NCBI GenBank assembly: GCA_949282965.1 | Contig: CASDQW010000109.1 | Coordinates: 1 to 64,000 of the forward strand | DNA: 64,000 nt | Direction of reading: 5' to 3' | Origin: an uncultured Lentisphaeria bacterium | GTDB lineage: Bacteria > Verrucomicrobiota > Lentisphaeria > Victivallales > Victivallaceae | Shown: in pieces, positions 1-64,000 of the stretch | How the letters are laid out: each line of letters opens with the position of its first letter | Position numbering within the stretch: the first letter of the stretch is position 1 | Notes under the pieces: generated by a model | Told to the model about the DNA's origin: nothing | What the model saw: the letters and a program-made list of their open reading frames with translations, nothing else | Databases searched by the model: none | Program-made: the position numbers and the translations under genes

Positions 1-20
1 TCAAATTTACCCCCGAAACG

Positions 21-46
21 AAAAAACCGACCAGAAGACCGGTCGG
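21..46 (-). terminator. Rho-independent terminator after tRNA-Pro
   Basis: Read on the minus strand, a 6-bp stem CCGACC/GGTCGG with an 8-base loop is followed directly by TTTTTT. It lies 17 bases past the CCA end of the tRNA and would end the tRNA transcript. Confidence 0.8.
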
Positions 47-62
47 CGGAGAATCAAGAAAA

Positions 63-140
63 TGGTCGGGGTGAGAGGATTTGAACCTCCGGCCTCTGCG
101 TCCCGAACGCAGCGCTCTAGCCAGACTGAGCCACACCCCG
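63..140 (-). tRNA. tRNA-Pro (anticodon CGG)
   Basis: The minus strand folds into a full cloverleaf. The acceptor stem CGGGGTG pairs perfectly with CACCCCG, followed by discriminator A and an encoded CCA. The anticodon stem is CTGCG/CGCAG around the loop TTCGGGA, giving anticodon CGG (proline). The T arm contains TTCAAAT. A promoter lies about 70 bases upstream and a terminator follows, so it can be transcribed on its own or from the jag operon. Confidence 0.95.
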
Positions 141-208
141 AATCACAATCATTTCAATCAACAGATCTGGACGAATTGATTTCATTCGTTCCCGATCACT
201 GTTCTATT

Positions 209-236
209 AATATAGCGACACCGACCGGGATTGCAA
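209..236 (-). promoter_or_regulatory. Sigma-70 promoter for tRNA-Pro
   Basis: On the minus strand, TTGCAA (231-236), a 16-base spacer and TATATT (209-214). It sits between the jag stop codon and the tRNA gene. Confidence 0.65.
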
Positions 237-243
237 GCCAAAT

Positions 244-867
244 TCAATCTTTTTTCAGAGATATTACCACTTTTTTCAGCGCACCATCCCCTTCGCTCCG
301 CGTAGTGATTTCCGCATCCTCCTGCAAGGTTACATGAATGATCCGGCGATCGTGGGCATTCATCTTCGGCAGCGTAACCGGTTCCCCCCAGCGCTTGACT
401 TCCTTGGCCGCGTCCAGCGCCTGGGCCTGCAACTGCTCTTCACTCAGGCCGCTGCGTTCCCGACCACCTTCTCCGCCTTCTTCCCGTCGCCGCCGGCCAC
501 CTTCCCGCCGCCGTCCGTTGTCCCGGCGCGGGCGCTCCGCATTACTCTCTTCGCCGGCATCCGAGCGTTCCGCACGTTCGCCACCACGATTGTTGCCTTT
601 GGCATAACCGTCGATATCCAGCAGCAGATGCGGACAATCTTCTTCCCCACGGAACATGATCCGATTCAGCAGCAACTGCAGGCTTTCCAGGGTCTGTCCC
701 TTGCGCCCGATGATCCGACCGGCATCGTCAGAAGCGATCTTAATAGCCAGTTTCGAACCCTTTTCTTCAATGCGCAACGTCGCTTCCAGACCCAGGTAAT
801 CAAGCATGGTCATCAGGGTTTTGGTCGCTTTGGTTTTCTGTTCTTCAATTTTGGAATTTTCCGACAT
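244..867 (-). CDS. jag: KhpB/Jag-type RNA-binding protein (KH + R3H)
   Basis: RNA-binding protein of the Jag/KhpB (SpoIIIJ-associated) family, usually encoded after yidC and linked to post-transcriptional control of cell division and envelope genes. The 207-residue protein has a KH domain with the GRKG turn near residues 54-57 (IIGRKGQTLESLQ), a long Arg/Gly/Glu-rich linker (about 92-141), and a C-terminal R3H domain whose signature RRIIH ends near residue 178. The N-terminal Jag_N domain is absent. An in-frame GTG lies 12 bases upstream, but the ATG chosen has AAGGAG 11 bases before it, and that GTG overlaps the Shine-Dalgarno. It is the last protein gene of the rpmH-rnpA-yidD-yidC cluster. 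The RG-rich linker is unusual and may itself bind RNA (inference). Confidence 0.9.
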   Translation of the reverse strand: MSENSKIEEQKTKATKTLMTMLDYLGLEATLRIEEKGSKLAIKIASDDAGRIIGRKGQTLESLQLLLNRIMFRGEEDCPHLLLDIDGYAKGNNRGGERAERSDAGEESNAERPRRDNGRRREGGRRRREEGGEGGRERSGLSEEQLQAQALDAAKEVKRWGEPVTLPKMNAHDRRIIHVTLQEDAEITTRSEGDGALKKVVISLKKD

Positions 868-900
868 TTTTTCACTCACTCCTTGGAGATGTCGCGGCGT

Positions 901-2622
901 CTATCTGGACGGATTGGCTGCCGGCGCCGCTGTCTTGGGGTTGAACTTCTGCTGCAGCAGCAGCTGAAGAATACTGAAAATCTGGCTGACTGTCCAATAC
1001 AACGTCAGCCCGGATGGTAGATCATAGAGGAAAAACAACATGACAATCGGCATGGCCAGCATCATTTTCTGCTGCATCGGATCCATGGCGCTCGGAGTCA
1101 GACGCTGCTGCAGAACCATCAGCCCCGTCATTGCCAGCACCAGCGGATTGATCGGCAGGCCGAAAACCCGTGCCACCGTATCCGCCGCCGCGAGGTCATG
1201 AGCCCACAGGAAGGATACCTGGCGCAGCTCCACCGCTCCATCCAGCGTGGCATACAGCGCGAAGAAAACCGGAATCTGCAGCAGGATCGGCAGACAGCCG
1301 CCCAGCGGATTGATTTTTTCCGTGCGGTACAGCTCCATCATTTTGGTGTTGAGCAACTGAGGATTGTCTTTGTACTGGGTGCGCAGTGCCTGAATCTTGG
1401 GTTGCACCGCCGACATTTTCTTCATGGAGGCGTTGGCCCGTGCCGTAACCGGCCAGAAGACCAGCCGGACGATGAGGGTGAGCAGAATGATGCTCCAGCC
1501 GTAGGAACCGCAGAGGTGTTTCAACTGGATCAGCGCCCACAGCATCCAGCGGGCCAGATAATCGAGCGGCCCCCACGCAAGATGCATCGTGCGTCCCGCG
1601 TCCGGCGCAAACGCATTCAGGTTCGAGGCAATTTTGGGACCGGAATAAAAGCGGAACTTCCAGGTGATCGATCCGGCGGGGGGAATGTGGACATCGGCGT
1701 ATTCCGCACCGGTCGTCACCACAAAGGTATGGGGCGGTTGAGCCTTCGTCCGTGCCTGGTACAGCCGGAAGGGCTGTTCTCCCAGCAGAATGCTGATGAA
1801 ATATTTGTTGCTGAGCGCCACCCACGATACGGGTTCGGCTGGCGACTGGAAAAATTTCGAATCCTTGCCGTCGGCGGAGAGATTTTCCAGTTGTCCCCGG
1901 GTAGTCAGGTAATCAAGCCGGAGGCTGTCGCTGCGCATCTTATCCCCCGAAATGGCTCCCCACTGCTGCAATTCTCCATCGCTGATGACCAGCCGGGGGA
2001 AATGCAGCGCCGCGGCGTCGGGATTGGAGATCGTTACTTCGTAATCCGTGGCATATCCTTCGCCCAGACGCCAGTTCTGAATCACGTGAAATGTTCCGTG
2101 CGCAGCACTGGTGATGGTGCGGGCAAGGTGGAATTCTCCTTCCGGCGTGAGGCGGCTTTCCGTAACAGCAACGGGAATCCAGGTTTCTCCCGGGGCGAAA
2201 ACCCCCAATGCCCCGGGTTGCAGACCGGGAGCGGCCAGTTTCGCCGAGGACAGCTGGTCAATGACCACCGATTCCCGGCGGTCAGCAGTCTGGTAATCTT
2301 TGAGAGTAATACCTTCTGCCGCACCAGATGTCTGGGATAAGGTGAGTTTCAAATCCTGATTTTCCAGGGTAATGGCCGGTAGTTGCGGCAGAGGTTTCGC
2401 GGTGGTGATTGCCGCGCTGGGAGCAGATTTTTCAGCATGGGCGGCAACGGGTTTCGCGGGTTGGGAAACGGGGGTGTCGTTCGCCGGCGCTGCGGGAGCG
2501 GCAGCGGGGGCAGGCGGTCTTTGCGGAGTGGTCCACCCCATGAAACGGCAGAAAGGATCCCACCCCAGCAGTACCAGGGCGCAGATCAGGAGACCGATGA
2601 CAATATCTTTATCAAACTTCAC
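901..2622 (-). CDS. yidC: Membrane protein insertase YidC
   Basis: Inserts and folds inner-membrane proteins, alone or with SecYEG. The 573-residue protein has the Gram-negative layout: an N-terminal membrane segment (residues about 8-28), a Pro/Ala-rich linker, a large periplasmic P1 domain (to about 330), then the conserved core of five membrane helices starting at GSYGWSIILLTLIVRLVFWP. That segment carries the conserved Arg of the hydrophilic groove (IVRLVFWPVT). The cytosolic loop (ANASMKKMSAVQPKI) and NPLGGCLPILLQIPVFFALY match the family. The start is GTG with only a weak Shine-Dalgarno; it begins 53 bases after yidD. The C-terminus is short and lacks a basic ribosome-binding tail. Confidence 0.97.
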   Translation of the reverse strand: MKFDKDIVIGLLICALVLLGWDPFCRFMGWTTPQRPPAPAAAPAAPANDTPVSQPAKPVAAHAEKSAPSAAITTAKPLPQLPAITLENQDLKLTLSQTSGAAEGITLKDYQTADRRESVVIDQLSSAKLAAPGLQPGALGVFAPGETWIPVAVTESRLTPEGEFHLARTITSAAHGTFHVIQNWRLGEGYATDYEVTISNPDAAALHFPRLVISDGELQQWGAISGDKMRSDSLRLDYLTTRGQLENLSADGKDSKFFQSPAEPVSWVALSNKYFISILLGEQPFRLYQARTKAQPPHTFVVTTGAEYADVHIPPAGSITWKFRFYSGPKIASNLNAFAPDAGRTMHLAWGPLDYLARWMLWALIQLKHLCGSYGWSIILLTLIVRLVFWPVTARANASMKKMSAVQPKIQALRTQYKDNPQLLNTKMMELYRTEKINPLGGCLPILLQIPVFFALYATLDGAVELRQVSFLWAHDLAAADTVARVFGLPINPLVLAMTGLMVLQQRLTPSAMDPMQQKMMLAMPIVMLFFLYDLPSGLTLYWTVSQIFSILQLLLQQKFNPKTAAPAANPSR

Positions 2623-2675
2623 AATTCAAAAATCCGCATTCTTCCAAATCGTTACTCTTACTGTTGCCGGTGGCA

Positions 2676-2930
2676 TTACCGGCGCGTCCGGGATGGTGTC
2701 GTTTTTCCGGTGCGCTTTCGCCCGGAGGGCGTCCGCGGCGGCACGGGATCATAACCACCGGAACAGAAAGGCTGACACCGCAACAGGCGCCAAACGGTCA
2801 ACCAGGTCCCTTTCCACGCTCCGTGGACCGCCAGCGCTTCCATGGCATAATGCGAACAACTCGGAGTGAAGCGGCAACACGGTGGCAACCACGGGGAAAC
2901 CGTCAGCTGATAAATCCGCACCACTCCCAT
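2676..2930 (-). CDS. yidD: YidD membrane-insertion efficiency factor
   Basis: Small YidD-family protein thought to assist YidC-dependent membrane insertion. The open frame runs upstream through rnpA, but the family match begins at MGVVRIYQLTVSPWLPP, so the ATG chosen gives 84 residues. The family signature CCRFTPSCSHYAMEAL is clear, followed by the usual W-RLLRCQPF segment and GGYDPVP. Its ATG overlaps the rnpA stop codon in the sequence TGATG, implying translational coupling. The C-terminal 20 residues are Arg/Thr/Ser rich. An ATG further upstream inside rnpA cannot be excluded but would add non-homologous sequence. Confidence 0.9.
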   Translation of the reverse strand: MGVVRIYQLTVSPWLPPCCRFTPSCSHYAMEALAVHGAWKGTWLTVWRLLRCQPFCSGGYDPVPPRTPSGRKRTGKTTPSRTRR

Positions 2931-3373
2931 CAGGATTCGGGCGGTGATGCTGCAATTTCCGGGGGCAATACCTTGCCTTGAAGCAGCAACTCCGCCAGTT
3001 CCCGGGTGGCCTGCTGGCGCTTCCAGACTGCCAGTTTTTTGCGCGGAATCAGCACCAGGTGACATGCGGAGAGATGCGGCTTCAACAACCGGAAGCTCTC
3101 CCACAGCAACCGGCGCGCCCGATTGCGTTTGACGGCCAGAAGACTGTATTTTTTCCCGCATATGACCCCACAGCGTACCGCACCGTCCGGAGCCGGCGCC
3201 ACTACCGCCAGCATGCCTCTGCCGACCTGTTTGATGCCTTGCTGCCGGACCTGATCAAATTCAGCACGGAACCGCAATTTATCCGGCTTGCGCAGAATCC
3301 TCCGGATTGTATTCCGGTTTTCCGGCGCGGTCCCCTCCGGCGGCTGCATCCTTCCGGTCGGCTTGGAGTTCAT
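2930..3373 (-). CDS. rnpA: Ribonuclease P protein component
   Basis: Protein subunit of RNase P, which removes 5' leaders from pre-tRNAs. The family signature KRNRARRLLWESFR (RNR motif) lies near residue 82, preceded by CGVICGKKYSLLAVKRN and followed by a typical hydrophobic beta strand. At 147 residues it is slightly longer than usual because of a 25-residue N-terminal extension. Both ends overlap neighbours in TGATG junctions: its ATG overlaps the rpmH stop, and its stop overlaps the yidD ATG. The three genes are therefore probably translated as a coupled unit. Confidence 0.95.
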   Translation of the reverse strand: MNSKPTGRMQPPEGTAPENRNTIRRILRKPDKLRFRAEFDQVRQQGIKQVGRGMLAVVAPAPDGAVRCGVICGKKYSLLAVKRNRARRLLWESFRLLKPHLSACHLVLIPRKKLAVWKRQQATRELAELLLQGKVLPPEIAASPPES

Positions 3374-3510
3374 CAGGCGGTGGTCAGCCGGGCGCGGCCT
3401 TTCTGGCGGCGACGTTTCAGGACCAGGCGTCCGCCACGGGTGGACATTCTGGCGCGGAAACCGATTCTGCGTTTTCTTCTGCGATTGGACGGCTGGAACG
3501 TTCTCTTCAT
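3373..3510 (-). CDS. rpmH: 50S ribosomal protein L34
   Basis: A 45-residue, very basic ribosomal protein of the large subunit. The translation starts [15 protein letters not shown] and continues [19 protein letters not shown], ending KGRARLTTA, which is the classical L34 pattern. A Shine-Dalgarno-like AAGGA precedes the ATG. It heads the rpmH-rnpA-yidD-yidC-jag cluster and its stop overlaps the rnpA start in TGATG. In many bacteria this cluster sits beside dnaA and the origin; here dnaA is about 14 kb away. Confidence 0.97.
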
Positions 3511-3621
3511 GATGTTTCAGTCCTTATGTTTTACTGATTGAATCTTATCTTTCTGGGAATGCCGAAGCTGTCGCGACATCGGCGCCGGACGTCCTCATTG
3601 TCCCGTAATGACGAATTTCTT

Positions 3622-3649
3622 ACTGTACACCGGAAATCCGTTTATGCAA
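3622..3649 (-). promoter_or_regulatory. Probable promoter of the rpmH cluster
   Basis: On the minus strand, TTGCAT (3644-3649), a 16-base spacer and TACAGT (3622-3627), about 110 bases upstream of the rpmH start. Confidence 0.5.
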
Positions 3650-3685
3650 GTCCGGGGCAGGGGAAAAATCCGTTTTTGCTCCGGT

Positions 3686-4474
3686 TCAGTTGCGGATCGG
3701 AGTAATGCGGCGCACTTTCAGCACCCGGTTTTTCCAGTCTTGCACCTGATAACTGGCGCCGATCAGGCGCACCTGTTTGTTGGCAAACTCGTCAAACCGT
3801 TTGGATCCGCCGGTGTGGACAAAGTGGTCAATCACGTATTTATTGCCGCTGACCCGCAGCAGGGCGAATTTTACGTTGGGCGCTTCGCTTTTGATCGGAT
3901 AAAGCATACCGGATACCGTTACTTCCCGACCGCTTCCGGCGACAGTCGGCAGATCTTTGAAGGGATTGGCTTCGACGAACGAGGTTTGAGGCGTCCCGGA
4001 GGTGGCGGCGGTGGCGCCGCCGGCCGCGGCTTCCAGTTTCGGCAACGCACTCGTGTCCGCCTGCACCAGCGATGCGGAAACATAGGCGCGGACATGGTCC
4101 GGCGGCACGATTTTCAGCCATTCGCCGCTGCTTTTTTCCAGAACTTTGATCGTGGTACCGGCGGCGATCCGACCGTAGGAGGGGAAGCTGGTTCCCGCTC
4201 CCGCCCGTAGATTGACGGCAGTGGTGGTCCGGTTGTCCTTGACATAGCGGGAGGAAAGATAGGCGGCCGGGGCCTTGATTTCCACCCAGCCGTTGCCGGC
4301 GCGGGTGACGGTTACTTTCTCCGGTGTGGAGAGCCGGGCGACGATGGCGGCGGAGGTGGTCGGCGCCAGCCGGACGTTGACCCGCGTCCCCTTGATCACA
4401 CCTTCGGCTTCGGCGGCGGCAAGTGTGGCCGCCAGCAGGGGAAACGCGGAGACGAGGGCGATGAATTTACGCAT
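3686..4474 (-). CDS. Exported bacterial SH3-domain protein
   Basis: A 262-residue protein with a cleavable signal peptide (MRKFIALVSAFPLLAATLAAAEA). Two consecutive bacterial SH3 (SH3b) repeats follow: the first around GTRVNVRLAPTTSAAIVARL, the second around TTAVNLRAGAGTSFPSYGRI, each with the N-(L/V)-R-x-x-P/A-G pattern. After a low-complexity linker, the C-terminal 90 residues form an unassigned beta-rich region. SH3b domains in exported proteins usually bind peptidoglycan or other envelope components, so an envelope role is likely, but the exact function is unknown. The longer frame's first 20 codons were dropped because GGAG precedes this ATG and the signal peptide starts here. It is a single gene, convergent with nothing. 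Confidence 0.8.
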   Translation of the reverse strand: MRKFIALVSAFPLLAATLAAAEAEGVIKGTRVNVRLAPTTSAAIVARLSTPEKVTVTRAGNGWVEIKAPAAYLSSRYVKDNRTTTAVNLRAGAGTSFPSYGRIAAGTTIKVLEKSSGEWLKIVPPDHVRAYVSASLVQADTSALPKLEAAAGGATAATSGTPQTSFVEANPFKDLPTVAGSGREVTVSGMLYPIKSEAPNVKFALLRVSGNKYVIDHFVHTGGSKRFDEFANKQVRLIGASYQVQDWKNRVLKVRRITPIRN

Positions 4475-4534
4475 GAATTTCGATCTCCGGTTGATTTCCA
4501 GATAAAAAACAATTCTCATGAAAAACGGTATCAT

Positions 4535-4563
4535 AAAGTAGCGCAGTACCGGCTAAAATTCAA
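4535..4563 (-). promoter_or_regulatory. Possible promoter of the SH3-domain gene
   Basis: On the minus strand, TTGAAT (4558-4563), a 17-base spacer and TACTTT (4535-4540), 60 bases before the start codon. Confidence 0.35.
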
Positions 4564-4690
4564 TGTTTTTTTTCAGGAAAATCCATCTTTTCCGGGCCGT
4601 ATCGGAAGAGCGTCGCGGTGTGCACCGTCGCTGAACGCCCTGAAGGACAGGAAAACGGGGATTTGCCGGAATTAAGGCCGGGGCAGAGAT

Positions 4691-4720
4691 TGAAAAATAC
4701 CGGATCGGAGGTATTTTTCA
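4691..4720. repeat. Perfect 11-bp inverted repeat upstream of xer
   Basis: TGAAAAATACC (4691-4701) and GGTATTTTTCA (4710-4720) are exact reverse complements around an 8-base loop, 53 bases before the recombinase start. The stem is AT-rich, so it is a poor terminator. It may be an operator or a leader hairpin. Confidence 0.6.
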
Positions 4721-4773
4721 TGAAGGGGAAATGACCTAATACAGGCGGAGACAGGGAACGCAAGGAGCAGATC

Positions 4774-5727
4774 ATGCTGATCGATGATTTCTGTCGCTAT
4801 CTGCGGGCGGAGCGACAGGCCAGCGACCATACCATTGCCGGATATCGGCGCGACATCGGACAGTTTGCCGAGCTGGTGGCCGGCGCGGCGGATTTCGACG
4901 ACTGGGGAAGCGTGGATGCGGATCAGGCGCGAACCTTCCTTTTTGAGCTGCACCAGCGTGGGGACAGCAAAAGCTCCATGCAGCGGAAATTGTCCGCGCT
5001 GCGCTCGTTCTTCCGCTATCTTCAGCGGGAGGAACGGGTGGGCGGCAATCCGTTCCTGCGCATTGCCGCGCCCCGGCGGGAACGGCGTCTGCCGCAGATT
5101 CTGTCGGTGAACGCGGTGGATCGGCTCACCCGGGCAGTGGGGGAATATTGGCGCGCCACCGCAGAGAATGGAACGGCGAAAAGCGACGAGTCCGCCGCCT
5201 TCGCCGCAGCGCGGGACCTGGCCATGGTCGAGGTCATCTACAGCGCCGGGCTGCGTGTCGGCGAGGCGGTGGCGCTGAATTACGGCGACGTCGATCTTTC
5301 CGGAGGCGTGGTGCGGGTGACCGGCAAGGGCCGCAAGGAACGGCTGGGGATGCTGGGGGGCGCGGCAGTCCGGGCACTCCGTGCCTACTGGCCGTACCGT
5401 ACCGCCGCGGGGGGAGCGCGGACCAATGATGCGCCGCTGTTTCTCAACCGTTTCGGGGAACGGTTGACTGCCCGTTCCTTTCAGCGCAATCTCAAGGAAT
5501 ATTTGCTCCAGGCGGGATTGCCGCCGGATCTGACACCGCATAAATTGCGTCATTCCTTCGCCACGCACCTGCTGGATGCCGGCGCGGATCTGCGCAGCGT
5601 ACAGGAGCTGCTGGGGCATGAAAATCTCAGCACCACTCAGATTTATACCCATGTCAGCACCGCCCGCATGAAAGAGGTATACGCGCAGGCGCATCCGCGT
5701 GCCGGGACCCGTCGGAAAAAAGACTGA
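4774..5727 (+). CDS. Tyrosine recombinase of the XerC/XerD family
   Basis: Site-specific recombinase that would resolve chromosome dimers at a dif-like site. At 317 residues it has the Xer length and fold: an N-terminal SAM-like DNA-binding domain (1-95) and a C-terminal catalytic domain. All six catalytic residues are visible with correct spacing: R161 (AGLRVGEAVAL), K185 (GKGRKERLG), H256 and R259 (HKLRHSFATHLL), H282 (LLGHENLSTTQ) and the nucleophile Y291 (IYTHVS). The ATG has AAGGAG at the right distance. XerC and XerD cannot be told apart from one copy. No integrase-style extra domain or attachment site is visible, so a housekeeping Xer is more likely than a mobile-element integrase. Confidence 0.92.
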   Translation: MLIDDFCRYLRAERQASDHTIAGYRRDIGQFAELVAGAADFDDWGSVDADQARTFLFELHQRGDSKSSMQRKLSALRSFFRYLQREERVGGNPFLRIAAPRRERRLPQILSVNAVDRLTRAVGEYWRATAENGTAKSDESAAFAAARDLAMVEVIYSAGLRVGEAVALNYGDVDLSGGVVRVTGKGRKERLGMLGGAAVRALRAYWPYRTAAGGARTNDAPLFLNRFGERLTARSFQRNLKEYLLQAGLPPDLTPHKLRHSFATHLLDAGADLRSVQELLGHENLSTTQIYTHVSTARMKEVYAQAHPRAGTRRKKD

Positions 5728-5797
5728 ACCCGGGGACGATTCCGTTAAGGATCCGGTGCGGTTGTCGCAAAAAAACGTCGGAATGCCGGTCGCACCA

Positions 5798-5826
5798 TTG
5801 CAAACCATGGGCTTATGGAGTATATT
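5798..5826 (+). promoter_or_regulatory. Promoter of typA
   Basis: TTGCAA (5798-5803), a 17-base spacer and TATATT (5821-5826), 47 bases before the typA start. Confidence 0.7.
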
Positions 5827-5872
5827 AATCGGATGATCCATTCAATTTCTTTCGAAAGAGGTTCCGGTTTTT

Positions 5873-7684
5873 ATGCGTGAAATCAGAAATATCGCCATCA
5901 TTGCCCATGTCGACCACGGCAAAACCACTCTGGTGGACGAAATCCTCAAACAGGCCAAGGTCTTCCGGGAAAACCAGGCGGTGGAAGAGTGTTTTCTCGA
6001 CAGCAACGATCTTGAACGCGAACGCGGCATCACCATTCTGGCCAAGAACATCAGCGTGGAATACAAGGGGGTGAAAATCAACGTGATCGATACCCCCGGC
6101 CACAGCGACTTCGGCGGTCAGGTCGAGCGGGTGTTGAAACTGGCCGACGGCGTGCTGCTGCTGGTGGACGCCGCCGAAGGGCCGATGCCGCAGACCCGGT
6201 TTGTGCTGGACAAGGCGCTGCGGCTCAACCTCCGGCCGGTGGTGGTGATCAACAAGGTGGACAAGCCGGATGCACGGCCGGAGGTGGTGCACGGCAAGGT
6301 TTTCGATCTTTTCTGCGAACTGAACGCGTCCGAAGAACAGCTGGATTTCCCCACTCTCTACGCCAGCGGCCGTTCCGGCTGGGCGGTGCGGGATCTCAAG
6401 GATCCCCGGGAGTCGATTCTGCCGCTGATGGACGCGATTCTGGAATATGTCCCCGCTCCGCCGGTGCTGGAGGGGCCGGTGCAGATGCAGGTGGCCACGC
6501 TGGATTATTCCAATTTCGTCGGCCGCATCGGCATCGGCCGGGTGTATCGGGGCACGTTGGACGCGTCCCGGCCGCTGGTGTTGATCAAGCGTGACGGAAC
6601 TTCCCGGCCGGTAGACATCCGGCAGTTTTTCACCTTTGAGGGGTTGAACCGGCAGGAGACGGATCAGGTGCCCTGCGGGGATTTGTGTGCGATCGTCGGG
6701 ATTGAGGATATTGACATTTCCGATACGATCTGTGATCAGGAGCATCCTGAAGCGATGCCGCCGATCGCGATCGACGAACCGACGTTGTCGATGATCTTCC
6801 GGATCAACGATTCACCTTTCTACGGCAAGGAAGGCAAATACGTCAGCAGCCGCCACTTGCGGGAACGTTTGTTCAAGGAAGTCGAGCGCGACGTGGCGCT
6901 GCGGGTGGAGGAACTCAATGGCGACGCCTTCCGGGTCAGCGGTCGCGGCGTCTTGCATCTGGCGGTGCTGATCGAAACCATGCGGCGCGAAGGATATGAA
7001 CTGGCCGTCGCCAAGCCGCAGGTGATTACGAAGATGATCGACGGCGTCAAATGCGAACCCATCGAAATCCTTTCGGTGGATGTCCCCGGGGAATATGCCG
7101 GGAAAATCATTGAAATGGCCGGCATGCGGCGCGGCGAACTCATTCAGATGGAGTCGCGCGGACTGCGGCAGCTGCTGGAATTTCACATTCCCACCCGCGG
7201 GCTGATCGGGTTCCGCAGCCGGGCATTGACGGCCAGCGCCGGGGAGGCGATCGTATCGCACCGGTTTGATCATTATGAGCCGTACAAGGGCGACATCCCG
7301 CAGCGTTCGGTGGGGACCATGGTCAGCATGGCGGCGGGGAAGGCGGCGGCGTATGCGATTGATGCGCTGCAGCTGCGCGGATTCTTTTTCATTGATCCGA
7401 ATACCGACTGCTATGAAGGCATGATCGTCGGCGAGCACTGCAAGGAAGGGGACCTGGTGGTCAATGTGCAGAAAGGCAAGCAGTTGACCAACATGCGGGC
7501 CGCCGGAAGCGACCGCAATCTCAAAATCGTGCCCGCGCGCAAAATGTCGCTGGAGCAGGCGCTGGAATATATCGAGGACGATGAACTTGTGGAGGTTACT
7601 CCGAAAAATATCCGTCTTCGGAAATTTTACCTGACTGAACTGGAACGTCGCCGTATGCGCGGACGGTCAGCGACCGAAGTCTGA
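5873..7684 (+). CDS. typA: Ribosome-associated GTPase TypA/BipA
   Basis: Translational GTPase that acts on the ribosome, in ribosome assembly and stress or cold adaptation. The 603-residue protein has the full set of G motifs: AHVDHGKTT (residues 11-19), RGIT (51-54), DTPGH (73-77) and NKVDKPDA (about 126). Domains II, III and V and the BipA-specific C-terminal domain follow, with the typical [20 protein letters not shown] and [19 protein letters not shown] segments. Length and order match the family. It has its own promoter and is followed 27 bases later by the NSS transporter, perhaps as read-through. Confidence 0.98.
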
Positions 7685-7711
7685 GGGCGGGCATACACCA
7701 AGGAGAGCAAC

Positions 7712-9310
7712 GTGCAGGAAAAACGCGAGCATTGGGGATCAAGCTGGGGGTTTCTGATGGCGGCGATCGGGTCCGCGATCGGACTCGGCAACATCTGGAA
7801 GTTTCCGTATGTAACGGGCATGAATGGTGGTGGTGCGTTTGTGCTGGTGTACCTGGTCTGCATCGCGGCCATCGGGCTGCCGGTGATGATCTGCGAAATC
7901 GCCATGGGGCGGGCCACGCAGAAAAATCCGCTCGGCGCTTTTCTGGAACTTTCGCCGCGGCATTCGCGGCTGGCGGAATTTCTCGGCGGCATCATTGTGC
8001 TGATCGGGGTGGCGCTGCTGGTGTTTCAATCTTACGGATACGGTGCGTTGCTGGTGCTGACCGGCGGGCTGACCATCCGTTACGGCTGGGCGGTGGCCGG
8101 GATTGTCGACGGGGTGGTGTCGATCGTGCTGATCACAGCGGTGTACAGCGTGGTCGGCGGCTGGACGCTGGCCTATGCCATCCGGGCTTTCATGAACCGT
8201 CTGACGTTTGTCGATGCGGTGGGGGCGGAGGAGGTGTTCGACACTCTGCTGTTCGGCGTGGACGGCGGGTTGTATATGACGATCTCCTGTCAGATGTTGT
8301 TCCTTCTGGCCTGCGCTCTGGTGGTGGCCGGCGGGGTGCGCAAAGGGATTGAACGATATTCCAAAATTCTGATGCCGATTCTGTTCGCTCTGCTGCTGGT
8401 GCTGATCCTGAGAGGAATCACGCTGCCGGGAGCGATGGAGGGGGTGCGCTTTTTCCTGTCGCCTGATTTCTCGAAATTGACTGCGGCGGGAGTGCTGGAA
8501 GCGCTGGGGCATGCGTTTTACACCCTGAGTCTCGGCATGGGGATCATGATTACCTACGGCAGTTATATGGCGCCGAAGCAGTCGATTGTCAAAAATTCTC
8601 TGGCGATCATCGGCTTTGACACGCTGGCGGCCCTGATGGGGGGACTGGCGATCTTTCCGGCGCTTTTTGCCATGGGGTTTCCGCCGGACAGCGGGCCGGG
8701 ACTGGTGTTCAAGATCCTGCCGGTGACGTTCAACCACATTCCGGGGGGACTCGGCTGGTTGTGGAGCGGGGTTTTCTTCGTGGCGTTGGCCATTGCGGCG
8801 ATCACCAGCGGGGTCAGTCTGCTGGAAGTGATGACTTCGGTGCTGATGGACCAGTTGCATCTGCGCCGTTGCTGGGCGGTATTGGCGAGTGTGGTGCCGA
8901 TTGCGCTGCTGGGGATCGTCTGCGCTGTGAGCGTGGACGGCTGGGATCGGATCGCGGGGCTGCATACGATGTTCGAAACGGTATTTGACGAGGTCCCGGA
9001 AAGCTTCTTTAATATGTTGGATTTTCTGACCAGCTACTGGCTGCTGCCGTTGAGCGGAATGGGCATTTCCATCTTCGTCGGCTGGGTGTGGGGGACCCGG
9101 CACGCGCTTCGGGAAATCCGCAAGAGCGGTGGCGACATGCTCGACACCAATCTGATCGTATTGCTCAGCGGGTTGCGCGGCGAACCCGGGTACGGCAATC
9201 CGCACAAGATCTTCACGGCGGCGTCCTGCTGGGGGATTTTCATCCGGTTCATTTCGCCGATCGGGATTATGATTGCGTTTCTGCACTCCATCGGAGTGAT
9301 CAAGCTGTAA
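7712..9310 (+). CDS. Sodium-dependent transporter, NSS (SNF) family
   Basis: Sodium-coupled uptake of amino acids or related compounds across the inner membrane. The N-terminus has the family's first helix signature GSAIGLGNIWKFPYVTGMNG (residues about 17-36), including the unwound GxGxxWRFP-like segment that binds sodium. About twelve hydrophobic segments follow over 532 residues, the usual length for bacterial LeuT-like proteins. The exact substrate cannot be read. The start is GTG with AAGGAG seven bases upstream. It is followed in the same direction by a GltS-type symporter, suggesting a sodium-driven amino-acid uptake pair. Confidence 0.93.
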   Translation: MQEKREHWGSSWGFLMAAIGSAIGLGNIWKFPYVTGMNGGGAFVLVYLVCIAAIGLPVMICEIAMGRATQKNPLGAFLELSPRHSRLAEFLGGIIVLIGVALLVFQSYGYGALLVLTGGLTIRYGWAVAGIVDGVVSIVLITAVYSVVGGWTLAYAIRAFMNRLTFVDAVGAEEVFDTLLFGVDGGLYMTISCQMLFLLACALVVAGGVRKGIERYSKILMPILFALLLVLILRGITLPGAMEGVRFFLSPDFSKLTAAGVLEALGHAFYTLSLGMGIMITYGSYMAPKQSIVKNSLAIIGFDTLAALMGGLAIFPALFAMGFPPDSGPGLVFKILPVTFNHIPGGLGWLWSGVFFVALAIAAITSGVSLLEVMTSVLMDQLHLRRCWAVLASVVPIALLGIVCAVSVDGWDRIAGLHTMFETVFDEVPESFFNMLDFLTSYWLLPLSGMGISIFVGWVWGTRHALREIRKSGGDMLDTNLIVLLSGLRGEPGYGNPHKIFTAASCWGIFIRFISPIGIMIAFLHSIGVIKL

Positions 9311-9397
9311 CCGCCACGGGGCGTTCCGGTGGGAAGTGCCGCGCTCCGGCACGGACCGGATCCATGCGCCGGAGCAAAATGGGAAAGGAATTTCTTG

Positions 9398-10756
9398 ATG
9401 ACTGCGGTCATGTCGTTTGCGTTGTTGTGCCTGCTGCTGGTGTGCGGCAAAGTCCTGCGGGTGTATGTGCCGCTGTTGCAGCGCCTGTACCTGCCGAGTT
9501 CGGTGATCGGCGGCGTGCTGGGGCTGATTTTGATTCGTTGCTGCGGGGATTGGCTGCCGGTGGCGTGGTTTGCACCGTGGAGCGAGGTGCCGGGTTTTCT
9601 GATCAACGTGGTGTTTGCTTCGCTGTTTCTGGGGGTGGCGGTTCCGGGGATCGGCCGTATCTGGCGCATTGCCGCGCCGCAGTTCTGTTATGGGCAGATC
9701 ATTGCCTGGGGACAGTATGTGGTGGGGCTGGGACTGGTGCTGCTGTTGCTGAAACCGCTGTTCGGCGTCAGTGATGTTTTCGGAACGCTGTTGGAAATCG
9801 GGTTTGAAGGCGGACACGGCACGGTCGGCGGCCTGGCGTCCACTTTTGATGCGCTCGGGTTTCCGGAAGGACGCGATCTGGGGTACACGGTTGCCACGGT
9901 CGGGATGATCACCGGGGTGGTATTCGGGATGATCCTGATCAACTATGCCGTCATGCGCGGCTGGGTCAAGGGGATTCGTTCTTTCCGCGATCAAAGTCGG
10001 GCGGAGCGTTGCGGGATCTGGCCGAAACACCAGCAGCCCCCGGCCGGACGACAGACGGTACAGGCGGATTCGATTGACTCGCTGGCCTTTCATGTGGCGA
10101 TTCTCGGGCTGGCGGTGCTGGTGGGGTATCTCTTCAAGCAGGCGTTCATTGGACTGAACCAGGTGGTGCCGGAGGTGATCCGCAATCTCCGGGTGCTGGA
10201 AAGTTTTCCGCTGTTTCCGCTGTGTATGCTGGGCGGTCTGCTGCTGCAGGTGGTGATGAGCCGGTTGCGCATTGATTTTCTGGTGGACCACGGGCAGATG
10301 CAGCGGATTTCCGGAGCTACGCTGGATTTTCTGGTGGTGGCGGCGGTGGCGTCGATCCGGCTGGAATTCGTGCTGGATTATTTCTGGCCGCTGTTGATCA
10401 TGTTCGTATTCGGGATTCTGTGGAATCTTTTTTGCGTGCTGGTGGTGGCGCCGCGACTGCTGCCGGAAACCTGGTTTGAGCAGTCGATTGCCGAATTTGG
10501 CCAGTCGACGGGGGTGACCGCGACCGGGCTGTTGCTGCTGCGGATCGTTGACCCGGAGTCGAAAACCATCGCCCCGCAGGCATTCGGATACAAACAGCTG
10601 CTGCACGAACCGATTATGGGCGGCGGGCTGTGGACCTCCACCGCACTGGTGCTGGTGGCCAACCACGGCGGCATGCCGATCTGGCTGATCAGTGTGGGAG
10701 TGGTGATCTTCTGGCTGCTCTTCTGGCGGCTGGTGGTGAAGCCGTCGATGCGCTGA
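9398..10756 (+). CDS. Sodium/glutamate symporter family protein (GltS-like)
   Basis: An integral membrane protein of 452 residues matching the ESS (glutamate:sodium symporter) family in layout: about ten hydrophobic segments, a glycine-rich re-entrant motif in each half (GFEGGHGTVGGLASTF and the later GQSTGVTATGLLLLRI), and VIGGVLGLILI near the start. It would import glutamate or a similar anion with sodium. The open frame extends upstream, but the ATG chosen begins a clear membrane helix and has GGAAAGGA upstream. A soluble loop rich in Gln/Pro/Arg lies between the two halves. It ends 15 bases before the convergent permease gene. Confidence 0.85.
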   Translation: MTAVMSFALLCLLLVCGKVLRVYVPLLQRLYLPSSVIGGVLGLILIRCCGDWLPVAWFAPWSEVPGFLINVVFASLFLGVAVPGIGRIWRIAAPQFCYGQIIAWGQYVVGLGLVLLLLKPLFGVSDVFGTLLEIGFEGGHGTVGGLASTFDALGFPEGRDLGYTVATVGMITGVVFGMILINYAVMRGWVKGIRSFRDQSRAERCGIWPKHQQPPAGRQTVQADSIDSLAFHVAILGLAVLVGYLFKQAFIGLNQVVPEVIRNLRVLESFPLFPLCMLGGLLLQVVMSRLRIDFLVDHGQMQRISGATLDFLVVAAVASIRLEFVLDYFWPLLIMFVFGILWNLFCVLVVAPRLLPETWFEQSIAEFGQSTGVTATGLLLLRIVDPESKTIAPQAFGYKQLLHEPIMGGGLWTSTALVLVANHGGMPIWLISVGVVIFWLLFWRLVVKPSMR

Positions 10757-10771
10757 CGCCGAATGGTTTTC

Positions 10772-12043
10772 CTACTCGGCGCGCAGAACGGTAATGGGGT
10801 TCTGCTGGGCCGCCTGCCAGGCAGGGTAGGTGCCGAAGATGACTCCAACCAGGCTGGAAATCAGCATCGACGCCACAATGCTCCAGAGTGAATAGACCGT
10901 CGGCATCCCGGCGTAGTAGGTGATGATCTGGGAAATGCCGATGCCCAGAATGACGCCGAGCAGGCCGCCGAGCGAGGTGAGCGAGACGGTTTCGATGAGG
11001 AACTGCAGCAGGATGTCGATTTTCTGGGCGCCGAGCGCGCGCCGTGTACCGATTTCCTTGCGGCGTTCGAAGACGCTGGCGAGCATGATGTTCATGATGC
11101 CGATGCCGCCGACGATCAGCGAAATGCCGGCAATCGAACTCATGACGATGGTGAAGATGTTCTGCGTGGCCTCCCGCTGTTTGAGCAGGTCGAGGGGGAC
11201 AATGACTTCCCAGTCCTTGACCTTGGAGTGGGATTTCCCCAGATAATTGATCAACCGGCGGGCGGTGTTGTCGATGTATTCAAGGTTCCGGATTTTCAGC
11301 AGGAAGACGTCGTAATCGATCAGGGTGACCCGGATGCCGGTGCCGTCGTCGGTATAGGCGTAGTTGCCGTAAAGAATTTCCGAGGTGGGGAAGGGGATGA
11401 GAATCATGTCGTTGGGACTGCCCACCTCCGGATAGTTGGCGCCGATATCGTTGTGCAGCACGCCGATGACGCGGAACACCTGCCCTTCGACGCGGATGGG
11501 GGCGCCGATGACGTCTCTGGCGCCGAGCGGAAAAAGTTTCCGCTTCACGTTGCTGCCGATGACACAGATATTCTGCGGTGCGTGAAAATCCACCCCGGAA
11601 AACCAGCGTCCGTCCGTCATGCCGCTGGCCGAGTCCTCCAGAAAATCCCGGTCGACGCCGACCAGTTTCAAGTCCATCCGGTCCAGCCCCTTGAGAATTT
11701 TTTTGCGGGCGTCCCGCACCCGGGTGATCCGTTCGATGTTATCCAGTTCCAGGATCTTCCGACGGTCGATCGCGCTCAGGCCGTAGGCGTCGATCCGGCT
11801 GGTGCGGTTGGAACTGACGCCGGCGCCCGCGGACGGAGGTTTTTTGGAATAAACGATGATTTTATCGATGCCCATGGCCTCGATCTGCTCAAGCGCTTTG
11901 CGTTTCGCACCTTCCGAAATGGCCAGCATGGCGATGACGCTGCCGACGCCGAAAATCACACCGAGCGAGGTCAGCACCGAGCGCACTTTATGCAGGCGCA
12001 GGTTTTGCAGCGAAAGCTGGACGATGTCGCCGAACATCATCAT
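10772..12043 (-). CDS. MacB/LolC-type ABC transporter permease
   Basis: Permease of the MacB (type VII) ABC superfamily, whose members drive outer-envelope export or efflux by mechanotransmission. The 423-residue protein has the expected layout: one N-terminal membrane helix after SLQNLRLHKVRSVLTSLGV, a large periplasmic MacB_PCD domain (about 45-280), and three C-terminal helices of the FtsX domain with ERRKEIGTRRALGA between the first two. It overlaps the ATPase gene by 4 bases (ATGA). It is the last of four co-oriented genes: secretin, periplasmic adaptor, ATPase, permease. Confidence 0.92.
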   Translation of the reverse strand: MMMFGDIVQLSLQNLRLHKVRSVLTSLGVIFGVGSVIAMLAISEGAKRKALEQIEAMGIDKIIVYSKKPPSAGAGVSSNRTSRIDAYGLSAIDRRKILELDNIERITRVRDARKKILKGLDRMDLKLVGVDRDFLEDSASGMTDGRWFSGVDFHAPQNICVIGSNVKRKLFPLGARDVIGAPIRVEGQVFRVIGVLHNDIGANYPEVGSPNDMILIPFPTSEILYGNYAYTDDGTGIRVTLIDYDVFLLKIRNLEYIDNTARRLINYLGKSHSKVKDWEVIVPLDLLKQREATQNIFTIVMSSIAGISLIVGGIGIMNIMLASVFERRKEIGTRRALGAQKIDILLQFLIETVSLTSLGGLLGVILGIGISQIITYYAGMPTVYSLWSIVASMLISSLVGVIFGTYPAWQAAQQNPITVLRAE

Positions 12044-12789
12044 GATGCAAACGCCCCCTGGGGAAATTCCTGCACCACCAGTCCGTCCCGCAGCCGGATC
12101 ACCTGATCATAATGCGGTTCGAACAACGGGTTGTGCGTCACCATGACAATGGTGACGTTCTGTTCCCGGTGCAGGCGGTGAAAGAGATTCATGATTTCGT
12201 TGCCGGTTTTTTCGTCCAGGTTTCCGGTCGGTTCATCGGCCAGCAGAAAAGTCGGATGGTTGCCGAGCGATCGGGCCACCGCCACCCGCTGGCATTCGCC
12301 GCCGGAGAGCTGGGTCGGCCGGTGCCCGAGCCGGTGCCCGAGTCCAACCTGCTTGGCCAGTTCAAGCGCACGGGCCCGCCGGACGCGTCGCGAAACGCGG
12401 TTGTAGATCATGGGAACTTCGATGTTCTGTTCGATCGTCAGGTACGGGAACAAGTTGAAACTTTGGAAGATGAACCCGATTTTGCGGTTGCGGATCGTCG
12501 CCTGCTCCTGGTCGGTCAGGGTTTCCACGTTGATGTCTTCGAGCAGATAGCTGCCGGACGTGGGCACGTCGAGCATGCCCAGAATGTTCAGCATGGTCGA
12601 TTTGCCGGAACCTGAGGTACCGACAATGCCGACGAACTGGCCGCGCCGGATTTCGAAGGAAATGCCCTTGAGCACGTTGACGGCCAGTTCTCCGGTATTG
12701 TAGGTTTTTCGGATGTCGTTCAGCCGGAGAACGACCTCGCCGCCGGCGTATGGTGTGATTTCAAACGGGGTACTGCTGCTCATGGCCAT
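12040..12789 (-). CDS. ABC transporter ATP-binding protein (MacB/LolD type)
   Basis: The ATPase that powers the adjoining permease. The 249-residue protein shows Walker A GTSGSGKST (about residues 56-64), the Q-loop around FIFQSFNLFPYLT, the signature LSGGECQR, Walker B LLADEPTGNLD and the H-loop MVTHN. The GNLDEKTG stretch after Walker B is typical of LolD/MacB ATPases. It lies 5 bases after the adaptor gene and overlaps the permease by 4 bases, so the three products should be made together. Confidence 0.95.
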   Translation of the reverse strand: MAMSSSTPFEITPYAGGEVVLRLNDIRKTYNTGELAVNVLKGISFEIRRGQFVGIVGTSGSGKSTMLNILGMLDVPTSGSYLLEDINVETLTDQEQATIRNRKIGFIFQSFNLFPYLTIEQNIEVPMIYNRVSRRVRRARALELAKQVGLGHRLGHRPTQLSGGECQRVAVARSLGNHPTFLLADEPTGNLDEKTGNEIMNLFHRLHREQNVTIVMVTHNPLFEPHYDQVIRLRDGLVVQEFPQGAFAS

Positions 12790-12794
12790 CCGGG

Positions 12795-14318
12795 TCAGGA
12801 TTCACTGTCCTGTTTTTTCTGGTAGGGCCGGTAGAGATAGACGATGTCATTCTCCTTGAGCCCGTCGAGAATTTGAACGTAATTGCTGTTGGCCTCCCCG
12901 ATGGTGACCGGAACCTCCTTGGGGGCGCCGCCGCGATGACAGTAGACGAAGAACGACGAATTGTTTTCAAACACGGCCTCCACCGGTACAAACAGCACGT
13001 CGCGCAGAATTTTGGAAATGACCTCGACCTCCACGCTCATGCCGTTCACCAGCTGGGGATTTTGTTCGTCCAGGGTAATGCGGGAATTGTAGACCTTGGG
13101 GGAGGCGCTGTCCCAGCTGATCTGGTTGACCGGAAGCGTGGCGATCTGGCTGATCGTACCGCTCAATTTGAGCGTCGGCAGGGAGTCGGGGGTGATGACC
13201 ACCCGGTTGCCGGTATGGATCCGGGAGCGGTACTGTTCCGGCAGGTCGAAATCCACCATCAGGTTGTCCATTTCCGGGATGGTCAGAATGATCTGGCCCT
13301 TCCAGATGTCCATGCCCGGCTTGACGTCCGGGTTGCCCCAGCGCCGGTCGGGGTCGGCGTAGATGACGATGCCGTCGGCAGGGGCGACCAGTTTCATCAT
13401 CGGCAGATAGGATTCGTATTTTTCCAGCTGGTTGACGATCCGGCGGATGTTGGTACGCAAATTATCCACCAGTTTCTTTTTCTGCACGAGGTTGGAGGCG
13501 GTGGAAATACGCACCCGTTCCCGATTCAGTTTGGCCTGTTCCAGTTCGTTGTAGAGCCGCAGCAAAGTGATCGGATTGTCGTAACGCTGAAAGGCCTTGC
13601 GGTCGGTCTGGGCGCTGGAGAGGGCGTTTTCCGCGGTGTCGATTTTATTCTGCAAATCGCGGAGCTCCTTCTGGTTCTGTTGTTCTCCGGCCTCGTCACT
13701 GACGCCTTCTTCTTTGATGGCTTTCAGCTTGTCTTCGTAGTCCTGCTTGGCGTTGAGCAGGTTGGTTTCGGCGGTCGCAATCTGCAGCGCGAGATTTTTT
13801 CTGGTATTGGAGCGTTCGAGACGCAGGTATTTGCGAAGCGCGGCCTCGGCCTGGTTCAAACGGTCTTCGGCAACTTTTAGGTCCACCTCGTTGCTGCTTT
13901 CCTGCACTTTGGCGTTTTCGATGGCGATGGCGAGTTCCTTTTCCTGATTGGAATAGGAGATACGCAGGTCGTCGATTTTTTCCTTGAGTTCGTCGGTTTC
14001 GAAAACCGCCAGCACATCGCCTTTTTTGACCTTGGCGTTCTCGTCGACCACCGAAAGCAGCTTGGTGCGGTAGTTGGCCTGCAGCGACAGTTTATGTTTT
14101 TCACTGGCACTGACGTTGCCGCTGAGACGCAACCCGATGATCAGGTTGTCGCGCTTGACCTTGAACGTCCGGTCGATGGCGGTATCGCCGCGGCGGATGG
14201 CGAACTGTTCATCCGCGCGGCGTTCCGCGAGGTAGACCACGCCCCAGCAGTAGCCCGCGGCGGCCAGCAGGACCGGGACGGCGGTCAGAATGGTGATTTT
14301 CATCCAGCGAATGCGCAC
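12795..14318 (-). CDS. HlyD/MacA-type periplasmic adaptor
   Basis: Membrane-fusion (periplasmic adaptor) protein of a tripartite export system. The 507 residues show an N-terminal anchor helix (about 8-28), a first half-lipoyl segment (LRLSGNVSASEKHKLSLQAN and VKKGDVLAVFETDEL), a very long coiled coil (about 110-320) split by an acidic insert (KEEGVSDEAGEQQ), the second lipoyl half (LVAPADGIVIYADPDRRWG), and C-terminal beta-barrel and membrane-proximal domains. The coiled-coil hairpin is longer than in MacA, which may suit a different outer-membrane partner. The start is GTG with GAGGGG upstream. It lies 15 bases after the secretin gene and 5 bases before the ATPase. Confidence 0.9.
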   Translation of the reverse strand: MRIRWMKITILTAVPVLLAAAGYCWGVVYLAERRADEQFAIRRGDTAIDRTFKVKRDNLIIGLRLSGNVSASEKHKLSLQANYRTKLLSVVDENAKVKKGDVLAVFETDELKEKIDDLRISYSNQEKELAIAIENAKVQESSNEVDLKVAEDRLNQAEAALRKYLRLERSNTRKNLALQIATAETNLLNAKQDYEDKLKAIKEEGVSDEAGEQQNQKELRDLQNKIDTAENALSSAQTDRKAFQRYDNPITLLRLYNELEQAKLNRERVRISTASNLVQKKKLVDNLRTNIRRIVNQLEKYESYLPMMKLVAPADGIVIYADPDRRWGNPDVKPGMDIWKGQIILTIPEMDNLMVDFDLPEQYRSRIHTGNRVVITPDSLPTLKLSGTISQIATLPVNQISWDSASPKVYNSRITLDEQNPQLVNGMSVEVEVISKILRDVLFVPVEAVFENNSSFFVYCHRGGAPKEVPVTIGEANSNYVQILDGLKENDIVYLYRPYQKKQDSES

Positions 14319-14333
14319 TTTGCCACCCCCTCG

Positions 14334-15758
14334 TCACGGTTTGGGGAGGCCGGTGGGAATTTCACCGGTCGTGGATTCGCTTTTCTGCAGCGGATCGCGG
14401 TCGATGAATTCATGCTTGACCTGCTGCAACGTATTTTCAGTCTGCGGCAAAGTCGGCGACTTGCGGATGATGTCCCCGATGGCGTTGCTGCTCCGGGCGG
14501 TTTCGTCCGGGTCGAAAAGAATCCCGTCGGCCAGGTCGTCCGGCGTCAGAATGCGTACCCGGAGGAAGAACAGCAGCTGAATCAGCTCCTTTTCCCGGTA
14601 TTTGGAGGTGAACAACTCTCCGAAATAGGGAATGTCGCTCAAAAACGGGATGCGTTCCTGGCGGACGGATTCCCGGTTGTTGTACAACCCGCCCATGACG
14701 ATGGTCTGGCCGTCTTCGAGCTTGATGTTGGTTTCGATGCTGCGCACGGAAATCACCGGCACCTGATAGGAACTGGTCCCCTGTGAGATGGTTTGATAGC
14801 TCTGAATGTTGGAGACCTGCGGCGACACCAGCAAGGTGACGTTGTCCTCGTTGATCATTTTCGGGGTTACGTCCAGCGTGACGCCGACCCGTTTAAAGGT
14901 GGTGCTGGTCTGGATGCTGCCGTTGGTGTTGGTCTGGGACTGAATCGGGACGTCCTGACCGTTGGAGATGGTGGATTTTTCATTGCGGGCCACAACAATG
15001 GTCGGCGAGGACAGAACCTTGGCATCCTGGGCATTGAGCAGCCACTGGAAGGCGGCATGAATGCTCTTGTCGCCGGATGAGAAGACCCAGTCCATGCCGC
15101 CGCCGTCTTTCGTCGTGGTCGGCGCCAGCGAAGAAGTGGTCATGCCGGCGCTGTTGTTGACGGCGCCGGGACTCGCGTGGCCGTTCTCATCGATCACGGT
15201 GACGTCCTTGGTTTGATTGAAGGTCAGCGACATGTTGCGCTGCATGCCGTCGGAAATCATGATTTCCACGACTTTGGCTTCGATCAACACCTGCGAGGAG
15301 GCGACATCGATGGCGGGAAGAATTTCTGCCAGCGCTTCGATGTTTTCCTTTTTGTCGTTGATGATGAGCATGTTCTGTTCTTCAGTCGGTTCCACGTACC
15401 CGTCATTGGTAATCAGGGATTCCACGCTGGTGGACAGTTTGCTGGCGGTATTGTAGCGGCAGCGGTAGACCAGGGTGGCGCGCCCGCTGATGCCGGGCAG
15501 GATTTTCAGATAACGTTGTTCCGGTGCGGGGCGGCCTTTGCGGACTTTCTGCTGCGGCGCGAACAATTCCCGAAGCTGGTCTGCGACCCGGATCACGTTT
15601 TCCCGGCCGGCCTGAATATCCTCCGGGGTACGGACCACGATTTCTCCGGGATTGAGGATGGAAGGCGGATTGCCGCTTTGCTCCGACGCGGATGCCGAAG
15701 AACAACAAAGCACCAGGACACTGATTGGGAACAGACGGAGAAAGAATGGTCGAAACAT
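14334..15758 (-). CDS. Secretin-family outer membrane channel
   Basis: Outer-membrane pore of the GspD/PilQ superfamily. The 474-residue protein has a Sec signal peptide (to about ASAS at residue 25), an N-terminal region, one secretin N1/N3-like domain (about 105-150, TEEQNMLIINDKKENIEALAEIL), and the secretin barrel domain (about 155-395). Barrel landmarks include VLIEAKVVEIMISDG, GVTLDVTPKMINEDNVTLLV, and the strongly conserved DGQTIVMGGLYNN, IPFLSDIPYFGELF and ELIQLLFFLRVRIL. A 75-residue tail follows. It is short for a type II secretin, having one N domain instead of three or four. No other type II secretion or pilus genes are nearby. Instead it is the first gene of an operon with an adaptor and a MacB-type ABC pair. 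Confidence 0.9.
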   Translation of the reverse strand: MFRPFFLRLFPISVLVLCCSSASASEQSGNPPSILNPGEIVVRTPEDIQAGRENVIRVADQLRELFAPQQKVRKGRPAPEQRYLKILPGISGRATLVYRCRYNTASKLSTSVESLITNDGYVEPTEEQNMLIINDKKENIEALAEILPAIDVASSQVLIEAKVVEIMISDGMQRNMSLTFNQTKDVTVIDENGHASPGAVNNSAGMTTSSLAPTTTKDGGGMDWVFSSGDKSIHAAFQWLLNAQDAKVLSSPTIVVARNEKSTISNGQDVPIQSQTNTNGSIQTSTTFKRVGVTLDVTPKMINEDNVTLLVSPQVSNIQSYQTISQGTSSYQVPVISVRSIETNIKLEDGQTIVMGGLYNNRESVRQERIPFLSDIPYFGELFTSKYREKELIQLLFFLRVRILTPDDLADGILFDPDETARSSNAIGDIIRKSPTLPQTENTLQQVKHEFIDRDPLQKSESTTGEIPTGLPKP

Positions 15759-15822
15759 GGAGATGGAAACCCTCTGCGTGATGCGTTACCGTTGTGATTT
15801 TTTTTACTGAATAATTTCCGGC

Positions 15823-15851
15823 ATTATACATCTGTTTTCCCAAAAAATCAA
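15823..15851 (-). promoter_or_regulatory. Promoter of the secretin-ABC operon
   Basis: On the minus strand, TTGATT (15846-15851), a 17-base spacer and a perfect TATAAT (15823-15828), about 65 bases before the secretin start. Confidence 0.75.
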
Positions 15852-15978
15852 CCCGGAAAATCACCTTTTGAAAAAAACTTTAAAAATTAAAAAAAAACCT
15901 TTTTCTTTGCGGAAAAATTCAGTCCGGACCACTATATTAATAGGACAACAACCCACAACTGACGAAGGCCGGCTGCAC

Positions 15979-16911
15979 ATGAAGAAAAAAAATATTTTGA
16001 TCATCGGACTCGGCCTGCTGGGCGCCTCTCTCGGGATGGCGCTTCGCGGTTCGGGCATGCGTCGGCTGGGATGGTCCCACCGGAGAGAGACCCGGTGTGC
16101 CGCGCTTGCCGCGGATGCGGTCGATGAAATCGCCGAACAGCCGGAATCGTTGCTGGCGCGGGCAGACTTGACGGTGCTGGCGCTGCCCATTCCGGCGATC
16201 ATGACGTTTCTGGAAGAGTATGCCTGCTGCTGGCGGCCCGGAGTGGTGGTTACCGATGTGGGCAGTGTGAAAACGGATATCCTGGAGGCCGCCCGGCGGT
16301 CACTGGCCGGGCGTGGCGTGCATTTCATCGGCAGCCATCCCATGGCCGGAACGGAAAAAAGGGGGGTGGCCTGTGCATTCCCCGAACTTTATGAGAACGC
16401 GGAGGTGTTCGTGGTGCCTCCGCCTGACGCCGCACCGGAGGCGGTGGCGGAGGTGGAGGCGCTCTGGACTGCCATCGGCACCCGGGTGGTGCGCATCGGA
16501 GCAACCGAGCACGACGATCTGGTGGCGCATACCAGCCATGTTTTGCACATTCTGGCTTCGGCGCTGGCGTTGAGTGTGCTGGATGCGGCTTCACCGGAGG
16601 CGCGCCGGAGGCGTTTTGCGGGTTGTGCAACGGGGTTTCGGGACACGTCGCGGATTGCTTCAAGCAACCCGGTGATGTGGCGGGAAATCATTGAGCATAA
16701 TCAACCGGCGGTCCTGGCGGCGATGCGGGACTTCGATCGGCGTTACGAACGGTTTCGGACGTTGATTGAGCAGGGCAACTTCGATGCTTTCGAACAGGAG
16801 TTTGCCGAAGGAAAACGATTGCGGGATGAATGGGTGGCCTACAAGTGTGCCACCGCTTCGGAGAAGAGAGAAAAGCCGGCTGCGGCCGGCACGGACAATA
16901 GAGGGAGTTGA
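15979..16911 (+). CDS. tyrA: Prephenate dehydrogenase family protein
   Basis: NAD(P)-dependent dehydrogenase of tyrosine biosynthesis, converting prephenate to 4-hydroxyphenylpyruvate (or arogenate to tyrosine). The 310-residue protein starts with a Rossmann motif (ILIIGLGLLGASLGMAL), then shows the family's TDVGSVK and FIGSHPMAGTEKRGVACA, which holds the conserved catalytic His, and a C-terminal helical dimer domain with THSSHVLH-like HTSHVLHILASAL. No ACT or chorismate mutase domain is fused. The ATG was chosen because GAAGG precedes it; the upstream frame codes an implausible Lys-rich extension over AT-rich promoter DNA. A -10-like TATATT lies at 15933-15938. Which substrate it prefers cannot be told. 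Confidence 0.88.
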   Translation: MKKKNILIIGLGLLGASLGMALRGSGMRRLGWSHRRETRCAALAADAVDEIAEQPESLLARADLTVLALPIPAIMTFLEEYACCWRPGVVVTDVGSVKTDILEAARRSLAGRGVHFIGSHPMAGTEKRGVACAFPELYENAEVFVVPPPDAAPEAVAEVEALWTAIGTRVVRIGATEHDDLVAHTSHVLHILASALALSVLDAASPEARRRRFAGCATGFRDTSRIASSNPVMWREIIEHNQPAVLAAMRDFDRRYERFRTLIEQGNFDAFEQEFAEGKRLRDEWVAYKCATASEKREKPAAAGTDNRGS

Positions 16912-16920
16912 GACGGAAAA

Positions 16921-17700
16921 ATGGCGATCAATGTGGAACATGCCACCGTATTTCTCGGTGGACGTGAAATTCTTCACGACATTTCATGGAAGGTGCGGCG
17001 GGGCGAACGCTGTTTCATTCTCGGTGCGAACGGCGCCGGCAAAACCACTCTGGTGAAGGTCCTCATGGGGTATGCCTGGCCGCTTTACGGGGCGAAAGTG
17101 CAGGTGCTCGGCAAGACGTTTGGTTCGGTCAATCTCATGGATTTGAGGCGTTCCATCGCCTGGGTCAGTCCCTGCATGCAGCAATGGATGGACGGAGAGA
17201 TCAAGGGGCTGGAAATGGTGTTGTCCGGAGTGGACGGCACGTTCGGATTGTTCCGTCAGGCCTCCGCCGACGAGTTGGAACGCGCCCATGCCGTCATGAA
17301 GAGTTTGCGCTGCGAAGCACTGTGCGAACGGTCGCTGGTGACCATGTCCTCCGGTGAGCAGGTGAAAATCCTGATTGCACGGGCCATGATGACCGCACCG
17401 GAATTGATGATTCTGGACGAGCCCAGCGTATATCTGGACATTGCCGGACGGGAATTTCTGCTGGACTTCATTGCGAAACTGGCGGCGGATCGCCCGGATT
17501 TGACGATGATTTTCATTACTCAGCGCATTGAAGACATTCTGCCGGTTTTCGGGCGCGGCATGATTTTAAAGTCGGGACGGATCGCCGCGGAGGGGCAGCG
17601 GGACGAGGTGTTGACGGAACCGAATCTGCAAAGCGCGTTCGATTTGAACATCCGCTTGATCCGCACGGAGAAAGGCCGCCTCTGGACTGTGATCGACTGA
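16921..17700 (+). CDS. ABC transporter ATP-binding protein
   Basis: A stand-alone ABC ATPase of 259 residues with Walker A GANGAGKTT (about residues 37-45), a signature segment LVTMSSGEQVKILIARAMM (degenerate LSGGQ as MSSGE), Walker B ELMILDEPSVYLDI and an H-loop-like FITQRIEDI where the usual His is replaced by Gln. This pattern resembles ModF/YlmA-type cytosolic ATPases rather than importer subunits. No permease is adjacent. It starts 10 bases after tyrA and probably shares its transcript. The role is unknown. Confidence 0.85.
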   Translation: MAINVEHATVFLGGREILHDISWKVRRGERCFILGANGAGKTTLVKVLMGYAWPLYGAKVQVLGKTFGSVNLMDLRRSIAWVSPCMQQWMDGEIKGLEMVLSGVDGTFGLFRQASADELERAHAVMKSLRCEALCERSLVTMSSGEQVKILIARAMMTAPELMILDEPSVYLDIAGREFLLDFIAKLAADRPDLTMIFITQRIEDILPVFGRGMILKSGRIAAEGQRDEVLTEPNLQSAFDLNIRLIRTEKGRLWTVID

Positions 17701-17820
17701 CGGCGAAGAGGGGTTATCAGGAATGTTTCCGATTTTGCCTGTATGGAAAAAGATTAAAATTGCAAAAGGAAATGGTAAGATTTTTGAAAAATTTTTCAGT
17801 GAAAAGTCGTCTTTTTCCGG

Positions 17821-17849
17821 TTGACATTGTGGCGCCGTCCGGATATATT
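17821..17849 (+). promoter_or_regulatory. Strong sigma-70 promoter of dnaA
   Basis: A perfect TTGACA (17821-17826), a 17-base spacer and TATATT (17844-17849). Transcription would start near 17856, giving a leader of about 350 bases. Confidence 0.8.
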
Positions 17850-17885
17850 GATTAGTGTTGCGCCCCGGGCGAGGAGGGGTGCGGT

Positions 17886-17916
17886 TGTTAATAACTTGTT
17901 GATAAGTTGTGGAGTA
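17886..17916 (+). repeat. Three DnaA-box-like 9-mers with 11-base spacing
   Basis: TGTTAATAA (17886), TGTTGATAA (17897) and TGTGGAGTA (17908) start exactly 11 bases apart. They match TGTGGATAA, the reverse complement of the DnaA box, with 2, 1 and 2 mismatches. The positions lie just downstream of the dnaA promoter. Confidence 0.55.
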
Positions 17917-18014
17917 TTTCGGGTTTTTTTTTGTAAGTTCCGCAAACCATATACAGTTTGGCCGAGTTATGAAAAAATGCCGCCCACCGGCAGTGGAAAA
18001 GTCCTCTGCAACGA

Positions 18015-18086
18015 CTCAAAAAGTTGTTTTTTGAGGGGGAAATCCCGTTTCGGCAAGATCTTGCAGCAACTGCTGCCGAAACAGGG
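18015..18086 (+). other. Two hairpins in the dnaA leader
   Basis: CTCAAAAA/TTTTTGAG (18015-18035) forms an 8-bp hairpin. CCCGTTTCGGCA pairs with TGCCGAAACAGGG (18044-18086) with one bulged base and an inner GCAG/CTGC stem. Neither is followed by a T-run, so they look like leader structure and not terminators. Confidence 0.5.
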
Positions 18087-18209
18087 CGAAGACGGACCGG
18101 GAAGGCCTGTCGTCACGGTTTTTATGCCGCAAGTTGCTGATGAATCAAAAATTACAGGAGCTGTCAATAACTTGCGGCTCAGAGTGGATGGCAAAGGCGT
18201 TTGGTTCTT

Positions 18210-19592
18210 ATGGAAGCACAAATGATTTCGGCGGTGGAAGTCTGGGCTGTAGCTGCCGAAAGATTGAAAAAGAAAAGTCTGCAGTGTTACCGGCAGTGGT
18301 TTCAACCGGTCGTTCCGATCCGGATCGACGATGGCAACCGATTAGTGCTGGGCGTACCGGATAAATTTTTCGGAGAATGGATTTCCGACAATCTGGACGA
18401 TCTGTTGCAGGAGGTTCTGGCCGGGATTCACGATCAGAATTACACCTATGCGGTGGAAGCCGGTCATCAGGCCCCGCCGCCGTCACCGGAGCCTGCGGTG
18501 TCGCCTGCTGTTCCGGAACCGTCGCGGCCATGCCAGAAGATTCCGCCATCCGCAGTGCGGGTGTCGCTGATCCGGCATACCTTTGAAAATTTTGTGGTCA
18601 GCGAGGAAAACCGGTATGCTTATATGGCGGTCAAGTCCGCGGTGGAAAGTCCCGGAATGCTGTACAATCCGCTGTATGTATACGGCAGCAGCGGCGTCGG
18701 CAAGACGCATTTGCTGCAGGCGGCGCAGCATGCGGCCCTCACTGGTGCCAATGGAGTGCGGGTCCGGTATGCACCTTGCAGCGAATTGTTGGACAATTTC
18801 TACGAACTGTTGCAGAACAAGCGCAGTTTGAGTGAGTTCCGTTCATCGGTCCGGGATGTGGATATTCTGCTGGTGGACGACGTGCATGTGCTGGCGAACA
18901 AGACGCAGATGCAGGAAGAATTTTTTAATTTGTTCAACACGTTGTACGGACAGCAGAAGCAGATCATTCTGACGTCGGACAAGCAGCCCTGCGAGATCAA
19001 GGGGCTGGAACCGCGCCTGGTGACGCGCTTTGAATCCGGAGTGACTACGGAGATCGGAGTTCCGGAGGTGGAGGGGCGGCTGACGATTCTGCGCATGATG
19101 CGGGAAGATACGCTGATCAAGGTCAAGCTGGGAGATCCGATTCTGGAATTCCTGGCCGTGCAGATTTCCTCCAGTGTGCGACGCCTGAAAGGGGCGTTCA
19201 TGCGCCTGGCGTCGTTTGCCTCCATGCGCGGTTCCGGGCAGCTGACGGTGCAGCAGGCTGAAGAGTTGTTGTCTGTTCAGCTGGCGCAGGAATGTTCGGC
19301 CCGGTCGGTGTCGATGGATGAGATTCAGCGGAGTGTGGCGGATCAGTTCGGTATCAAAGTTGCGGATCTGCTTGGCACCAAGCGGCCGCAGCACATCGCG
19401 GAGCCGCGACTGGTGGCCATGTATCTCTGCCGTCGGTTGACATCGCATTCGCTGCCGGAAATCGGGGCGGCGTTTGGCAAAACGCACGGTGCCATTCTCA
19501 ATGCGGTGAACAAGGTGCCGAAATTGTGCGAGCGTGACGAGGCATTGCGCCGGACTGTGATGCAGCTGGAGCAACAGCTGAAACGCGGTTGA
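18210..19592 (+). CDS. dnaA: Chromosomal replication initiator DnaA (divergent)
   Basis: AAA+ ATPase that binds origin boxes and opens the DNA for replication. The 460-residue protein has a domain I of the right shape (WAVAAERLKKKSLQCYRQWF), a Pro-rich linker (about 89-110), Walker A GSSGVGKTH (159-167), Walker B DILLVDD (218-224), an arginine-finger region (LEPRLVTRFESG) and domain IV. Domain IV keeps LTSHSLPEIGAAFG, but the usual GGRDHTT turn that reads the DnaA box is replaced by a one-residue-shorter G-K-T-H-G-A (423-428). ATG at 18222 (GGAAG upstream) or TTG at 18201 are alternative starts. It is a single-gene unit: dnaN, recF and gyrB do not follow, and a strong terminator comes straight after. 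Confidence 0.93.
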   Translation: MEAQMISAVEVWAVAAERLKKKSLQCYRQWFQPVVPIRIDDGNRLVLGVPDKFFGEWISDNLDDLLQEVLAGIHDQNYTYAVEAGHQAPPPSPEPAVSPAVPEPSRPCQKIPPSAVRVSLIRHTFENFVVSEENRYAYMAVKSAVESPGMLYNPLYVYGSSGVGKTHLLQAAQHAALTGANGVRVRYAPCSELLDNFYELLQNKRSLSEFRSSVRDVDILLVDDVHVLANKTQMQEEFFNLFNTLYGQQKQIILTSDKQPCEIKGLEPRLVTRFESGVTTEIGVPEVEGRLTILRMMREDTLIKVKLGDPILEFLAVQISSSVRRLKGAFMRLASFASMRGSGQLTVQQAEELLSVQLAQECSARSVSMDEIQRSVADQFGIKVADLLGTKRPQHIAEPRLVAMYLCRRLTSHSLPEIGAAFGKTHGAILNAVNKVPKLCERDEALRRTVMQLEQQLKRG

Positions 19593-19615
19593 GCGCCTGG
19601 ATCGAAAGAAATAGA

Positions 19616-19644
19616 CCGTGGTGGAAGCACCACGGTTTTTTTTT
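19616..19644 (+). terminator. Rho-independent terminator of dnaA
   Basis: Perfect 8-bp stem CCGTGGTG/CACCACGG with the tetraloop GAAG, followed by nine T residues, 23 bases after the dnaA stop. Confidence 0.93.
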
Positions 19645-19811
19645 ACGCTGAATCGCAGACCTCAGAAAGCATTCCTTCCGCTCCCATTCTGGTTCCCCTG
19701 CAAAATCTGCCCGCGCTGAATGATCTGCGAAGAAGTGCGAAGCCTTTGTGCGGGCTGAAGAAGCCGGCAGGGCAAAGCGTGATAAAAACACGTTTTTTTT
19801 TGGATTAAAAT

Positions 19812-19840
19812 TTGCAAAAAAGGGAGGATTGTGGTAAAAT
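19812..19840 (+). promoter_or_regulatory. Promoter of mraZ
   Basis: TTGCAA (19812-19817), a 17-base spacer and TAAAAT (19835-19840), immediately overlapped by the MraZ-type repeats. Confidence 0.6.
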
Positions 19841-19879
19841 AGGAGTAAATAGGGGAGAATAGGGGTAATAAGGGATAAA
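19820..19879 (+). promoter_or_regulatory. MraZ operator: six direct repeats, 10-base period
   Basis: Six 10-base units begin at 19820, 19830, 19840, 19850, 19860 and 19870: AAGGG, TGTGG, TAGGA, TAGGG, TAGGG and AAGGG, each followed by five A/G/T-rich bases. This resembles the E. coli MraZ operator, in which TGGG-type 5-mers recur every 10 bases. It overlaps the -10 box and runs into the mraZ ribosome site, so MraZ would repress its own operon. Confidence 0.75.
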
Positions 19880-19883
19880 GACA

Positions 19884-20393
19884 ATGGCATCGGCAGAAGA
19901 CAGACATTGGGACGAGCCGTTGTTTTTCGGAGAATATGAACACGCGCTGGACGCCCAGTGCCGGGTGACGTTGCCGAGCGAATGGCGGCGGCTGGACGGA
20001 GACGGGGGGTTTGTGCTGATGCCGACGCGGGGGAATGCGCTGGCGCTGCTGCCGCAGGGGATGTTCCGGGAATTCATTGCCCGGCTGCGGAAACTGGCCA
20101 TCGCGAACCCGAAAATCCAGAAGGCGTTCTCGATCATCGGTTCGCAGTCGCGCCAGTGCCGTTGCGACAAGCAGGGACGCATGGCGTTTGAACGACGGAT
20201 GCTGGAAGGAATCGGGGTAACCGGGCAGTTGAAGATGATCGGTTCGCTGAGTTACATCCTGCTGTGCGCTCCGGATCAGTGGCGGGAACCGGCGGCGGAT
20301 GATCTGGCGCAGCAGCTGGATGAGATCCAGAAAGCAAGCGAAGGAGAGAATGATCTGGCGGCGCTGCTGGGCGGCATCGTCGGAAAAGGATAA
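19884..20393 (+). CDS. mraZ: Transcriptional regulator MraZ
   Basis: First gene of the division/cell-wall cluster; binds repeats upstream of its own operon and controls it. The 169-residue protein carries the two SpoVT/AbrB-like half-repeats of the family, marked by the D-xxx-R motifs in EHALDAQCRVTLPSEW (about residues 19-34) and CDKQGRMAF (about 94-102). It is longer than E. coli MraZ (152) by a C-terminal helical tail. AAGGGAT serves as Shine-Dalgarno and is also the last operator repeat, so DNA binding and translation signals overlap. rsmH follows directly. Confidence 0.95.
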   Translation: MASAEDRHWDEPLFFGEYEHALDAQCRVTLPSEWRRLDGDGGFVLMPTRGNALALLPQGMFREFIARLRKLAIANPKIQKAFSIIGSQSRQCRCDKQGRMAFERRMLEGIGVTGQLKMIGSLSYILLCAPDQWREPAADDLAQQLDEIQKASEGENDLAALLGGIVGKG

Positions 20394-20400
20394 AGACCGC

Positions 20401-21336
20401 ATGAGTGATTTCGAACACCGGCCGGTATTGTACCGGGAAGTGGTGCGGATGTTTCCCTTCGGGGATCGTCCGGCCCGGTTGATTGACGGAACACTGGGCA
20501 ACGGCGGACACAGTGCGCTGTTGCTGAAAGCCAATGCGGGGTTGGAAATTCTCGGCATTGACCGGGATGGTGATGCGTTGGCGCGGGCGGCGGAACATCT
20601 GACGTTTGCCGGGGACCGGGTGTTGCTGGAACGGGGAAATTTTTCCCGGCTGGCTGAACTGGCCCGAGCGCACGGCTGGGAGGCGGTGGACGGCGTGTTG
20701 CTGGACATCGGGGTTTCCTCGCCGCAGCTGGACGACCCCGCGCGGGGATTTTCCTGGCGGATGGACGGTCCGCTGGACATGCGCATGGATCAGCGCGGAG
20801 AATGGACCGCGAGCCGGTTGTTGAATCGCAGCGGGGAGCAGGAACTGGAACGGATTTTCCGGGAATACGGGGAAATCCGTCCGGCACGGCGTCTGGCCCG
20901 GGCGGTGGTGGAACAGCGGACCGCGCGACCGTTTGCCACGACGGCGGATCTGGTGGCGGTCTGCGATCGGGTTCTGGGGCGTTCGCGTCCCGGGACGTTG
21001 CCGATGCCGACGCTGGTGTTTCAGGCGTTGCGGATTGCGGTGAACGACGAACTGGGTGAATTGGAACGGGCTCTGGCGGCGGCGCAGGAAATTCTGCGGC
21101 CGGGCGGGGTATTGACGGTGATCAGCTTTCACTCGCTGGAAGACCGAATGGTCAAGCAGTATTTCCGGCGGGGTGCGGCCAGCTGTGTCTGTCCGCCTGG
21201 CTTGCCGGTCTGCGTGTGCGGCAAGCGGCAGGAATGGCGGTTGATCACCGGCAAGGCACTGACGGCGCAGCCGGATGAACTGGCGGAAAACCGCCGGGCG
21301 GCCTGTGCCCGATTGCGGGCGGCGGAGCGGTTATAA
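20401..21336 (+). CDS. rsmH: 16S rRNA m4C1402 methyltransferase RsmH
   Basis: Methylates N4 of C1402 in 16S rRNA using S-adenosylmethionine. The 311-residue protein begins MSDFEHRPVLYREVV, with the family's HxPVL motif, then the SAM loop DGTLGNGGHS, the DILD-like VLLDIGVSSPQLD, the ARGFSWRMDGPLDMRM segment, ALRIAVNDELGEL and VISFHSLEDRMVK. A Cys pair (CVCPPGLPVCVCGK) sits near the C-terminus, as is common in this family. The longer open frame starts inside mraZ; this ATG has AAAAGGATAAAG upstream and the family start. Confidence 0.97.
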   Translation: MSDFEHRPVLYREVVRMFPFGDRPARLIDGTLGNGGHSALLLKANAGLEILGIDRDGDALARAAEHLTFAGDRVLLERGNFSRLAELARAHGWEAVDGVLLDIGVSSPQLDDPARGFSWRMDGPLDMRMDQRGEWTASRLLNRSGEQELERIFREYGEIRPARRLARAVVEQRTARPFATTADLVAVCDRVLGRSRPGTLPMPTLVFQALRIAVNDELGELERALAAAQEILRPGGVLTVISFHSLEDRMVKQYFRRGAASCVCPPGLPVCVCGKRQEWRLITGKALTAQPDELAENRRAACARLRAAERL

Positions 21337-21379
21337 ACCATAATATAAAAGTAAAAACGAAAAACGGAACCAAAGAATC

Positions 21380-21811
21380 ATGAACATTCAAAGCGGAAAA
21401 GTGCGCGGATCAGCACCCCGGCGGAAGCAGGGGGGATCGTTCGGCAGCAGACTGGCAGCCGCTTTCCGGATTGCCATGATTCTGGCTCTGGCCGGTGGTT
21501 TGGCCAACGCCTACATTTTCCTGAATCAGAAGATCGCCGAAACCGAGCGGGAGATTCGCACCACCCGAAGTGACATTCACAATACGGACCGTGAGATCGA
21601 CAACCTGCGCATCCGTCGGGAGCAGTTCTGCGCCTGGCCTCACATTCGTCAGGCAATTGCCCGTTTTGACCTCAAGTTGCAGCCGGCCGATCCGCGGCAG
21701 GTGCGCAAACTGGTGATCATTCCGCCGGCATTGGCGCCGCGGGTATCCGTGGCTTCCCGTCCTCCGGGGACTTCGGGCGCGACTTCCGTGACGCGATGGT
21801 CACAGCGCTGA
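21380..21811 (+). CDS. ftsL: FtsL-like cell division protein
   Basis: Small bitopic division protein in the usual place between rsmH and ftsI. The 143 residues consist of a short basic cytosolic tail, one membrane helix (about 29-47, RIAMILALAGGLANAYIFL), then a heptad-like coiled coil (about 48-80, ETEREIRTTRSDIHNTDREIDNLRIRRE begins here) and a Pro/Ser-rich C-terminus. FtsL forms a complex with FtsB/FtsQ in the divisome. Sequence identity within the family is low, so the call rests on position, length and topology. Confidence 0.8.
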   Translation: MNIQSGKVRGSAPRRKQGGSFGSRLAAAFRIAMILALAGGLANAYIFLNQKIAETEREIRTTRSDIHNTDREIDNLRIRREQFCAWPHIRQAIARFDLKLQPADPRQVRKLVIIPPALAPRVSVASRPPGTSGATSVTRWSQR

Positions 21812-21830
21812 AGACGGGAGGAAATCGACG

Positions 21831-23645
21831 GTGTTGAGCAGCAATGAAAGCATCAAGCTGCGAATGCGTCTGATGGCCGTTGTGCTGCTGCCGGTTGCCG
21901 TTCTGCTCGGCATCCGGCTGTATTTCGTACAGGTCGTGGATCACGACGAGATGTATGAAAAGGCCCGTCGGCAATATACCTCCGTACGGGTGACGAAGGG
22001 CAAGCGCGGCGAGATTTTTGATGTTTCCGGCAATCTTCTGGTGGGGAATGCACCGTGCGAAATCATCAGCGCCGATCCTTCTTTGATCAAATCGTCGCAG
22101 CAGCGCCGGGCCATGGCCTGGATTCTGGCCCGCAAACTGGAGATGGATGAAGAGGACGTGTTCGCGCGTCTGGCTCCGGAACGGCCGGTCCGGGACAAGG
22201 ACGGCAATCCGGTGCGTAATCCGGACGGCTCCGTGAAAATGAGAAAAATGCGCGACGTGACGATCGCGCGCAATGTGCCTATTGAACTTGCTGCCGAATT
22301 GAAGAACATTGCCCGGGTCAATCGGTTTCGTGCTCTGTTTTTTCGGGAAGGCTACATGCGGACCTACCCCAAGGGGCGGCTGCTGGCGAACGTGCTGGGG
22401 TTTACCAGTGTGGACGGCGCCAATGTGGTGGCGGTGCTGGGGGTGGAGAAGTTTTTCGACCGGCAGATGGCGTCCGGGGCCGGACGCGAGCGTTATGAAA
22501 GGGACCGGACCGGGCGGCCGCTCTCCTACGGTTTGCGCGAATCGGTACAGAGCCGGGACGGGGCCAATGTGTATCTGACCATCGACGAACCGCTGCAGGC
22601 GATCATGGAGGAGGAGCTGGACGCCGCGTATGAAAAGTGGCAGCCGAAAGCGATTTACGCGATTCTGGCTGATCCGAAGACCGGCAACGTGCTGGCGATT
22701 GCGCAGCGCCCGACCTTCAATCCGAACGATCGCCGGAAGATCAGTCCGGAGGCCTGGCGGACCCGCATCATCGAGGACGGCCTGGAACCGGGATCGATTC
22801 TGAAACCGTTCACCGTGGGCGGTGCGCTGGATCTCGGCATCATCCGGGCCGATTCGAAATTCGACTGTGAAAACGGCGTCTGGATGTATCTGGGAAAGCC
22901 GTTGCGCGATTCCCACCCTTACGGAATCATGACGGTGGCCGACATCATCAAGACGTCGAGCAACATCGGAACGGCCAAGATCGCGTTGGAATTCGGCGCG
23001 GACAATGTGTACAACACCCTGCGGAAATTCGGTTTCGGCCAGCCGACCGGTCTGCCGTTGAAGCCGGAGGCGCTGGGCATCATGCCGCCGGTCAAACGCT
23101 GGGACGGTTTGTCGATCACCCGGTTTCCGATCGGGTATGCGATTCTGGTGTCGCCGGTGCAGATGGTGCGGGCCTATTGTGCGCTGGCCAATCACGGCTG
23201 GTTGCCGAAAATGCGTCTGGTCGATCGACTGGAAGATCCGGAGACGGGTACCGTCCATCCGATTCCGGTCGAACCGCCGGTACAGATGTTCCGGAATCCG
23301 GAGACATGCCGGACGCTGGTGGACATGATGATCAGCGTGACCGGCGAGGGGGGTACGGCACGGCGGGCGGCGATTCCGGGGTATCGGGTGGCCGGCAAAA
23401 CCGGCACCAGCCGCAAATATGTGAAGGGCCATGGTTATCTGACCAAATATTTTGCCAGTTTCGTCGGGTTCGTCCCGGCTGACGATCCGGCGTTTGTGAT
23501 GCTGGTGACGGTGGATGAACCCAAGGGCGGCAGTTACGGGGGAACGGTGGCTGCGCCGGTGTTTCGCGCCATTGCCGAGCGGGCGCTCAAGCATCTGCAT
23601 ATTCGGCCCGATCCGACCTTGCTGCCGCCGGAGAAAAAGCGTTAA
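21831..23645 (+). CDS. ftsI: Septal peptidoglycan transpeptidase FtsI (PBP3)
   Basis: Penicillin-binding protein that cross-links septal peptidoglycan. The 604-residue protein has one N-terminal membrane helix (about 13-33), a non-catalytic dimerisation domain (GKRGEIFDVSGNLL marks its start), and the transpeptidase domain with the three active-site motifs: SxxK as S322-I-L-K325, the SSN of KTSSNIGTAK, and K523-T-G-T. No PASTA domain is present. The start is GTG with GGGAGGAAAT upstream. Next in the canonical cluster would be murE, but here an unrelated oxidoreductase follows. Confidence 0.96.
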   Translation: MLSSNESIKLRMRLMAVVLLPVAVLLGIRLYFVQVVDHDEMYEKARRQYTSVRVTKGKRGEIFDVSGNLLVGNAPCEIISADPSLIKSSQQRRAMAWILARKLEMDEEDVFARLAPERPVRDKDGNPVRNPDGSVKMRKMRDVTIARNVPIELAAELKNIARVNRFRALFFREGYMRTYPKGRLLANVLGFTSVDGANVVAVLGVEKFFDRQMASGAGRERYERDRTGRPLSYGLRESVQSRDGANVYLTIDEPLQAIMEEELDAAYEKWQPKAIYAILADPKTGNVLAIAQRPTFNPNDRRKISPEAWRTRIIEDGLEPGSILKPFTVGGALDLGIIRADSKFDCENGVWMYLGKPLRDSHPYGIMTVADIIKTSSNIGTAKIALEFGADNVYNTLRKFGFGQPTGLPLKPEALGIMPPVKRWDGLSITRFPIGYAILVSPVQMVRAYCALANHGWLPKMRLVDRLEDPETGTVHPIPVEPPVQMFRNPETCRTLVDMMISVTGEGGTARRAAIPGYRVAGKTGTSRKYVKGHGYLTKYFASFVGFVPADDPAFVMLVTVDEPKGGSYGGTVAAPVFRAIAERALKHLHIRPDPTLLPPEKKR

Positions 23646-23661
23646 GGAGGAGTACAGCGAC

Positions 23662-23706
23662 ATGTGCGGTTGTCCCCGGAAGCAGGACAAGTTGATTTGG
23701 TGTTAA
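23662..23706 (+). CDS. Possible 14-residue Cys-rich micro-ORF
   Basis: Directly after ftsI, a perfect AAGGAGG is followed 11 bases later by ATG and a 14-codon frame, MCGCPRKQDKLIWC, ending in TAA. It has three cysteines. No family is recognised. It may be a real small peptide, or the ribosome site and first codons may remain from a lost downstream gene. Confidence 0.25.
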   Translation: MCGCPRKQDKLIWC

Positions 23707-23799
23707 AGGCCCGTTCAATTAACCTGGAAAGGAAAGGCGTTTTCAGGAATAAGTCGTATGATTCCGAATTCGAACGCCGGATGAAGTCTATTTCGGAAC

Positions 23800-23827
23800 T
23801 TGTAACCGGCAGACAATGGAATATAAT
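23800..23827 (+). promoter_or_regulatory. Promoter of the FAD oxidoreductase gene
   Basis: TTGTAA (23800-23805), a 16-base spacer and a perfect TATAAT (23822-23827), in an AT-rich gap. The oxidoreductase gene therefore can be expressed separately from ftsI. Confidence 0.65.
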
Positions 23828-23888
23828 AAAACAAAGGGTTTTTCACCAATCTTTTCATAACAGTTGTCCAACCTGGGGGAGAGGCGCA

Positions 23889-25097
23889 ATGCGTAAGGCT
23901 TTTGAGCAGACGTTCGAGGTGGTGGTGGCCGGGGGGGGGATTGCCGGGGTGGCCGCGGCGATTCAGGCGGCACGCCGCGGAAAAAAGACCGTGCTGGTGG
24001 AGAAGACCGTTCAGCCGGGAGGGCTGGCTACCACAGGATTGGTGAATGTGTATCTGCCGCTCTGCGACGGGAACGGGCATCAGGTGACGTTCGGTCTCTG
24101 CGAGGAGTTGATCCGGCGCAGTCTGCAATACGGGCCGGGGGATCTGCCCGTGCAATGGGGCGGGGAGGCGGCGGGCGGTGAGTCCGAACGCTTTCTTTGT
24201 CGCTTTTCCCCGGCGGCATACGTGCTGGCACTGGAGGAAATGCTGTTGGAAAACGGTGTCGAACTCTGGTATGATACGTTGATCTGCGATACCGTGGTCG
24301 CGGATGGAAAAGTCGTCGCCGTCGAAGTGGAAAACAAAAGCGGTCGCGGCGTGTTGCATGCCGGCTGCGTGGTGGATGCCACCGGTGATTGTGAGGTGGC
24401 GCGCCGGGCGGGGGTTCCCTGCCTGGACGACGACAATTTTCTGAGCATCTGGGCGCTGGAGTATGATCGGGACGCACAGGGGGAATGGCTGCTGGTACCC
24501 GGGGTGAGCATGCATGTGGACGGGGTGCCGTGGAGTGTGGAGAAAGCGCCGCCGGGAACGGTTTTTCGCGGGGTTTCCGGGCGGCTGGTTACCGATTTTA
24601 TGGTCCGCAGCCGGGAGATGCTGCGGGCACATTACCGCCGGGCCGAACAGGAGGGGCGCGCGCGAAAGGATCAGTTCGTGCTGACGCTGCCCGGGATGCC
24701 GCAGTTCCGCAAAGTGTATTGTCTGGATGCCGCCTATGTGCTCGATTCCGGGGAAAACGGACGTCGGTTCGAGGATTCGGTCGGACTGGCCGGCGACTGG
24801 CGGCAGGCGGGCCCGGTCTGGGAAATTCCGTATCGTTCGCTGTATCCGCGGACGCCGTTGAACGGGCTGCTGGCCGCCGGGCGCTGTACGGGGGCGCGGG
24901 GGGACGCCTGGGAGATCACGCGGGTGATTCCGGTGGCGGCGATGACCGGGCAGGTGGCGGGTCTGGCGGCGGCGCTGGCGCTGGAAAATGGCGTGGAAGT
25001 TCGGTCGCTGGATGTGAAACTGCTGCAGCGGGAACTGGTGCAATGCGGCTTCCGGCTGCATCTGCCCGACGTCGGGCTGGCGTATGCCGGAGTGTAA
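23889..25097 (+). CDS. FAD-dependent oxidoreductase (FAD_oxidored family)
   Basis: Flavoprotein of 402 residues with an N-terminal dinucleotide fold: VVVAGGGIAGVAAAIQAARRG, an acidic end at VLVEK, then PGGLATTG typical of the FAD-dependent oxidoreductase family that is abundant in PVC bacteria. A second FAD motif appears as VVDATGDCEVARRAG, and the C-terminal NGLLAAGRCTGARGDAWEITRVIPVAAMTGQVAG fits the usual closing FAD-contact segment. The substrate is unknown. The upstream frame was rejected because this ATG has GGGAGAGG and the family starts here. It interrupts the division cluster between ftsI and the Mur ligase and has its own promoter. Confidence 0.88.
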   Translation: MRKAFEQTFEVVVAGGGIAGVAAAIQAARRGKKTVLVEKTVQPGGLATTGLVNVYLPLCDGNGHQVTFGLCEELIRRSLQYGPGDLPVQWGGEAAGGESERFLCRFSPAAYVLALEEMLLENGVELWYDTLICDTVVADGKVVAVEVENKSGRGVLHAGCVVDATGDCEVARRAGVPCLDDDNFLSIWALEYDRDAQGEWLLVPGVSMHVDGVPWSVEKAPPGTVFRGVSGRLVTDFMVRSREMLRAHYRRAEQEGRARKDQFVLTLPGMPQFRKVYCLDAAYVLDSGENGRRFEDSVGLAGDWRQAGPVWEIPYRSLYPRTPLNGLLAAGRCTGARGDAWEITRVIPVAAMTGQVAGLAAALALENGVEVRSLDVKLLQRELVQCGFRLHLPDVGLAYAGV

Positions 25098-25103
25098 AAG
25101 GAT

Positions 25104-26075
25104 GTGTGGAAAAATCACCACGTACATGTGGAGACGTTGAACAGGATGTGGCGGATCGGACCGGAACGGTGTCTGCCGCCGGCGGCACTGGCGTTAACCG
25201 GCCGGCGACGGGCGGTGTTTCTGGCGGTCGTCGTCGCAGGTCTGGCAGGGACGTTGGGCTCTTTGACGATGGTTCCTTCCTTCGCGGGCACGGCGGTAAG
25301 TCTGGTGATGCTGATTTTGTGTCAGTGTTACCGGACCCGTGTGCGTGAAGAGATCCGGGGGCGTCTGAAACGGCGTTGGCAGCGGTTCGAATGGGTGCCG
25401 GGAAAAGGGTTTTCCCGGATGGATTTTGAAGCGTCGGGTCTGTTCCCGGAACACACGGTCGCGGACCAGGCAGAGGCGGAGGAAGAGGGGGTATTTCACG
25501 CTTCCGGGATCGTGTTTGCGCCGGTTTCGGCGGGGCTTCGGAGGATGTTGCCGGGCGGGGGGCTCGGCTCGTTTTACGAGCTGGGGAGTTTTTTCTTTTT
25601 CCGAACGGAAGTGGCGGATGATCAGAGTGATTTTCTGGTGCTGCCGAAACCGTGGCGGCAGCAGTTCGGACTCGGGAAAGCATTCTGGCATGAGGATGCC
25701 TGGAAACAGGCGCCGGAACCTCTGCCGCTTCACGAAAAACTTTTTTCCGGATGGTATGCGTATGGCAGCGCCGTTTCTCCGGAGATGGCGGAGAGTTTGC
25801 CGGAGATGTTGGATTTTCTGCGGCAATTCTCCTCGCACGCCGGATTTTCCGTGCGGCGGGGAACCGCCTGGCTGGTGGTGCCGGCGGCATGGCCGGTATC
25901 GGTGTTTTCGGCGGCGCGCAATGAGCGGACCGCGGCTGATCGCGAGGCCGATTGCGCCGCGGCGCTGGCGGTGCTGGAGCGATGGAGAAATTTACTGGAA
26001 GCGTCCCTTGCGGGGCGGAAACCGCGCGATGTCCGGGTGTCTTCGTCAGCGGAGCAGGAGTGTGATTCATGTTGA
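25104..26075 (+). CDS. Unknown membrane protein (two N-terminal helices)
   Basis: A 323-residue protein not recognised with confidence. Two adjacent hydrophobic helices lie near the N-terminus (about 36-57 and 60-76, FLAVVVAGLAGTLGSLTMV then a second), followed by a basic stretch (RVREEIRGRLKRRWQRFEW) and a large cytosolic domain with aromatic-rich segments such as GSFYELGSFFFFRTE. The layout of two helices plus a soluble domain recalls DUF3137-like proteins, but that is only an impression. The frame's first codon is GTG, a few bases after the oxidoreductase stop; an ATG at 25146 is an alternative. It overlaps the Mur ligase by 7 bases, so the genes are probably co-translated. Confidence 0.7.
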   Translation: MWKNHHVHVETLNRMWRIGPERCLPPAALALTGRRRAVFLAVVVAGLAGTLGSLTMVPSFAGTAVSLVMLILCQCYRTRVREEIRGRLKRRWQRFEWVPGKGFSRMDFEASGLFPEHTVADQAEAEEEGVFHASGIVFAPVSAGLRRMLPGGGLGSFYELGSFFFFRTEVADDQSDFLVLPKPWRQQFGLGKAFWHEDAWKQAPEPLPLHEKLFSGWYAYGSAVSPEMAESLPEMLDFLRQFSSHAGFSVRRGTAWLVVPAAWPVSVFSAARNERTAADREADCAAALAVLERWRNLLEASLAGRKPRDVRVSSSAEQECDSC

Positions 26076-27604
26076 AAGCAGGGCATCATGTGCATTTCGT
26101 CGGCGTCGGCGGGATCGGCATGAGCGGTCTGGCGCAGATGTGTGTGGCGTCCGGACTGACGGTGAGCGGCAGCGATCGCGGCAGCCATCTGCCGGAAAAT
26201 CGCCGCATTCTGGATAAACTGGAGCTTCAGGGAATCCGGATTTATCCGCAGGACGGGTCTTACAGGGCGGACGGGCGTCCGGATTTTCTGATTTATTCGA
26301 CGGCGATCGAGGAGGACAATCCGGATTTCAAGGCGGGTGCGGACATTCCCCGACTGCATCGGTCCGAGGCGCTGGCGGAATTGATTGCGCTTCAGGGCGC
26401 GGAGATCTCGATTGCCGTGACCGGGAGCTGCGGAAAGAGCACGGTTACCGCCTATCTTGCCGAGGCGCTGGTGAACCTCGGGGAAGATCCCGCCTGTCTG
26501 GACGGGGCGCTGGTCAACCGGTTTCGTTACGGCCGGTTTGCGGGGAATTACCGGACGGGCGGCGGGCGGTATTTCGTTTTCGAGGCGGATGAAAGCGACA
26601 AGAGCCTGGTGCGTTATCAACCGGATTACGCGCTGGTGCTCAATATCGGAACCGACCATTATGACCGGGACGAACTGGCGCGGGTGTTCGGCGAGTTTCT
26701 GAAGAACGTCCGGCGCGGGGCGATCCTGGAGCGCGGCGTGTATGAGGCGGTAAAACCGTATCTCCGTCCGGATCTTCCGGTGAAGGTTTTCGAGTCCGAA
26801 ATCGGGGCTTCCGGCGAATACGCGGTGACGGCCTGTCGCAACATGACGTTGACCGACGCCGTGTATGTGGACGGCCGCCGCGCCCGGCTGGCGCCCTCGG
26901 GCGACCGGGCCGCCATCGACGAAATCGGCGCGAATAATCTTCTTGAAATTTACGGGATGCGTTCCGAACAATGCCGGATTGAGAGTTCCGGGCGGGGCGC
27001 GGAATTCGCCGGAGGCGGCCTGCTGCTGCTGCCGCAGCCCGGGGAACATACGGCGATCAATGCGCTGGCGGTGCTGGCGATGCTGGAGACACTGGGCTTT
27101 CGGCGGGAAGAGGCGGTGGAGGCTTTGTCCCGGTTCGGAGGCGTCTGGCGCCGGTTCGAATTTCACGGAATGACCGCCTACGGGGCGCGGGTATACGATG
27201 ATTATGCCCACAATCCGGAAAAGATTGTGTTCGCGCTGGAGGCGGCGCAGGAGGCGGCGGGCGGCGGCGCGGTGTACGCGGTGTTCCAGCCGCACGGGTT
27301 CAAGCCGCTCGGATTCATGCGGGAAGAGTTGTTTCAGGAGCTGAACCGGCATCTGCGGTATCAGGACCGGTTTCTGATGCTGGAACCCTTTTACGCGGGC
27401 GGGACCAGCAGTTTTTCGCCGACTTCCGCGGAGGTGATCGAGGAATACCGGGAGCGGGGAAGCCGGAAAAAATACCTGCATTTTCCGGATCGTGAGACGT
27501 TGAGCGATTATCTTCTGCTGCGCAGCCGGCCCGGCGACGTGATCCTCATCATGGGGGCGCGGGACAATTCCCTGTCCGATTACGCGGCGTCTCTGGTCGG
27601 GTGA
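26069..27604 (+). CDS. MurC-like Mur ligase with atypical motifs
   Basis: ATP-dependent ligase of the Mur family, closest in layout to MurC/Mpl, which add L-alanine or a peptide to UDP-N-acetylmuramate. The 511-residue protein has the MurC-type N-terminal motif FVGVGGIGMSGLA, a P-loop, the central FEADESDKSLV and NIGTDHYDRDEL (both MurC-like), and a C-terminal VFQPHGFKPLGF. Two motifs differ: the P-loop reads GSCGKST where MurC has GTHGKTT, and the usual HHPTE loop is DYAHNPEK. It may be the housekeeping MurC of this lineage or a paralogue with another substrate. No other mur genes are in the window. AGGAG precedes the ATG. Confidence 0.8.
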   Translation: MLKAGHHVHFVGVGGIGMSGLAQMCVASGLTVSGSDRGSHLPENRRILDKLELQGIRIYPQDGSYRADGRPDFLIYSTAIEEDNPDFKAGADIPRLHRSEALAELIALQGAEISIAVTGSCGKSTVTAYLAEALVNLGEDPACLDGALVNRFRYGRFAGNYRTGGGRYFVFEADESDKSLVRYQPDYALVLNIGTDHYDRDELARVFGEFLKNVRRGAILERGVYEAVKPYLRPDLPVKVFESEIGASGEYAVTACRNMTLTDAVYVDGRRARLAPSGDRAAIDEIGANNLLEIYGMRSEQCRIESSGRGAEFAGGGLLLLPQPGEHTAINALAVLAMLETLGFRREEAVEALSRFGGVWRRFEFHGMTAYGARVYDDYAHNPEKIVFALEAAQEAAGGGAVYAVFQPHGFKPLGFMREELFQELNRHLRYQDRFLMLEPFYAGGTSSFSPTSAEVIEEYRERGSRKKYLHFPDRETLSDYLLLRSRPGDVILIMGARDNSLSDYAASLVG

Positions 27605-27662
27605 GCTTTGCCGCCAGAAGTCTTCGCGTGCCGGTCCCGAGTGGAAAGATACGGGGACGGGG

Positions 27663-27691
27663 TTGCACTGGTGCGGATTCGGCAGTATATT
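27663..27691 (+). promoter_or_regulatory. Promoter of the rib-nusB-ftsY operon
   Basis: TTGCAC (27663-27668), a 17-base spacer and TATATT (27686-27691), 41 bases before the ribH start. Confidence 0.75.
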
Positions 27692-27732
27692 ATCTCATCA
27701 CGGTTTTACAGAAAAGGGTGAGGTTTTTTGTC

Positions 27733-28212
27733 ATGAACCATCAGATCGGTCAGGTATGGGAAGGGGCGTTGAGCGCCCGCGGGATGAAATTCGGCATCGT
27801 TTGCGGCCGGTTCAACGAATTTTTCGTCAGCAAACTCCTGGACGGCGCGGTGGACGCGATTATCCGGCACGGCGGTGCGGCCGCCGACATTACCGCGGCA
27901 TGGGTGCCGGGATCCTATGAAATTCCGTTCGCGATCAAGAAGATGCTGCAGACCGGAAAATTCGACACGGTGATCGCGCTTGGCGTCGTGATTCAGGGTG
28001 CGACCCCGCATGCGGGATACATCAATTCCGAAGTGGCCAAGTGCCTGGCCCAGCTCGGTCTGGAATTTGGCACGCCGGTGACCTACGGCATGATTACCGC
28101 CGACAACATCGAACAGGCGATTGAACGCAGCGGCACCAAGGCCGGCAACAAGGGCGTGGACGCGGCGCTGGCGGCGATCGAAATGGTGAACCTGAGCCGG
28201 AATATCAAGTGA
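27733..28212 (+). CDS. ribH: 6,7-dimethyl-8-ribityllumazine synthase
   Basis: Penultimate enzyme of riboflavin synthesis, joining the pyrimidinedione and dihydroxybutanone phosphate. The 159-residue protein shows the family core: CGRFNEFFVSKLLDGAVD, VPGSYEIPFAIKKM, and the catalytic loop GVVIQGATPHAGYINSEVAKCL, with the conserved His (in most relatives GATxHFDYV, so the Phe-Asp pair is Ala-Gly here). The longer frame was trimmed to the ATG with AAGGGTGAGG upstream. It heads an operon that also contains ribD and ribE. Three of the four riboflavin enzymes are therefore here; ribAB is not. Confidence 0.93.
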   Translation: MNHQIGQVWEGALSARGMKFGIVCGRFNEFFVSKLLDGAVDAIIRHGGAAADITAAWVPGSYEIPFAIKKMLQTGKFDTVIALGVVIQGATPHAGYINSEVAKCLAQLGLEFGTPVTYGMITADNIEQAIERSGTKAGNKGVDAALAAIEMVNLSRNIK

Positions 28213-28713
28213 ATGATGGACTTTGATCAGGATCAGCAGGAGGGGAAACTGCATGCCAAACGGCTGGGCCGGGAGATGGCGATGCAGTATCTTTTTCAAT
28301 GCGACATGACCGGGACCATGCCGGACATGGCGGACTGGCGGACGTTTTTCGAAAACATCCGGGAGGAACACGGGCTGCGCGACAATCGCTACGCGCGCAA
28401 AGGCCGGGAATATGCGGAAATGCTGTTTACCGGGGTGGCCGTCCATCGCGAGGAGATCGATGCGGCGATCCGCGACCGTTCTGAGAACTGGGATTTCGAC
28501 CGGCTCTCGGTGGTGGATCGGAATGTGATGCGGCTGGCCGTGTACGAAATGCTTTTCGTACCGTCCGTGCCGCCGGTGGTCAGCATCAATGAAGCCGTGG
28601 AAATCGCCCGGGACTACAGCGGGGAGAAAGCCGGCAGCTTCATCAACGGGGTGCTCAACGGCATCAAGGACACGTTGAAACGCCCGGCCCGCGAGGCGGC
28701 GGAACATTTATGA
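28213..28713 (+). CDS. nusB: Transcription antitermination factor NusB
   Basis: RNA-binding factor that works with NusE/S10 in rRNA transcription antitermination. The 166-residue protein has the family's AMQYLFQCD motif near residue 23, VVDRNVMRLAVYEMLF, and the signature INEAVEIARDYSGEKAGSF followed by INGVLNGIKD. It follows ribH immediately (the conserved ribH-nusB pair of many bacteria). The start is one of two tandem ATG codons right after the ribH stop. Its end overlaps ftsY in ATGA. Confidence 0.95.
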   Translation: MMDFDQDQQEGKLHAKRLGREMAMQYLFQCDMTGTMPDMADWRTFFENIREEHGLRDNRYARKGREYAEMLFTGVAVHREEIDAAIRDRSENWDFDRLSVVDRNVMRLAVYEMLFVPSVPPVVSINEAVEIARDYSGEKAGSFINGVLNGIKDTLKRPAREAAEHL

Positions 28714-29645
28714 AATCCATTTTTTCCATTTTCAAGCGCGGTCTGGAAAAAACCACCACGCGGGTGGTGCGTTCCATTTCCGGTGTTTTCACCGGTGTAA
28801 AAGCCTGGGACGCGGCGAGTTTCGACGATCTGGAGGCCATGCTGATCAGTGCGGACTTCGGGGTTGCTGCCGCGGGACGGATCGTTGCCGACATCCGCGA
28901 CCGGTATGAACGCGGGGAGATCGCGACCACCGCCGACATCAACCGGGTGGCGGCGGCGACGGTGCGGGATATTCTTTCACAGCATCAGCGGGCGATTGCG
29001 TTCGCCCCGGAGGGGAAGCCCACGGTGATTCTGATGGTCGGCGTCAACGGCAGCGGCAAGACCACCACGATCGGCAAACTGGCGGCCCGGTTCAAGGCGG
29101 AAGGGCGCAAGGTCATGCTGGCCGCCTGCGATACATTCCGGGCGGCGGCAGTGGAACAGCTGCAGTTATGGGGCACCCGGGTGGGAGTGCCGGTGGTGTC
29201 CGCCCGGCACGGGGCGGACCCGGCCAGCGTGGCGTTTGACGCGATGCAGTCGGCTCTGGCGAAGAACGTGGATGTTCTTCTGATCGATACCGCCGGGCGG
29301 CAGCATAATCAGAAGGGATTGATGGAGGAGCTGGCCAAGATCCGCCGTTCGGTGGACAAGGTCTATCCCGGCGCGCCGCAGGAGGTGTGGCTGACGGTGG
29401 ACGCCAGTCTGGGGGGAAACGTGGTGCATCAGGCGCGGGAATTTTCCCGGTGTACCGGTGTGAGCGGCCTGGTGCTGACCAAGCTTGACGGAACGGGCAA
29501 GGGAGGCATGGTGGTGGCGCTGCATCAGGACTTCGAACTGCCGACGTTCTTCGTCGGACTGGGGGAACAGCCGGAGGATCTGCAACCTTTCAGTCCGGAA
29601 TTTTTTGCCGCGGCGCTGTTCGGTGAAAGCGCGGAAGCGGAATGA
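28710..29645 (+). CDS. ftsY: Signal recognition particle receptor FtsY
   Basis: GTPase that docks SRP-ribosome complexes at the membrane. The 311-residue protein is an NG domain only: N helices (1-95), G1 GVNGSGKTTTIGKLA, the ACDTFRAAAVEQL motif, G3 DTAGRQHN, DASLGGNVV near G4 and G4/G5 TKLDGTGKGG. The acidic A domain found in E. coli is missing, as in many bacteria; the basic N-terminal helix (FSIFKRGLEKT) may serve as membrane anchor. It overlaps nusB by four bases. Confidence 0.96.
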   Translation: MKSIFSIFKRGLEKTTTRVVRSISGVFTGVKAWDAASFDDLEAMLISADFGVAAAGRIVADIRDRYERGEIATTADINRVAAATVRDILSQHQRAIAFAPEGKPTVILMVGVNGSGKTTTIGKLAARFKAEGRKVMLAACDTFRAAAVEQLQLWGTRVGVPVVSARHGADPASVAFDAMQSALAKNVDVLLIDTAGRQHNQKGLMEELAKIRRSVDKVYPGAPQEVWLTVDASLGGNVVHQAREFSRCTGVSGLVLTKLDGTGKGGMVVALHQDFELPTFFVGLGEQPEDLQPFSPEFFAAALFGESAEAE

Positions 29646-29685
29646 GTGTTTGACCGGTTCAACCTTTTCGGAGAAGAGCAACCTC

Positions 29686-30720
29686 ATGGCCAACGATGCG
29701 AAATACATGTTGCGGGCGGTGGAGCTCGCGAAAAAAGCCTGGGGACGGACCAGTCCCAATCCATTGGTGGGCGCGGTCGTCGTCCGCAAGGGAAAGATTA
29801 TCGGGGAAGGGTATCACACCCGCGCCGGCGAACCCCATGCGGAGTCCAATGCCCTGCGCGATGCGGAGTCCCGGGGCGGGCGCGTCGCCGGTTCAACCCT
29901 GTACGTCAATCTGGAACCCTGCTCGACCTACGGCCGGATGCCGCCTTGCGTCAAGGCGATTATGGCTGCGAAAGTGGGCAAGGTGGTCATCGGCGCTCTG
30001 GACCCCAATCCGGCCCATGCCGGGCGCGGCGTCAAGATTTTGCGGGATGCCGGAATTGAAGTCGTAACCGGCGTGGAGCGGGCGGTTTGTGAGGAATTGA
30101 ATCTGCCGTTCTTCAAATGGATTACGACTGGAAAACCCTGGGTCATGCTGAAGATGGCGACAACACTGGACGGCCGGATCGCCACCGCGTCGGGAGAATC
30201 CCGATGGATTACCGGTCCGGAGGCGCGCGCCCGGGTACAGGAACTGCGGCGTCGGGCCGACGCCATTCTGGTGGGCGGCGAGACGGTGCGGCTGGACCAT
30301 CCGGAGCTGCGGGTGCGGGAACCGGCGGACTGGCCGTGTCAGCCCCGTCGTTTTGTGGCCAGTTCTTCCATGACGAAGGAGGAACTGCGGCAGTATTTTC
30401 CGGAGGGCGAGCTGCCGGAGCTGGTGACGCTGGACGGCGCGGCGGGCTGGAATGAATTTCTTCTGTGGCTGGGCAAGCAGGAGGTGAATGCGCTGCTGAT
30501 CGAAGGCGGCGGACGGCTGGCCGGTTCGGCGGTCCGGGCCGGAGTGGTGGACTATGTGGAATTTCATATCGCACCGAAGATTCTGGGCGGCGAACACAGC
30601 CGCTGCGCAGTCGGCGGAGAAGATCCGGCAACGCTGAAGGAGGCGTTGCAGCTGGAACGGATCCGGGTGGTGCGTTACGGCGACGATACGGCGATCTCCG
30701 GGTACCGGAAGCGGGGGTGA
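29686..30720 (+). CDS. ribD: Bifunctional riboflavin deaminase/reductase RibD
   Basis: Carries out the second and third steps of riboflavin synthesis (deamination, then NADPH-dependent side-chain reduction). The 344 residues hold a CMP-deaminase-type domain with the zinc ligands H51-A-E53 and PC79-x-x-x-GRMPPC88, then a reductase domain (about 147-340) with the substrate motif TLDGRIATASGESRWIT and the NADPH segment ILVGGETVRLDHPEL. The longer frame starts inside ftsY; this ATG has GGAG upstream and begins the family homology. It lies 40 bases after ftsY. Confidence 0.95.
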   Translation: MANDAKYMLRAVELAKKAWGRTSPNPLVGAVVVRKGKIIGEGYHTRAGEPHAESNALRDAESRGGRVAGSTLYVNLEPCSTYGRMPPCVKAIMAAKVGKVVIGALDPNPAHAGRGVKILRDAGIEVVTGVERAVCEELNLPFFKWITTGKPWVMLKMATTLDGRIATASGESRWITGPEARARVQELRRRADAILVGGETVRLDHPELRVREPADWPCQPRRFVASSSMTKEELRQYFPEGELPELVTLDGAAGWNEFLLWLGKQEVNALLIEGGGRLAGSAVRAGVVDYVEFHIAPKILGGEHSRCAVGGEDPATLKEALQLERIRVVRYGDDTAISGYRKRG

Positions 30721-30723
30721 GAC

Positions 30724-31395
30724 GTGTTTACCGGTCTGGTGCAGACAGTGGCCGAAATCGTCGGCCGTCGCGGCGCGGGAGGAGACGGTGCCGGAAAGTT
30801 GATTTTGCGCCTCAAGGAGCCGTGGCATGATCCGGTATTCGGAGAAAGCGTGGCGGTCAACGGCTGTTGTCTGACCCTGGAACGCTGGGAAGCCGGCGGC
30901 GTGATGCATTTTCACACGCTGGAGGAGACGCTGCGCTGCACCAACCTCGGGAAACTGCCGCCCGGCGCGAAAGTGAATGTGGAACGGGCCTTGCGCCTGG
31001 GAGACCGCGTGGGGGGGCATTTGGTTTCCGGACACATTGACGGGACCGGGCGGATGCTGGCACTGGCGCGGCGGGGTGGCGATTATGAGTTGAAGCTGAC
31101 CTTTCCGCCGGAACTGGCTCCGGAACTGGTGGAGAAGGGATCCGTCGCCATTGACGGCGTGTCGCTGACGGTGGTGGCGGTGAACGACAAAGAAGGATGG
31201 CTGACCGTGCACCTGATTCCGGTGACGCTGGCGGAAACCGCGTTGTCGACAAGGAAGGCGGGCGATGCGCTCAATCTTGAAACCGACATGCTGGGAAAAT
31301 ACGTGGCGCGGCAGATGCGGCTTGCCGCTCCGGAGCGGGGGACGGAGCGCAGCCGGATTTCGATGGATACGCTGCGGGAAGCGGGGTTCCTGTGA
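30724..31395 (+). CDS. ribE: Riboflavin synthase alpha chain
   Basis: Dismutates two lumazine molecules into riboflavin. The 223-residue protein starts MFTGLVQTVAEI, the hallmark N-terminus, and shows the two lumazine-binding repeats: VAVNGCCLTLE in the first and VAIDGVSLTVV in the second, with VGGHLVSGHIDGTG between. The start is GTG, three bases after the ribD stop. It ends overlapping the unknown gene by four bases. The usual name is ribE (ribC in E. coli). Confidence 0.96.
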   Translation: MFTGLVQTVAEIVGRRGAGGDGAGKLILRLKEPWHDPVFGESVAVNGCCLTLERWEAGGVMHFHTLEETLRCTNLGKLPPGAKVNVERALRLGDRVGGHLVSGHIDGTGRMLALARRGGDYELKLTFPPELAPELVEKGSVAIDGVSLTVVAVNDKEGWLTVHLIPVTLAETALSTRKAGDALNLETDMLGKYVARQMRLAAPERGTERSRISMDTLREAGFL

Positions 31396-32195
31396 GTGGC
31401 GCGGTGCATTTCGGTCTGGTGTTGTCTGTGCCGGAGGCGGTCGCCGGAGTGCCGGCCGGCGAGCTGGAGCCGTTCGACTGTCTGAAAGTGGCATCGGATC
31501 GGCTGCTGGAACGGGAGACGGCCGCCCGGCTGCGGAAGCTGTTTCCCGGGCGCCGGATTCTGGCCGGGGAACTGGCGGAGCGGCCGTTGTGTGAGCTGGC
31601 GCCGGAGGAGAATATCAAACTGCGGTTGGATTTTGTCAGTCGCTTTCAGGAGCGCTGCCGGCAGGTGAAGGCGGCGGGGGCGGCGGCGGGAAGTGCGCCT
31701 TTCGACCTGGCGCGCGCGGCGATTGACCCGGATTACCGGGAGCGGTTGCTGGATTTGTTGCGTTGCTGCTGCGGGGTTTTGCACGAGGTGGATTTTACGT
31801 TGCAGCTGCCCTGGCGGGTGCCGTCGCCGCCGGGGGGAGCGGCTCCGGCTGGATGCGGCGATTTGCTGCGGTCGCTGCCGCTGGCACATCTCGGGGTGCT
31901 GGCGGAATGGCATCCGCATGAACCGGCATTTGCCGCGTTGCCGGACGGCGGTCTGAATCCAATCCGGTTTGAAACGCGTGATGTGGAAATTATATACGAA
32001 CCCCTTACCGGCAACCGTCTGACGCCCCGCCTGCTGGGGGAGCGACTGGACCGGTTGCGCCTTCCGGGGCGTGATTTGCGGGTGTATTTTCATGCCGCCG
32101 GGGTGACCGGCGATGGGTGGACGATGGAAATCGCTGAACTTTCGGCGCTGGTCCGCCAGATGCGCAATGAACATAAGGAATGGAAAAAATGTTGA
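31392..32195 (+). CDS. Unknown protein between ribE and pdxJ
   Basis: A 267-residue soluble protein that I do not recognise. It is rich in Leu, Ala and Arg, with no signal peptide or membrane helix. A helical segment ([26 protein letters not shown]) with three adjacent Cys lies near residue 115, and the C-terminal half has strand-like pieces ending [18 protein letters not shown] divergent TIM barrel of the sugar isomerase/endonuclease type is possible but unproven. The GTG start overlaps the ribE stop (GTGA) and its end overlaps pdxJ by 7 bases, so it is locked into the cofactor operon and probably made with RibE and PdxJ. Confidence 0.75.
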
Positions 32196-32908
32196 ATCTC
32201 GGAGTGAATGTGGATCATGTGGCGACTGTACGCCAGGCACGGCTGGCGACGGAACCGAATCCGGTGGAAGCGGCGCTGATTTGTGAGAAAAACGGCGCCT
32301 GGGGGATTACCGCGCATCTGCGGGAGGACCGGCGGCATATCCACGATCATGATTTGGCGGAGCTGGCGCGCCGTGTTCATTTTCTCAACATGGAAATGGC
32401 CGTTACCGCGGAAATGCTCGGGATCGCCGAAAAGCTGCGTCCGCACAGCAGCTGCCTGGTGCCGGAAAAGCGGCAGGAACTGACCACGGAAGGCGGTCTG
32501 GATGTCGCCGGACAGGAGCAGAAAATCCGGCAGGCGGTCGAGCGGCTGCATGCGGCGGGGATCATCGTCAGCTTGTTCATCGATCCCGAGCCGGCCCAGA
32601 TTGAAGCCGCCCGTGCGGTCGGGACCGATTACATCGAGCTTCACACCGGGCGTTACTCCAACACCTCCGGCGCGGAGCAGGCTTTGGAGCTGGAACGGCT
32701 CAAACAGGCTGCCGTGCAGGCTGATTCTCTGGGTATCAAGGTGAATGCGGGACACGGCATTGACTACGTCAACATTGCGGGCATTCTGGAGATTCCCCAT
32801 CTGCACGAATTGAATATCGGCCACAGCATCATTTCCCGCGCGATCATGGTCGGAATCGGACAGGCGGTGCGGGAAATGCGCAATCTGATGGACCAGTACC
32901 GGTTCTGA
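32189..32908 (+). CDS. pdxJ: Pyridoxine 5'-phosphate synthase PdxJ
   Basis: Condenses 1-deoxyxylulose 5-phosphate with 3-amino-2-oxopropyl phosphate, the last ring-forming step of the DXP-dependent vitamin B6 pathway. The 239-residue TIM barrel shows [53 protein letters not shown] and [11 protein letters not shown], all family signatures. The ATG chosen has AAGGAA upstream and begins the family homology; a start 9 bases earlier is possible. It ends three bases before the convergent lpxB stop, leaving no room for a separate terminator. Confidence 0.96.
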
Positions 32909-32911
32909 CGA

Positions 32912-34078
32912 TTACGGGCGCGGCGGCGTTGTCAGACAGGCTTCGGCCGCCTGCCGGATGGCGCTGCTGCTGCGGGGGGAGAGCAGCTGGACGACCTCCT
33001 GCATGCCCTGTTCCACTTCCGCCCTCCGGGGGCCGCCGGGAAGAATGCGTTCGACCGCCGGCACCAGTTCCTGCGCCCGGACATGCCACTGCAGAAATTC
33101 TTCGAAGACCGCCCGGTTGGCGATGATGTTGACCATGGTGAAAAAGCCGCGGTACAACCGCACCACCAGCGACGCCAGAAAAAGCGTAACCGGATGCAGC
33201 CGATAAACCACCACCAGCGGCAGACCGGCAATCGCCGATTCCACCGTGACGGTACCGCTGGCGGCCAGTCCGGTGCCGGCCAGCTGCTGATACCGGGCGG
33301 TTTCTCCGACGACGAAGGTGATTTCCGGCGTTTGCGGATGCGCGGCGCGGTACTGGTCGTAATACCGGCGGCAGAGAGCGGCGATTTTTTCCCGGGGCGC
33401 GGACAGTACGAAACGCAGGTTCGGATGTTTTTCCGCCAGCTCGCGCACTGTATCCAGCATGGGCGGCATCAGCCGGGTGACCTCCATGGTCCGGCTGCCG
33501 GGAAGCAGCAGAAAACAATCCGGATCACGCCGGATGGCCGGGTCATGACGTTCCCGCACCAGATCCAGCAGCGGGTGCCCCACAAATTCCGCCCGCAGCC
33601 GCGTCGGCGCGAAGACTTCCACTTCAAAGGGAAAGATCACCAGCATCCGCGAACAGATTTTCGCCAGGACCGGCAGCCGCCATTTGCCCCACACCCAGAG
33701 ATGGGGACAGACGTACCAGATCACCGGAATCCGGTGGCAATACATCATCAGGGCGAAGAGCAGATTGAATCCGGGATAGTCGATCAGGATCACCGCCTCC
33801 GGTTTTTCCCGGACCGCCTGGCGCACCAGCTTGAAGAAAATGCCGATGAAGGTGAAGAGATGCTTGAGCACCTCGATGACCCCGATCACGCCGAGTTCGG
33901 TGGAATCGACCCGGATGTCCAGCCCGGCGGCGATCATGGCCGGTCCACCCATGCCGGAAACCCGGACGTCGTCGCCGCGTTCGGCACCCAGCGCCCGCAG
34001 CTCCCGCGCCAGCCGGGCGCCGTACATGTCGCCGGAGGCTTCTCCGGCGATGATCCAGAAATGGCGGACGCGACTCAT
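32912..34078 (-). CDS. lpxB: Lipid-A-disaccharide synthase
   Basis: Glycosyltransferase that joins UDP-diacylglucosamine and lipid X into the lipid A disaccharide at the inner membrane. The 388-residue protein begins WIIAGEASGDMYGARLAREL, the family start, and contains DYPGFNLLFA, VPVIWYVCPHLWVWGKWRL (hydrophobic contact surface), FVGHPLLD and LLPGSRTMEVTRLMPPML. Its presence shows a lipopolysaccharide-type outer membrane. It overlaps dapB by four bases (ATGA). Confidence 0.97.
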   Translation of the reverse strand: MSRVRHFWIIAGEASGDMYGARLARELRALGAERGDDVRVSGMGGPAMIAAGLDIRVDSTELGVIGVIEVLKHLFTFIGIFFKLVRQAVREKPEAVILIDYPGFNLLFALMMYCHRIPVIWYVCPHLWVWGKWRLPVLAKICSRMLVIFPFEVEVFAPTRLRAEFVGHPLLDLVRERHDPAIRRDPDCFLLLPGSRTMEVTRLMPPMLDTVRELAEKHPNLRFVLSAPREKIAALCRRYYDQYRAAHPQTPEITFVVGETARYQQLAGTGLAASGTVTVESAIAGLPLVVVYRLHPVTLFLASLVVRLYRGFFTMVNIIANRAVFEEFLQWHVRAQELVPAVERILPGGPRRAEVEQGMQEVVQLLSPRSSSAIRQAAEACLTTPPRP

Positions 34079-34875
34079 TTGAGATTCAATACATCCTGCA
34101 TGTCGTACAATCCCGGTTTCGCCTGAGCCAGAAAGCGGACCGCGCGCAGCGCCCCCCGGGCGAAGGTGTCCCGGCTGGAGGCCTTGTGCGTCAATTCCAC
34201 CCGTTCACCGCCGGTGGCGAACAGCACGGTGTGGTCCCCGACCACATCGCCGCCGCGCAGGGCATGCATGCCGATCTCGCGCCGCGTCCGCGCCCCCGTG
34301 ATGCCGTTGCGGCCGTGGACGACGTCCTGTTCATACGAACGACCGGTGGCGTCGCAGATGACTTCCGCCAGCCGGACGGCGGTACCGGAAGGCGCGTCTT
34401 TTTTCTGGTTGTGATGCATTTCGACGATCTCGATGTCGTAGTCGTCGCCGAGGATTCGGGCGGCCTGGGCGGCCAGAAAGAAGAGCAGATTGACGCCGAC
34501 ACTCATGTTCGGAGCGAAGACGATGCGTCCGCCACGCCCGGCGAGTTCCGCCAGTGCCTGCCGATCAGCGGCGGGGAGGGCGGTGGTGCCGATGACCACG
34601 GCGCAATTTCGTTCCACCGCCATTCTGGTTTGGTTCAGAACGTCGCCGGTGGAAAAATTGATCACGGCGTCGCTCCGGTCGAGGGCGGCGGCGAGATCGT
34701 CGCTGATGGTGATGCCGGCCGCGCCGCAACCGGCAACCGTGCCGGCGTCCTGGCCGAGAAACGGAGAACCGGCCACTTCGACGGCGCCGGTCAGTTTGAG
34801 GTCTTCCGAGGCGAGGATATTGGCGACGAGGCGACGGCCCATGCGGCCGGCGGCGCCGATGACGGTGATGTTCAT
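34075..34875 (-). CDS. dapB: 4-hydroxy-tetrahydrodipicolinate reductase
   Basis: Reduces dihydrodipicolinate in the lysine/meso-diaminopimelate pathway, feeding peptidoglycan synthesis. The 266-residue protein starts with the nucleotide fold VIGAAGRMGRRLVANI and shows IGTTALPAADR, FAPNMSVGVN and the catalytic EMHHNQKKDAPSGTAVRLAE. The longer frame starts inside the upstream gene; this ATG has GGAG and the family start. It overlaps lpxB. Confidence 0.96.
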   Translation of the reverse strand: MNITVIGAAGRMGRRLVANILASEDLKLTGAVEVAGSPFLGQDAGTVAGCGAAGITISDDLAAALDRSDAVINFSTGDVLNQTRMAVERNCAVVIGTTALPAADRQALAELAGRGGRIVFAPNMSVGVNLLFFLAAQAARILGDDYDIEIVEMHHNQKKDAPSGTAVRLAEVICDATGRSYEQDVVHGRNGITGARTRREIGMHALRGGDVVGDHTVLFATGGERVELTHKASSRDTFARGALRAVRFLAQAKPGLYDMQDVLNLK

Positions 34876-34915
34876 AGCTGTTCTCCGATGGTTGAATACG
34901 GTTGCGGCCCCGGGG

Positions 34916-36754
34916 TCATAACCCGGGAATGGCGCGCTGTTCGGCGCGCGGCGTCCAGAACAGTTCCGTCTGGAAACCGAGCGGAAACAAACGTGCATTC
35001 CGGTAGCGGCCGGACCATCCGACCAGCGAATCCGGGGTGATCAGAAACGTGTAAGGTTGATCTTCGTGCAGAATTTCCGCGATCTTATGGCAGAGTTTGA
35101 CGCGTTCCGGCATTTCGAAGGTCAAGCGCAGTTGTTCGATGAGGGCATCCACTTCCGGATTTTTATACCCGATGTGGTTGCTGCTGCCCGGCTTGTCCGC
35201 CTGCGACGAGTGCCAGACCTGATACGGATCCGGGTCGTAGGGCATGGTCCAGCCCAGGGTGCAGACTTCGAAGTTCTGGTCGGTCAGGCGCTGGAGGCAG
35301 ACGGACCATTCCAGCGGCTGGATTTTCATATCGATGCCGGCTTTGGCCATGGATTCCTTGATGATCGGCAGCATCTTCTGCTGCAACGACTGGCCGGCGA
35401 CCTGCATGATGGTGAAGGTGAAGGGCTTGCCGTCCCGGTCGAGAATGCCGTCGCCGTCGGTGTCGCGCCAGCCGGCCTCGGCGAGCAGGGCTTTGGCCCG
35501 TTCCACATCGTAAGGCCAAGGCTGAATGGCGGAATTGTAATAGACGCTTTCTGGAAAAAACGGACCGGTGATGATCCGCCCCAGATTGAAATAGACGTCC
35601 CGCAGAATCTTTTCCCGGTCGACCAGCATGGTCAACGCCTGACGCACCCGGCGGTCGGAGAAGAGGGGATTGCGCAGATTGTAGCCGATGTAGAAATAGG
35701 AATGTCCCAGATATTGGGCCTGCTTCAGTCCCGCCGCGGCGAATTTTTCCGGCAGATCCGGTTTCACCCACTGTTCCGGCGTCAGGCCCAGCAGGTCCAG
35801 CTGCCCCGCCAGCAGCGCCTGCAACCGGGTGTTGGGATGCTTGATCAATTCAAAAGCGACCTCCTTCAGGGGCGGGCGTATGCCGTAGCGGGCGCCGAAG
35901 TAATTTTCAAACCGGGTGAAAACCACCCGGACGTCCTTATCCCAGCGCAGCAGCCGGTAGGGGCCGCACCCGACCAGCAGCCGGTTGCGCTGATGATCGT
36001 CGTTGAAGCGTTTGCCGTCGAACGGGCCGTCGTAGGCGTGGTACAGGTGGCGGGGCAGGGGAGACATGCCCAGTGTGGCGGCAAGCGAACCGTAATAGGC
36101 TTTTTTCCAGCGGACGATAAATTCATGGGAAGAAACCACTTCCACTGAATCCAGATCTTGATAGTAGACGCGCAGCGGTTCGCAGTTGACGTCGGGATTC
36201 TTGATCACATCCACGAAAAAACGGAAATCGTCGGCAGTGACTTCCTTGTTTTTCCACTCTTTGCCGGTTACCGGATCAGTGAAATCATGCCACAGCACCC
36301 CGCGTCTCAGTTTGATGCGATAGGTGCGATGATCGGGGGAGATTTCCCAGGACTCCGCCAGCAGCGGCTGGTATTCTTCGGGTTTTTCGAAGTCGCGCGC
36401 GGCCAGCGTGCTGTGGGCAATCGCATAGAAGTCGCTGACATAGGCGTCGTTGTTGATCAGAATATTGAGATTCTGCGTATCGGCGCTGATGGCGCGGATC
36501 ATTCGGCCGCCCGGTTCCGCCTTCGGGTCGAAATACTGGACGTTGGCGATCGGCGGTCCCTCCGGAGCGGGGAGTTGCGCGTTCCCGGCGGCAACTGCCG
36601 GCACCGCATGCGTCGGCAATGCGGCCAGTTTGTCGGCAAGCAGCATCGTACTGCGGTTGATCCGGTCAAGTGCGTTGATGATCAGAATGCCGAACAGGAT
36701 AATCGCCAGCGTCAGCACCGTGAGGAGGAATTTCAAATATCCGGTACGATTCAT
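34916..36754 (-). CDS. Peptide/solute-binding protein, family 5, membrane-anchored
   Basis: Extracellular solute-binding protein of the SBP_bac_5 (oligopeptide/dipeptide) class, 612 residues. The N-terminal helix (about 7-28, FLLTVLTLAIILFGILIINAL) has no clear cleavage site or lipobox, so the protein may stay anchored. Family landmarks include LAESWEISPDHRTYRIKLRRGVLWHD near residue 135, VTADDFRFFVD, a central GCGPYRLLRWDKD, NPLFSDRRVRQALTMLVDREKIL, and the C-terminal WTMPYDPDPYQVWHSSQ. No permease or ATPase genes accompany it, which is odd for an importer. AAGGAGG precedes the start. It lies 22 bases after the lptF/G-like gene. Confidence 0.9.
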   Translation of the reverse strand: MNRTGYLKFLLTVLTLAIILFGILIINALDRINRSTMLLADKLAALPTHAVPAVAAGNAQLPAPEGPPIANVQYFDPKAEPGGRMIRAISADTQNLNILINNDAYVSDFYAIAHSTLAARDFEKPEEYQPLLAESWEISPDHRTYRIKLRRGVLWHDFTDPVTGKEWKNKEVTADDFRFFVDVIKNPDVNCEPLRVYYQDLDSVEVVSSHEFIVRWKKAYYGSLAATLGMSPLPRHLYHAYDGPFDGKRFNDDHQRNRLLVGCGPYRLLRWDKDVRVVFTRFENYFGARYGIRPPLKEVAFELIKHPNTRLQALLAGQLDLLGLTPEQWVKPDLPEKFAAAGLKQAQYLGHSYFYIGYNLRNPLFSDRRVRQALTMLVDREKILRDVYFNLGRIITGPFFPESVYYNSAIQPWPYDVERAKALLAEAGWRDTDGDGILDRDGKPFTFTIMQVAGQSLQQKMLPIIKESMAKAGIDMKIQPLEWSVCLQRLTDQNFEVCTLGWTMPYDPDPYQVWHSSQADKPGSSNHIGYKNPEVDALIEQLRLTFEMPERVKLCHKIAEILHEDQPYTFLITPDSLVGWSGRYRNARLFPLGFQTELFWTPRAEQRAIPGL

Positions 36755-36776
36755 GGGAAAACCTCCTTGTTCCGGA

Positions 36777-37862
36777 TCAGCGCTGGCTGATCCGGTAGGT
36801 CAGCGTCGCGCCCAGAATCTGGAAAATGATGTTGGGCAGCCACAGCAGATATTGCGGATAGATGGCCGGAAATTTCGTCAGAGATTCGCAGAGGATGATC
36901 GAGAGGAAAAACACTCCCGCCAGAATGACGCTGAGAAACAACCCCACCGAAGTTTCCCGGCGGGACGTCCGGATCGCCAGCGGCAGTCCGAGCAGCAGAA
37001 AGGCGATCGGGGAAAGCGCAAACGCGATGCGCTGGTTCAGCTCGACCTCCAGCTTGGTGGTGTCCTGATTCAGCAGCTTGGTCAGCCGGATTCTGGCCAT
37101 GAGGTCCTTGAGAGTCATGTACTTGGGTTTTTCTCCCAGGGCGATGCTGTTGAGCTGTTTGCCGTAATTGAAGGAGAATTCCAGTTCTTCATGGAAGTTG
37201 CGGATTTCCGGCTGGGACTTTTTGTCGATCACCATGCAGTCCTGCAGTTTGACCACCAGCAGCTGTTTTTCTTCGTCCACGGTCAGGGTGCCGGAGGCGG
37301 CGGAGATATCCTGCCCGACATGCTCGGGATCCGCAAGCGTGTAGATCTGGATGCCGCTGAGCCCGTTCTCTCCGACCTTGTCGTCGATGCTGATGATGGT
37401 GTTTTCATAATGGATCGGCCGTCCCGGTTCGAAGAGGGCCAGCGGCTGGTCGATGGCTGCGACGGTCATGAGCTGGCGGGATTTGCCCAGAAGGGGAGGG
37501 CCGACCTGCACCTGCAGATAGAGGCACAGGGCCGTCAGAACCACGGTGATCAGCAGGATCGGCGAGACGATCTGCAGAATGGAGACACCGCAGGCGCGCA
37601 TGGCCGTGATTTCGGAATCGGCGGAGAGGCGTCCGAAGACCAGCATCACTCCCACCATGACCGCCCAGGGAATAGTGAAGGTCAGTACAATCGGCAGAAT
37701 ATACAAAGTGAATTTGAGAAAGGTCAGAAATGAGATCCCCTGGGCCAGCAGGTCCAGCACCTTGACCAGATTCGCGCCGGTCATGCCGAAGGTCAGAATG
37801 CCGATCGCCATCCCGAATGCCAGCAGGAAGCCGCGCGTGACATACCAATTCAAAATGAACAT
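36777..37862 (-). CDS. LptF/LptG-type lipopolysaccharide transport permease
   Basis: Inner-membrane subunit of the LptB2FG transporter that extracts lipopolysaccharide for export. The 361-residue protein (YjgP/YjgQ family) has three N-terminal helices (with FGMTGANLVKVLDLLAQGISF and PIVLTFTIPWAVMVGVMLVFG), the cytosolic coupling segment RLSADSEITAMRACGVS, a periplasmic jellyroll domain (about 105-265), and three C-terminal helices. Which of LptF or LptG it is cannot be fixed; the partner is not adjacent. The extended N-terminus of the open frame lies over the promoter and was removed. Confidence 0.9.
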   Translation of the reverse strand: MFILNWYVTRGFLLAFGMAIGILTFGMTGANLVKVLDLLAQGISFLTFLKFTLYILPIVLTFTIPWAVMVGVMLVFGRLSADSEITAMRACGVSILQIVSPILLITVVLTALCLYLQVQVGPPLLGKSRQLMTVAAIDQPLALFEPGRPIHYENTIISIDDKVGENGLSGIQIYTLADPEHVGQDISAASGTLTVDEEKQLLVVKLQDCMVIDKKSQPEIRNFHEELEFSFNYGKQLNSIALGEKPKYMTLKDLMARIRLTKLLNQDTTKLEVELNQRIAFALSPIAFLLLGLPLAIRTSRRETSVGLFLSVILAGVFFLSIILCESLTKFPAIYPQYLLWLPNIIFQILGATLTYRISQR

Positions 37863-37940
37863 GAAAAAATTCCGAATTTCTGTAAAAACGTTTCCAGGGT
37901 GTCCGCCGCCCGCCGTTTCCGGCGCCGACGCACGTACCAA

Positions 37941-37969
37941 AAGATACACGCGCAAACGAGGTTTCGCAA
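37941..37969 (-). promoter_or_regulatory. Promoter of the lptF/G-dapB-lpxB operon
   Basis: On the minus strand, TTGCGA (37964-37969), a 17-base spacer and TATCTT (37941-37946), 79 bases before the lptF/G start and divergent from the dinG promoter. Confidence 0.65.
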
Positions 37970-37989
37970 ATTGCCGGCGGCTTTTTTAC

Positions 37990-38018
37990 TTGAAAAAACG
38001 CTTCCTGCGGTGTATCTT
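37990..38018 (+). promoter_or_regulatory. Promoter of dinG
   Basis: TTGAAA (37990-37995), a 17-base spacer and TATCTT (38013-38018), 36 bases before the dinG start. Confidence 0.65.
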
Positions 38019-38053
38019 GAAGAATCTTCATTCAGGAACACTCGGAATCAGCC

Positions 38054-40228
38054 ATGATCTATCTGCCGGAACGCCCCTTGATCCCTCTGAAAGACGATGC
38101 TTCCGATCTGCCGGGCGAATCGGAAGTTTGTTGGGAATCGGCGTTTGCTGAAGAAGCGGCAGCGGAGGCCGCCGCCGGGGAACTGCCGGAACCAATGCGC
38201 CGCCTGGTGGCGGATACCGTGGCTTTTTTCGCCCCCGATGGAACGCTGCAGCAGGCCGCCCGGCTGGAGGGGCGCGACTGCGAATTCCGTCCGCAGCAGC
38301 TGGCCATGGCCCGGGCCGTCGCCGGAGCGCTGACGTCCGGACGCAATCTGGCAGTGGAAGCGCCGACCGGCGTCGGCAAGAGTTTTGCGTATCTGGCGCC
38401 GCTGGTGTTCCGGTCCCGTTGTTCGGGACGTCCGGCGCTGGTGTCGACGGAGACGATCAATCTGCAGGAGCAGCTGGTGCATAAGGATATCCCGCTGCTG
38501 CGGGAGCTGACCGGCATTGATTTCAAGGCCGCGCTGGCCAAGGGGCGGGGCAATTATCTGTGTCTGAGAAGGCTGCTGTTGTCCACGGGGGAACAGCGTG
38601 ACGCCATGCTGCCTCAGCCGTCGCTGGCGCTGGATCTGGAGCGGATCGCGGACTGGGCGGACCGCACGGAGGACGGGGAACGCGATTCGCTGCCGGGACG
38701 GGTGGCGCCGGAGGCGTGGGCGCTGGTCTGCTGCGAAGGGGGGAGCTGTCAGGGACCGAAATGTGGTTTTTTCCGGAGCTGTTTTTATTTCAAGGCGCGG
38801 CAGGAGTGGGAGGCGGCGGATATCGTGGTGGCCAACCATGCGCTGTTTTTCACGGATCTCGGGATGCGCGGCGAGGGGCCGGAGAGCGGTTTGCTGCCGA
38901 ATTACGGCGCGGTGGTGATCGACGAGGCGCATACGCTGGAAGACAATGCCGCCGAATATCTGGGCATGCATCTGTCGCGTGCGGGGATCATGGGCATGTT
39001 GAACCGGCTGTTTCAGCCGGAATCGGCGCGGGGATTGCTGATGCGTGCCGGTTCAGACACGCTGGCGTTGCGCCAGATCATCGCGGCGCTGCGGGATGAG
39101 GTGAGTCGTTTCTTTGCTCCGTTCGAGGCGTATCTCCGGGAGAATCCCGACCGGCGCGACGGTGGCGGCGAAGGGGGCGCACGCCGGATCCGGGAATGCG
39201 GGCGCTTTGCGGACACGCTTTCCGAGCCGCTCAAGGTGTTGTACCGGAAACTGGCGGAATTGCTGGACGAACAGGAGGAGGAGGCTTATCGGACGGAGTT
39301 GCAGGCGCAGCTGGACCGCTGCCGGGGGTATATCGACGGAATTCGCGCGTTTATCGGCATGGAACTGCCGGATTCGGTGTATTTTGTTGAGAGCGACCGC
39401 GGCGGCGTGGTGTTGAATGCGGCGCCCCTCAATGTTGCGGATTTGTTGCGCGAATTGCTGTTCACCCAGGACTTTCCGGTGATTTTGAGCAGTGCGACGC
39501 TGACGGTGCGCGGCGGATTCGACTTTTTCTGCGGGCGGACCGGTTTCGACAGTGGGGATACGCTGCTGCTGGACTCGCCGTTCAAGCGCGAACAGGCGCA
39601 GGTGTTGATCGACCGGGCGATGCCGGAACCGACCCATGAGGAATATCATGAGGCGCTGGTCCGGGAGATTCCCCGTTATCTCGAAATGACCGGCGGCAAG
39701 GCATTTGTGCTGTTTACGAGTTATTCCACGCTGCGCTACTGCGCGGAACAGCTGCGGCCGTATTTCGCGGAAAAAGGCTGGACGCTGCTGGTGCAGGGGG
39801 GCGAGCTGACCCGGTCGGCCATGTTGCGGACGTTCCGGGAAGATGTGGATTCGGTGTTGTTCGGGACCGACAGTTTCTGGACCGGGGTCGATGTACCGGG
39901 CGAGGCGTTGAGCAACGTGATCGTCACCAAACTGCCTTTCCCTTCTCCGGGGCATCCGGTGGTGGCGGCGCGGGGAGAGCGGATCGAAGCGGCCGGCGGC
40001 AATTCCTTCCGGGACTATTCACTGCCGTCGGCGGTGTTGAAGTTCCGCCAGGGGGCGGGGCGGCTGATTCGAGGGCGGCAGGACCACGGGATCATCGTGA
40101 TTCTTGATCACCGGGTAATTTCGAAGGGATACGGGCGCAGTTTTCTCGACTCGCTGCCCTATCCGCTGGTGTTTGATGGAGAAACGGACAACCGGGCGGA
40201 GACATTCCGCCGCAACCCAAGGAGATGA
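38054..40228 (+). CDS. dinG: DinG/XPD-type ATP-dependent helicase
   Basis: Superfamily 2 5'-3' DNA helicase. The 724-residue protein has Q-motif-like FRPQQLAMARAV, Walker A APTGVGKSFAYL (about residues 101-112), motif VSTETINLQEQL, a cysteine-rich iron-sulphur segment (CLRRLL ... CCEGGSCQGPKC ... SCFYF), the DEAH box VIDEAHTLED, ILSSATLTVRGGFDFF and the C-terminal motifs GTDSFWTGVDVPGE and KFRQGAGRLIRG. Proteins of this type repair R-loops and damaged forks. It has its own promoter and is followed one base later by the YggL-like gene. Confidence 0.94.
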   Translation: MIYLPERPLIPLKDDASDLPGESEVCWESAFAEEAAAEAAAGELPEPMRRLVADTVAFFAPDGTLQQAARLEGRDCEFRPQQLAMARAVAGALTSGRNLAVEAPTGVGKSFAYLAPLVFRSRCSGRPALVSTETINLQEQLVHKDIPLLRELTGIDFKAALAKGRGNYLCLRRLLLSTGEQRDAMLPQPSLALDLERIADWADRTEDGERDSLPGRVAPEAWALVCCEGGSCQGPKCGFFRSCFYFKARQEWEAADIVVANHALFFTDLGMRGEGPESGLLPNYGAVVIDEAHTLEDNAAEYLGMHLSRAGIMGMLNRLFQPESARGLLMRAGSDTLALRQIIAALRDEVSRFFAPFEAYLRENPDRRDGGGEGGARRIRECGRFADTLSEPLKVLYRKLAELLDEQEEEAYRTELQAQLDRCRGYIDGIRAFIGMELPDSVYFVESDRGGVVLNAAPLNVADLLRELLFTQDFPVILSSATLTVRGGFDFFCGRTGFDSGDTLLLDSPFKREQAQVLIDRAMPEPTHEEYHEALVREIPRYLEMTGGKAFVLFTSYSTLRYCAEQLRPYFAEKGWTLLVQGGELTRSAMLRTFREDVDSVLFGTDSFWTGVDVPGEALSNVIVTKLPFPSPGHPVVAARGERIEAAGGNSFRDYSLPSAVLKFRQGAGRLIRGRQDHGIIVILDHRVISKGYGRSFLDSLPYPLVFDGETDNRAETFRRNPRR

Positions 40229-40229
40229 T

Positions 40230-40529
40230 ATGAAAAAACGTTTGCGCAAGAAACTGCGTATCGGCGAGTTCCGGGAACTGTCCTTCCTGCTGAAGGGCAA
40301 ACTGGCGGAGATGGACGAGGCGACCGAAAACGCCTTCTTCGAAAAGTTCTTCACGCTGGCCGAAGACTGCTGTCTGGCGCTGGAAGGCACCTTCTGCGCC
40401 GGGGAGTTCGATCTGGAGGTGATCACCGGCCAGATCGGATTGCAGAACGAAGCCCGGCGGGAGGCGTTCCTGGAAGGGGTCAAGGCGCTTCCGGAAATCA
40501 CCGAATTCGACGCTACTGAACTGGCCTGA
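40230..40529 (+). CDS. YggL-like (DUF469) small protein
   Basis: A 99-residue protein starting MKKRLRKKLRIGEFRELSF, which fits the YggL/DUF469 family; E. coli YggL binds the 50S ribosomal subunit. A basic N-terminus leads into two helix-strand units with LEGTFCAGEFDLEVITGQ. AAGGAGATGAT supplies the ribosome site, and the gene begins one base after the dinG stop, so the two are co-transcribed. The open frame's upstream extension overlaps dinG and was removed. Confidence 0.75.
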   Translation: MKKRLRKKLRIGEFRELSFLLKGKLAEMDEATENAFFEKFFTLAEDCCLALEGTFCAGEFDLEVITGQIGLQNEARREAFLEGVKALPEITEFDATELA

Positions 40530-40545
40530 TCCTGACGGTTCATGC

Positions 40546-40561
40546 CATACCGGCCGGTATG
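40546..40561. repeat. Perfect 16-bp palindrome between convergent genes
   Basis: CATACCGGCCGGTATG reads the same on both strands. It lies in the 60-base gap between the ends of the yggL-like and nhaC genes. It is not followed by a T-run and could be a protein site or part of a weak bidirectional terminator. Confidence 0.6.
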
Positions 40562-40589
40562 CCGTTCTCCCAGACTGCGTACTGGCCGG

Positions 40590-41927
40590 TCATTTTGCCG
40601 GGCAATCGGGGCCGGTTCCGCTGCGTTGCAGGAGGATGCCGAGCACCAGGCACAGCCCGAGCAGGTATGGATAGAAAAGATATTGCAAAATCTCCATCGG
40701 GGTGACCGCCATTCCGGCCAGTCCCACTGCCGCCAAGACTTGAGCCCCGTAGGGCAGCAGCCCTTGTACAACGCAGCTGGCCGTATCGAGAATCCCCGCC
40801 GTCCGGGCCGGGCGGAGGCCGTAACGGTTTGAAATTTCCCGGGCGATCGGGCCGGTGATCACAATCGCCACGGTGTTGTTGGCGGTAAAGACGTTGACCA
40901 CCGCGGTCAGGGCGGCAATGCCGAGTTCGCCGCCGCGCCGTCCCCGGATGGGTTTTTCAATCAGCCGGAGCAGGTAGTCGATACCGCCGTTGTAACGGAT
41001 CACCTTCAGGAGACCGCCTGCCAGCAGAGCCACGATCAGCGTTTCCGACATCGACAGCGCTCCTTGCCCGGCGGCGTCGAGGAAGCCCCAGAAGTCAAAC
41101 GCCCCGGTACCCAGCCCGATAGCGCCGGCCAGGATCGTTCCGGCCACCAGCGCGGCCATGACGTTGCAGTGTGCCAACGCCATACCCAGCACTGCGATGT
41201 ACGGGAACACCAGTGGCACCGCACGCCACTCAAACGGCGCAGTGCCTGCAGAATGCCCGCTTCCAGAACCACCGCCGATGATCAGGTACAGCCCTGCGGC
41301 CAGCAATGCCGCCGGGATGGCGATGCGCAAATTGGCGTAGAACTTTTCGTGCATTTCCACATTCTGCGTCCGGGTGGCGGCAATGGTCGTATCGGAAATC
41401 ATGGAGAGGTTGTCGCCGAACATCGCGCCGCCGACCACCGCGCCGAGGTTGTAACCGGGCGGCAGGCCGAGACTCCCGGTCATGCCGACGGCGATCGGCG
41501 CGAGCGCCAGTACGGTACCGACGGAAGTTCCCATCGCCAGCGAGAGGAAACAGCCCACCAGAAAGAGACCGAGCGGCAGCAGTCCCGGAGGCACCAGGTG
41601 CATGGCCAGCCGGACGGTCGCGTCGACTGCGCCCATGTCGCGGGCGGTCCGGGCAAACGCACCGGCAAGAATGAAGATCAGACACATGGTCATGATGTCC
41701 ACGTGTCCCATGCCGTGGGCGAAGAGTTCGACTTTGCTGTGCAGCGAAGCCTGGCGGTTGAGGAACAATGCGGCTACCGAAGCGGCCAGAAACGCCACCG
41801 GCATCGGCACCTTGTAAAAATCACCGGCGGCAAGCGAAGTGCCGAAGTAGAATGCCAGAAAGACGAAAAAAGGAATCAATGCCCGCGCGCTTGCGGGACG
41901 GGAACTGGGACCATCCGGGATGTTCAC
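40590..41927 (-). CDS. NhaC-family sodium/proton antiporter
   Basis: Integral membrane protein of 445 residues with eleven or so hydrophobic segments. The sequence shows the family features: HVDIMTMCLIFILAGAFA, GTSVGTVLALAPIAVGM, GAMFGDNLSMISDTTIAATRTQ, and near the C-terminus VNVFTANNTVAIVITGPIAREI, where the polar break in the helix typifies sodium/proton exchangers. It may exchange sodium for protons or for an organic acid (a malate/lactate type is possible). The start is GTG with AGAGGG upstream. It stands alone, divergent from the thioredoxin gene. Confidence 0.88.
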   Translation of the reverse strand: MNIPDGPSSRPASARALIPFFVFLAFYFGTSLAAGDFYKVPMPVAFLAASVAALFLNRQASLHSKVELFAHGMGHVDIMTMCLIFILAGAFARTARDMGAVDATVRLAMHLVPPGLLPLGLFLVGCFLSLAMGTSVGTVLALAPIAVGMTGSLGLPPGYNLGAVVGGAMFGDNLSMISDTTIAATRTQNVEMHEKFYANLRIAIPAALLAAGLYLIIGGGSGSGHSAGTAPFEWRAVPLVFPYIAVLGMALAHCNVMAALVAGTILAGAIGLGTGAFDFWGFLDAAGQGALSMSETLIVALLAGGLLKVIRYNGGIDYLLRLIEKPIRGRRGGELGIAALTAVVNVFTANNTVAIVITGPIAREISNRYGLRPARTAGILDTASCVVQGLLPYGAQVLAAVGLAGMAVTPMEILQYLFYPYLLGLCLVLGILLQRSGTGPDCPAK

Positions 41928-42024
41928 TGCGAAACCCTCTGTTTGAAAACATGAAAGAAATAAAAGACAATAGCACTGGAATAGGACTTTTCCAGGAGAA
42001 AAACGGAAAAGTTTTCGAAGCTGT

Positions 42025-42053
42025 TTGCTTTTTTTCGGAGGAGCGGGTATTTT
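42025..42053 (+). promoter_or_regulatory. Promoter of the thioredoxin-dsbD pair
   Basis: TTGCTT (42025-42030), a 17-base spacer and TATTTT (42048-42053), 40 bases before the start. Confidence 0.65.
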
Positions 42054-42092
42054 TTCATTAAAACGCCTGTCGGGCAGAAAGGAGTCTGGAAG

Positions 42093-42587
42093 ATGAAAAA
42101 AATCATGTGGATGTTCGCCTTGACGGCCGGATTGATGATGGGGCTTGCCGCCGCAACGCCAAAGGGGTGGGAAGCGGATTTCGCCGCAGCCAAGAAGGTG
42201 GCGACGGAAAAGAAACGCCCGATGTTGCTGCTGTTCACCGGATCGGACTGGTGTCCCTACTGCATCCAGTTGGAAAGAAACGTCCTGTCAAAGAACGCAT
42301 TCCAGAAGTTTGCCACCGAGAAACTCGTGCTGGTATTTCTCGATTTTCCCCGCCGGACCCAGTTGCCTCCGGCTCAACGCAAGGCGAATGAAACGCTCGC
42401 TTCCCAGTATCGGATCGAGGGCTTTCCGACCGTTGTGCTGACGGATGCCGCGGGTAAGGAATTCAAACGGCTCGGCTACAGCCCGAGCTTCATGAAGGAG
42501 CTGGAAGAAGCGGTGGAGGCCTGGGAAAAGAAGTCTGCCGCGGATAAAGGCACGGATGCCGGGAAATCGGGTACTGCTGCGAAATGA
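42093..42587 (+). CDS. Exported thioredoxin-like protein (CPYC)
   Basis: A 164-residue periplasmic thioredoxin-fold protein. A signal peptide (MKKIMWMFALTAGLMMGLAAA) is followed by LLLFTGSDWCPYCIQLERNVL with the redox pair C54-P-Y-C57, the glutaredoxin-like active site, then the cis-proline segment IEGFPTVVLTDAAG. A charged Lys/Glu-rich tail ends the protein. It overlaps the dsbD-like gene by four bases (ATGA), so the two are almost certainly partners: the membrane protein would reduce this thioredoxin in the periplasm. Confidence 0.88.
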   Translation: MKKIMWMFALTAGLMMGLAAATPKGWEADFAAAKKVATEKKRPMLLLFTGSDWCPYCIQLERNVLSKNAFQKFATEKLVLVFLDFPRRTQLPPAQRKANETLASQYRIEGFPTVVLTDAAGKEFKRLGYSPSFMKELEEAVEAWEKKSAADKGTDAGKSGTAAK

Positions 42588-44164
42588 GGCTGCTGCGGAG
42601 GCTTCTGCCGCTGCTGTTGCTGTTGACGGGGCTGTCGCTGAGGGGAGCGCCGGAAAGTCCGCCATTCCGCTGGCAGGCTGACATTCGGGATGGCCGTTTA
42701 ACCGTTGCGGTGGAGGTGGCGGACGCCTGTTATTTGTACGTTTCGGCGACCAGCGTTGCGGCAGAGGCCGCCGGAACGGTTGTTTCCCCCTGGCGTGAGC
42801 CGGAGGCGACGGAGAAATATGACGAATTTTTCGGTCGGCCGGAGCGGATTTATGGTGCCGGTCGGCACGAATGGAGCGCGCCGGTTGATCCGGCCGCTGC
42901 GCCGTTTACCGTGACGGTGGAATATCAGGGGTGTCGCGGGAAATCTTCTGCCGGACCGGCGGTGTGTTTCATGCCGGAGACGTTGCAGTTGACCGTGGAG
43001 CCGGGAAAAGATGCGGCCGCGGTCAAGTCGGTCGGCGCTGCTGGCGACCAGGAGGTCGCCGATGCAGAACCGGACGAAGCCGCCGGCATCGGTTCGTTCC
43101 GAATCGTCAGGCATGCCGAGGGGCTGATGGGGGTGCCGGAATTCCTGGCGTTTCTCCGGAACGATTCGGAGCCAACGGGTGGCGGCACCGGTGGCTGGGC
43201 CGCCGGGGGCTTCTGGGCTATGATTCTGCTGGCGCTGCTGGGGGGCCTTGGCTTGAATCTGACCCCCTGCGTTCTGCCGATGATTCCGGTGAATCTGGCC
43301 ATCATCGGCGCGGACGGAGCAAACTGGCGAACCGGCGCGTGGCGTGCTGCCATATACGGGGCGGGGATGGCGGTGGCCTACGGCGTACTCGGTGCGGCGG
43401 CGGTATTGACCGGAGCCCGGTTTGGAACGCTGAATTCCTCGGCGTGGTTCAACTGGGCGATTGCCGGGGTGTTTGTCGTGCTGGCGCTGGCAATGTTCGA
43501 CGTGTTTCAACTGGATTTTTCCCGCTGGTCGGCCAAGGTCGATCCGACGCGTATGAACTGGGGGCGGGCGGTGACGTCGTTTCTGCTGGGAGTGGTCGCC
43601 GCGCTGCTGGCGGGCGCCTGTGTGGCTCCGGTGCTGATTGCGGTAATCGTTTTTTCCGCCAACTGGTATGCGGCAGGGAATTTCGCCGGGCTGCTGCTGC
43701 CGTTTGTACTGGGGATCGGGATGGCGTTGCCGTGGCCTTTCGCTGGCGCAGGGATGGCCGTTCTGCCGAAACCGGGGCAATGGATGGTACGGATCAAGGC
43801 GGTATTCGGAGTGATCATTCTGCTGGCGGCGGGATATTACGCCTATCTGGGGTTCACCCTCCTGCCGGGCCGGTTTGATGCGGACCGGGAGCTGGGCAAG
43901 GTGAAAACCGCCCTGACTCGGAGCGCTGCGGAACAGCGGCCGGTTTTCATTGACTTCTGGGCTTCCTGGTGCAAGAACTGCCGGGAGATGGAGCAGTCGG
44001 TGCTGAGCGATCCCGCGGTTCGGCAGGAGCTGGAGCGATTCATCGTGATCAAATTCCAGGCGGAAAAGCTGAGCGATCCGGCCATTCGGGCGTTTCTGGA
44101 TCGTTTCGGGTTCAACGGGCTGCCGGCTTTTGCCATTATTGAGCCGGAATCGGATGGACGGTAA
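42584..44164 (+). CDS. dsbD: Thiol:disulfide interchange protein, DsbD-like
   Basis: Transfers electrons from cytosolic thioredoxin to the periplasm. The 526 residues follow the DsbD order: signal peptide, an N-terminal periplasmic immunoglobulin-like domain (about 28-140), a membrane domain of eight helices with the paired cysteines in LNLTPCVLPMIPVNLA and LLAGACVAPVLIAVIVF, and a C-terminal thioredoxin domain with FWASWCKNCREMEQS. The domain ends soon after the cis-proline motif GLPAFAI. The N-domain cysteines are not obviously in the usual spacing. Together with the adjacent CPYC thioredoxin it forms a reductive pathway. Confidence 0.92.
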   Translation: MRLLRRLLPLLLLLTGLSLRGAPESPPFRWQADIRDGRLTVAVEVADACYLYVSATSVAAEAAGTVVSPWREPEATEKYDEFFGRPERIYGAGRHEWSAPVDPAAAPFTVTVEYQGCRGKSSAGPAVCFMPETLQLTVEPGKDAAAVKSVGAAGDQEVADAEPDEAAGIGSFRIVRHAEGLMGVPEFLAFLRNDSEPTGGGTGGWAAGGFWAMILLALLGGLGLNLTPCVLPMIPVNLAIIGADGANWRTGAWRAAIYGAGMAVAYGVLGAAAVLTGARFGTLNSSAWFNWAIAGVFVVLALAMFDVFQLDFSRWSAKVDPTRMNWGRAVTSFLLGVVAALLAGACVAPVLIAVIVFSANWYAAGNFAGLLLPFVLGIGMALPWPFAGAGMAVLPKPGQWMVRIKAVFGVIILLAAGYYAYLGFTLLPGRFDADRELGKVKTALTRSAAEQRPVFIDFWASWCKNCREMEQSVLSDPAVRQELERFIVIKFQAEKLSDPAIRAFLDRFGFNGLPAFAIIEPESDGR

Positions 44165-44207
44165 ATCTCCGGCGGGAATCGCGGACATTCCGTTTTGTGC
44201 GTCCATG

Positions 44208-44240
44208 AAAAAAGCCGTCCCGGTAAATCCGGGGCGGCTT
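44208..44240 (-). terminator. Terminator of rpsO
   Basis: On the minus strand, a 12-bp stem AAGCCGCCCCGG/CCGGGACGGCTT with loop ATTTA and one G-T type mispair, followed by TTTTTT. It may also stop dsbD transcripts from the other side. Confidence 0.85.
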
Positions 44241-44266
44241 TCTCCTGATCATATCCAGTTGGATGA

Positions 44267-44533
44267 TTATTTGCGCCGGATGCTCAGCGCGTCGGTCACC
44301 TGAATGTATTTGTCCCGATCCGTACGGGCCAGGTAGGCGATGAGCCGTTTCCGGCGGCTGACCATGGCCAGCAGACCACGCCGGGTGCTGTGGTCCTTCT
44401 TGTTGGTGCGCAGGTGCTCGGTGAGCTCCTTGATACGCGCGGTGAGAATGGCGATCTGCACTTCCGGGGAACCGGTATCGCCTTCTTTGCGGGCGTATTC
44501 GTTGATGATGGCGGTCTTCTGCGTTTTGTCCAT
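44267..44533 (-). CDS. rpsO: 30S ribosomal protein S15
   Basis: Small-subunit protein that binds 16S rRNA helices h20-22 early in assembly. The 88-residue protein shows the family sequence: DTGSPEVQIAILTARIKELTEHL, then HSTRRGLLAMVSRRKRLIAYL. The frame was trimmed to the ATG preceded by AAAAGGAAA. It is a single-gene unit with its own promoter and terminator; pnp, often next to rpsO, is not here. Confidence 0.98.
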   Translation of the reverse strand: MDKTQKTAIINEYARKEGDTGSPEVQIAILTARIKELTEHLRTNKKDHSTRRGLLAMVSRRKRLIAYLARTDRDKYIQVTDALSIRRK

Positions 44534-44647
44534 GATGGAATTTCCTTTTGTTTCGTGTCGGACCGCTGTCGTTCCCCGGACCGGGAGCGATACCGTCCGA
44601 CCGTTTTTGATGAAATTCAATTCCGCAATTGCGGATTCGATTTTATT

Positions 44648-44676
44648 AAAATAGCGGAGTATCCGGAAAATTGCAA
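44648..44676 (-). promoter_or_regulatory. Promoter of rpsO
   Basis: On the minus strand, TTGCAA (44671-44676), a 17-base spacer and TATTTT (44648-44653), with a leader of about 110 bases that could hold the S15 translational operator. Confidence 0.65.
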
Positions 44677-44789
44677 ATCAGGATGGTGATTTTCCCGGTT
44701 TTTTCCGGTTTGCAGTTGAAAAAGTGTCGGTTCGGTTTCATACTATTATTCATCAACAAGCTGTAAAGACAAGGAACGGGAGACAACGC

Positions 44790-46145
44790 ATGGGACATTC
44801 CTGGATGGCATCGCTGCTGCTGCTGGCGTTCGCCGTATCGGTTGACGGCGCGACTCTGGAGACGTTGCGGGATGAGAACGGCAAACCGTACCGCTATGCG
44901 GGACGGCTGGATGCGGGGCCGGTCCGGATTCCGGTATCGTACCAGCCGAAGGCCGGTGAGCTGCGCGGGGTGTGGATTGCCACGGTGGAGAATATCGATT
45001 TTGGAACGCATACCGATGCCGCATCGTTTCAGCGGGATTTCCGGAATATGCTCCAGGCGTTGGCCGGGAAGAATTTCAATGCGGTCTTTTTTCAAGTTCG
45101 GCCCAATAACGATGCTTTTTATCCCTCACGCCTCAATCCCTGGTCCCGCTGGCTGACCGGACAGGAAGGGAAGCGCATTCCGGGATTTGATCCGTTGAAA
45201 TTCATGACCGAGGAGGCCCGGCGGCGGGGAATGGAGTTCCACGCCTGGCTCAACCCCTACCGGGTGATCGGAAAGACGAAATTGAGCAAGAGCGCTTATC
45301 TGGCCACATTGGCGCCGGAGAATTTCGCCCGCCGCCATCCGGAACTGGTGCTGGAGGCGCCGCTCTCCGGCGGACAGCGACTGCTGTTTCTCGATCCCGG
45401 ACGGCCTGAGGTGATTCAACATGTGATTGCGACAGTGTCGGAGATTGCGCAGAATTATGACGTGGACGGCATTCACTTCGATGATTATTTTTATCCGTAT
45501 TCCGAATTCGGCAACATCGACGCGACGACGTTTCGACAGTACAATCCACGAAAGCTGGCCCTGGCCGACTGGCGGCGGGCCAATGTAACACGCCTGGTGG
45601 CCGGGGTGCACGAGGAACTGGCGGCGGTCAGCCGCCGGAAAGGGCGGAAGGTTCGGTTCGGCATCAGTCCTTTCGGCATATGGGCCAATCGCAAAAACCA
45701 TCCGGAAGGTTCGCTAACGGCCGGCAAGCAATCCTATTTTGCCCAGTTTGCCGATACGCGCGGGTGGGTGCGGAACCGGTATATCGATTACATCGCACCG
45801 CAGATCTACTGGCCTTTCGGGCATGAGGTTGCGGCCTACGCCGCCCTGGCCGACTGGTGGGCGGAGCAGGTTCGCGGAACCGGTGTGTCGCTCTACATCG
45901 GCATGGGCGCTTATCAGCTGGGGGGCGGCAAAATCTGGCAGAATCCGAGTGAAATCGCCAATCAGCTGCGTTACAATACGAAACACCCGGAAATCAATGG
46001 CGCGATTTTCTTCAGCTGTCGTTCGGTGTTGAATCCGTCGAATGCAAAGATGCGCGAGGGACTGGAGCGGGTGTTTCGTAACTACTGGAGCCGGCCGGCG
46101 GCGGCCGCGCCCATGATGAAAAAGGTCTATCCGCGCTTTCGCTGA
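44790..46145 (+). CDS. Exported glycosyl hydrolase-like protein (GHL10)
   Basis: A 451-residue exported protein of the glycosyl-hydrolase-like 10 (YngK/DUF187) family, a TIM-barrel group thought to act on polysaccharides or peptidoglycan. A signal peptide (MGHSWMASLLLLAFAVSVDGA) is followed by ELRGVWIATVENIDF, NFNAVFFQVRPNNDAFYPS, GMEFHAWLNPYRV and the likely active-site strand DGIHFDDYFYPYSEF. Toward the end are YIDYIAPQIYWPFG and the INGAIFFSCRSV strand. GGAGAC precedes the ATG; the longer frame's first 22 codons overlap the rpsO promoter region. It stands alone. Confidence 0.87.
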   Translation: MGHSWMASLLLLAFAVSVDGATLETLRDENGKPYRYAGRLDAGPVRIPVSYQPKAGELRGVWIATVENIDFGTHTDAASFQRDFRNMLQALAGKNFNAVFFQVRPNNDAFYPSRLNPWSRWLTGQEGKRIPGFDPLKFMTEEARRRGMEFHAWLNPYRVIGKTKLSKSAYLATLAPENFARRHPELVLEAPLSGGQRLLFLDPGRPEVIQHVIATVSEIAQNYDVDGIHFDDYFYPYSEFGNIDATTFRQYNPRKLALADWRRANVTRLVAGVHEELAAVSRRKGRKVRFGISPFGIWANRKNHPEGSLTAGKQSYFAQFADTRGWVRNRYIDYIAPQIYWPFGHEVAAYAALADWWAEQVRGTGVSLYIGMGAYQLGGGKIWQNPSEIANQLRYNTKHPEINGAIFFSCRSVLNPSNAKMREGLERVFRNYWSRPAAAAPMMKKVYPRFR

Positions 46146-46214
46146 TCCTCCCCCTTCCGGGAGACCGGGCACGTCAAATTACCGGGATCCGTTCCGGCTC
46201 AATGTCGTTCCTGC

Positions 46215-46251
46215 AAAAAAAATCCCCGGAATCCTGGAACGGACTCCGGGG
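46215..46251 (-). terminator. Terminator of ppdK
   Basis: On the minus strand, stem CCCCGGA/TCCGGGG with a 14-base loop, followed by eight T-rich residues, 100 bases after the ppdK stop. Confidence 0.8.
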
Positions 46252-46351
46252 AACAATTGAAATGCCCACCGTTACTGGAGGAGGGCAGGGGAAGAACCGG
46301 CGACGCGACGCCTACTGATGCAGCGCGCTGGTTTTTCCCAAAAGTTTTCGA

Positions 46352-49150
<2,799 letters not shown>

Positions 49151-49254
49151 TCAATTGCCCCTTTCTGCATTGGCGAGACGCCGCTTTGTCGGATTCGGTC
49201 GTCTCTGTGTTTGTCCTGCTGAGTCGCCTGGCATTCTGGTGTGAGCCGGCAAAC

Positions 49255-49306
49255 CCCATAAAAAGAAAAGAGAGGAAGAAAAACCATTGTTCATTCTTCC
49301 TCTCTT
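49255..49306 (-). terminator. Purine-stem terminator of the gmk-coaC unit
   Basis: A perfect 13-bp inverted repeat (49268-49280 with 49294-49306, AAGAGAGGAAGAA on one arm) with a 13-base loop. On the minus strand it is followed by a T-rich run (TTTTCTTTT). The arms are pure purine and pure pyrimidine. Confidence 0.7.
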
Positions 49307-49316
49307 GTTACGCCGT

Positions 49317-49733
49317 TCATTCGAATGAATTGAAGGCTTTCAGAATCTCCTTCTTGCGCGGGTTTTTCTCCACCCCCAGCAGCATGAAGGAGCCGTGAAC
49401 CACCACCGGATATTTGGTGCCGATGATGTAGGTGCACCCCTCTTCCCGGATTTTTTCCAGACGCCGGCGCTGCAGGTCCGTGTCCTGATTGAACTTGTAA
49501 ACGCCGATTTCCTGCCCGTCGATGTCGATGGCCAGTGCTTCGTTGGCCCGGAACGGATCCGGACTGAGCCGCTGCGCCTGCCGCACCGGCACGCCACAGT
49601 CGATCAGGTGCCGGGCGAAATCTTCCGGCGTCAGGTGGTTGTTATGGACCGCGCAACCTCCGGCCAAGACCATGACCAGGAACGCCGGCAGAATGGAGTG
49701 TTTCAGAATCCTTTGCACAATAAAGCCTTCCAT
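49317..49733 (-). CDS. Small lipoprotein of unknown function
   Basis: A 138-residue protein with a lipoprotein signal: basic start, hydrophobic core SILPAFLVMV and lipobox LAGGC, so it should be anchored to the outer or inner membrane by lipid. The mature part is a small mixed alpha/beta domain with EALAIDIDGQEIGVYKFNQ and CTYIIGTKYPVVVHGSFML. No family is recognised. The open frame is longer upstream, but those codons cross the promoter-like region after coaC. It is the last gene of the gmk-coaC group and is followed by a hairpin terminator. Confidence 0.7.
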   Translation of the reverse strand: MEGFIVQRILKHSILPAFLVMVLAGGCAVHNNHLTPEDFARHLIDCGVPVRQAQRLSPDPFRANEALAIDIDGQEIGVYKFNQDTDLQRRRLEKIREEGCTYIIGTKYPVVVHGSFMLLGVEKNPRKKEILKAFNSFE

Positions 49734-49797
49734 GCTGATCCGCAAAAACATAATCGGTTCCGCTGATAAATATAGCATGGATGCGGCGGATTGCAAA

Positions 49798-50349
49798 CTA
49801 GGCTCCGGCCAATTCCGAGATCGCGGTAAAAATCAGTCCCGGTTCGCTCATGCGGCCCGCGCCATCGGCGCCGCACGCCACGTGCCCGACGGCCGGTCCG
49901 ACAAAGTGAACACCGCGCCGATGCAGCGTCTCGACGTTCTCCCGGACCGCCGGATGGTTCCACATTTCCGGATTCATCGCCGGGGCCAGCAGCACCGGTC
50001 GGCGCATGGAAATGGCCAGGGTGGTCAACGCATCGTCCGCGATTCCTCCGGCATATTTTCCGATGAAGTTGGCCGTGCAGGGGGCTACCACCAGCAGCGC
50101 CGCTTCCGCGGCCAGCGCCACATGCCCGGGGCGCCAGTCGGGCAAACTCCATAAGTCAGTGATGACCGGTCGTCGCGAAAGCGTGCGAAACGTCAGTTCG
50201 CCGACAAAGCGACAGGCATTGGCGGTCATCACCACCTGAACGCCGAAACCGGCTTTGGCCAGCATACTGCATAGTTCCGCGGCTTTGTATGCCGCGATGC
50301 CACCGGTCACGCCGAGGGCGATCAGGGGTTTTGCTGCGGATTCGGTCAT
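49798..50349 (-). CDS. coaC: Phosphopantothenoylcysteine decarboxylase (CoaC)
   Basis: Flavoprotein that decarboxylates phosphopantothenoylcysteine in coenzyme A synthesis. The 183-residue protein has the HFCD fold: ALGVTGGIAAYKAAEL at the start, VVMTANACRFVGELTFRTLS, the FMN segment LLVVAPCTANFIGKYAGGIADDALTT, and the family signature PAMNPEMW. Only the decarboxylase half is present; the ligase half (CoaB), usually fused behind it, is absent from the protein and from the neighbourhood. It overlaps gmk by four bases. Confidence 0.88.
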   Translation of the reverse strand: MTESAAKPLIALGVTGGIAAYKAAELCSMLAKAGFGVQVVMTANACRFVGELTFRTLSRRPVITDLWSLPDWRPGHVALAAEAALLVVAPCTANFIGKYAGGIADDALTTLAISMRRPVLLAPAMNPEMWNHPAVRENVETLHRRGVHFVGPAVGHVACGADGAGRMSEPGLIFTAISELAGA

Positions 50350-50960
50350 GAAAAAAGTTCCTCCGGTTGCCGACTGGATTTCAGGCGGAAGGCACGGATC
50401 AATCCGACCATTTCCACCGCCGTGTACTCCACGTCGTGATTGATCAGCAAATAATCATATCGGCGCCAGAAGGAGAGTTCCTTCCGGGCCTGGCCGAGGC
50501 GCAGCCGGATCTGCTCTTCCGATTCCGTGCCGCGGCCGCGCAGCCGCCGTTCCAGCTCTTCCAGCGAAGGGGGGGCGACGAAAACAAATTCTGCCACCGC
50601 GGCCAATTGCAGATCGTTGCGGGCGGCTTCCCGGATTTGCAGGGCGCCCTGCACGTCGATGTCCAGAATCACGTCCCGCCCGGCTCTCACCCGGTCCATT
50701 ACTTCCGCGCGCAATGTGCCGTAGCGTCGGGCGAAAACCCCCGCGTGCTCGATGAACTCCCGTTGTTCCAGCCGTGATGAAAATTCCTCCTCACTCAGGA
50801 AATGATAATGTACATGATCGATCTCTCCCGGTCGCGGGGCGCGGGTGGTGCAGGAAACGGAAAATTCCAGTTCCGGCAATTCCCGCCGGACCCGGCTGAT
50901 CAGAGTGGATTTTCCCACCCCGCTGGGGCCGGAAAGAATGACGGCTGTACCGAAGGTCAT
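50346..50960 (-). CDS. gmk: Guanylate kinase
   Basis: Phosphorylates GMP to GDP. The 204-residue protein has the P-loop LSGPSGVGKSTLISRV (about residues 8-23), FSVSCTTRAPRPGEIDHVHYHF, FIEHAGVFARRYGT (GMP-binding), and VILDIDVQGALQIREA. Length matches the family. It begins two bases after the YkgJ-like gene and overlaps coaC, forming a small operon. rpoZ, a frequent neighbour, is absent. Confidence 0.97.
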   Translation of the reverse strand: MTFGTAVILSGPSGVGKSTLISRVRRELPELEFSVSCTTRAPRPGEIDHVHYHFLSEEEFSSRLEQREFIEHAGVFARRYGTLRAEVMDRVRAGRDVILDIDVQGALQIREAARNDLQLAAVAEFVFVAPPSLEELERRLRGRGTESEEQIRLRLGQARKELSFWRRYDYLLINHDVEYTAVEMVGLIRAFRLKSSRQPEELFS

Positions 50961-50962
50961 GA

Positions 50963-51301
50963 TCAGAAATCCTTTTCAACTCGTTGCTTGCCGGCGGCGC
51001 ATTCCCGTTCCCACCCGGGAAAATTCCAGCCGGTGGGAAACTCACGGCATTGACGCGGTTTGACCGCCTGGATGCGACAACCGGCTTTTTCGTCAAAAAA
51101 AATGCAATGCCCGGCGCTGTTTTCAATCAAACTCAGACCGGTGCGGTCGGTCATGAGCACCGTGTAACGGGCCGTGAATTCCGCTTCTGTCAATCCCAGA
51201 AAACGGGCGATCACCTCGGTTTCCGGTTCCGTGATCCGGACATAACCCGGCCAACGGCAACAATTGCCGCAACGCAGACAGTGAAACGCTTCTTCCGGCA
51301 T
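50963..51301 (-). CDS. YkgJ-family cysteine cluster protein
   Basis: A 112-residue protein with the YkgJ/UPF0153 arrangement of cysteines: CLRCGNCCRWPG near residue 8, then CIFF, CRIQAVKPRQCREFP and a final Cys. Such proteins bind zinc or an iron-sulphur cluster; the biochemical role is not known. The family signature K-P-x-x-C-R-x-F/Y-P is clear. It heads the short gmk-coaC-lipoprotein unit. Confidence 0.85.
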   Translation of the reverse strand: MPEEAFHCLRCGNCCRWPGYVRITEPETEVIARFLGLTEAEFTARYTVLMTDRTGLSLIENSAGHCIFFDEKAGCRIQAVKPRQCREFPTGWNFPGWERECAAGKQRVEKDF

Positions 51302-51318
51302 GATGATGAGAGTCCCGT

Positions 51319-51357
51319 CAAAAAAAGGGTGTTTCCGGCGCCGCCGCGAAACACCCT
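51319..51357 (-). terminator. Terminator of the exported-protein gene
   Basis: On the minus strand, a perfect 10-bp stem AGGGTGTTTC/GAAACACCCT with a GC-rich 12-base loop, followed by TTTTTTT, 22 bases past the stop. Confidence 0.9.
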
Positions 51358-51378
51358 GTTTCTGCCATCGTTTCCGCT

Positions 51379-51936
51379 TCAGCGGAAGTCATCAAACGTC
51401 AGGTCGTCCCCCTTGGGATCGAGGAAGAAGAATCCCGCCAGCCAGTCCAGACCTTCGATCGGGTGAATGTAGAATTCGCCTTCGACCAGGGCGCCGAGCG
51501 CACCGCCGAACTGCCAGTAGTCACGCTGGCCTTCCAGCGGATCATAAATCCGCTGCAGGGGAGACGGGAATCCGGCATAGGCTTCCCAATAGCTTTTGAC
51601 CGTTCCCACGACCCGTTCACGGCGCATGTTTTCTTCGCCGATGGTCGCCAGAGACCAGTACCAGCCGTCCTGGACACCAATGCCGTACTGACGGTTGTAA
51701 TCCTTGAACGCCTTCCAGGAAAATCCGTATGATCCGCCGACCGTGACCGCCCGGGTGGCCATAAGTTCGGCACGGATAACCGGACCGACCCCGAGGTTCA
51801 GGGTGAAGGCGTCAAAAGTATCGACAATCCGATTCGGCACATAAAGTGCGAGTCGTTCCAGAAATTCATTGCCTTTGACGGTTCCACCGGTGACGAGCAT
51901 CGCCGCCACACCCAACGCCATAACGAGTTTTCTCAT
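51379..51936 (-). CDS. Exported protein of unknown function
   Basis: A 185-residue protein with a signal peptide (MRKLVMALGVAAMLVTGGTVKG). The mature part opens with a helix (LERLALYVPNRIVDTFDAFT), then beta-rich stretches (LNLGVGPVIRAELMATRAVTVGGSYGFSW begins here) and an aromatic, acidic C-terminus ending FDDFR. A short periplasmic or outer-membrane-associated protein seems likely. No family was recognised with confidence. It is a single gene with its own strong terminator. Confidence 0.7.
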   Translation of the reverse strand: MRKLVMALGVAAMLVTGGTVKGNEFLERLALYVPNRIVDTFDAFTLNLGVGPVIRAELMATRAVTVGGSYGFSWKAFKDYNRQYGIGVQDGWYWSLATIGEENMRRERVVGTVKSYWEAYAGFPSPLQRIYDPLEGQRDYWQFGGALGALVEGEFYIHPIEGLDWLAGFFFLDPKGDDLTFDDFR

Positions 51937-52054
51937 AAGTTTGCCGGTTCCCTGAAGTTTTTTTAATGGTTATGTCCGCAATGACTCTTAGACTTTCTTG
52001 TATAACTTAACGGTCGTCCCGCCAGATTCAAGGGCTTCCGTCAGAAAATTATCA

Positions 52055-52396
52055 TCATTTTTCGCCCGGCAGAGTAATTCCGGGCGTAGCGGGCGGCTGA
52101 GTCGGCGGCGGAAGCGGTTCTTCGACGATCTCGAACTCACCGGTCATTTCCGCTTTTTTCAGATCGACCTGCTCGACCATCAAACGGGTGGAGCGGCGCT
52201 GCTCAATGGCCATCTCCGCCAGAGCCGCGTGGATTTTTTTCAGCATTCCGTTGATGACCAGCAAATTGGCATCGATTTCCTTGCGTGTGTCCAGGAATTT
52301 GGAATAAAACCGTGAAAGTTGCGCCACACTGAGAATGAACAGCAGCCAGGTCAGACTCGCTCCTGCCAGAATCCACCAGTTGAATGTTTCGTTCAT
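52055..52396 (-). CDS. Small membrane protein with coiled coil
   Basis: A 113-residue protein with one N-terminal membrane helix (about 7-27, WWILAGASLTWLLFILSVAQL), a long charged helix (about 28-85, LDTRKEIDANLLVINGMLKK and on) and a Pro-rich tail (EEPLPPPTQPPATPG). Function unknown; a scaffold-like envelope protein is possible. ATG with GGAAAG upstream was preferred to a start eight codons earlier. It has its own promoter inside the end of folK. Confidence 0.7.
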   Translation of the reverse strand: MNETFNWWILAGASLTWLLFILSVAQLSRFYSKFLDTRKEIDANLLVINGMLKKIHAALAEMAIEQRRSTRLMVEQVDLKKAEMTGEFEIVEEPLPPPTQPPATPGITLPGEK

Positions 52397-52454
52397 TGTT
52401 TTTGAGCTTTCCTGAAACAAGGGTTGATAGATGATTTTCGTCTAATTCCTTATC

Positions 52455-52483
52455 AATATAACACGGTTTGGCCCAGAGTTCAA
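52455..52483 (-). promoter_or_regulatory. Promoter of the small membrane protein gene
   Basis: On the minus strand, TTGAAC (52478-52483), a 17-base spacer and TATATT (52455-52460). It overlaps the last bases of folK. Confidence 0.6.
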
Positions 52484-52956
52484 CCCTTCAAATCCTTCAA
52501 GATCCTTTTTATCGGCATGCCGTCTTCCGGAAAACACCAGTCCGGCGCGATTTCCGCCAGCGGCTCCAGGACGAACCGCCGCCGGCGCGCCCGGGGATGC
52601 GGGATAGTCAGCTCCGGTGTACGCAGAACAGTCCCGCCGAACAGAATAATATCCAGATCGAGCGGCCGGGACTGATTGATTCCATGCTGCCGGGGTCTGC
52701 CCGCGGCGACTTCGAGGTCCTGACACAGTCGAAGCAGGTCTTCCGGACTGCCGCTCCATTCGCCGGTCAGGGCAGCGTTGAGAAAGTCCGGTGTCCCCGG
52801 TGCGCAATCGACCGGAGCCGTTCGGATCAGAGAGGACAGACGGCAATGGCGGACACCGGAACTTTCCAGCCGGGCAGCCGCTTCGCGGATCGTTTCGGCC
52901 GCATTGCCGAGATTGGCGCCGAGGGAGATGGCGATTTTTATCGGATTATCCTGCAT
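52480..52956 (-). CDS. folK: Folate enzyme HPPK (FolK)
   Basis: 6-hydroxymethyl-7,8-dihydropterin pyrophosphokinase of folate synthesis. The 158-residue protein has AISLGANLGNAAETIREAA at its start, the pterin site around FLNAALTG, the family signature RPLDLDIILFGG with the two metal-binding Asp residues, and IPHPRARRRRFVLEPLAEIAP. The frame extends upstream, but this ATG begins the homology. folB and folP are not adjacent. It is divergent from fmt. Confidence 0.94.
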   Translation of the reverse strand: MQDNPIKIAISLGANLGNAAETIREAAARLESSGVRHCRLSSLIRTAPVDCAPGTPDFLNAALTGEWSGSPEDLLRLCQDLEVAAGRPRQHGINQSRPLDLDIILFGGTVLRTPELTIPHPRARRRRFVLEPLAEIAPDWCFPEDGMPIKRILKDLKG

Positions 52957-53035
52957 AGTTGATTCGTTTTTTAGCAATCCCAGTAGTATATTGTACCATG
53001 AAAAAGCGGATTTTGAAAGGGGGACTCCTGCGATC

Positions 53036-53995
53036 ATGCCTGAAAAAATCAGAATTTATTTCCTCGGCTCAGGCGCCATTGCCGTGCCGGTTCTGCGACG
53101 TCTGGCCGCTTCCGAAGAGGTGGAGCTCCTGGGAATTGGTACTCAGCTGGACCGCCCTGCCGGGCGTGGCGGTCGCTTGACGCCGACACCGGTCGGAAGT
53201 GCCAGCGAGGAACTGGGATTGACGGTGGAACGCATTCCCCGGGTGAACGATGAGGCGTTTCTCGAACGGTTGCGGCAACTGGAGCCGCATTTCCTGCTGG
53301 TGGTGTCATTCGGACAGTTGTTGAAGAAGCCGCTGCTGGAACTTCCGTCGTATGGCTGTGTTAACATTCATGCGTCGCTGCTGCCACGCTACCGGGGGGC
53401 TTCGCCGGTGGTTTCCGTTATCCGGAACGGGGAGACCCGCACCGGAATCAGTTTCATGAAGATGGAATGCGGTCTGGATACCGGACCGGTGTATGAAAGC
53501 GTGCCGGTCGAACTGGTCGGCACCGAGCGTGCCGACCGGCTGGAACGACAGCTGGGCGAAATGGCGGCGGAGACCGTCGTGCCGGTCCTGCGCGGTATCA
53601 TGACCGGACGGTTGCACCCGGTGGAGCAGGATCACGGTTGTGCCACCTTCTGCACCAAAATCCGCAAGTCCGACGGGTGGATTGACTGGCGCCGGCCGGC
53701 CCGGGAGATCGAAGCGATGACCCGGGCTTACGCACCCTGGCCCGGGGCTTGTTTCTTATTGCAGACAGGGGGGCGGGAATTTCCGGTTACGGTGATATCG
53801 GCGGCGGTGCATCCGGAACTTTCCGGAGCTCCCGGGGAGGTGCTGCGCCGCGACAAGCACGCCTGGATCATCGGCTGCGGAGACGGTGCGCTGGAGTTGC
53901 TGACGGTGTCGGCGCCGGGGAAGCGGGAGATGACGGCCACCGCTTTCCTGAACGGATTGCGGGGGGCCGAAATGAGTTTGCCGGTGGACTTCTGA
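53036..53995 (+). CDS. fmt: Methionyl-tRNA formyltransferase
   Basis: Formylates initiator Met-tRNA using 10-formyl-tetrahydrofolate. The 319-residue protein has RIYFLGSGAIAVPVLRRL at its start, TQLDRPAGRGGRLTPTPV, SFGQLLKKPLLELPSYGCVN, the catalytic NIHASLLPRYRGASP with the conserved Asn and His, and GLDTGPVYESV with the catalytic Asp. The C-terminal OB domain (GWIDWRRPAREIEAMTRAY) follows. def, its usual partner, is not adjacent. The start ATG is embedded in CGATCATG with AAAGGGGG upstream. Confidence 0.96.
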   Translation: MPEKIRIYFLGSGAIAVPVLRRLAASEEVELLGIGTQLDRPAGRGGRLTPTPVGSASEELGLTVERIPRVNDEAFLERLRQLEPHFLLVVSFGQLLKKPLLELPSYGCVNIHASLLPRYRGASPVVSVIRNGETRTGISFMKMECGLDTGPVYESVPVELVGTERADRLERQLGEMAAETVVPVLRGIMTGRLHPVEQDHGCATFCTKIRKSDGWIDWRRPAREIEAMTRAYAPWPGACFLLQTGGREFPVTVISAAVHPELSGAPGEVLRRDKHAWIIGCGDGALELLTVSAPGKREMTATAFLNGLRGAEMSLPVDF

Positions 53996-54041
53996 GTATT
54001 TTGCTGCGCCGGCCGATGAAAATCAAGGAATTGACAGGGAT

Positions 54042-55676
54042 ATGGATCAACAGGGGAAAACAATTGTCTTAAACTGCGAGAAGCTGGAAACCCGTTTCGC
54101 GCTGCTGAATAACGGCGGTTTGGAGGAATATCGGATCGAACGGGCTGACGACGAACCGAAGGTGGGCTCCATTTATCTTGGGAAAATCGTGAACCTGGAG
54201 CCGTCTTTGCAGGCGGCATTCGTGGATATCGGAGCGGAAAAAAATGCGTTTCTGCATTATCATGATATGATTCCGGAGAGCGCGTCGCTGCGTTCCGGGG
54301 ACAACCGGGACGACGACGATGAGGAGACGACGATTTCCGTGGAAAGCCGTCGCGGCGGGGACGGCAAGACCAAGAAAAAGAACGGACGTGCCGGAGAATT
54401 GCAGCACCGGGAGGTCAGCCGCCGCCGCCGGAAATTCACGACGGCGGAGATCCCGGAATTTTTCAAGCCGGGCATGGAAATTCTGGTCCAGGTGGTGAAA
54501 TCCCCCATCAGCAGCAAGGGCGCCCGGGTGACGGCGAACCTCTCCATCGCCGGACGATATCTGGTGCTGATGCCTTATTCCGACCATATCGGACTTTCCA
54601 CCAAAATCGATAACGAAACCGAGCGGACCCGGCTGAAAAAGATTCTGTCCGAGCTGGAATTGCCCGACGGTATGGGCCTGATCTGCCGGACGGTGGGAGA
54701 GGGGCGCAAAAGCCTGTTTTTCAAACGCGACCTGGACCTGCTGCTGTCTTACTGGAATACGCTTGAGGGCGCCATCGACCGGGGGCATGCGCCGCTGGCG
54801 GTCTATACGGAACCGGATCTGATCGACCGGACCGTGCGCGATTTCATGACCGAGGAAATCAACGAAATCATCGTGGATGACCGCGGCGCTTACAAACGGA
54901 TTTACGACACCGTCAAGAAGATCGGCGGTCGGAAAATGGCGGCCAAGGTGCATTGCTATGAGGATTCCGTGCCGGTGTTCGACCGTTACCGGATCAAGGA
55001 ACAGCTGGACAAAGTCCACAGCCGGGAAGTCAAACTTCCGGGCGGCGGCTGGATCTGCATCGACGAAACCGAGGCGCTGATTGCCATCGACGTGAATTCC
55101 GGTCGCGGCCGGAAGAGCGCGGAACAGCCGGAATTCATTCTGAAAACCAATCTGGAGGCCGCCGCCGAGGTCGCCCGGCAGCTGCGGCTGCGCAATGTGG
55201 GCGGGCTGGTGGTGATTGATTTCATCGACATGCGCAGCGCCCGCGATCGCGATGAGGTGGTCAAATGCATGAAGAAACTGATCAAGGATGACCGGGCGAA
55301 GACCAAGGTCCTGCCGATCAGCAAATTCGGGTTGATGGAAATGACCCGGCAGCGTGAGGAGGAAAGTATCCAGGACAAGGTTTTCGACTCCTGTCCCTAC
55401 TGCGGCGGTTCCGGGCGGGTCAAGTCGCCGATGACCATGAGCGTGGAAATTCAGCGGCGGCTCAATTCGATTTTCCGCGATCCCCGGTACAAGGGGATTC
55501 CGGTGCGGGTGATCATGCATCCCGACGTGCTGGCGCGGCTCAAGAACGAGGATTCGGAACACCTCCGGGCATTGGAGGAAAAATACAAGCATGTGCTTTC
55601 CTTCCGGGCGGATCCTGCGTTGCATTGCGAGGAGTTCCGGCTGATGGATCCCGATACCGGGACTGAGTTGAAATAA
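54042..55676 (+). CDS. rng: Ribonuclease G/E family endoribonuclease
   Basis: Endoribonuclease for rRNA 5' maturation and mRNA decay. The 544-residue protein has an S1 domain split by a charged insert (about 90-145, rich in Asp, Glu, Lys and Arg), an RNase H-like part, the catalytic DNase I-like domain with AIDVNSGRG and VVIDFIDMR (metal-binding Asp residues), and the zinc-link DSCPYCGGSGRVKSP. No long acidic scaffold tail is present, which favours RNase G over RNase E. The 54-residue insertion within S1 is longer than usual. It lies 46 bases after fmt and 14 bases before the response regulator. Confidence 0.93.
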   Translation: MDQQGKTIVLNCEKLETRFALLNNGGLEEYRIERADDEPKVGSIYLGKIVNLEPSLQAAFVDIGAEKNAFLHYHDMIPESASLRSGDNRDDDDEETTISVESRRGGDGKTKKKNGRAGELQHREVSRRRRKFTTAEIPEFFKPGMEILVQVVKSPISSKGARVTANLSIAGRYLVLMPYSDHIGLSTKIDNETERTRLKKILSELELPDGMGLICRTVGEGRKSLFFKRDLDLLLSYWNTLEGAIDRGHAPLAVYTEPDLIDRTVRDFMTEEINEIIVDDRGAYKRIYDTVKKIGGRKMAAKVHCYEDSVPVFDRYRIKEQLDKVHSREVKLPGGGWICIDETEALIAIDVNSGRGRKSAEQPEFILKTNLEAAAEVARQLRLRNVGGLVVIDFIDMRSARDRDEVVKCMKKLIKDDRAKTKVLPISKFGLMEMTRQREEESIQDKVFDSCPYCGGSGRVKSPMTMSVEIQRRLNSIFRDPRYKGIPVRVIMHPDVLARLKNEDSEHLRALEEKYKHVLSFRADPALHCEEFRLMDPDTGTELK

Positions 55677-55690
55677 CCGGCGGGCGGTGT

Positions 55691-57148
55691 ATGAAACGCA
55701 AATCCATTCTGATTGTCGACGACGAATTGCATACCCGCGAAGCGTTGATGCGTTATCTGCGCGGACGCTTCGATGTGACCGGTGCGGAGGACGGCGCGGC
55801 GGCGCTGGAGTTGCTGAAAACTCATGACTACGACCTGGTGCTGACGGATTTGCGCATGCCGGGCGCAGACGGGATGAGTGTGCTGGAGGCGACCCTGAGC
55901 AAAGCGTCCCGGCCGCCATGTATTGTGTTTACCGCCTACGGCACGATCGAAAATGCCGTGGCCGCGGTCAAGGCCGGCGCGTTTAATTTTGTAACGAAAC
56001 CGGTGAAACTGTCGCAGCTGGACGAGGTGATCGACGCGGCACTGGCTTCCCGCGCCCCGTCGGAAACGCCGAAGGCGGCGACTGCGGCCACGGCGGAGAC
56101 AACCGAAAATCCGACCTCATCCGGAGAGATGGTGATCGGCAGATCTCCGGCGATGCGCCGGGTCTTCGAGCTGGTTCGGGACGCGGCGCCGAGTCGGATC
56201 AACATTCTCATCACCGGGGAGAGCGGCACCGGCAAAGAGGTGATTGCCCGCGCCATTCACGACGCCAGCGGGCGCACGGGGTTGTTCGTGCCGGTACATT
56301 GCGCGGCGTTGCCGGCGAACCTGCTGGAGAGCGAGCTCTTCGGGCATGAAAAAGGGGCGTTCACCGGGGCGATTGAACGGCGCAAGGGGCGTTTTGAACT
56401 CGCGGACGGCGGGACGATCTTCCTGGACGAAATCGGCGAGATTGAGCCCGCGATCCAGGTGAAGCTGCTCCGGGTTCTGGAGAGTCGCAGTGTGGAACGC
56501 ATCGGCGGGCACGAACAGATCCATTGCGACGCCCGACTGGTGACCGCCACCAACCGCAATCTGGCGGCGATGGTTGCGGAAGGCACGTTTCGCGAAGATT
56601 TGTATTACCGGCTGGAAGGGATCAACATTGAAATGCCGCCGTTGCGCGAGCGACGTGAAGACATTCCGGAATTGACCCGGCGTTTCATCGAAACCGCGGC
56701 GCGGGAGAATGACCGCGCGGTTTCCGGCATCACGCCGCAGGCGCAGCGAATGTTGAACGCCTACTCCTGGCCGGGCAATATCCGGGAACTCAAACACTGT
56801 GTGGAGCGCATGGTGGTTCTGGCACACGGCGATCAGCTGGACGTCGGCGATATTCCGGAAAATATTCGTACCGGACACGTCGTGAAGGCGCTGTGCGCAC
56901 CTGTTGCTGACAACGCCGGCACGCTGCCGCCGCCGCATTCGGAGACCGTGCCGAAACTGGGAGAGTCCGAACGGGAATTGATCCTGCGTGCGCTGGAGCT
57001 ATGCGGCGGCAACCGGACCCGTGCCGCCGCGGAACTCGGCATCAGCCGCCGGACACTGCATCGCCGCCTCCATGCTTACGGAATGGCGGGAGACCGGCAG
57101 GCGCTCAATTCAGAAGGCGCATCGTCAGCGGAAGAGTCCCCAGCATGA
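55691..57148 (+). CDS. NtrC-type sigma-54 response regulator
   Basis: Activates sigma-54 promoters after phosphorylation by a sensor kinase. The 485 residues comprise a receiver domain with phospho-acceptor D53 (LVLTDLRMPG), a linker (about 118-140), the AAA+ domain with Walker A G176-ESGTGKE, the sigma-54-contacting GAFTGA at 222-227 and GTIFLDEIGEI, and a Fis-type HTH (ALELCGGNRTRAAAELGISR) near the C-terminus. No sensor kinase is adjacent, so it is an orphan. It follows rng by 14 bases. Its last 44 bases overlap the end of the convergent permease gene. Confidence 0.95.
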   Translation: MKRKSILIVDDELHTREALMRYLRGRFDVTGAEDGAAALELLKTHDYDLVLTDLRMPGADGMSVLEATLSKASRPPCIVFTAYGTIENAVAAVKAGAFNFVTKPVKLSQLDEVIDAALASRAPSETPKAATAATAETTENPTSSGEMVIGRSPAMRRVFELVRDAAPSRINILITGESGTGKEVIARAIHDASGRTGLFVPVHCAALPANLLESELFGHEKGAFTGAIERRKGRFELADGGTIFLDEIGEIEPAIQVKLLRVLESRSVERIGGHEQIHCDARLVTATNRNLAAMVAEGTFREDLYYRLEGINIEMPPLRERREDIPELTRRFIETAARENDRAVSGITPQAQRMLNAYSWPGNIRELKHCVERMVVLAHGDQLDVGDIPENIRTGHVVKALCAPVADNAGTLPPPHSETVPKLGESERELILRALELCGGNRTRAAAELGISRRTLHRRLHAYGMAGDRQALNSEGASSAEESPA

Positions 57149-58382
57149 TCAGCAGCGAGGCAAGTGCGACGGGAATGCCGTAGCGGGCAAATTCCCGGAA
57201 GGTGATCTGGATGTTGCGTTCTGCGGCGGCCTGTGCCGTGATGACGTTGGCCAGGCTGCCGATCAGCAGCAGATTGCCGGCAAAGGCGTTAGCCATGGCG
57301 ATTACGGCCGCCGCGACGGTGTCGTCGGGATTTACGACGTTGGCCAGGAGCATGACCGCGGCGGAATTGTTGATGAGGTTGCTCAGAGCGGCGGTTACTG
57401 CAGTCAGGATGGCGGGATGGTCGAGCCGGACACCATGGCGGGTGAGGACGGCGACCATATCCTGCCCGAGACCGCGCGAAATAAAAGCACCGACGACGAC
57501 GAACAAGCCGATGAAAAGGACCATCAGCTGCCAGTCCACCAGCGCCAGTACCTTGCGGCTTTCCAACCTGCGGCTGCACAGCAGCAGGCCGGCGGCGGTC
57601 AGAGCAACCAGATAGCGGGGCAGGGGGGTGGCAAGGAACAGTACCACCAGAATGACGAGCACGCCCACGCCCTTGGTGGCTCGCCAGGCGTTGAACGGCA
57701 TCGTTTCATCCGGCGGTGGCGGCGGTCCATCAGGAGCCGGAGCCGCCCGGTGGATTCGGCCCAGCACCAGAACAATACCGTAAGCCGCCCCGAGCGACAG
57801 CAGAACCGGGAGCGCGGCAAAAGCGGTGTAGCGGGCAAAGGGCAGAGCAACCAGCTGTCCCAGCACCACGTTCTGCGCGCTGCCGATGAGGGTGAGGGCA
57901 CAGCCGATGTTGCTGGCGAGGGCCAGTCCGATGAGATACGGCGCCGGGTAGAGGCGCCGCCGTACCAGTGCGTCGGCGGCAACCGGCGTGAAAGCCAGGC
58001 AGATGACGTCGTTGTTCAGCACTCCCGAGAGCAGACCGGCCGCGCCCATCAGCAGCGCGAGAAACAGGGCAGGTCGATCAAGTGTCCGCGCCAGCCGGTC
58101 CGCCAGCAGTTGATAGAGTCCCGAATAATGCAGCTGGGAGGCAATGACCATCAAACTGAACAGCAGCAGAATGGATTCCATGTTGACGGCGCGGACCGCT
58201 TCCGGAAGCGACAGGCAGCCGGTGGCCAGCATGGCGATGCCGCCGAGCATGGCAATGCCGGTGCGGTCCAGTCGGACAAAGCAGGCATGCCCGACCGCGA
58301 TTCCGAGATAGACGGCCAGGAAAATCAGCAGCGTGACGCTGCGGATCAATTCCGGGGAAGTCTGGAAAAACACGGTTGTCAT
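57105..58382 (-). CDS. Anion permease (ArsB/CitMHS superfamily)
   Basis: A 425-residue inner-membrane protein with about eleven hydrophobic segments. Two inverted repeats each carry the family's polar helix break: LLSGVLNNDVICLAFTPVAAD and LSNLINNSAAVMLLANVV, where the N-N/D motifs contact the ion. SNIGCALTLIGSAQNVVLG follows the first repeat, as in ArsB/NhaD proteins. It may export arsenite or exchange dicarboxylates or sodium; the substrate cannot be read. The gene is convergent with the response regulator and overlaps its 3' end by 44 bases. Confidence 0.85.
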   Translation of the reverse strand: MTTVFFQTSPELIRSVTLLIFLAVYLGIAVGHACFVRLDRTGIAMLGGIAMLATGCLSLPEAVRAVNMESILLLFSLMVIASQLHYSGLYQLLADRLARTLDRPALFLALLMGAAGLLSGVLNNDVICLAFTPVAADALVRRRLYPAPYLIGLALASNIGCALTLIGSAQNVVLGQLVALPFARYTAFAALPVLLSLGAAYGIVLVLGRIHRAAPAPDGPPPPPDETMPFNAWRATKGVGVLVILVVLFLATPLPRYLVALTAAGLLLCSRRLESRKVLALVDWQLMVLFIGLFVVVGAFISRGLGQDMVAVLTRHGVRLDHPAILTAVTAALSNLINNSAAVMLLANVVNPDDTVAAAVIAMANAFAGNLLLIGSLANVITAQAAAERNIQITFREFARYGIPVALASLLIMLGTLPLTMRLLN

Positions 58383-58413
58383 GATGTCCGGAAAACGCCG
58401 GCGGTCAGGGCCG

Positions 58414-58656
58414 TCAGATGCCGATGTCGGAAAGCATTTTGCAGGCGCGGTTGGTCAATTCGACCAGATCGGGATGGGCGGTTTCGAACTCCATGACGGA
58501 TTCCCGGAGTTCTCCGCCGAGGTCTTCCTTATGGTCTGCGGCGTTGCTTTTGAGTTGGGTAATCAGGGCGAGCAGTTCCGCCTTTTTGGCGGAGCTGATA
58601 TCCTGGGCCGTGGTGACGGCCTGTTCCAGTTGTTCCAGAATCGTATTTTTCATCAT
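58414..58656 (-). CDS. Small helical protein of unknown function
   Basis: An 80-residue protein predicted to be nearly all helix (MMKNTILEQLEQAVTTAQDI to begin, then KAELLALITQLKSNAADHKED). It recalls the DUF4404 type of small protein, but that is a weak impression. GAGGAGGGC lies before the tandem ATG codons and a good promoter lies upstream, so expression is likely. Confidence 0.7.
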   Translation of the reverse strand: MMKNTILEQLEQAVTTAQDISSAKKAELLALITQLKSNAADHKEDLGGELRESVMEFETAHPDLVELTNRACKMLSDIGI

Positions 58657-58681
58657 AAGCTGCCCTCCTCTTCCGGGAAAC

Positions 58682-58710
58682 ACTATACGACCGCCCGACG
58701 GAAGATGCAA
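58682..58710 (-). promoter_or_regulatory. Promoter of the small helical protein
   Basis: On the minus strand, TTGCAT (58705-58710), a 17-base spacer and TATAGT (58682-58687), 26 bases before the start. Confidence 0.65.
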
Positions 58711-58817
58711 GCAGAAAAGGGGGAAATCCGTATCTTTGCCGGCTTTTTTACCGGTTCCGACCTGCAAACTGCGGCAGTTTGTGGCGCTGGAGTGTCTCTG
58801 TCGTTGCCGACGGGCGC

Positions 58818-58845
58818 TTGCATTCCCGGCTGCAGACGCTATGGT
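58818..58845 (+). promoter_or_regulatory. Promoter of the YoaK-like gene
   Basis: TTGCAT (58818-58823), a 16-base spacer and TATGGT (58840-58845). Confidence 0.45.
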
Positions 58846-58880
58846 AATGCCGAAAAATGAACGAGGGAGTGAGTGACGCC

Positions 58881-59627
58881 ATGAAGAGAAACCCTTTCTC
58901 TACGGACGATTCGGAACGGTTGACCGCCGCCTGTCTGCTGAGTGCGATCGGCGGCTTTCTGGATGTGTATACCTATCTTTTTCGCGGGGGAGTGTTCGCC
59001 AACGCGGTAACCGGCAACATTGTGCTGCTGGGGCTGCAGCTGTCCCGCGGGGAATGGAGCCGCTGCGGACGATACGGACTGGCGATCGGTTTTTATGCGC
59101 TGGGCATTTTTGCGGCGGGACTTTTCCAGTGGAAGTTCCCGTTCCGGAAGGTCAGCTGGCGCCAGACGGTGATTCTGCTGGAGCTGGGGTGTCTGCTGGC
59201 CGTCAGCCTGATTCCGCCGGGGAGGTGGGATTTCGTCGTCAATTCGCTGATCGCTTTCGTCTGCGCGCTGCAGGTACAGGCATTCCGGAAGGTGCGGGGG
59301 CTGCCTTTCGCCTCCACCATGTGCACGGGCAATCTGCGCAGCGGCACGGAAGCGTTGTTCCGAAGCTGGCGGGACCGCGACCGGAATGCCCGGTTGAAGG
59401 CCTGGCATTATTACGGCGTCATTCTCTGTTTCATCGCCGGAGCGGCGGGCGGGGCCGTTTTGCTGAGCCGTTATGGGAATCGGGCTTTTCTGCTGGCGCC
59501 GGCGGGATTGCTGGCGGCGTTTTTTCTGATTGTGCCGCGACGGACGCTGGCAACCTGGAGGCGGCGATTCCTTCCTCGCGGCAGAAAACGTCGCCGGGCT
59601 GATGAGAACAGTACCGCGCCGTTCTGA
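58881..59627 (+). CDS. YoaK-family (DUF1275) membrane protein
   Basis: A 248-residue integral membrane protein with six or so helices. It carries the DUF1275/YoaK signature: ACLLSAIGGFLDVYTYLFRG, FANAVTGNIVLLGLQLSRG and, in the middle, STMCTGNLRSGTEAL. The physiological role of the family is unknown; transport has been suggested. An ATG 24 bases upstream is in frame, but the ATG chosen has GAGGGAG at good spacing. The C-terminus is a basic tail. Confidence 0.87.
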   Translation: MKRNPFSTDDSERLTAACLLSAIGGFLDVYTYLFRGGVFANAVTGNIVLLGLQLSRGEWSRCGRYGLAIGFYALGIFAAGLFQWKFPFRKVSWRQTVILLELGCLLAVSLIPPGRWDFVVNSLIAFVCALQVQAFRKVRGLPFASTMCTGNLRSGTEALFRSWRDRDRNARLKAWHYYGVILCFIAGAAGGAVLLSRYGNRAFLLAPAGLLAAFFLIVPRRTLATWRRRFLPRGRKRRRADENSTAPF

Positions 59628-59650
59628 TAACGGACATGGCAGAAAAAAAG

Positions 59651-59727
59651 TGGTGGATCCGCCCGGACTTGAACCGAGGACCCGGAGATTATGAGTCACC
59701 TGCTCTAACCGACTGAGCTACGGATCC
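59651..59727 (-). tRNA. tRNA with CAT anticodon (Met elongator or Ile2)
   Basis: The minus strand folds as a cloverleaf: acceptor GGATCCG/CGGATCC with A discriminator and encoded CCA, D arm GCTC...GAGC, anticodon loop CTCATAA and T loop TTCAAGT. The G1-C72 pair excludes the initiator. Whether CAT is read as Met or is modified to lysidine for Ile AUA cannot be decided by eye. The anticodon stem GGTGA/TCTCC has a U-U mismatch at position 29-41, which is unusual. Confidence 0.9.
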
Positions 59728-59738
59728 GATCGGCGGTT

Positions 59739-59767
59739 ACTATAGCGGTCCCCGGCGCTCTTCGCAA
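59739..59767 (-). promoter_or_regulatory. Promoter of the CAT tRNA gene
   Basis: On the minus strand, TTGCGA (59762-59767), a 17-base spacer and TATAGT (59739-59744), 12 bases before the tRNA. Confidence 0.7.
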
Positions 59768-59820
59768 GCTGCCGGGTTCATTTTTTTGCAAATATTGCCG
59801 CCCTGCAATGCCCGGATGGA

Positions 59821-60906
59821 TTACCGGCCCGATTCCCCCCGGAACCACCGCTTCAGAACCTGTTCGGCGGGTTTCCCCTGAATGGTGAAGCCTTTGTCGC
59901 CGCGGGGATCGTCATGGTAATGCGGCCGGTTCTGGGTCTCATCCCATTTCCACCAGTACAATCCCAGCCATTGCGGCAGGTCAGAAAAGGTGCGGAAAAC
60001 CGCTTCCATGTAGTTCGCCTGTTCCTCTCCGTCGTAGTCGGTCCGGGCCAGAAAGTCGTAGGGTACGGCGACGCAGCCGTGGACCGAACGGACTCCGATT
60101 TCCGTAAAGGCGATCGGCTTGTTGCCGAAACGTTCGGAAATGGAGACGATCCGTTTCCTGCGTGGCTCCAGATACGCGACCATGTCGTCCACGGTGAGCG
60201 GAGGGGCCGCCCGGAATTGTTCCGGATCGGTCCAGTCGCCCCGGGCCGGGGGATAGTAGTTGTAGCTCAGAAAGTCCAGTTCGTCAAACCAGTCAAGCGG
60301 ATGGTGTTTCCGGGATTCGTGGGTGAATTCATAAGTCAGCGGTCCGGAATAAATGCCGCGGATGTCGGCGATGACCTGCCGCCAGTGTTCCGACTGCCCT
60401 TCCGTGCCGAAATATTCCGCGCCGATGATCAACCCTTCCACCTGGTTTTGTTCGGCGAATTCGGCGAAATATTTGGCGCTTTCCCCAAAGGATTGAAACC
60501 AATCCGTCCAGTAATCGTGGCTGACTCCGGCGATCTGATGGGTCGTGGGAAACGTCACCGAACCCATCCACGCCCCGTCCAGAGGGGTCAGACAGGGCTT
60601 CAGCAGAATCCGCAGACCGTGATCGTGCAGGATCTTCATGATTTCCGTCAGTTCCGTTTCCCCCGAGGAGAAGCGGAAGTCCAGAAAGACTTTCCGGGAA
60701 GCATACGTTTCCTGGCAGAGGTTGGCGTTGAGCGTGGTCCAGTTGACGCCCGCCGCCGCCATCAGCGCCGGCTGCCGCTTCACGTCTTCCCGCGCGTAAT
60801 AGCCGCGTTTGGCCATGAAGCCGAAATTCATGCCGCGGTGGAGTTCATTGAACAATGGATGGTTTCGGAAACGTTCCGGAATGACGACCCGGCTCTGGTC
60901 CAGCAT
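59821..60906 (-). CDS. GH113-like glycoside hydrolase
   Basis: A 361-residue cytosolic TIM-barrel protein resembling glycoside hydrolase family 113 (beta-mannanase) in order of motifs: FNELHRGMNFGFMAKRGYY, ANLCQETYASRKVF, ILLKPCLTPLDGAWMG, VEGLIIGAEYFGTEGQS with the likely acid/base Glu, DFLSYNYYPPARGDW, and IAFTEIGVRSVHG with the likely nucleophile Glu. No signal peptide is present. The long open frame reaches 61044, but its first 46 codons are AT-rich promoter DNA; this ATG has AAAAAGGTG upstream. It is divergent from an IclR-type regulator that probably controls it. Confidence 0.8.
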   Translation of the reverse strand: MLDQSRVVIPERFRNHPLFNELHRGMNFGFMAKRGYYAREDVKRQPALMAAAGVNWTTLNANLCQETYASRKVFLDFRFSSGETELTEIMKILHDHGLRILLKPCLTPLDGAWMGSVTFPTTHQIAGVSHDYWTDWFQSFGESAKYFAEFAEQNQVEGLIIGAEYFGTEGQSEHWRQVIADIRGIYSGPLTYEFTHESRKHHPLDWFDELDFLSYNYYPPARGDWTDPEQFRAAPPLTVDDMVAYLEPRRKRIVSISERFGNKPIAFTEIGVRSVHGCVAVPYDFLARTDYDGEEQANYMEAVFRTFSDLPQWLGLYWWKWDETQNRPHYHDDPRGDKGFTIQGKPAEQVLKRWFRGESGR

Positions 60907-61065
60907 AACGACACCTTTTTTTACTTTGACGATTGAGATTTCCGGGAGCAGCGAGGCTTCCTCGGCGATTAATGTAAGCAGACACCGGAGAAAAAAAGGT
61001 CTTGGAGAATGAAATTCAAATATATTTAATTTTTTATTCAACATAATAGAATATTTGCCCTTTTT

Positions 61066-61099
61066 ACCGGTTTGTTTTTCCGAAACGACCGGTTATATT
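61066..61099 (+). promoter_or_regulatory. Candidate IclR operator with embedded promoter
   Basis: Two ACCGGT palindromes (61066-61071 and 61088-61093) lie 22 bases apart, two helical turns, on either side of a TTGTTT -35 box (61072-61077). A TATATT -10 box (61094-61099) with a 16-base spacer follows directly. A dimeric regulator bound here would block iclR transcription. Confidence 0.45.
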
Positions 61100-61186
61100 C
61101 AGGAGAGCGGAAGCGGATGAAGACGAGGCGATCGCTGCATCGGGCAGCCGCGGAACCGGCCGTTGCGGATGGAGGAAAGACGCCAT

Positions 61187-61939
61187 ATGAAGAACAATCA
61201 GTCGGTAGAACGGGCTTTGGCCGTGCTGGAATTTCTGGATTCCCGGGAGGAGGGGATGGTGGGAGCCGGAGTGAACGAAATTGCGCGGCGGCTTGGACTG
61301 ACCGCTCCCACCGCACATAATTTTCTGCAGACGCTGGTCCGGACCGGGTATGTGGAGCAGGACGAACACGCGAAATACCGCCTTGCGGAACGGACCCGGT
61401 GGCTCGGGTGGAACGGACGCCGCAAACTGGCGCTGCTCCAGGCGGCGCGCCCGCATGCAGAACGCCTCGCCTGGAGTTTGAACGAGGTGGTGATCGTCTG
61501 CGGCTGCTCCGGGCGGATCTGGCAGACGCTCCTGAAAATCGAGAGCAGCCGCATGCTGACGGCCCGGAGCGGATTGCCTGCCACGGAAAATTTTTACATC
61601 AGTGCCACGGGGCGCTGTATTCTGAGCCAGTTTTCGGAAACGGAACTGGAGCAGCATGTCCGGCGTTTCCGGCTGCCGACCCCGCAGGAATGGGCCGGAG
61701 CCGACACCCGGGATGGATTACAGACCGCGCTGGAGACCATCCGGCGCAACCGGTATGAACTCTATCGAGCCGGAGACGGCATCGTCGGCGTCGGTGCGGT
61801 CATCAGGCCGTTCGGCTCCGCTGCCGTCGGCGCGCTTGGCGTGATCATTCCCGAGTCGCGTTTTCGCGATGCCCACCGGGATGCGGTGATCGACGGCGTC
61901 TTGAGCGCCGCGACGCGGATCGGCCGGGACGGCGCCTGA
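61187..61939 (+). CDS. IclR-family transcriptional regulator
   Basis: A 250-residue regulator: an N-terminal winged helix (SVERALAVLEFLDSREEG, then GVNEIARRLGLTAPTAHNFLQTLVRTGYVEQ) and a C-terminal IclR ligand-binding domain (about 75-245), with GAVIRPFGSAAVGALGVIIPESRF near its end. It would sense a sugar or aromatic-type small molecule. GGAGGAAAG lies before this ATG; the in-frame ATG 24 bases upstream is less well placed. It is divergent from the GH113-like gene, so that gene is its probable target. Confidence 0.88.
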   Translation: MKNNQSVERALAVLEFLDSREEGMVGAGVNEIARRLGLTAPTAHNFLQTLVRTGYVEQDEHAKYRLAERTRWLGWNGRRKLALLQAARPHAERLAWSLNEVVIVCGCSGRIWQTLLKIESSRMLTARSGLPATENFYISATGRCILSQFSETELEQHVRRFRLPTPQEWAGADTRDGLQTALETIRRNRYELYRAGDGIVGVGAVIRPFGSAAVGALGVIIPESRFRDAHRDAVIDGVLSAATRIGRDGA

Positions 61940-61963
61940 CGCGGAAACAGGTTGTCGGACCGC

Positions 61964-61990
61964 TTGACAAGCCGGGCATCCGGGTATACC
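61964..61990 (+). promoter_or_regulatory. Promoter and possible operator of csoR-like gene
   Basis: TTGACA (61964-61969) and TATACC (61985-61990) with a 15-base spacer, shorter than ideal. The -10 box is part of the palindrome GGTATACC (61983-61990), which a CsoR-type tetramer could bind. Confidence 0.4.
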
Positions 61991-62019
61991 GTAAAACACC
62001 GGAACCAGCGAGGTGGACA

Positions 62020-62295
62020 ATGCGTCAATGCATGGATGTGGACAATCTGCACCGCAGAATGAAAAAAATCATCGGTCAGCTCAGTGCCATCGACAAAATG
62101 GTCGATCAGGACATCCCCTGCGAAGATCTGCTCATCCAGATCAACGCGGCCAAGAGCGCGTTGCACAAACTCGGCCAGATCGTGCTCGAAGGCCATCTCC
62201 GGCACTGCGTCAAGGACGGCATCCGCCACGGGGACGCGGACAAGACCATCGCCGCCTTTGCCAAGGCGATCGAACATTTTTCCCGCATGTCGTGA
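62020..62295 (+). CDS. CsoR/RcnR-family metal-sensitive repressor
   Basis: A 91-residue all-helical regulator of the DUF156 family, whose members are tetramers that release DNA on binding copper, nickel, formaldehyde or sulphane sulphur. The three CsoR copper-ligand positions are present with exact spacing: C34 (DIPCEDLL), H59 (EGHL) and C63 (RHCV). An extra Cys at position 4 and a His-rich DNA face (NLHRRMKKIIGQL) are seen. CstR-type persulphide sensors lack the His, so a copper-type sensor is favoured. GAGGTGG precedes the ATG. No copper exporter follows; instead a NifU-like scaffold and a GGGtGRT gene do. Confidence 0.88.
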   Translation: MRQCMDVDNLHRRMKKIIGQLSAIDKMVDQDIPCEDLLIQINAAKSALHKLGQIVLEGHLRHCVKDGIRHGDADKTIAAFAKAIEHFSRMS

Positions 62296-62465
62296 TTTTC
62301 GCCCTGCCTGCAGGAAAAGCGCCTGTTTCTACCGCTCGATACCGGCGACCGGAGGGGAAAAATCTGCGAATCCGTCGTTTCCCGGGTTGAAAAACACACG
62401 GACGAGTGGCACATTAATAAAACTTGTAAAAAACTCTTTCAATCACCAATAACAGGAGATCCGCG

Positions 62466-63158
62466 ATGAACTTCTCGCACGAAGTCGAGCAGATGGTCTG
62501 CGTCGCCAAGGGCCCGAATCACGGCCCCGCGCCGATTCCTCAGGAAGGCGCCTGGACCCGCGCCAAAGAGATCAAAGACATTTCCGGCCTGACCCACGGG
62601 GTCGGCTGGTGCGCCCCGCAGCAGGGCGCCTGCAAACTGACGCTGAACGTCAAGAACGGCGTGATTCAGGAAGCGCTGGTCGAGACGATCGGCTGTTCCG
62701 GCATGACCCATTCCGCGGCGATGGCGGCGGAAATTCTGCCGGGGAAGACGATCCTCGAAGCGTTGAATACCGACCTGGTCTGCGACGCAATCAATACTGC
62801 CATGCGCGAACTCTTTTTGCAGATCGTGTACGGCCGTACCCAGACGGCCTTCTCCGAAGGCGGTTTGCCGATCGGTGCCGGTCTGGAAGACCTCGGCAAG
62901 GGGTTGCGCAGCATCACCGGTACGATGTACGGTACCAGTGCCAAGGGTGTCCGTTATCTGGAAATGGCCGAAGGGTACGTGACGGAAATCGCGCTTGATG
63001 ATGAAGATCACGTGATCGGATACAAGTTCCTCAAGCTCGGCCCGATGCTCGACGCTCTGGCCAAGGGCATGGATGCCAATGAGGCGGTGAAGAAGTTCAC
63101 CGGCACCTACGGCCGTTTCGCCGACGCCGTCCGTACCATCAATCCGCGTCAGCAGTAA
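62466..63158 (+). CDS. NifU/IscU-like iron-sulphur scaffold protein
   Basis: A 230-residue protein related to the IscU/NifU N-terminal scaffold domain. The segment GACKLTLNVKNGVIQEALVE and IGCSGMTHSAAMAAEILPGK corresponds to the IscU core, with C56 and C77 at the positions of the first two cluster ligands. C49 lies close by. The third IscU ligand Cys has no clear equivalent. It continues into a C-terminal extension (about 130-230) not found in IscU. This class commonly lies beside a GGGtGRT gene in anaerobes, as here. AGGAGA precedes the ATG. Confidence 0.85.
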   Translation: MNFSHEVEQMVCVAKGPNHGPAPIPQEGAWTRAKEIKDISGLTHGVGWCAPQQGACKLTLNVKNGVIQEALVETIGCSGMTHSAAMAAEILPGKTILEALNTDLVCDAINTAMRELFLQIVYGRTQTAFSEGGLPIGAGLEDLGKGLRSITGTMYGTSAKGVRYLEMAEGYVTEIALDDEDHVIGYKFLKLGPMLDALAKGMDANEAVKKFTGTYGRFADAVRTINPRQQ

Positions 63159-63180
63159 GCAAGAGGAGAAGGAGTCCATC

Positions 63181-64000
63181 ATGGCACTTTTTGAAAGTTA
63201 CGAACGCCGGATCGCGCAGGTCAACGCGTTCCTGAAGGCCAACGGCATCGCTTCGCTGGAAGAGGCGGAAGCCATCACCAAAGGCAAAGGCCTGGATATC
63301 TATGCCCGGGTCAAGGATATTCAGCCGATCTGTTTTGAAAACGCCTGCTGGGCGTATCTGGTCGGGGCCGCCGTGGCGATCAAGCGCGGGCAGACCGTGG
63401 CCAGCGAAATCGCCAAAACGCTCGGGGAAGGGCTGCAGTCCTTCTGCATTCCCGGTTCGGTGGCGGACGACCGCAAGGTCGGCCTCGGCCACGGGAATCT
63501 GGCGTCGATGCTGCTGCGCGACGAAACGCGCTGCTTCGCTTTCTGCGCCGGACATGAATCCTTTGCGGCCGCCGAAGGCGCGATCGGGCTGGCCCGCAGC
63601 GCCAACAAGGCGCGCAAGGAACCGCTGCGGGTGATTCTGAACGGGCTGGGCAAGGATGCCGCTCAGATCATTTCCCGGATCAACGGGTTCACTGGAGTGG
63701 AAACTGAATTCGACTATGCTACCGGCCAGGTGAAGATCGTTTCCGAACGGGCTTATTCCAAGGGCGAACGCGCCGCGGTCCGCTGCTACGGCGCCGACGA
63801 CGTCCGCGAAGGCGTGGCGATCATGTGGCTCGAAGGCGTCGATATCGCCATTACCGGCAATTCGACCAATCCGACCCGCTTCCAGCACCCGGTGATGGCC
63901 ACTTACAAGAAGGAACGCATCGAAAAAGGCATGCCGTTCTTCTCCGTGGCTTCCGGCGGTGGCACCGGCCGTACGCTGCACCCGGACAACATGGCGGCCG
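63181..64000 (+). CDS. GGGtGRT protein (3' end outside window)
   Basis: A partial frame of 273 residues running to the window end. It starts MALFESYERRIAQVNAFLKA with AAGAGGAGAAGGAG upstream, and near the visible end carries SVASGGGTGRTLHPDN, the motif that names the GGGtGRT family. Conserved pieces include CFENACWAYLVGAAVAI, GVDIAITGNSTNPTRFQHPV and several Cys residues. The function of the family is not established; its fixed pairing with the NifU-like gene, 22 bases upstream here, points to iron-sulphur metabolism. No membrane helix or signal peptide. Confidence 0.9.
   Translation, partial: MALFESYERRIAQVNAFLKANGIASLEEAEAITKGKGLDIYARVKDIQPICFENACWAYLVGAAVAIKRGQTVASEIAKTLGEGLQSFCIPGSVADDRKVGLGHGNLASMLLRDETRCFAFCAGHESFAAAEGAIGLARSANKARKEPLRVILNGLGKDAAQIISRINGFTGVETEFDYATGQVKIVSERAYSKGERAAVRCYGADDVREGVAIMWLEGVDIAITGNSTNPTRFQHPVMATYKKERIEKGMPFFSVASGGGTGRTLHPDNMAA

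Follow-up and report, generated by a model that had tools for sequence, protein, structure and literature searches.

Overall Organization of the Operon

On the minus strand of the window (the whole 64,000-nucleotide stretch that was analyzed, from an uncultured Lentisphaeria bacterium), the operon at positions 15758–10772 probably encodes, with a likelihood that we put at about 78%, a MacAB-kind exporter that spans the cell envelope and whose outer-membrane channel is a dedicated secretin rather than a TolC-family protein. The replacement of TolC by a secretin beside a MacB-type exporter had been the central claim of an initial annotation, and it is now supported by comparative evidence: the gene found in the slot before the adaptor, the genomes that carry the system, the split loci, which mostly keep the set, and a change at the adaptor tip. 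Contact between the parts, channel function, mechanism, direction, and cargo are inferred.

The four open reading frames lie at the place and on the strand first annotated, with intergenic gaps of 15, 5, and −4 bases. They encode, in order, a secretin (14334–15758, 474 residues), a MacA/HlyD-type periplasmic adaptor (12795–14318, 507 residues, GTG start), a MacB/LolD-type ATPase (12040–12789, 249 residues), and a MacB-type permease with a periplasmic core domain (10772–12043, 423 residues). A sigma-70-like promoter match (15823–15851, minus strand; TTGATT, 17 nt, TATAAT; 10/12) is located 64 bases upstream of the secretin start, but it is weak evidence, since two such matches were found and 1.8 are expected by chance.

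The adaptor matches HlyD_D23 and HlyD_3 in Pfam, and the closest structural match of its model is MacA (Z 19.1, rmsd 7.5, 330 aligned residues); this structural comparison is uninformative about the channel partner. The ATPase (ABC_tran, E = 4e-32) contains all the catalytic motifs, i.e., Walker A, the Q-loop, the LSGGE signature, Walker B, and the H-loop. It is about equally near to the LolD (231.5 bits) and MacB (236.6 bits) profiles, which leaves room for a LolCDE- or YbbAP-like envelope machine, engaged in lipid or lipoprotein handling or in envelope stress, that inserts, gates, or quality-controls the secretin rather than using it as an exit duct. Non-export functions are indeed known for some type VII ABC systems, as far as the available part of the source goes (PMC12646458). 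Yet the permease, which matches MacB_PCD (E = 7e-29) and FtsX (E = 1e-22), is of the MacB type (168 bits, against 36 bits for LolCE), the adaptor is MacA-like, and the exchange of channel genes at the secretin's slot, where sister loci have a TolC-family gene (see below), suggests an exit-duct role for the secretin. We therefore consider such a machine unlikely.

Secretin and Its Genomic Context

The first gene product consists of a leader, a short helix, one N domain, and the secretin core (PF00263, 14547–15035), which is matched above the curated cut-off (E = 3e-43). PF00263 was found in 35/35 members of the secretin alignment A3 (E 0.001), and the secretin fold is present in addition to this domain, so that the criteria for the secretin superfamily are met. 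Secretin_N scored 27.1 bits, slightly below its cut-off of 28.2. The leader, judged by eye, resembles a signal peptide. A lipoprotein nature was rejected, as a loose lipobox match occurred within the first 70 residues of just 9/67 sequences.

Among the profiles, the protein is nearest to GspD and PilQ, but it reaches the cut-offs of neither these (GspD, 184.6 against 351 bits; PilQ, 168 against 284 bits) nor SctC (106 against 238 bits). The GspD match covers only profile positions 286–594 of 600, and the N0–N2 region is missing. As proposed earlier, there is a single N domain, placed at residues 84–150 (15309–15509) by Pfam, the structure model, and the alignment; R99, C100, and R101 are conserved in it. 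A helix predicted at residues 45–66 (15561–15626) by the structure model, with modest pLDDT, precedes this domain and shows partial conservation (V58 in 46/67 rows, L62 in 41/67, and L65 in 36/67); we infer it to be a candidate docking segment. In a quick secretin tree, the operon secretins did not fall on one side of a branch, and two changes were counted (midpoint root, long branches); this tree is too long-branched to place the origin of the secretin.

The absence of TolC and type II secretion genes noted initially holds for the 156-kb contig C109, on which profile searches (E 0.001) found neither a TolC-family match nor one to T2SS E/F. A TolC partner and a complete type II system nearby, which would have refuted the proposal, were thus not encountered there as far as these families were searched. 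Elsewhere in the genome, an intact TolC-family gene is present on C67. A match on C100 is weak and below the cut-off, and one on C26 is an ordinary MacA-like adaptor weakly matching the OEP model, which was not counted.

The secretin could be an extra outer-membrane pore belonging to a type II secretion or pilus system at another locus, sharing no more than its transcript with an ABC exporter whose TolC is also encoded elsewhere. It is a true secretin nearest to GspD and PilQ, and the genome has both T2SS-type E/F genes and the TolC-family gene on C67. However, the E and F matches all lie on contigs other than C109, and the separate sets on C102 and C111 own their secretins, GspD-like proteins that span the profile nearly end to end (3–598 and 1–599; 345 and 327 bits, just under the cut-off). 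Moreover, the window secretin is devoid of the N0–N2 region, where the T2SS inner-membrane parts dock on GspD; its relatives share their carrier genomes with the adaptor, split loci included; and the MacA-type tip leucine is missing from every secretin-linked adaptor. On these grounds, this explanation appears quite improbable.

Conservation and Co-Inheritance

The search of related genomes for secretin–HlyD–MacB loci, suggested with the first annotation, showed that the neighborhood is conserved. The secretin and this adaptor type were observed in identical carriers, 55 of the 288 genomes of the phylum, without a single genome having one alone; the set is thus not unique to one genome, which would have counted against the proposal. 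The complete set, in the order secretin, adaptor, ATPase, and permease, is present in 50/55 carriers, including the genome of the window, which is far above chance; the remaining five comprise two loci truncated by contig ends and three split ones. At the level of distinct loci, all four genes stand in order at 55/68, and the secretin occupies the slot before the adaptor at 67/68. In the genome counts, at most five candidates were scored per genome for secretin and adaptor, one of the underlying match lists ends at a cap that lies below the scores relied on, and the cut-offs were picked after the score gap had been seen. The adaptors of G172 and G235 fell in a lower score tier, probably owing to hairpin inserts, and were assigned by neighborhood and tree. 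The labeling profiles were trained on secretin-linked loci, and the OEP profile on ten Pfam-confirmed sister genes.

Eight of the 68 distinct loci hold only the secretin–adaptor pair despite room for more genes. This pair might be the functional unit, e.g., a trans-envelope tether or a passive conduit, with the ATPase and permease being optional, and in two of the seven Kiritimatiellae-type genomes of this kind (G288 and G291) no full-length secretin-clade permease was found. Nevertheless, the other five keep a secretin-clade ATPase–permease pair elsewhere, with no adaptor adjoining; the two absences may be assembly gaps; and the four-gene order prevails at most loci. We regard an autonomous pair as very unlikely. 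In G129, the secretin is separated from the operon yet present in the genome, and the locus of G291 stops 240 bases past the adaptor. No conserved fifth or cargo gene was found beside the operon, the best neighbor cluster comprising seven loci at scattered positions.

Outside the phylum, occurrence was covered only by a pattern scan and a plasmid search. The scan of 84,980 species, which used adaptor patterns alone, gave 45 pattern matches and 24 related loci, and a secretin adjoins the adaptor in all 24, as a fragment in one (L116). These patterns were derived from Kiritimatiellae-type adaptors, and distant relatives would escape them. Among the carriers in the scan are Lentisphaerota strain zth2 and Pontiellaceae bacterium B1224, whose records bear no MAG label. 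The plasmid search returned nine records, all weak, seven of them annotated as gspD and two without an annotated feature.

Slot Exchange with a TolC-Family Gene

A sister clade has the same adaptor–ATPase–permease trio, but here a TolC-family gene precedes the adaptor in 62/70 loci, and a secretin of the operon type is found in this slot in none (0/70). The TolC-family identity of the slot genes was confirmed by Pfam in 15/15 cases tried; in six sister loci, neither channel adjoins the trio despite sufficient space. In the permease tree, the secretin-linked clade is well supported (100/99) and nested within the TolC-linked radiation, its nearest sister, the permease of G004, being TolC-linked (98/96), which indicates one swap from TolC to secretin. 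The adaptor tree, calculated without the hairpin, likewise requires a single change between the channel types, but the SH-aLRT support of its secretin clade is only 83. Tree building was restricted to the first 38 sister loci (of 70), and the careful permease tree was thinned to 24 secretin-linked and 28 TolC-linked rows. Judged from these sequences, the secretin system seems to have arisen once, by replacement of the operon's TolC-family gene.

Adaptor Hairpin and Tip

The extra-long coiled coil noticed in the adaptor is real: the structure model shows a two-helix hairpin at residues 109–304 (13407–13994) with arms of 96 residues each. Its length does not support a bridge to a secretin, because the hairpins of the TolC-linked sisters are nearly as long (about 190 residues, against about 198 in the secretin-linked adaptors), and hairpin length was accordingly ruled out as secretin-specific evidence.

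The tip, on the other hand, differs. In aligned columns, the MacA-type leucine is present in 70/70 sister adaptors and in 0/66 secretin-linked ones, while an eight-residue insertion (residues 207–214 of the window adaptor, 13677–13700) is found in 66/66 and 0/70, respectively. For these columns, 32 of the 70 sister adaptors were added onto a fixed alignment, and the window adaptor is represented by its near-copy L081.

The tip motif of TolC-binding adaptors has been described as RxxxLxxxxxxS, with T also allowed in the last position (PMC3391258). No match to it occurs anywhere in the window adaptor. The full R-x3-L-x6-S motif, in its R or K form, is rare even among the TolC-linked sisters (2/36, against 0/66 secretin-linked); they retain the leucine column (36/36) and mostly S or T (28/36), but the motif arginine is mostly absent. 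When L-x6-[ST] was searched for without alignment within the 40 central hairpin residues, the discrimination was poor (12/66 secretin-linked against 25/36 sisters), perhaps owing to common coiled-coil leucines and serines and to an off-centre tip in insert-bearing adaptors. The tip change is thus claimed from the aligned columns and not from this search.

Proposed Machine and Comparison with Known Systems

In the exporter that we propose, an ATPase dimer and the MacB-type permease would sit in the inner membrane, and ATP would drive the periplasmic domain of the permease by mechanotransmission, as in MacB. Cargo would be taken up in the periplasm and travel through a tube formed by the long hairpins of an adaptor ring seated on the permease. 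The remodeled hairpin tips would contact not a TolC tip but the secretin at its short periplasmic end, made up of the leading helix and the only N domain, and opening of the secretin gate would release the cargo. Secretin pores are wider than that of TolC, and the channel would admit larger or folded cargo. MacA is a hexamer and secretin rings usually have 12–16 subunits; a symmetry mismatch would therefore need to be bridged. Whether the operon represents a new class of secretion machine, in which a MacB-type ABC motor drives cargo from the periplasm, possibly large polymers or folded proteins too big for TolC, through a secretin ring of higher order, docked by a six-fold adaptor ring via a newly evolved hairpin tip, following a single TolC replacement in the phylum of Lentisphaerota, Kiritimatiellae, and Verrucomicrobia, is evenly balanced in our judgment.

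Tripartite pumps are defined by a TolC-family duct, and secretins by type II and III secretion, pili, and phage exit; literature searches found no report of a secretin–MacB system. Type II secretion shares the GspD/PilQ-kind secretin with the operon, which differs in its missing N0–N2, in the absence of an E/F match on the contig, and in its putative drive by an ABC ATPase. Type I secretion relies on a fused ABC exporter of the HlyB type, and the criteria of HlyBD–TolC are not met by a MacB/FtsX-type permease with a separate ATPase and no TolC-family match on the contig. TolC is often unlinked to the pump genes in other bacteria; still, for MacAB–TolC a TolC-family gene encoded with the trio is lacking, its slot being filled by the secretin, and the adaptor has no RLS/RLT motif. 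The Escherichia coli MacA–MacB–TolC pump (PDB 5NIK) resembles the operon in its MacA-like hairpin adaptor, its MacB-type permease, and its ATPase (237 bits to MacB), but its outer channel is TolC, the MacA hairpin has 88 residues instead of about 198, and the operon encodes the ATPase and permease as separate genes.

If correct, the proposal would mean that the adaptor–duct joint can be rebuilt and two unrelated outer-membrane channels exchanged in one operon slot, giving a new design of envelope export machine in Verrucomicrobia-related bacteria and suggesting an export route for cargo exceeding TolC. Separate ATPase and permease genes are also found in DevBCA-type exporters, which work with a TolC homologue. 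The latter, from cyanobacteria, are MacB-like exporters with an adaptor, according to the part of the source available (PMC8277102). The Aat/Cex lipoprotein secretion system (E. coli AatPABCD), as far as the accessible portions of the reports describe it (PMC7943197, PMC8277102), likewise combines separate MacB-like ATPase and permease genes with a periplasmic adaptor, but it uses a TolC homologue, AatA, as the outer channel, and its acyltransferase AatD has no counterpart in the operon. A further comparison is provided by the TolC-linked sister operons of the same phylum (OEP–ADP–ATP–PER, e.g., L135 and L143), which have the same trio, gene order, and long hairpin and the nearest permease relatives, but carry a TolC-family gene where the secretin would stand, and which keep the tip leucine without the insertion. 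Since relatives still carry both versions after what seems to have been a single switch, these operons are directly comparable, and, the tip having changed where the partner changed, they would allow the way in which an adaptor finds its channel and opens it to be tested sharply.

The Operon and Its Predicted Proteins

The operon lies on the minus strand (15758–10772), and its four genes, in the order secretin, adaptor, ATPase and permease, are spaced by 15, 5 and −4 bases. Every part belongs to a known family: the secretin matches PF00263 (E 3e-43, Pfam), the second gene product is an adaptor of the HlyD/MacA type, the ABC ATPase contains the catalytic motifs, and the permease is MacB-type, with MacB_PCD and FtsX domains (Pfam). 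The secretin exceeds the cut-off of no NCBIfam model. Against the GspD model it scores 184.6 bits (cut-off 351) and covers only profile positions 286–594 of 600. Two other GspD-like secretins of the same genome, on contigs C102 and C111, cover the profile over nearly its full length, yet remain just below the cut-off, and each shares its stretch of contig with E and F genes of its own. The genome is a 2.8 Mb draft, 87% complete, with seven matches to PF00263. A prephenate dehydrogenase gene (15868–16911) diverges from the operon, and the same divergent neighbor is present in four loci (L081, L091, L102 and L104), while a dnaA-like gene (18201–19592; PF00308, PF08299 and PF11638) lies approximately 2.4 kb past the start of the secretin.

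The adaptor model (pLDDT 87) predicts two 96-residue helices (residues 109–204 and 209–304), i.e., a length of approximately 144 Å by calculation (1.5 Å per residue) rather than by measurement. Among solved structures, the model is best matched by MacA in MacAB-TolC (Z 19.1, rmsd 7.5, 330 aligned). The model of the secretin is less reliable (pLDDT 71.5) and predicts a leader, a short helix (45–66), one N domain (84–150) and the secretin core, with E. coli GspD as the best solved match. Conserved residues are found in the helix (V58, L62 and L65 in 46, 41 and 36 of 67 rows, respectively) and in the N domain (R99, C100 and R101 in 47, 51 and 49 of 67 rows).

Conservation of the Gene Set

The window secretin was used as a query against 288 genomes of the phylum, and neighborhoods were retrieved from the 54 best-scoring genomes other than the window's and annotated with the four window proteins. 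A query with the adaptor alignment (E 1e-40 or better) matched 125 places, split between an upper and a lower tier, in 115 of the 288 genomes. The 55 upper-tier places lie in the same 55 genomes as the 55 best secretin matches, the difference being empty. The initial annotation had proposed looking for conserved neighborhoods in related genomes, and this search found them: all four genes occur in order in 50 of the 55 carriers, the window's genome counted. As for the others, the operon is cut by contig ends in G197 and G272, only the secretin and adaptor stand together in G101 and G209, and the secretin and the adaptor trio are on different contigs in G129.

A pattern scan based on the adaptor alone, covering 84,980 species by one genome each, returned 24 loci, in all of which the secretin adjoins the adaptor (only a fragment of 144 residues in L116). 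Their record titles name Lentisphaerae/Lentisphaerota, Kiritimatiellae or relatives, Pontiellaceae, Victivallis, Verrucomicrobia/Verrucomicrobiota and, once, a plain "bacterium". Pooling both sources and dropping 11 duplicates gave 68 distinct loci, window excluded: 55 with four genes, eight with the secretin–adaptor pair only, four cut by contig ends (L046, L048, L118 and L122) and one split. PF00263 was matched by all 35 secretins of the secretin alignment. At six Kiritimatiellae-type loci (L065, L067, L113, L114, L117 and L118), a conserved gene precedes the secretin–adaptor pair; the only one scanned (L065:8847–9680) contains a PTS EIIA-2 domain and weakly matches a C4 zinc ribbon.

The permease was sought in seven genomes with a secretin–adaptor pair beside which no ATPase–permease pair was seen, and in G129 as an eighth. 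Five of the seven (G101, G209, G289, G290 and G292) contain an ATPase–permease pair elsewhere, with the permease in the secretin-linked clade; neither an adaptor nor a TolC-family gene was detected beside these five pairs. No full-length permease of this clade was found in G288, and none whatsoever in G291, where the locus stops 240 bases past the adaptor. That the sets persist together in a genome after the operon is broken is good evidence for a shared task. At L196:7145–10627, a DUF4340 gene and an ABC_transp_aux (PF09822) gene lie ahead of an ATPase–permease pair of the secretin-linked clade that has no adaptor.

Exchange of the Channel Gene

All 70 places of the lower adaptor tier were fetched. 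The slot directly upstream of the adaptor, on the same strand, contains a TolC-family gene in 62 of the 70 (36 of the first 38 and 26 of the other 32) and this secretin in none; two of the remaining loci are at contig ends, and six have neither channel gene. L145, in which an over-long start overlaps 248 bases, was counted by hand as TolC-linked. Pfam confirmed OEP in 15 of 15 upstream genes tried (ten plus L135, L164, L172, L145 and L147), and the other TolC-family genes were identified by a profile made from those ten. Thus, the two clades share the trio but differ in what fills this slot, a TolC-family gene in the lower-tier clade and the secretin in the upper-tier one. Both kinds are present in G050, G159, G101, G209 and G235. 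The six TolC-clade adaptors with neither channel gene directly upstream are those of L157, L206, L214, L215, L216 and L219, and L157, L215, L216 and L219 show no ATPase and permease beside the adaptor either. One intact TolC-family gene above cut-off was found in the window's genome (contig C67); another (L079:8120–9463, contig C5) is broken by a stop codon in the draft.

A careful permease tree (54 rows) was rooted with E. coli MacB and the window genome's own ordinary MacB-type permease. The secretin-linked clade (support 100/99) has the TolC-linked L135 as its closest sister (98/96) and is placed inside the TolC-linked radiation. The TolC-linked rows formed one side of a branch in 0 of 200 bootstrap trees. 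The root calls for caution, given the long outgroup branches. A quick tree of 93 permease rows is in agreement (support 99), and an adaptor tree without the hairpin columns requires one change (SH-aLRT 83). From these trees, a single replacement of TolC by the secretin may be inferred as the simplest reading.

The Adaptor Hairpin

PMC3391258 reports that MacA, AcrA and MexA contact TolC through the motif RxxxLxxxxxxS, located at the tip of the hairpin. The window adaptor has no match to this motif. In the adaptor alignment, L occupies the MacA leucine column in 70 of 70 lower-tier and 0 of 66 secretin-linked adaptors, and eight tip residues (207–214 in the window adaptor) are present in all 66 secretin-linked and absent from all 70 lower-tier adaptors; D208 is retained in 47 of the 66. 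These counts omit two partial adaptors (L048 and L116), and the near-copy L081 stands for the window. Since the arginine is mostly absent from the TolC-linked sisters too, only L and S/T are informative, and an alignment-free motif search separated the two groups poorly. The full motif is found in the genome's own ordinary MacA-like adaptor (contig C26), which has a hairpin of 102 residues and is encoded with an ATPase and a permease (L080:7355–10686), co-resident with the secretin system.

The initial annotation had taken the long coiled coil as a bridge to the secretin. This argument fails because both kinds of adaptor have a long hairpin, with a median of 198 residues (196–314, n = 66) in secretin-linked and 190 residues (190–293, n = 36) in TolC-linked adaptors, versus 88 in E. 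coli MacA and 74 in AcrA. Its conclusion that a secretin takes TolC's place nevertheless stands, on grounds other than hairpin length.

Proposed Mechanism

MacB-type transporters work by mechanotransmission on cargo taken from the periplasm, as described in PMC8277102, PMC7943197 and PMC5985334. By analogy with MacB, the operon's exporter would work likewise on periplasmic cargo, with the secretin as the exit gate. Most likely, the changed adaptor tips would meet the short periplasmic end of the secretin, an inference made without contact data. Secretin rings usually have 12–16 subunits and adaptors are hexamers, a mismatch in symmetry that would have to be bridged. To our knowledge, no combination of a secretin with a MacB-type exporter is known. 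No report of such a pairing was found among 5.39 million open-access papers, which is not proof, as most subscription papers were outside the scope; in the tripartite-pump review PMC8277102, the word stem occurs three times, at least once as "secreting".

Other Secretins of the Genome

Contig C106 encodes a tandem of two short, weak secretin-like proteins of 535 and 483 aa (L077:7112–10174), near an ABC ATPase gene and another gene that, by eye, are PstB-like and PhoU-like, respectively; the NCBIfam scan covers the 535-aa protein only. Contig C21 encodes two long secretins in tandem (L076:2123–7214; 830 and 858 aa), whose best NCBIfam match, at 322 and 310 bits and thus far below the cut-off of 750, is the Amuc_1098 family type IV pilus protein.
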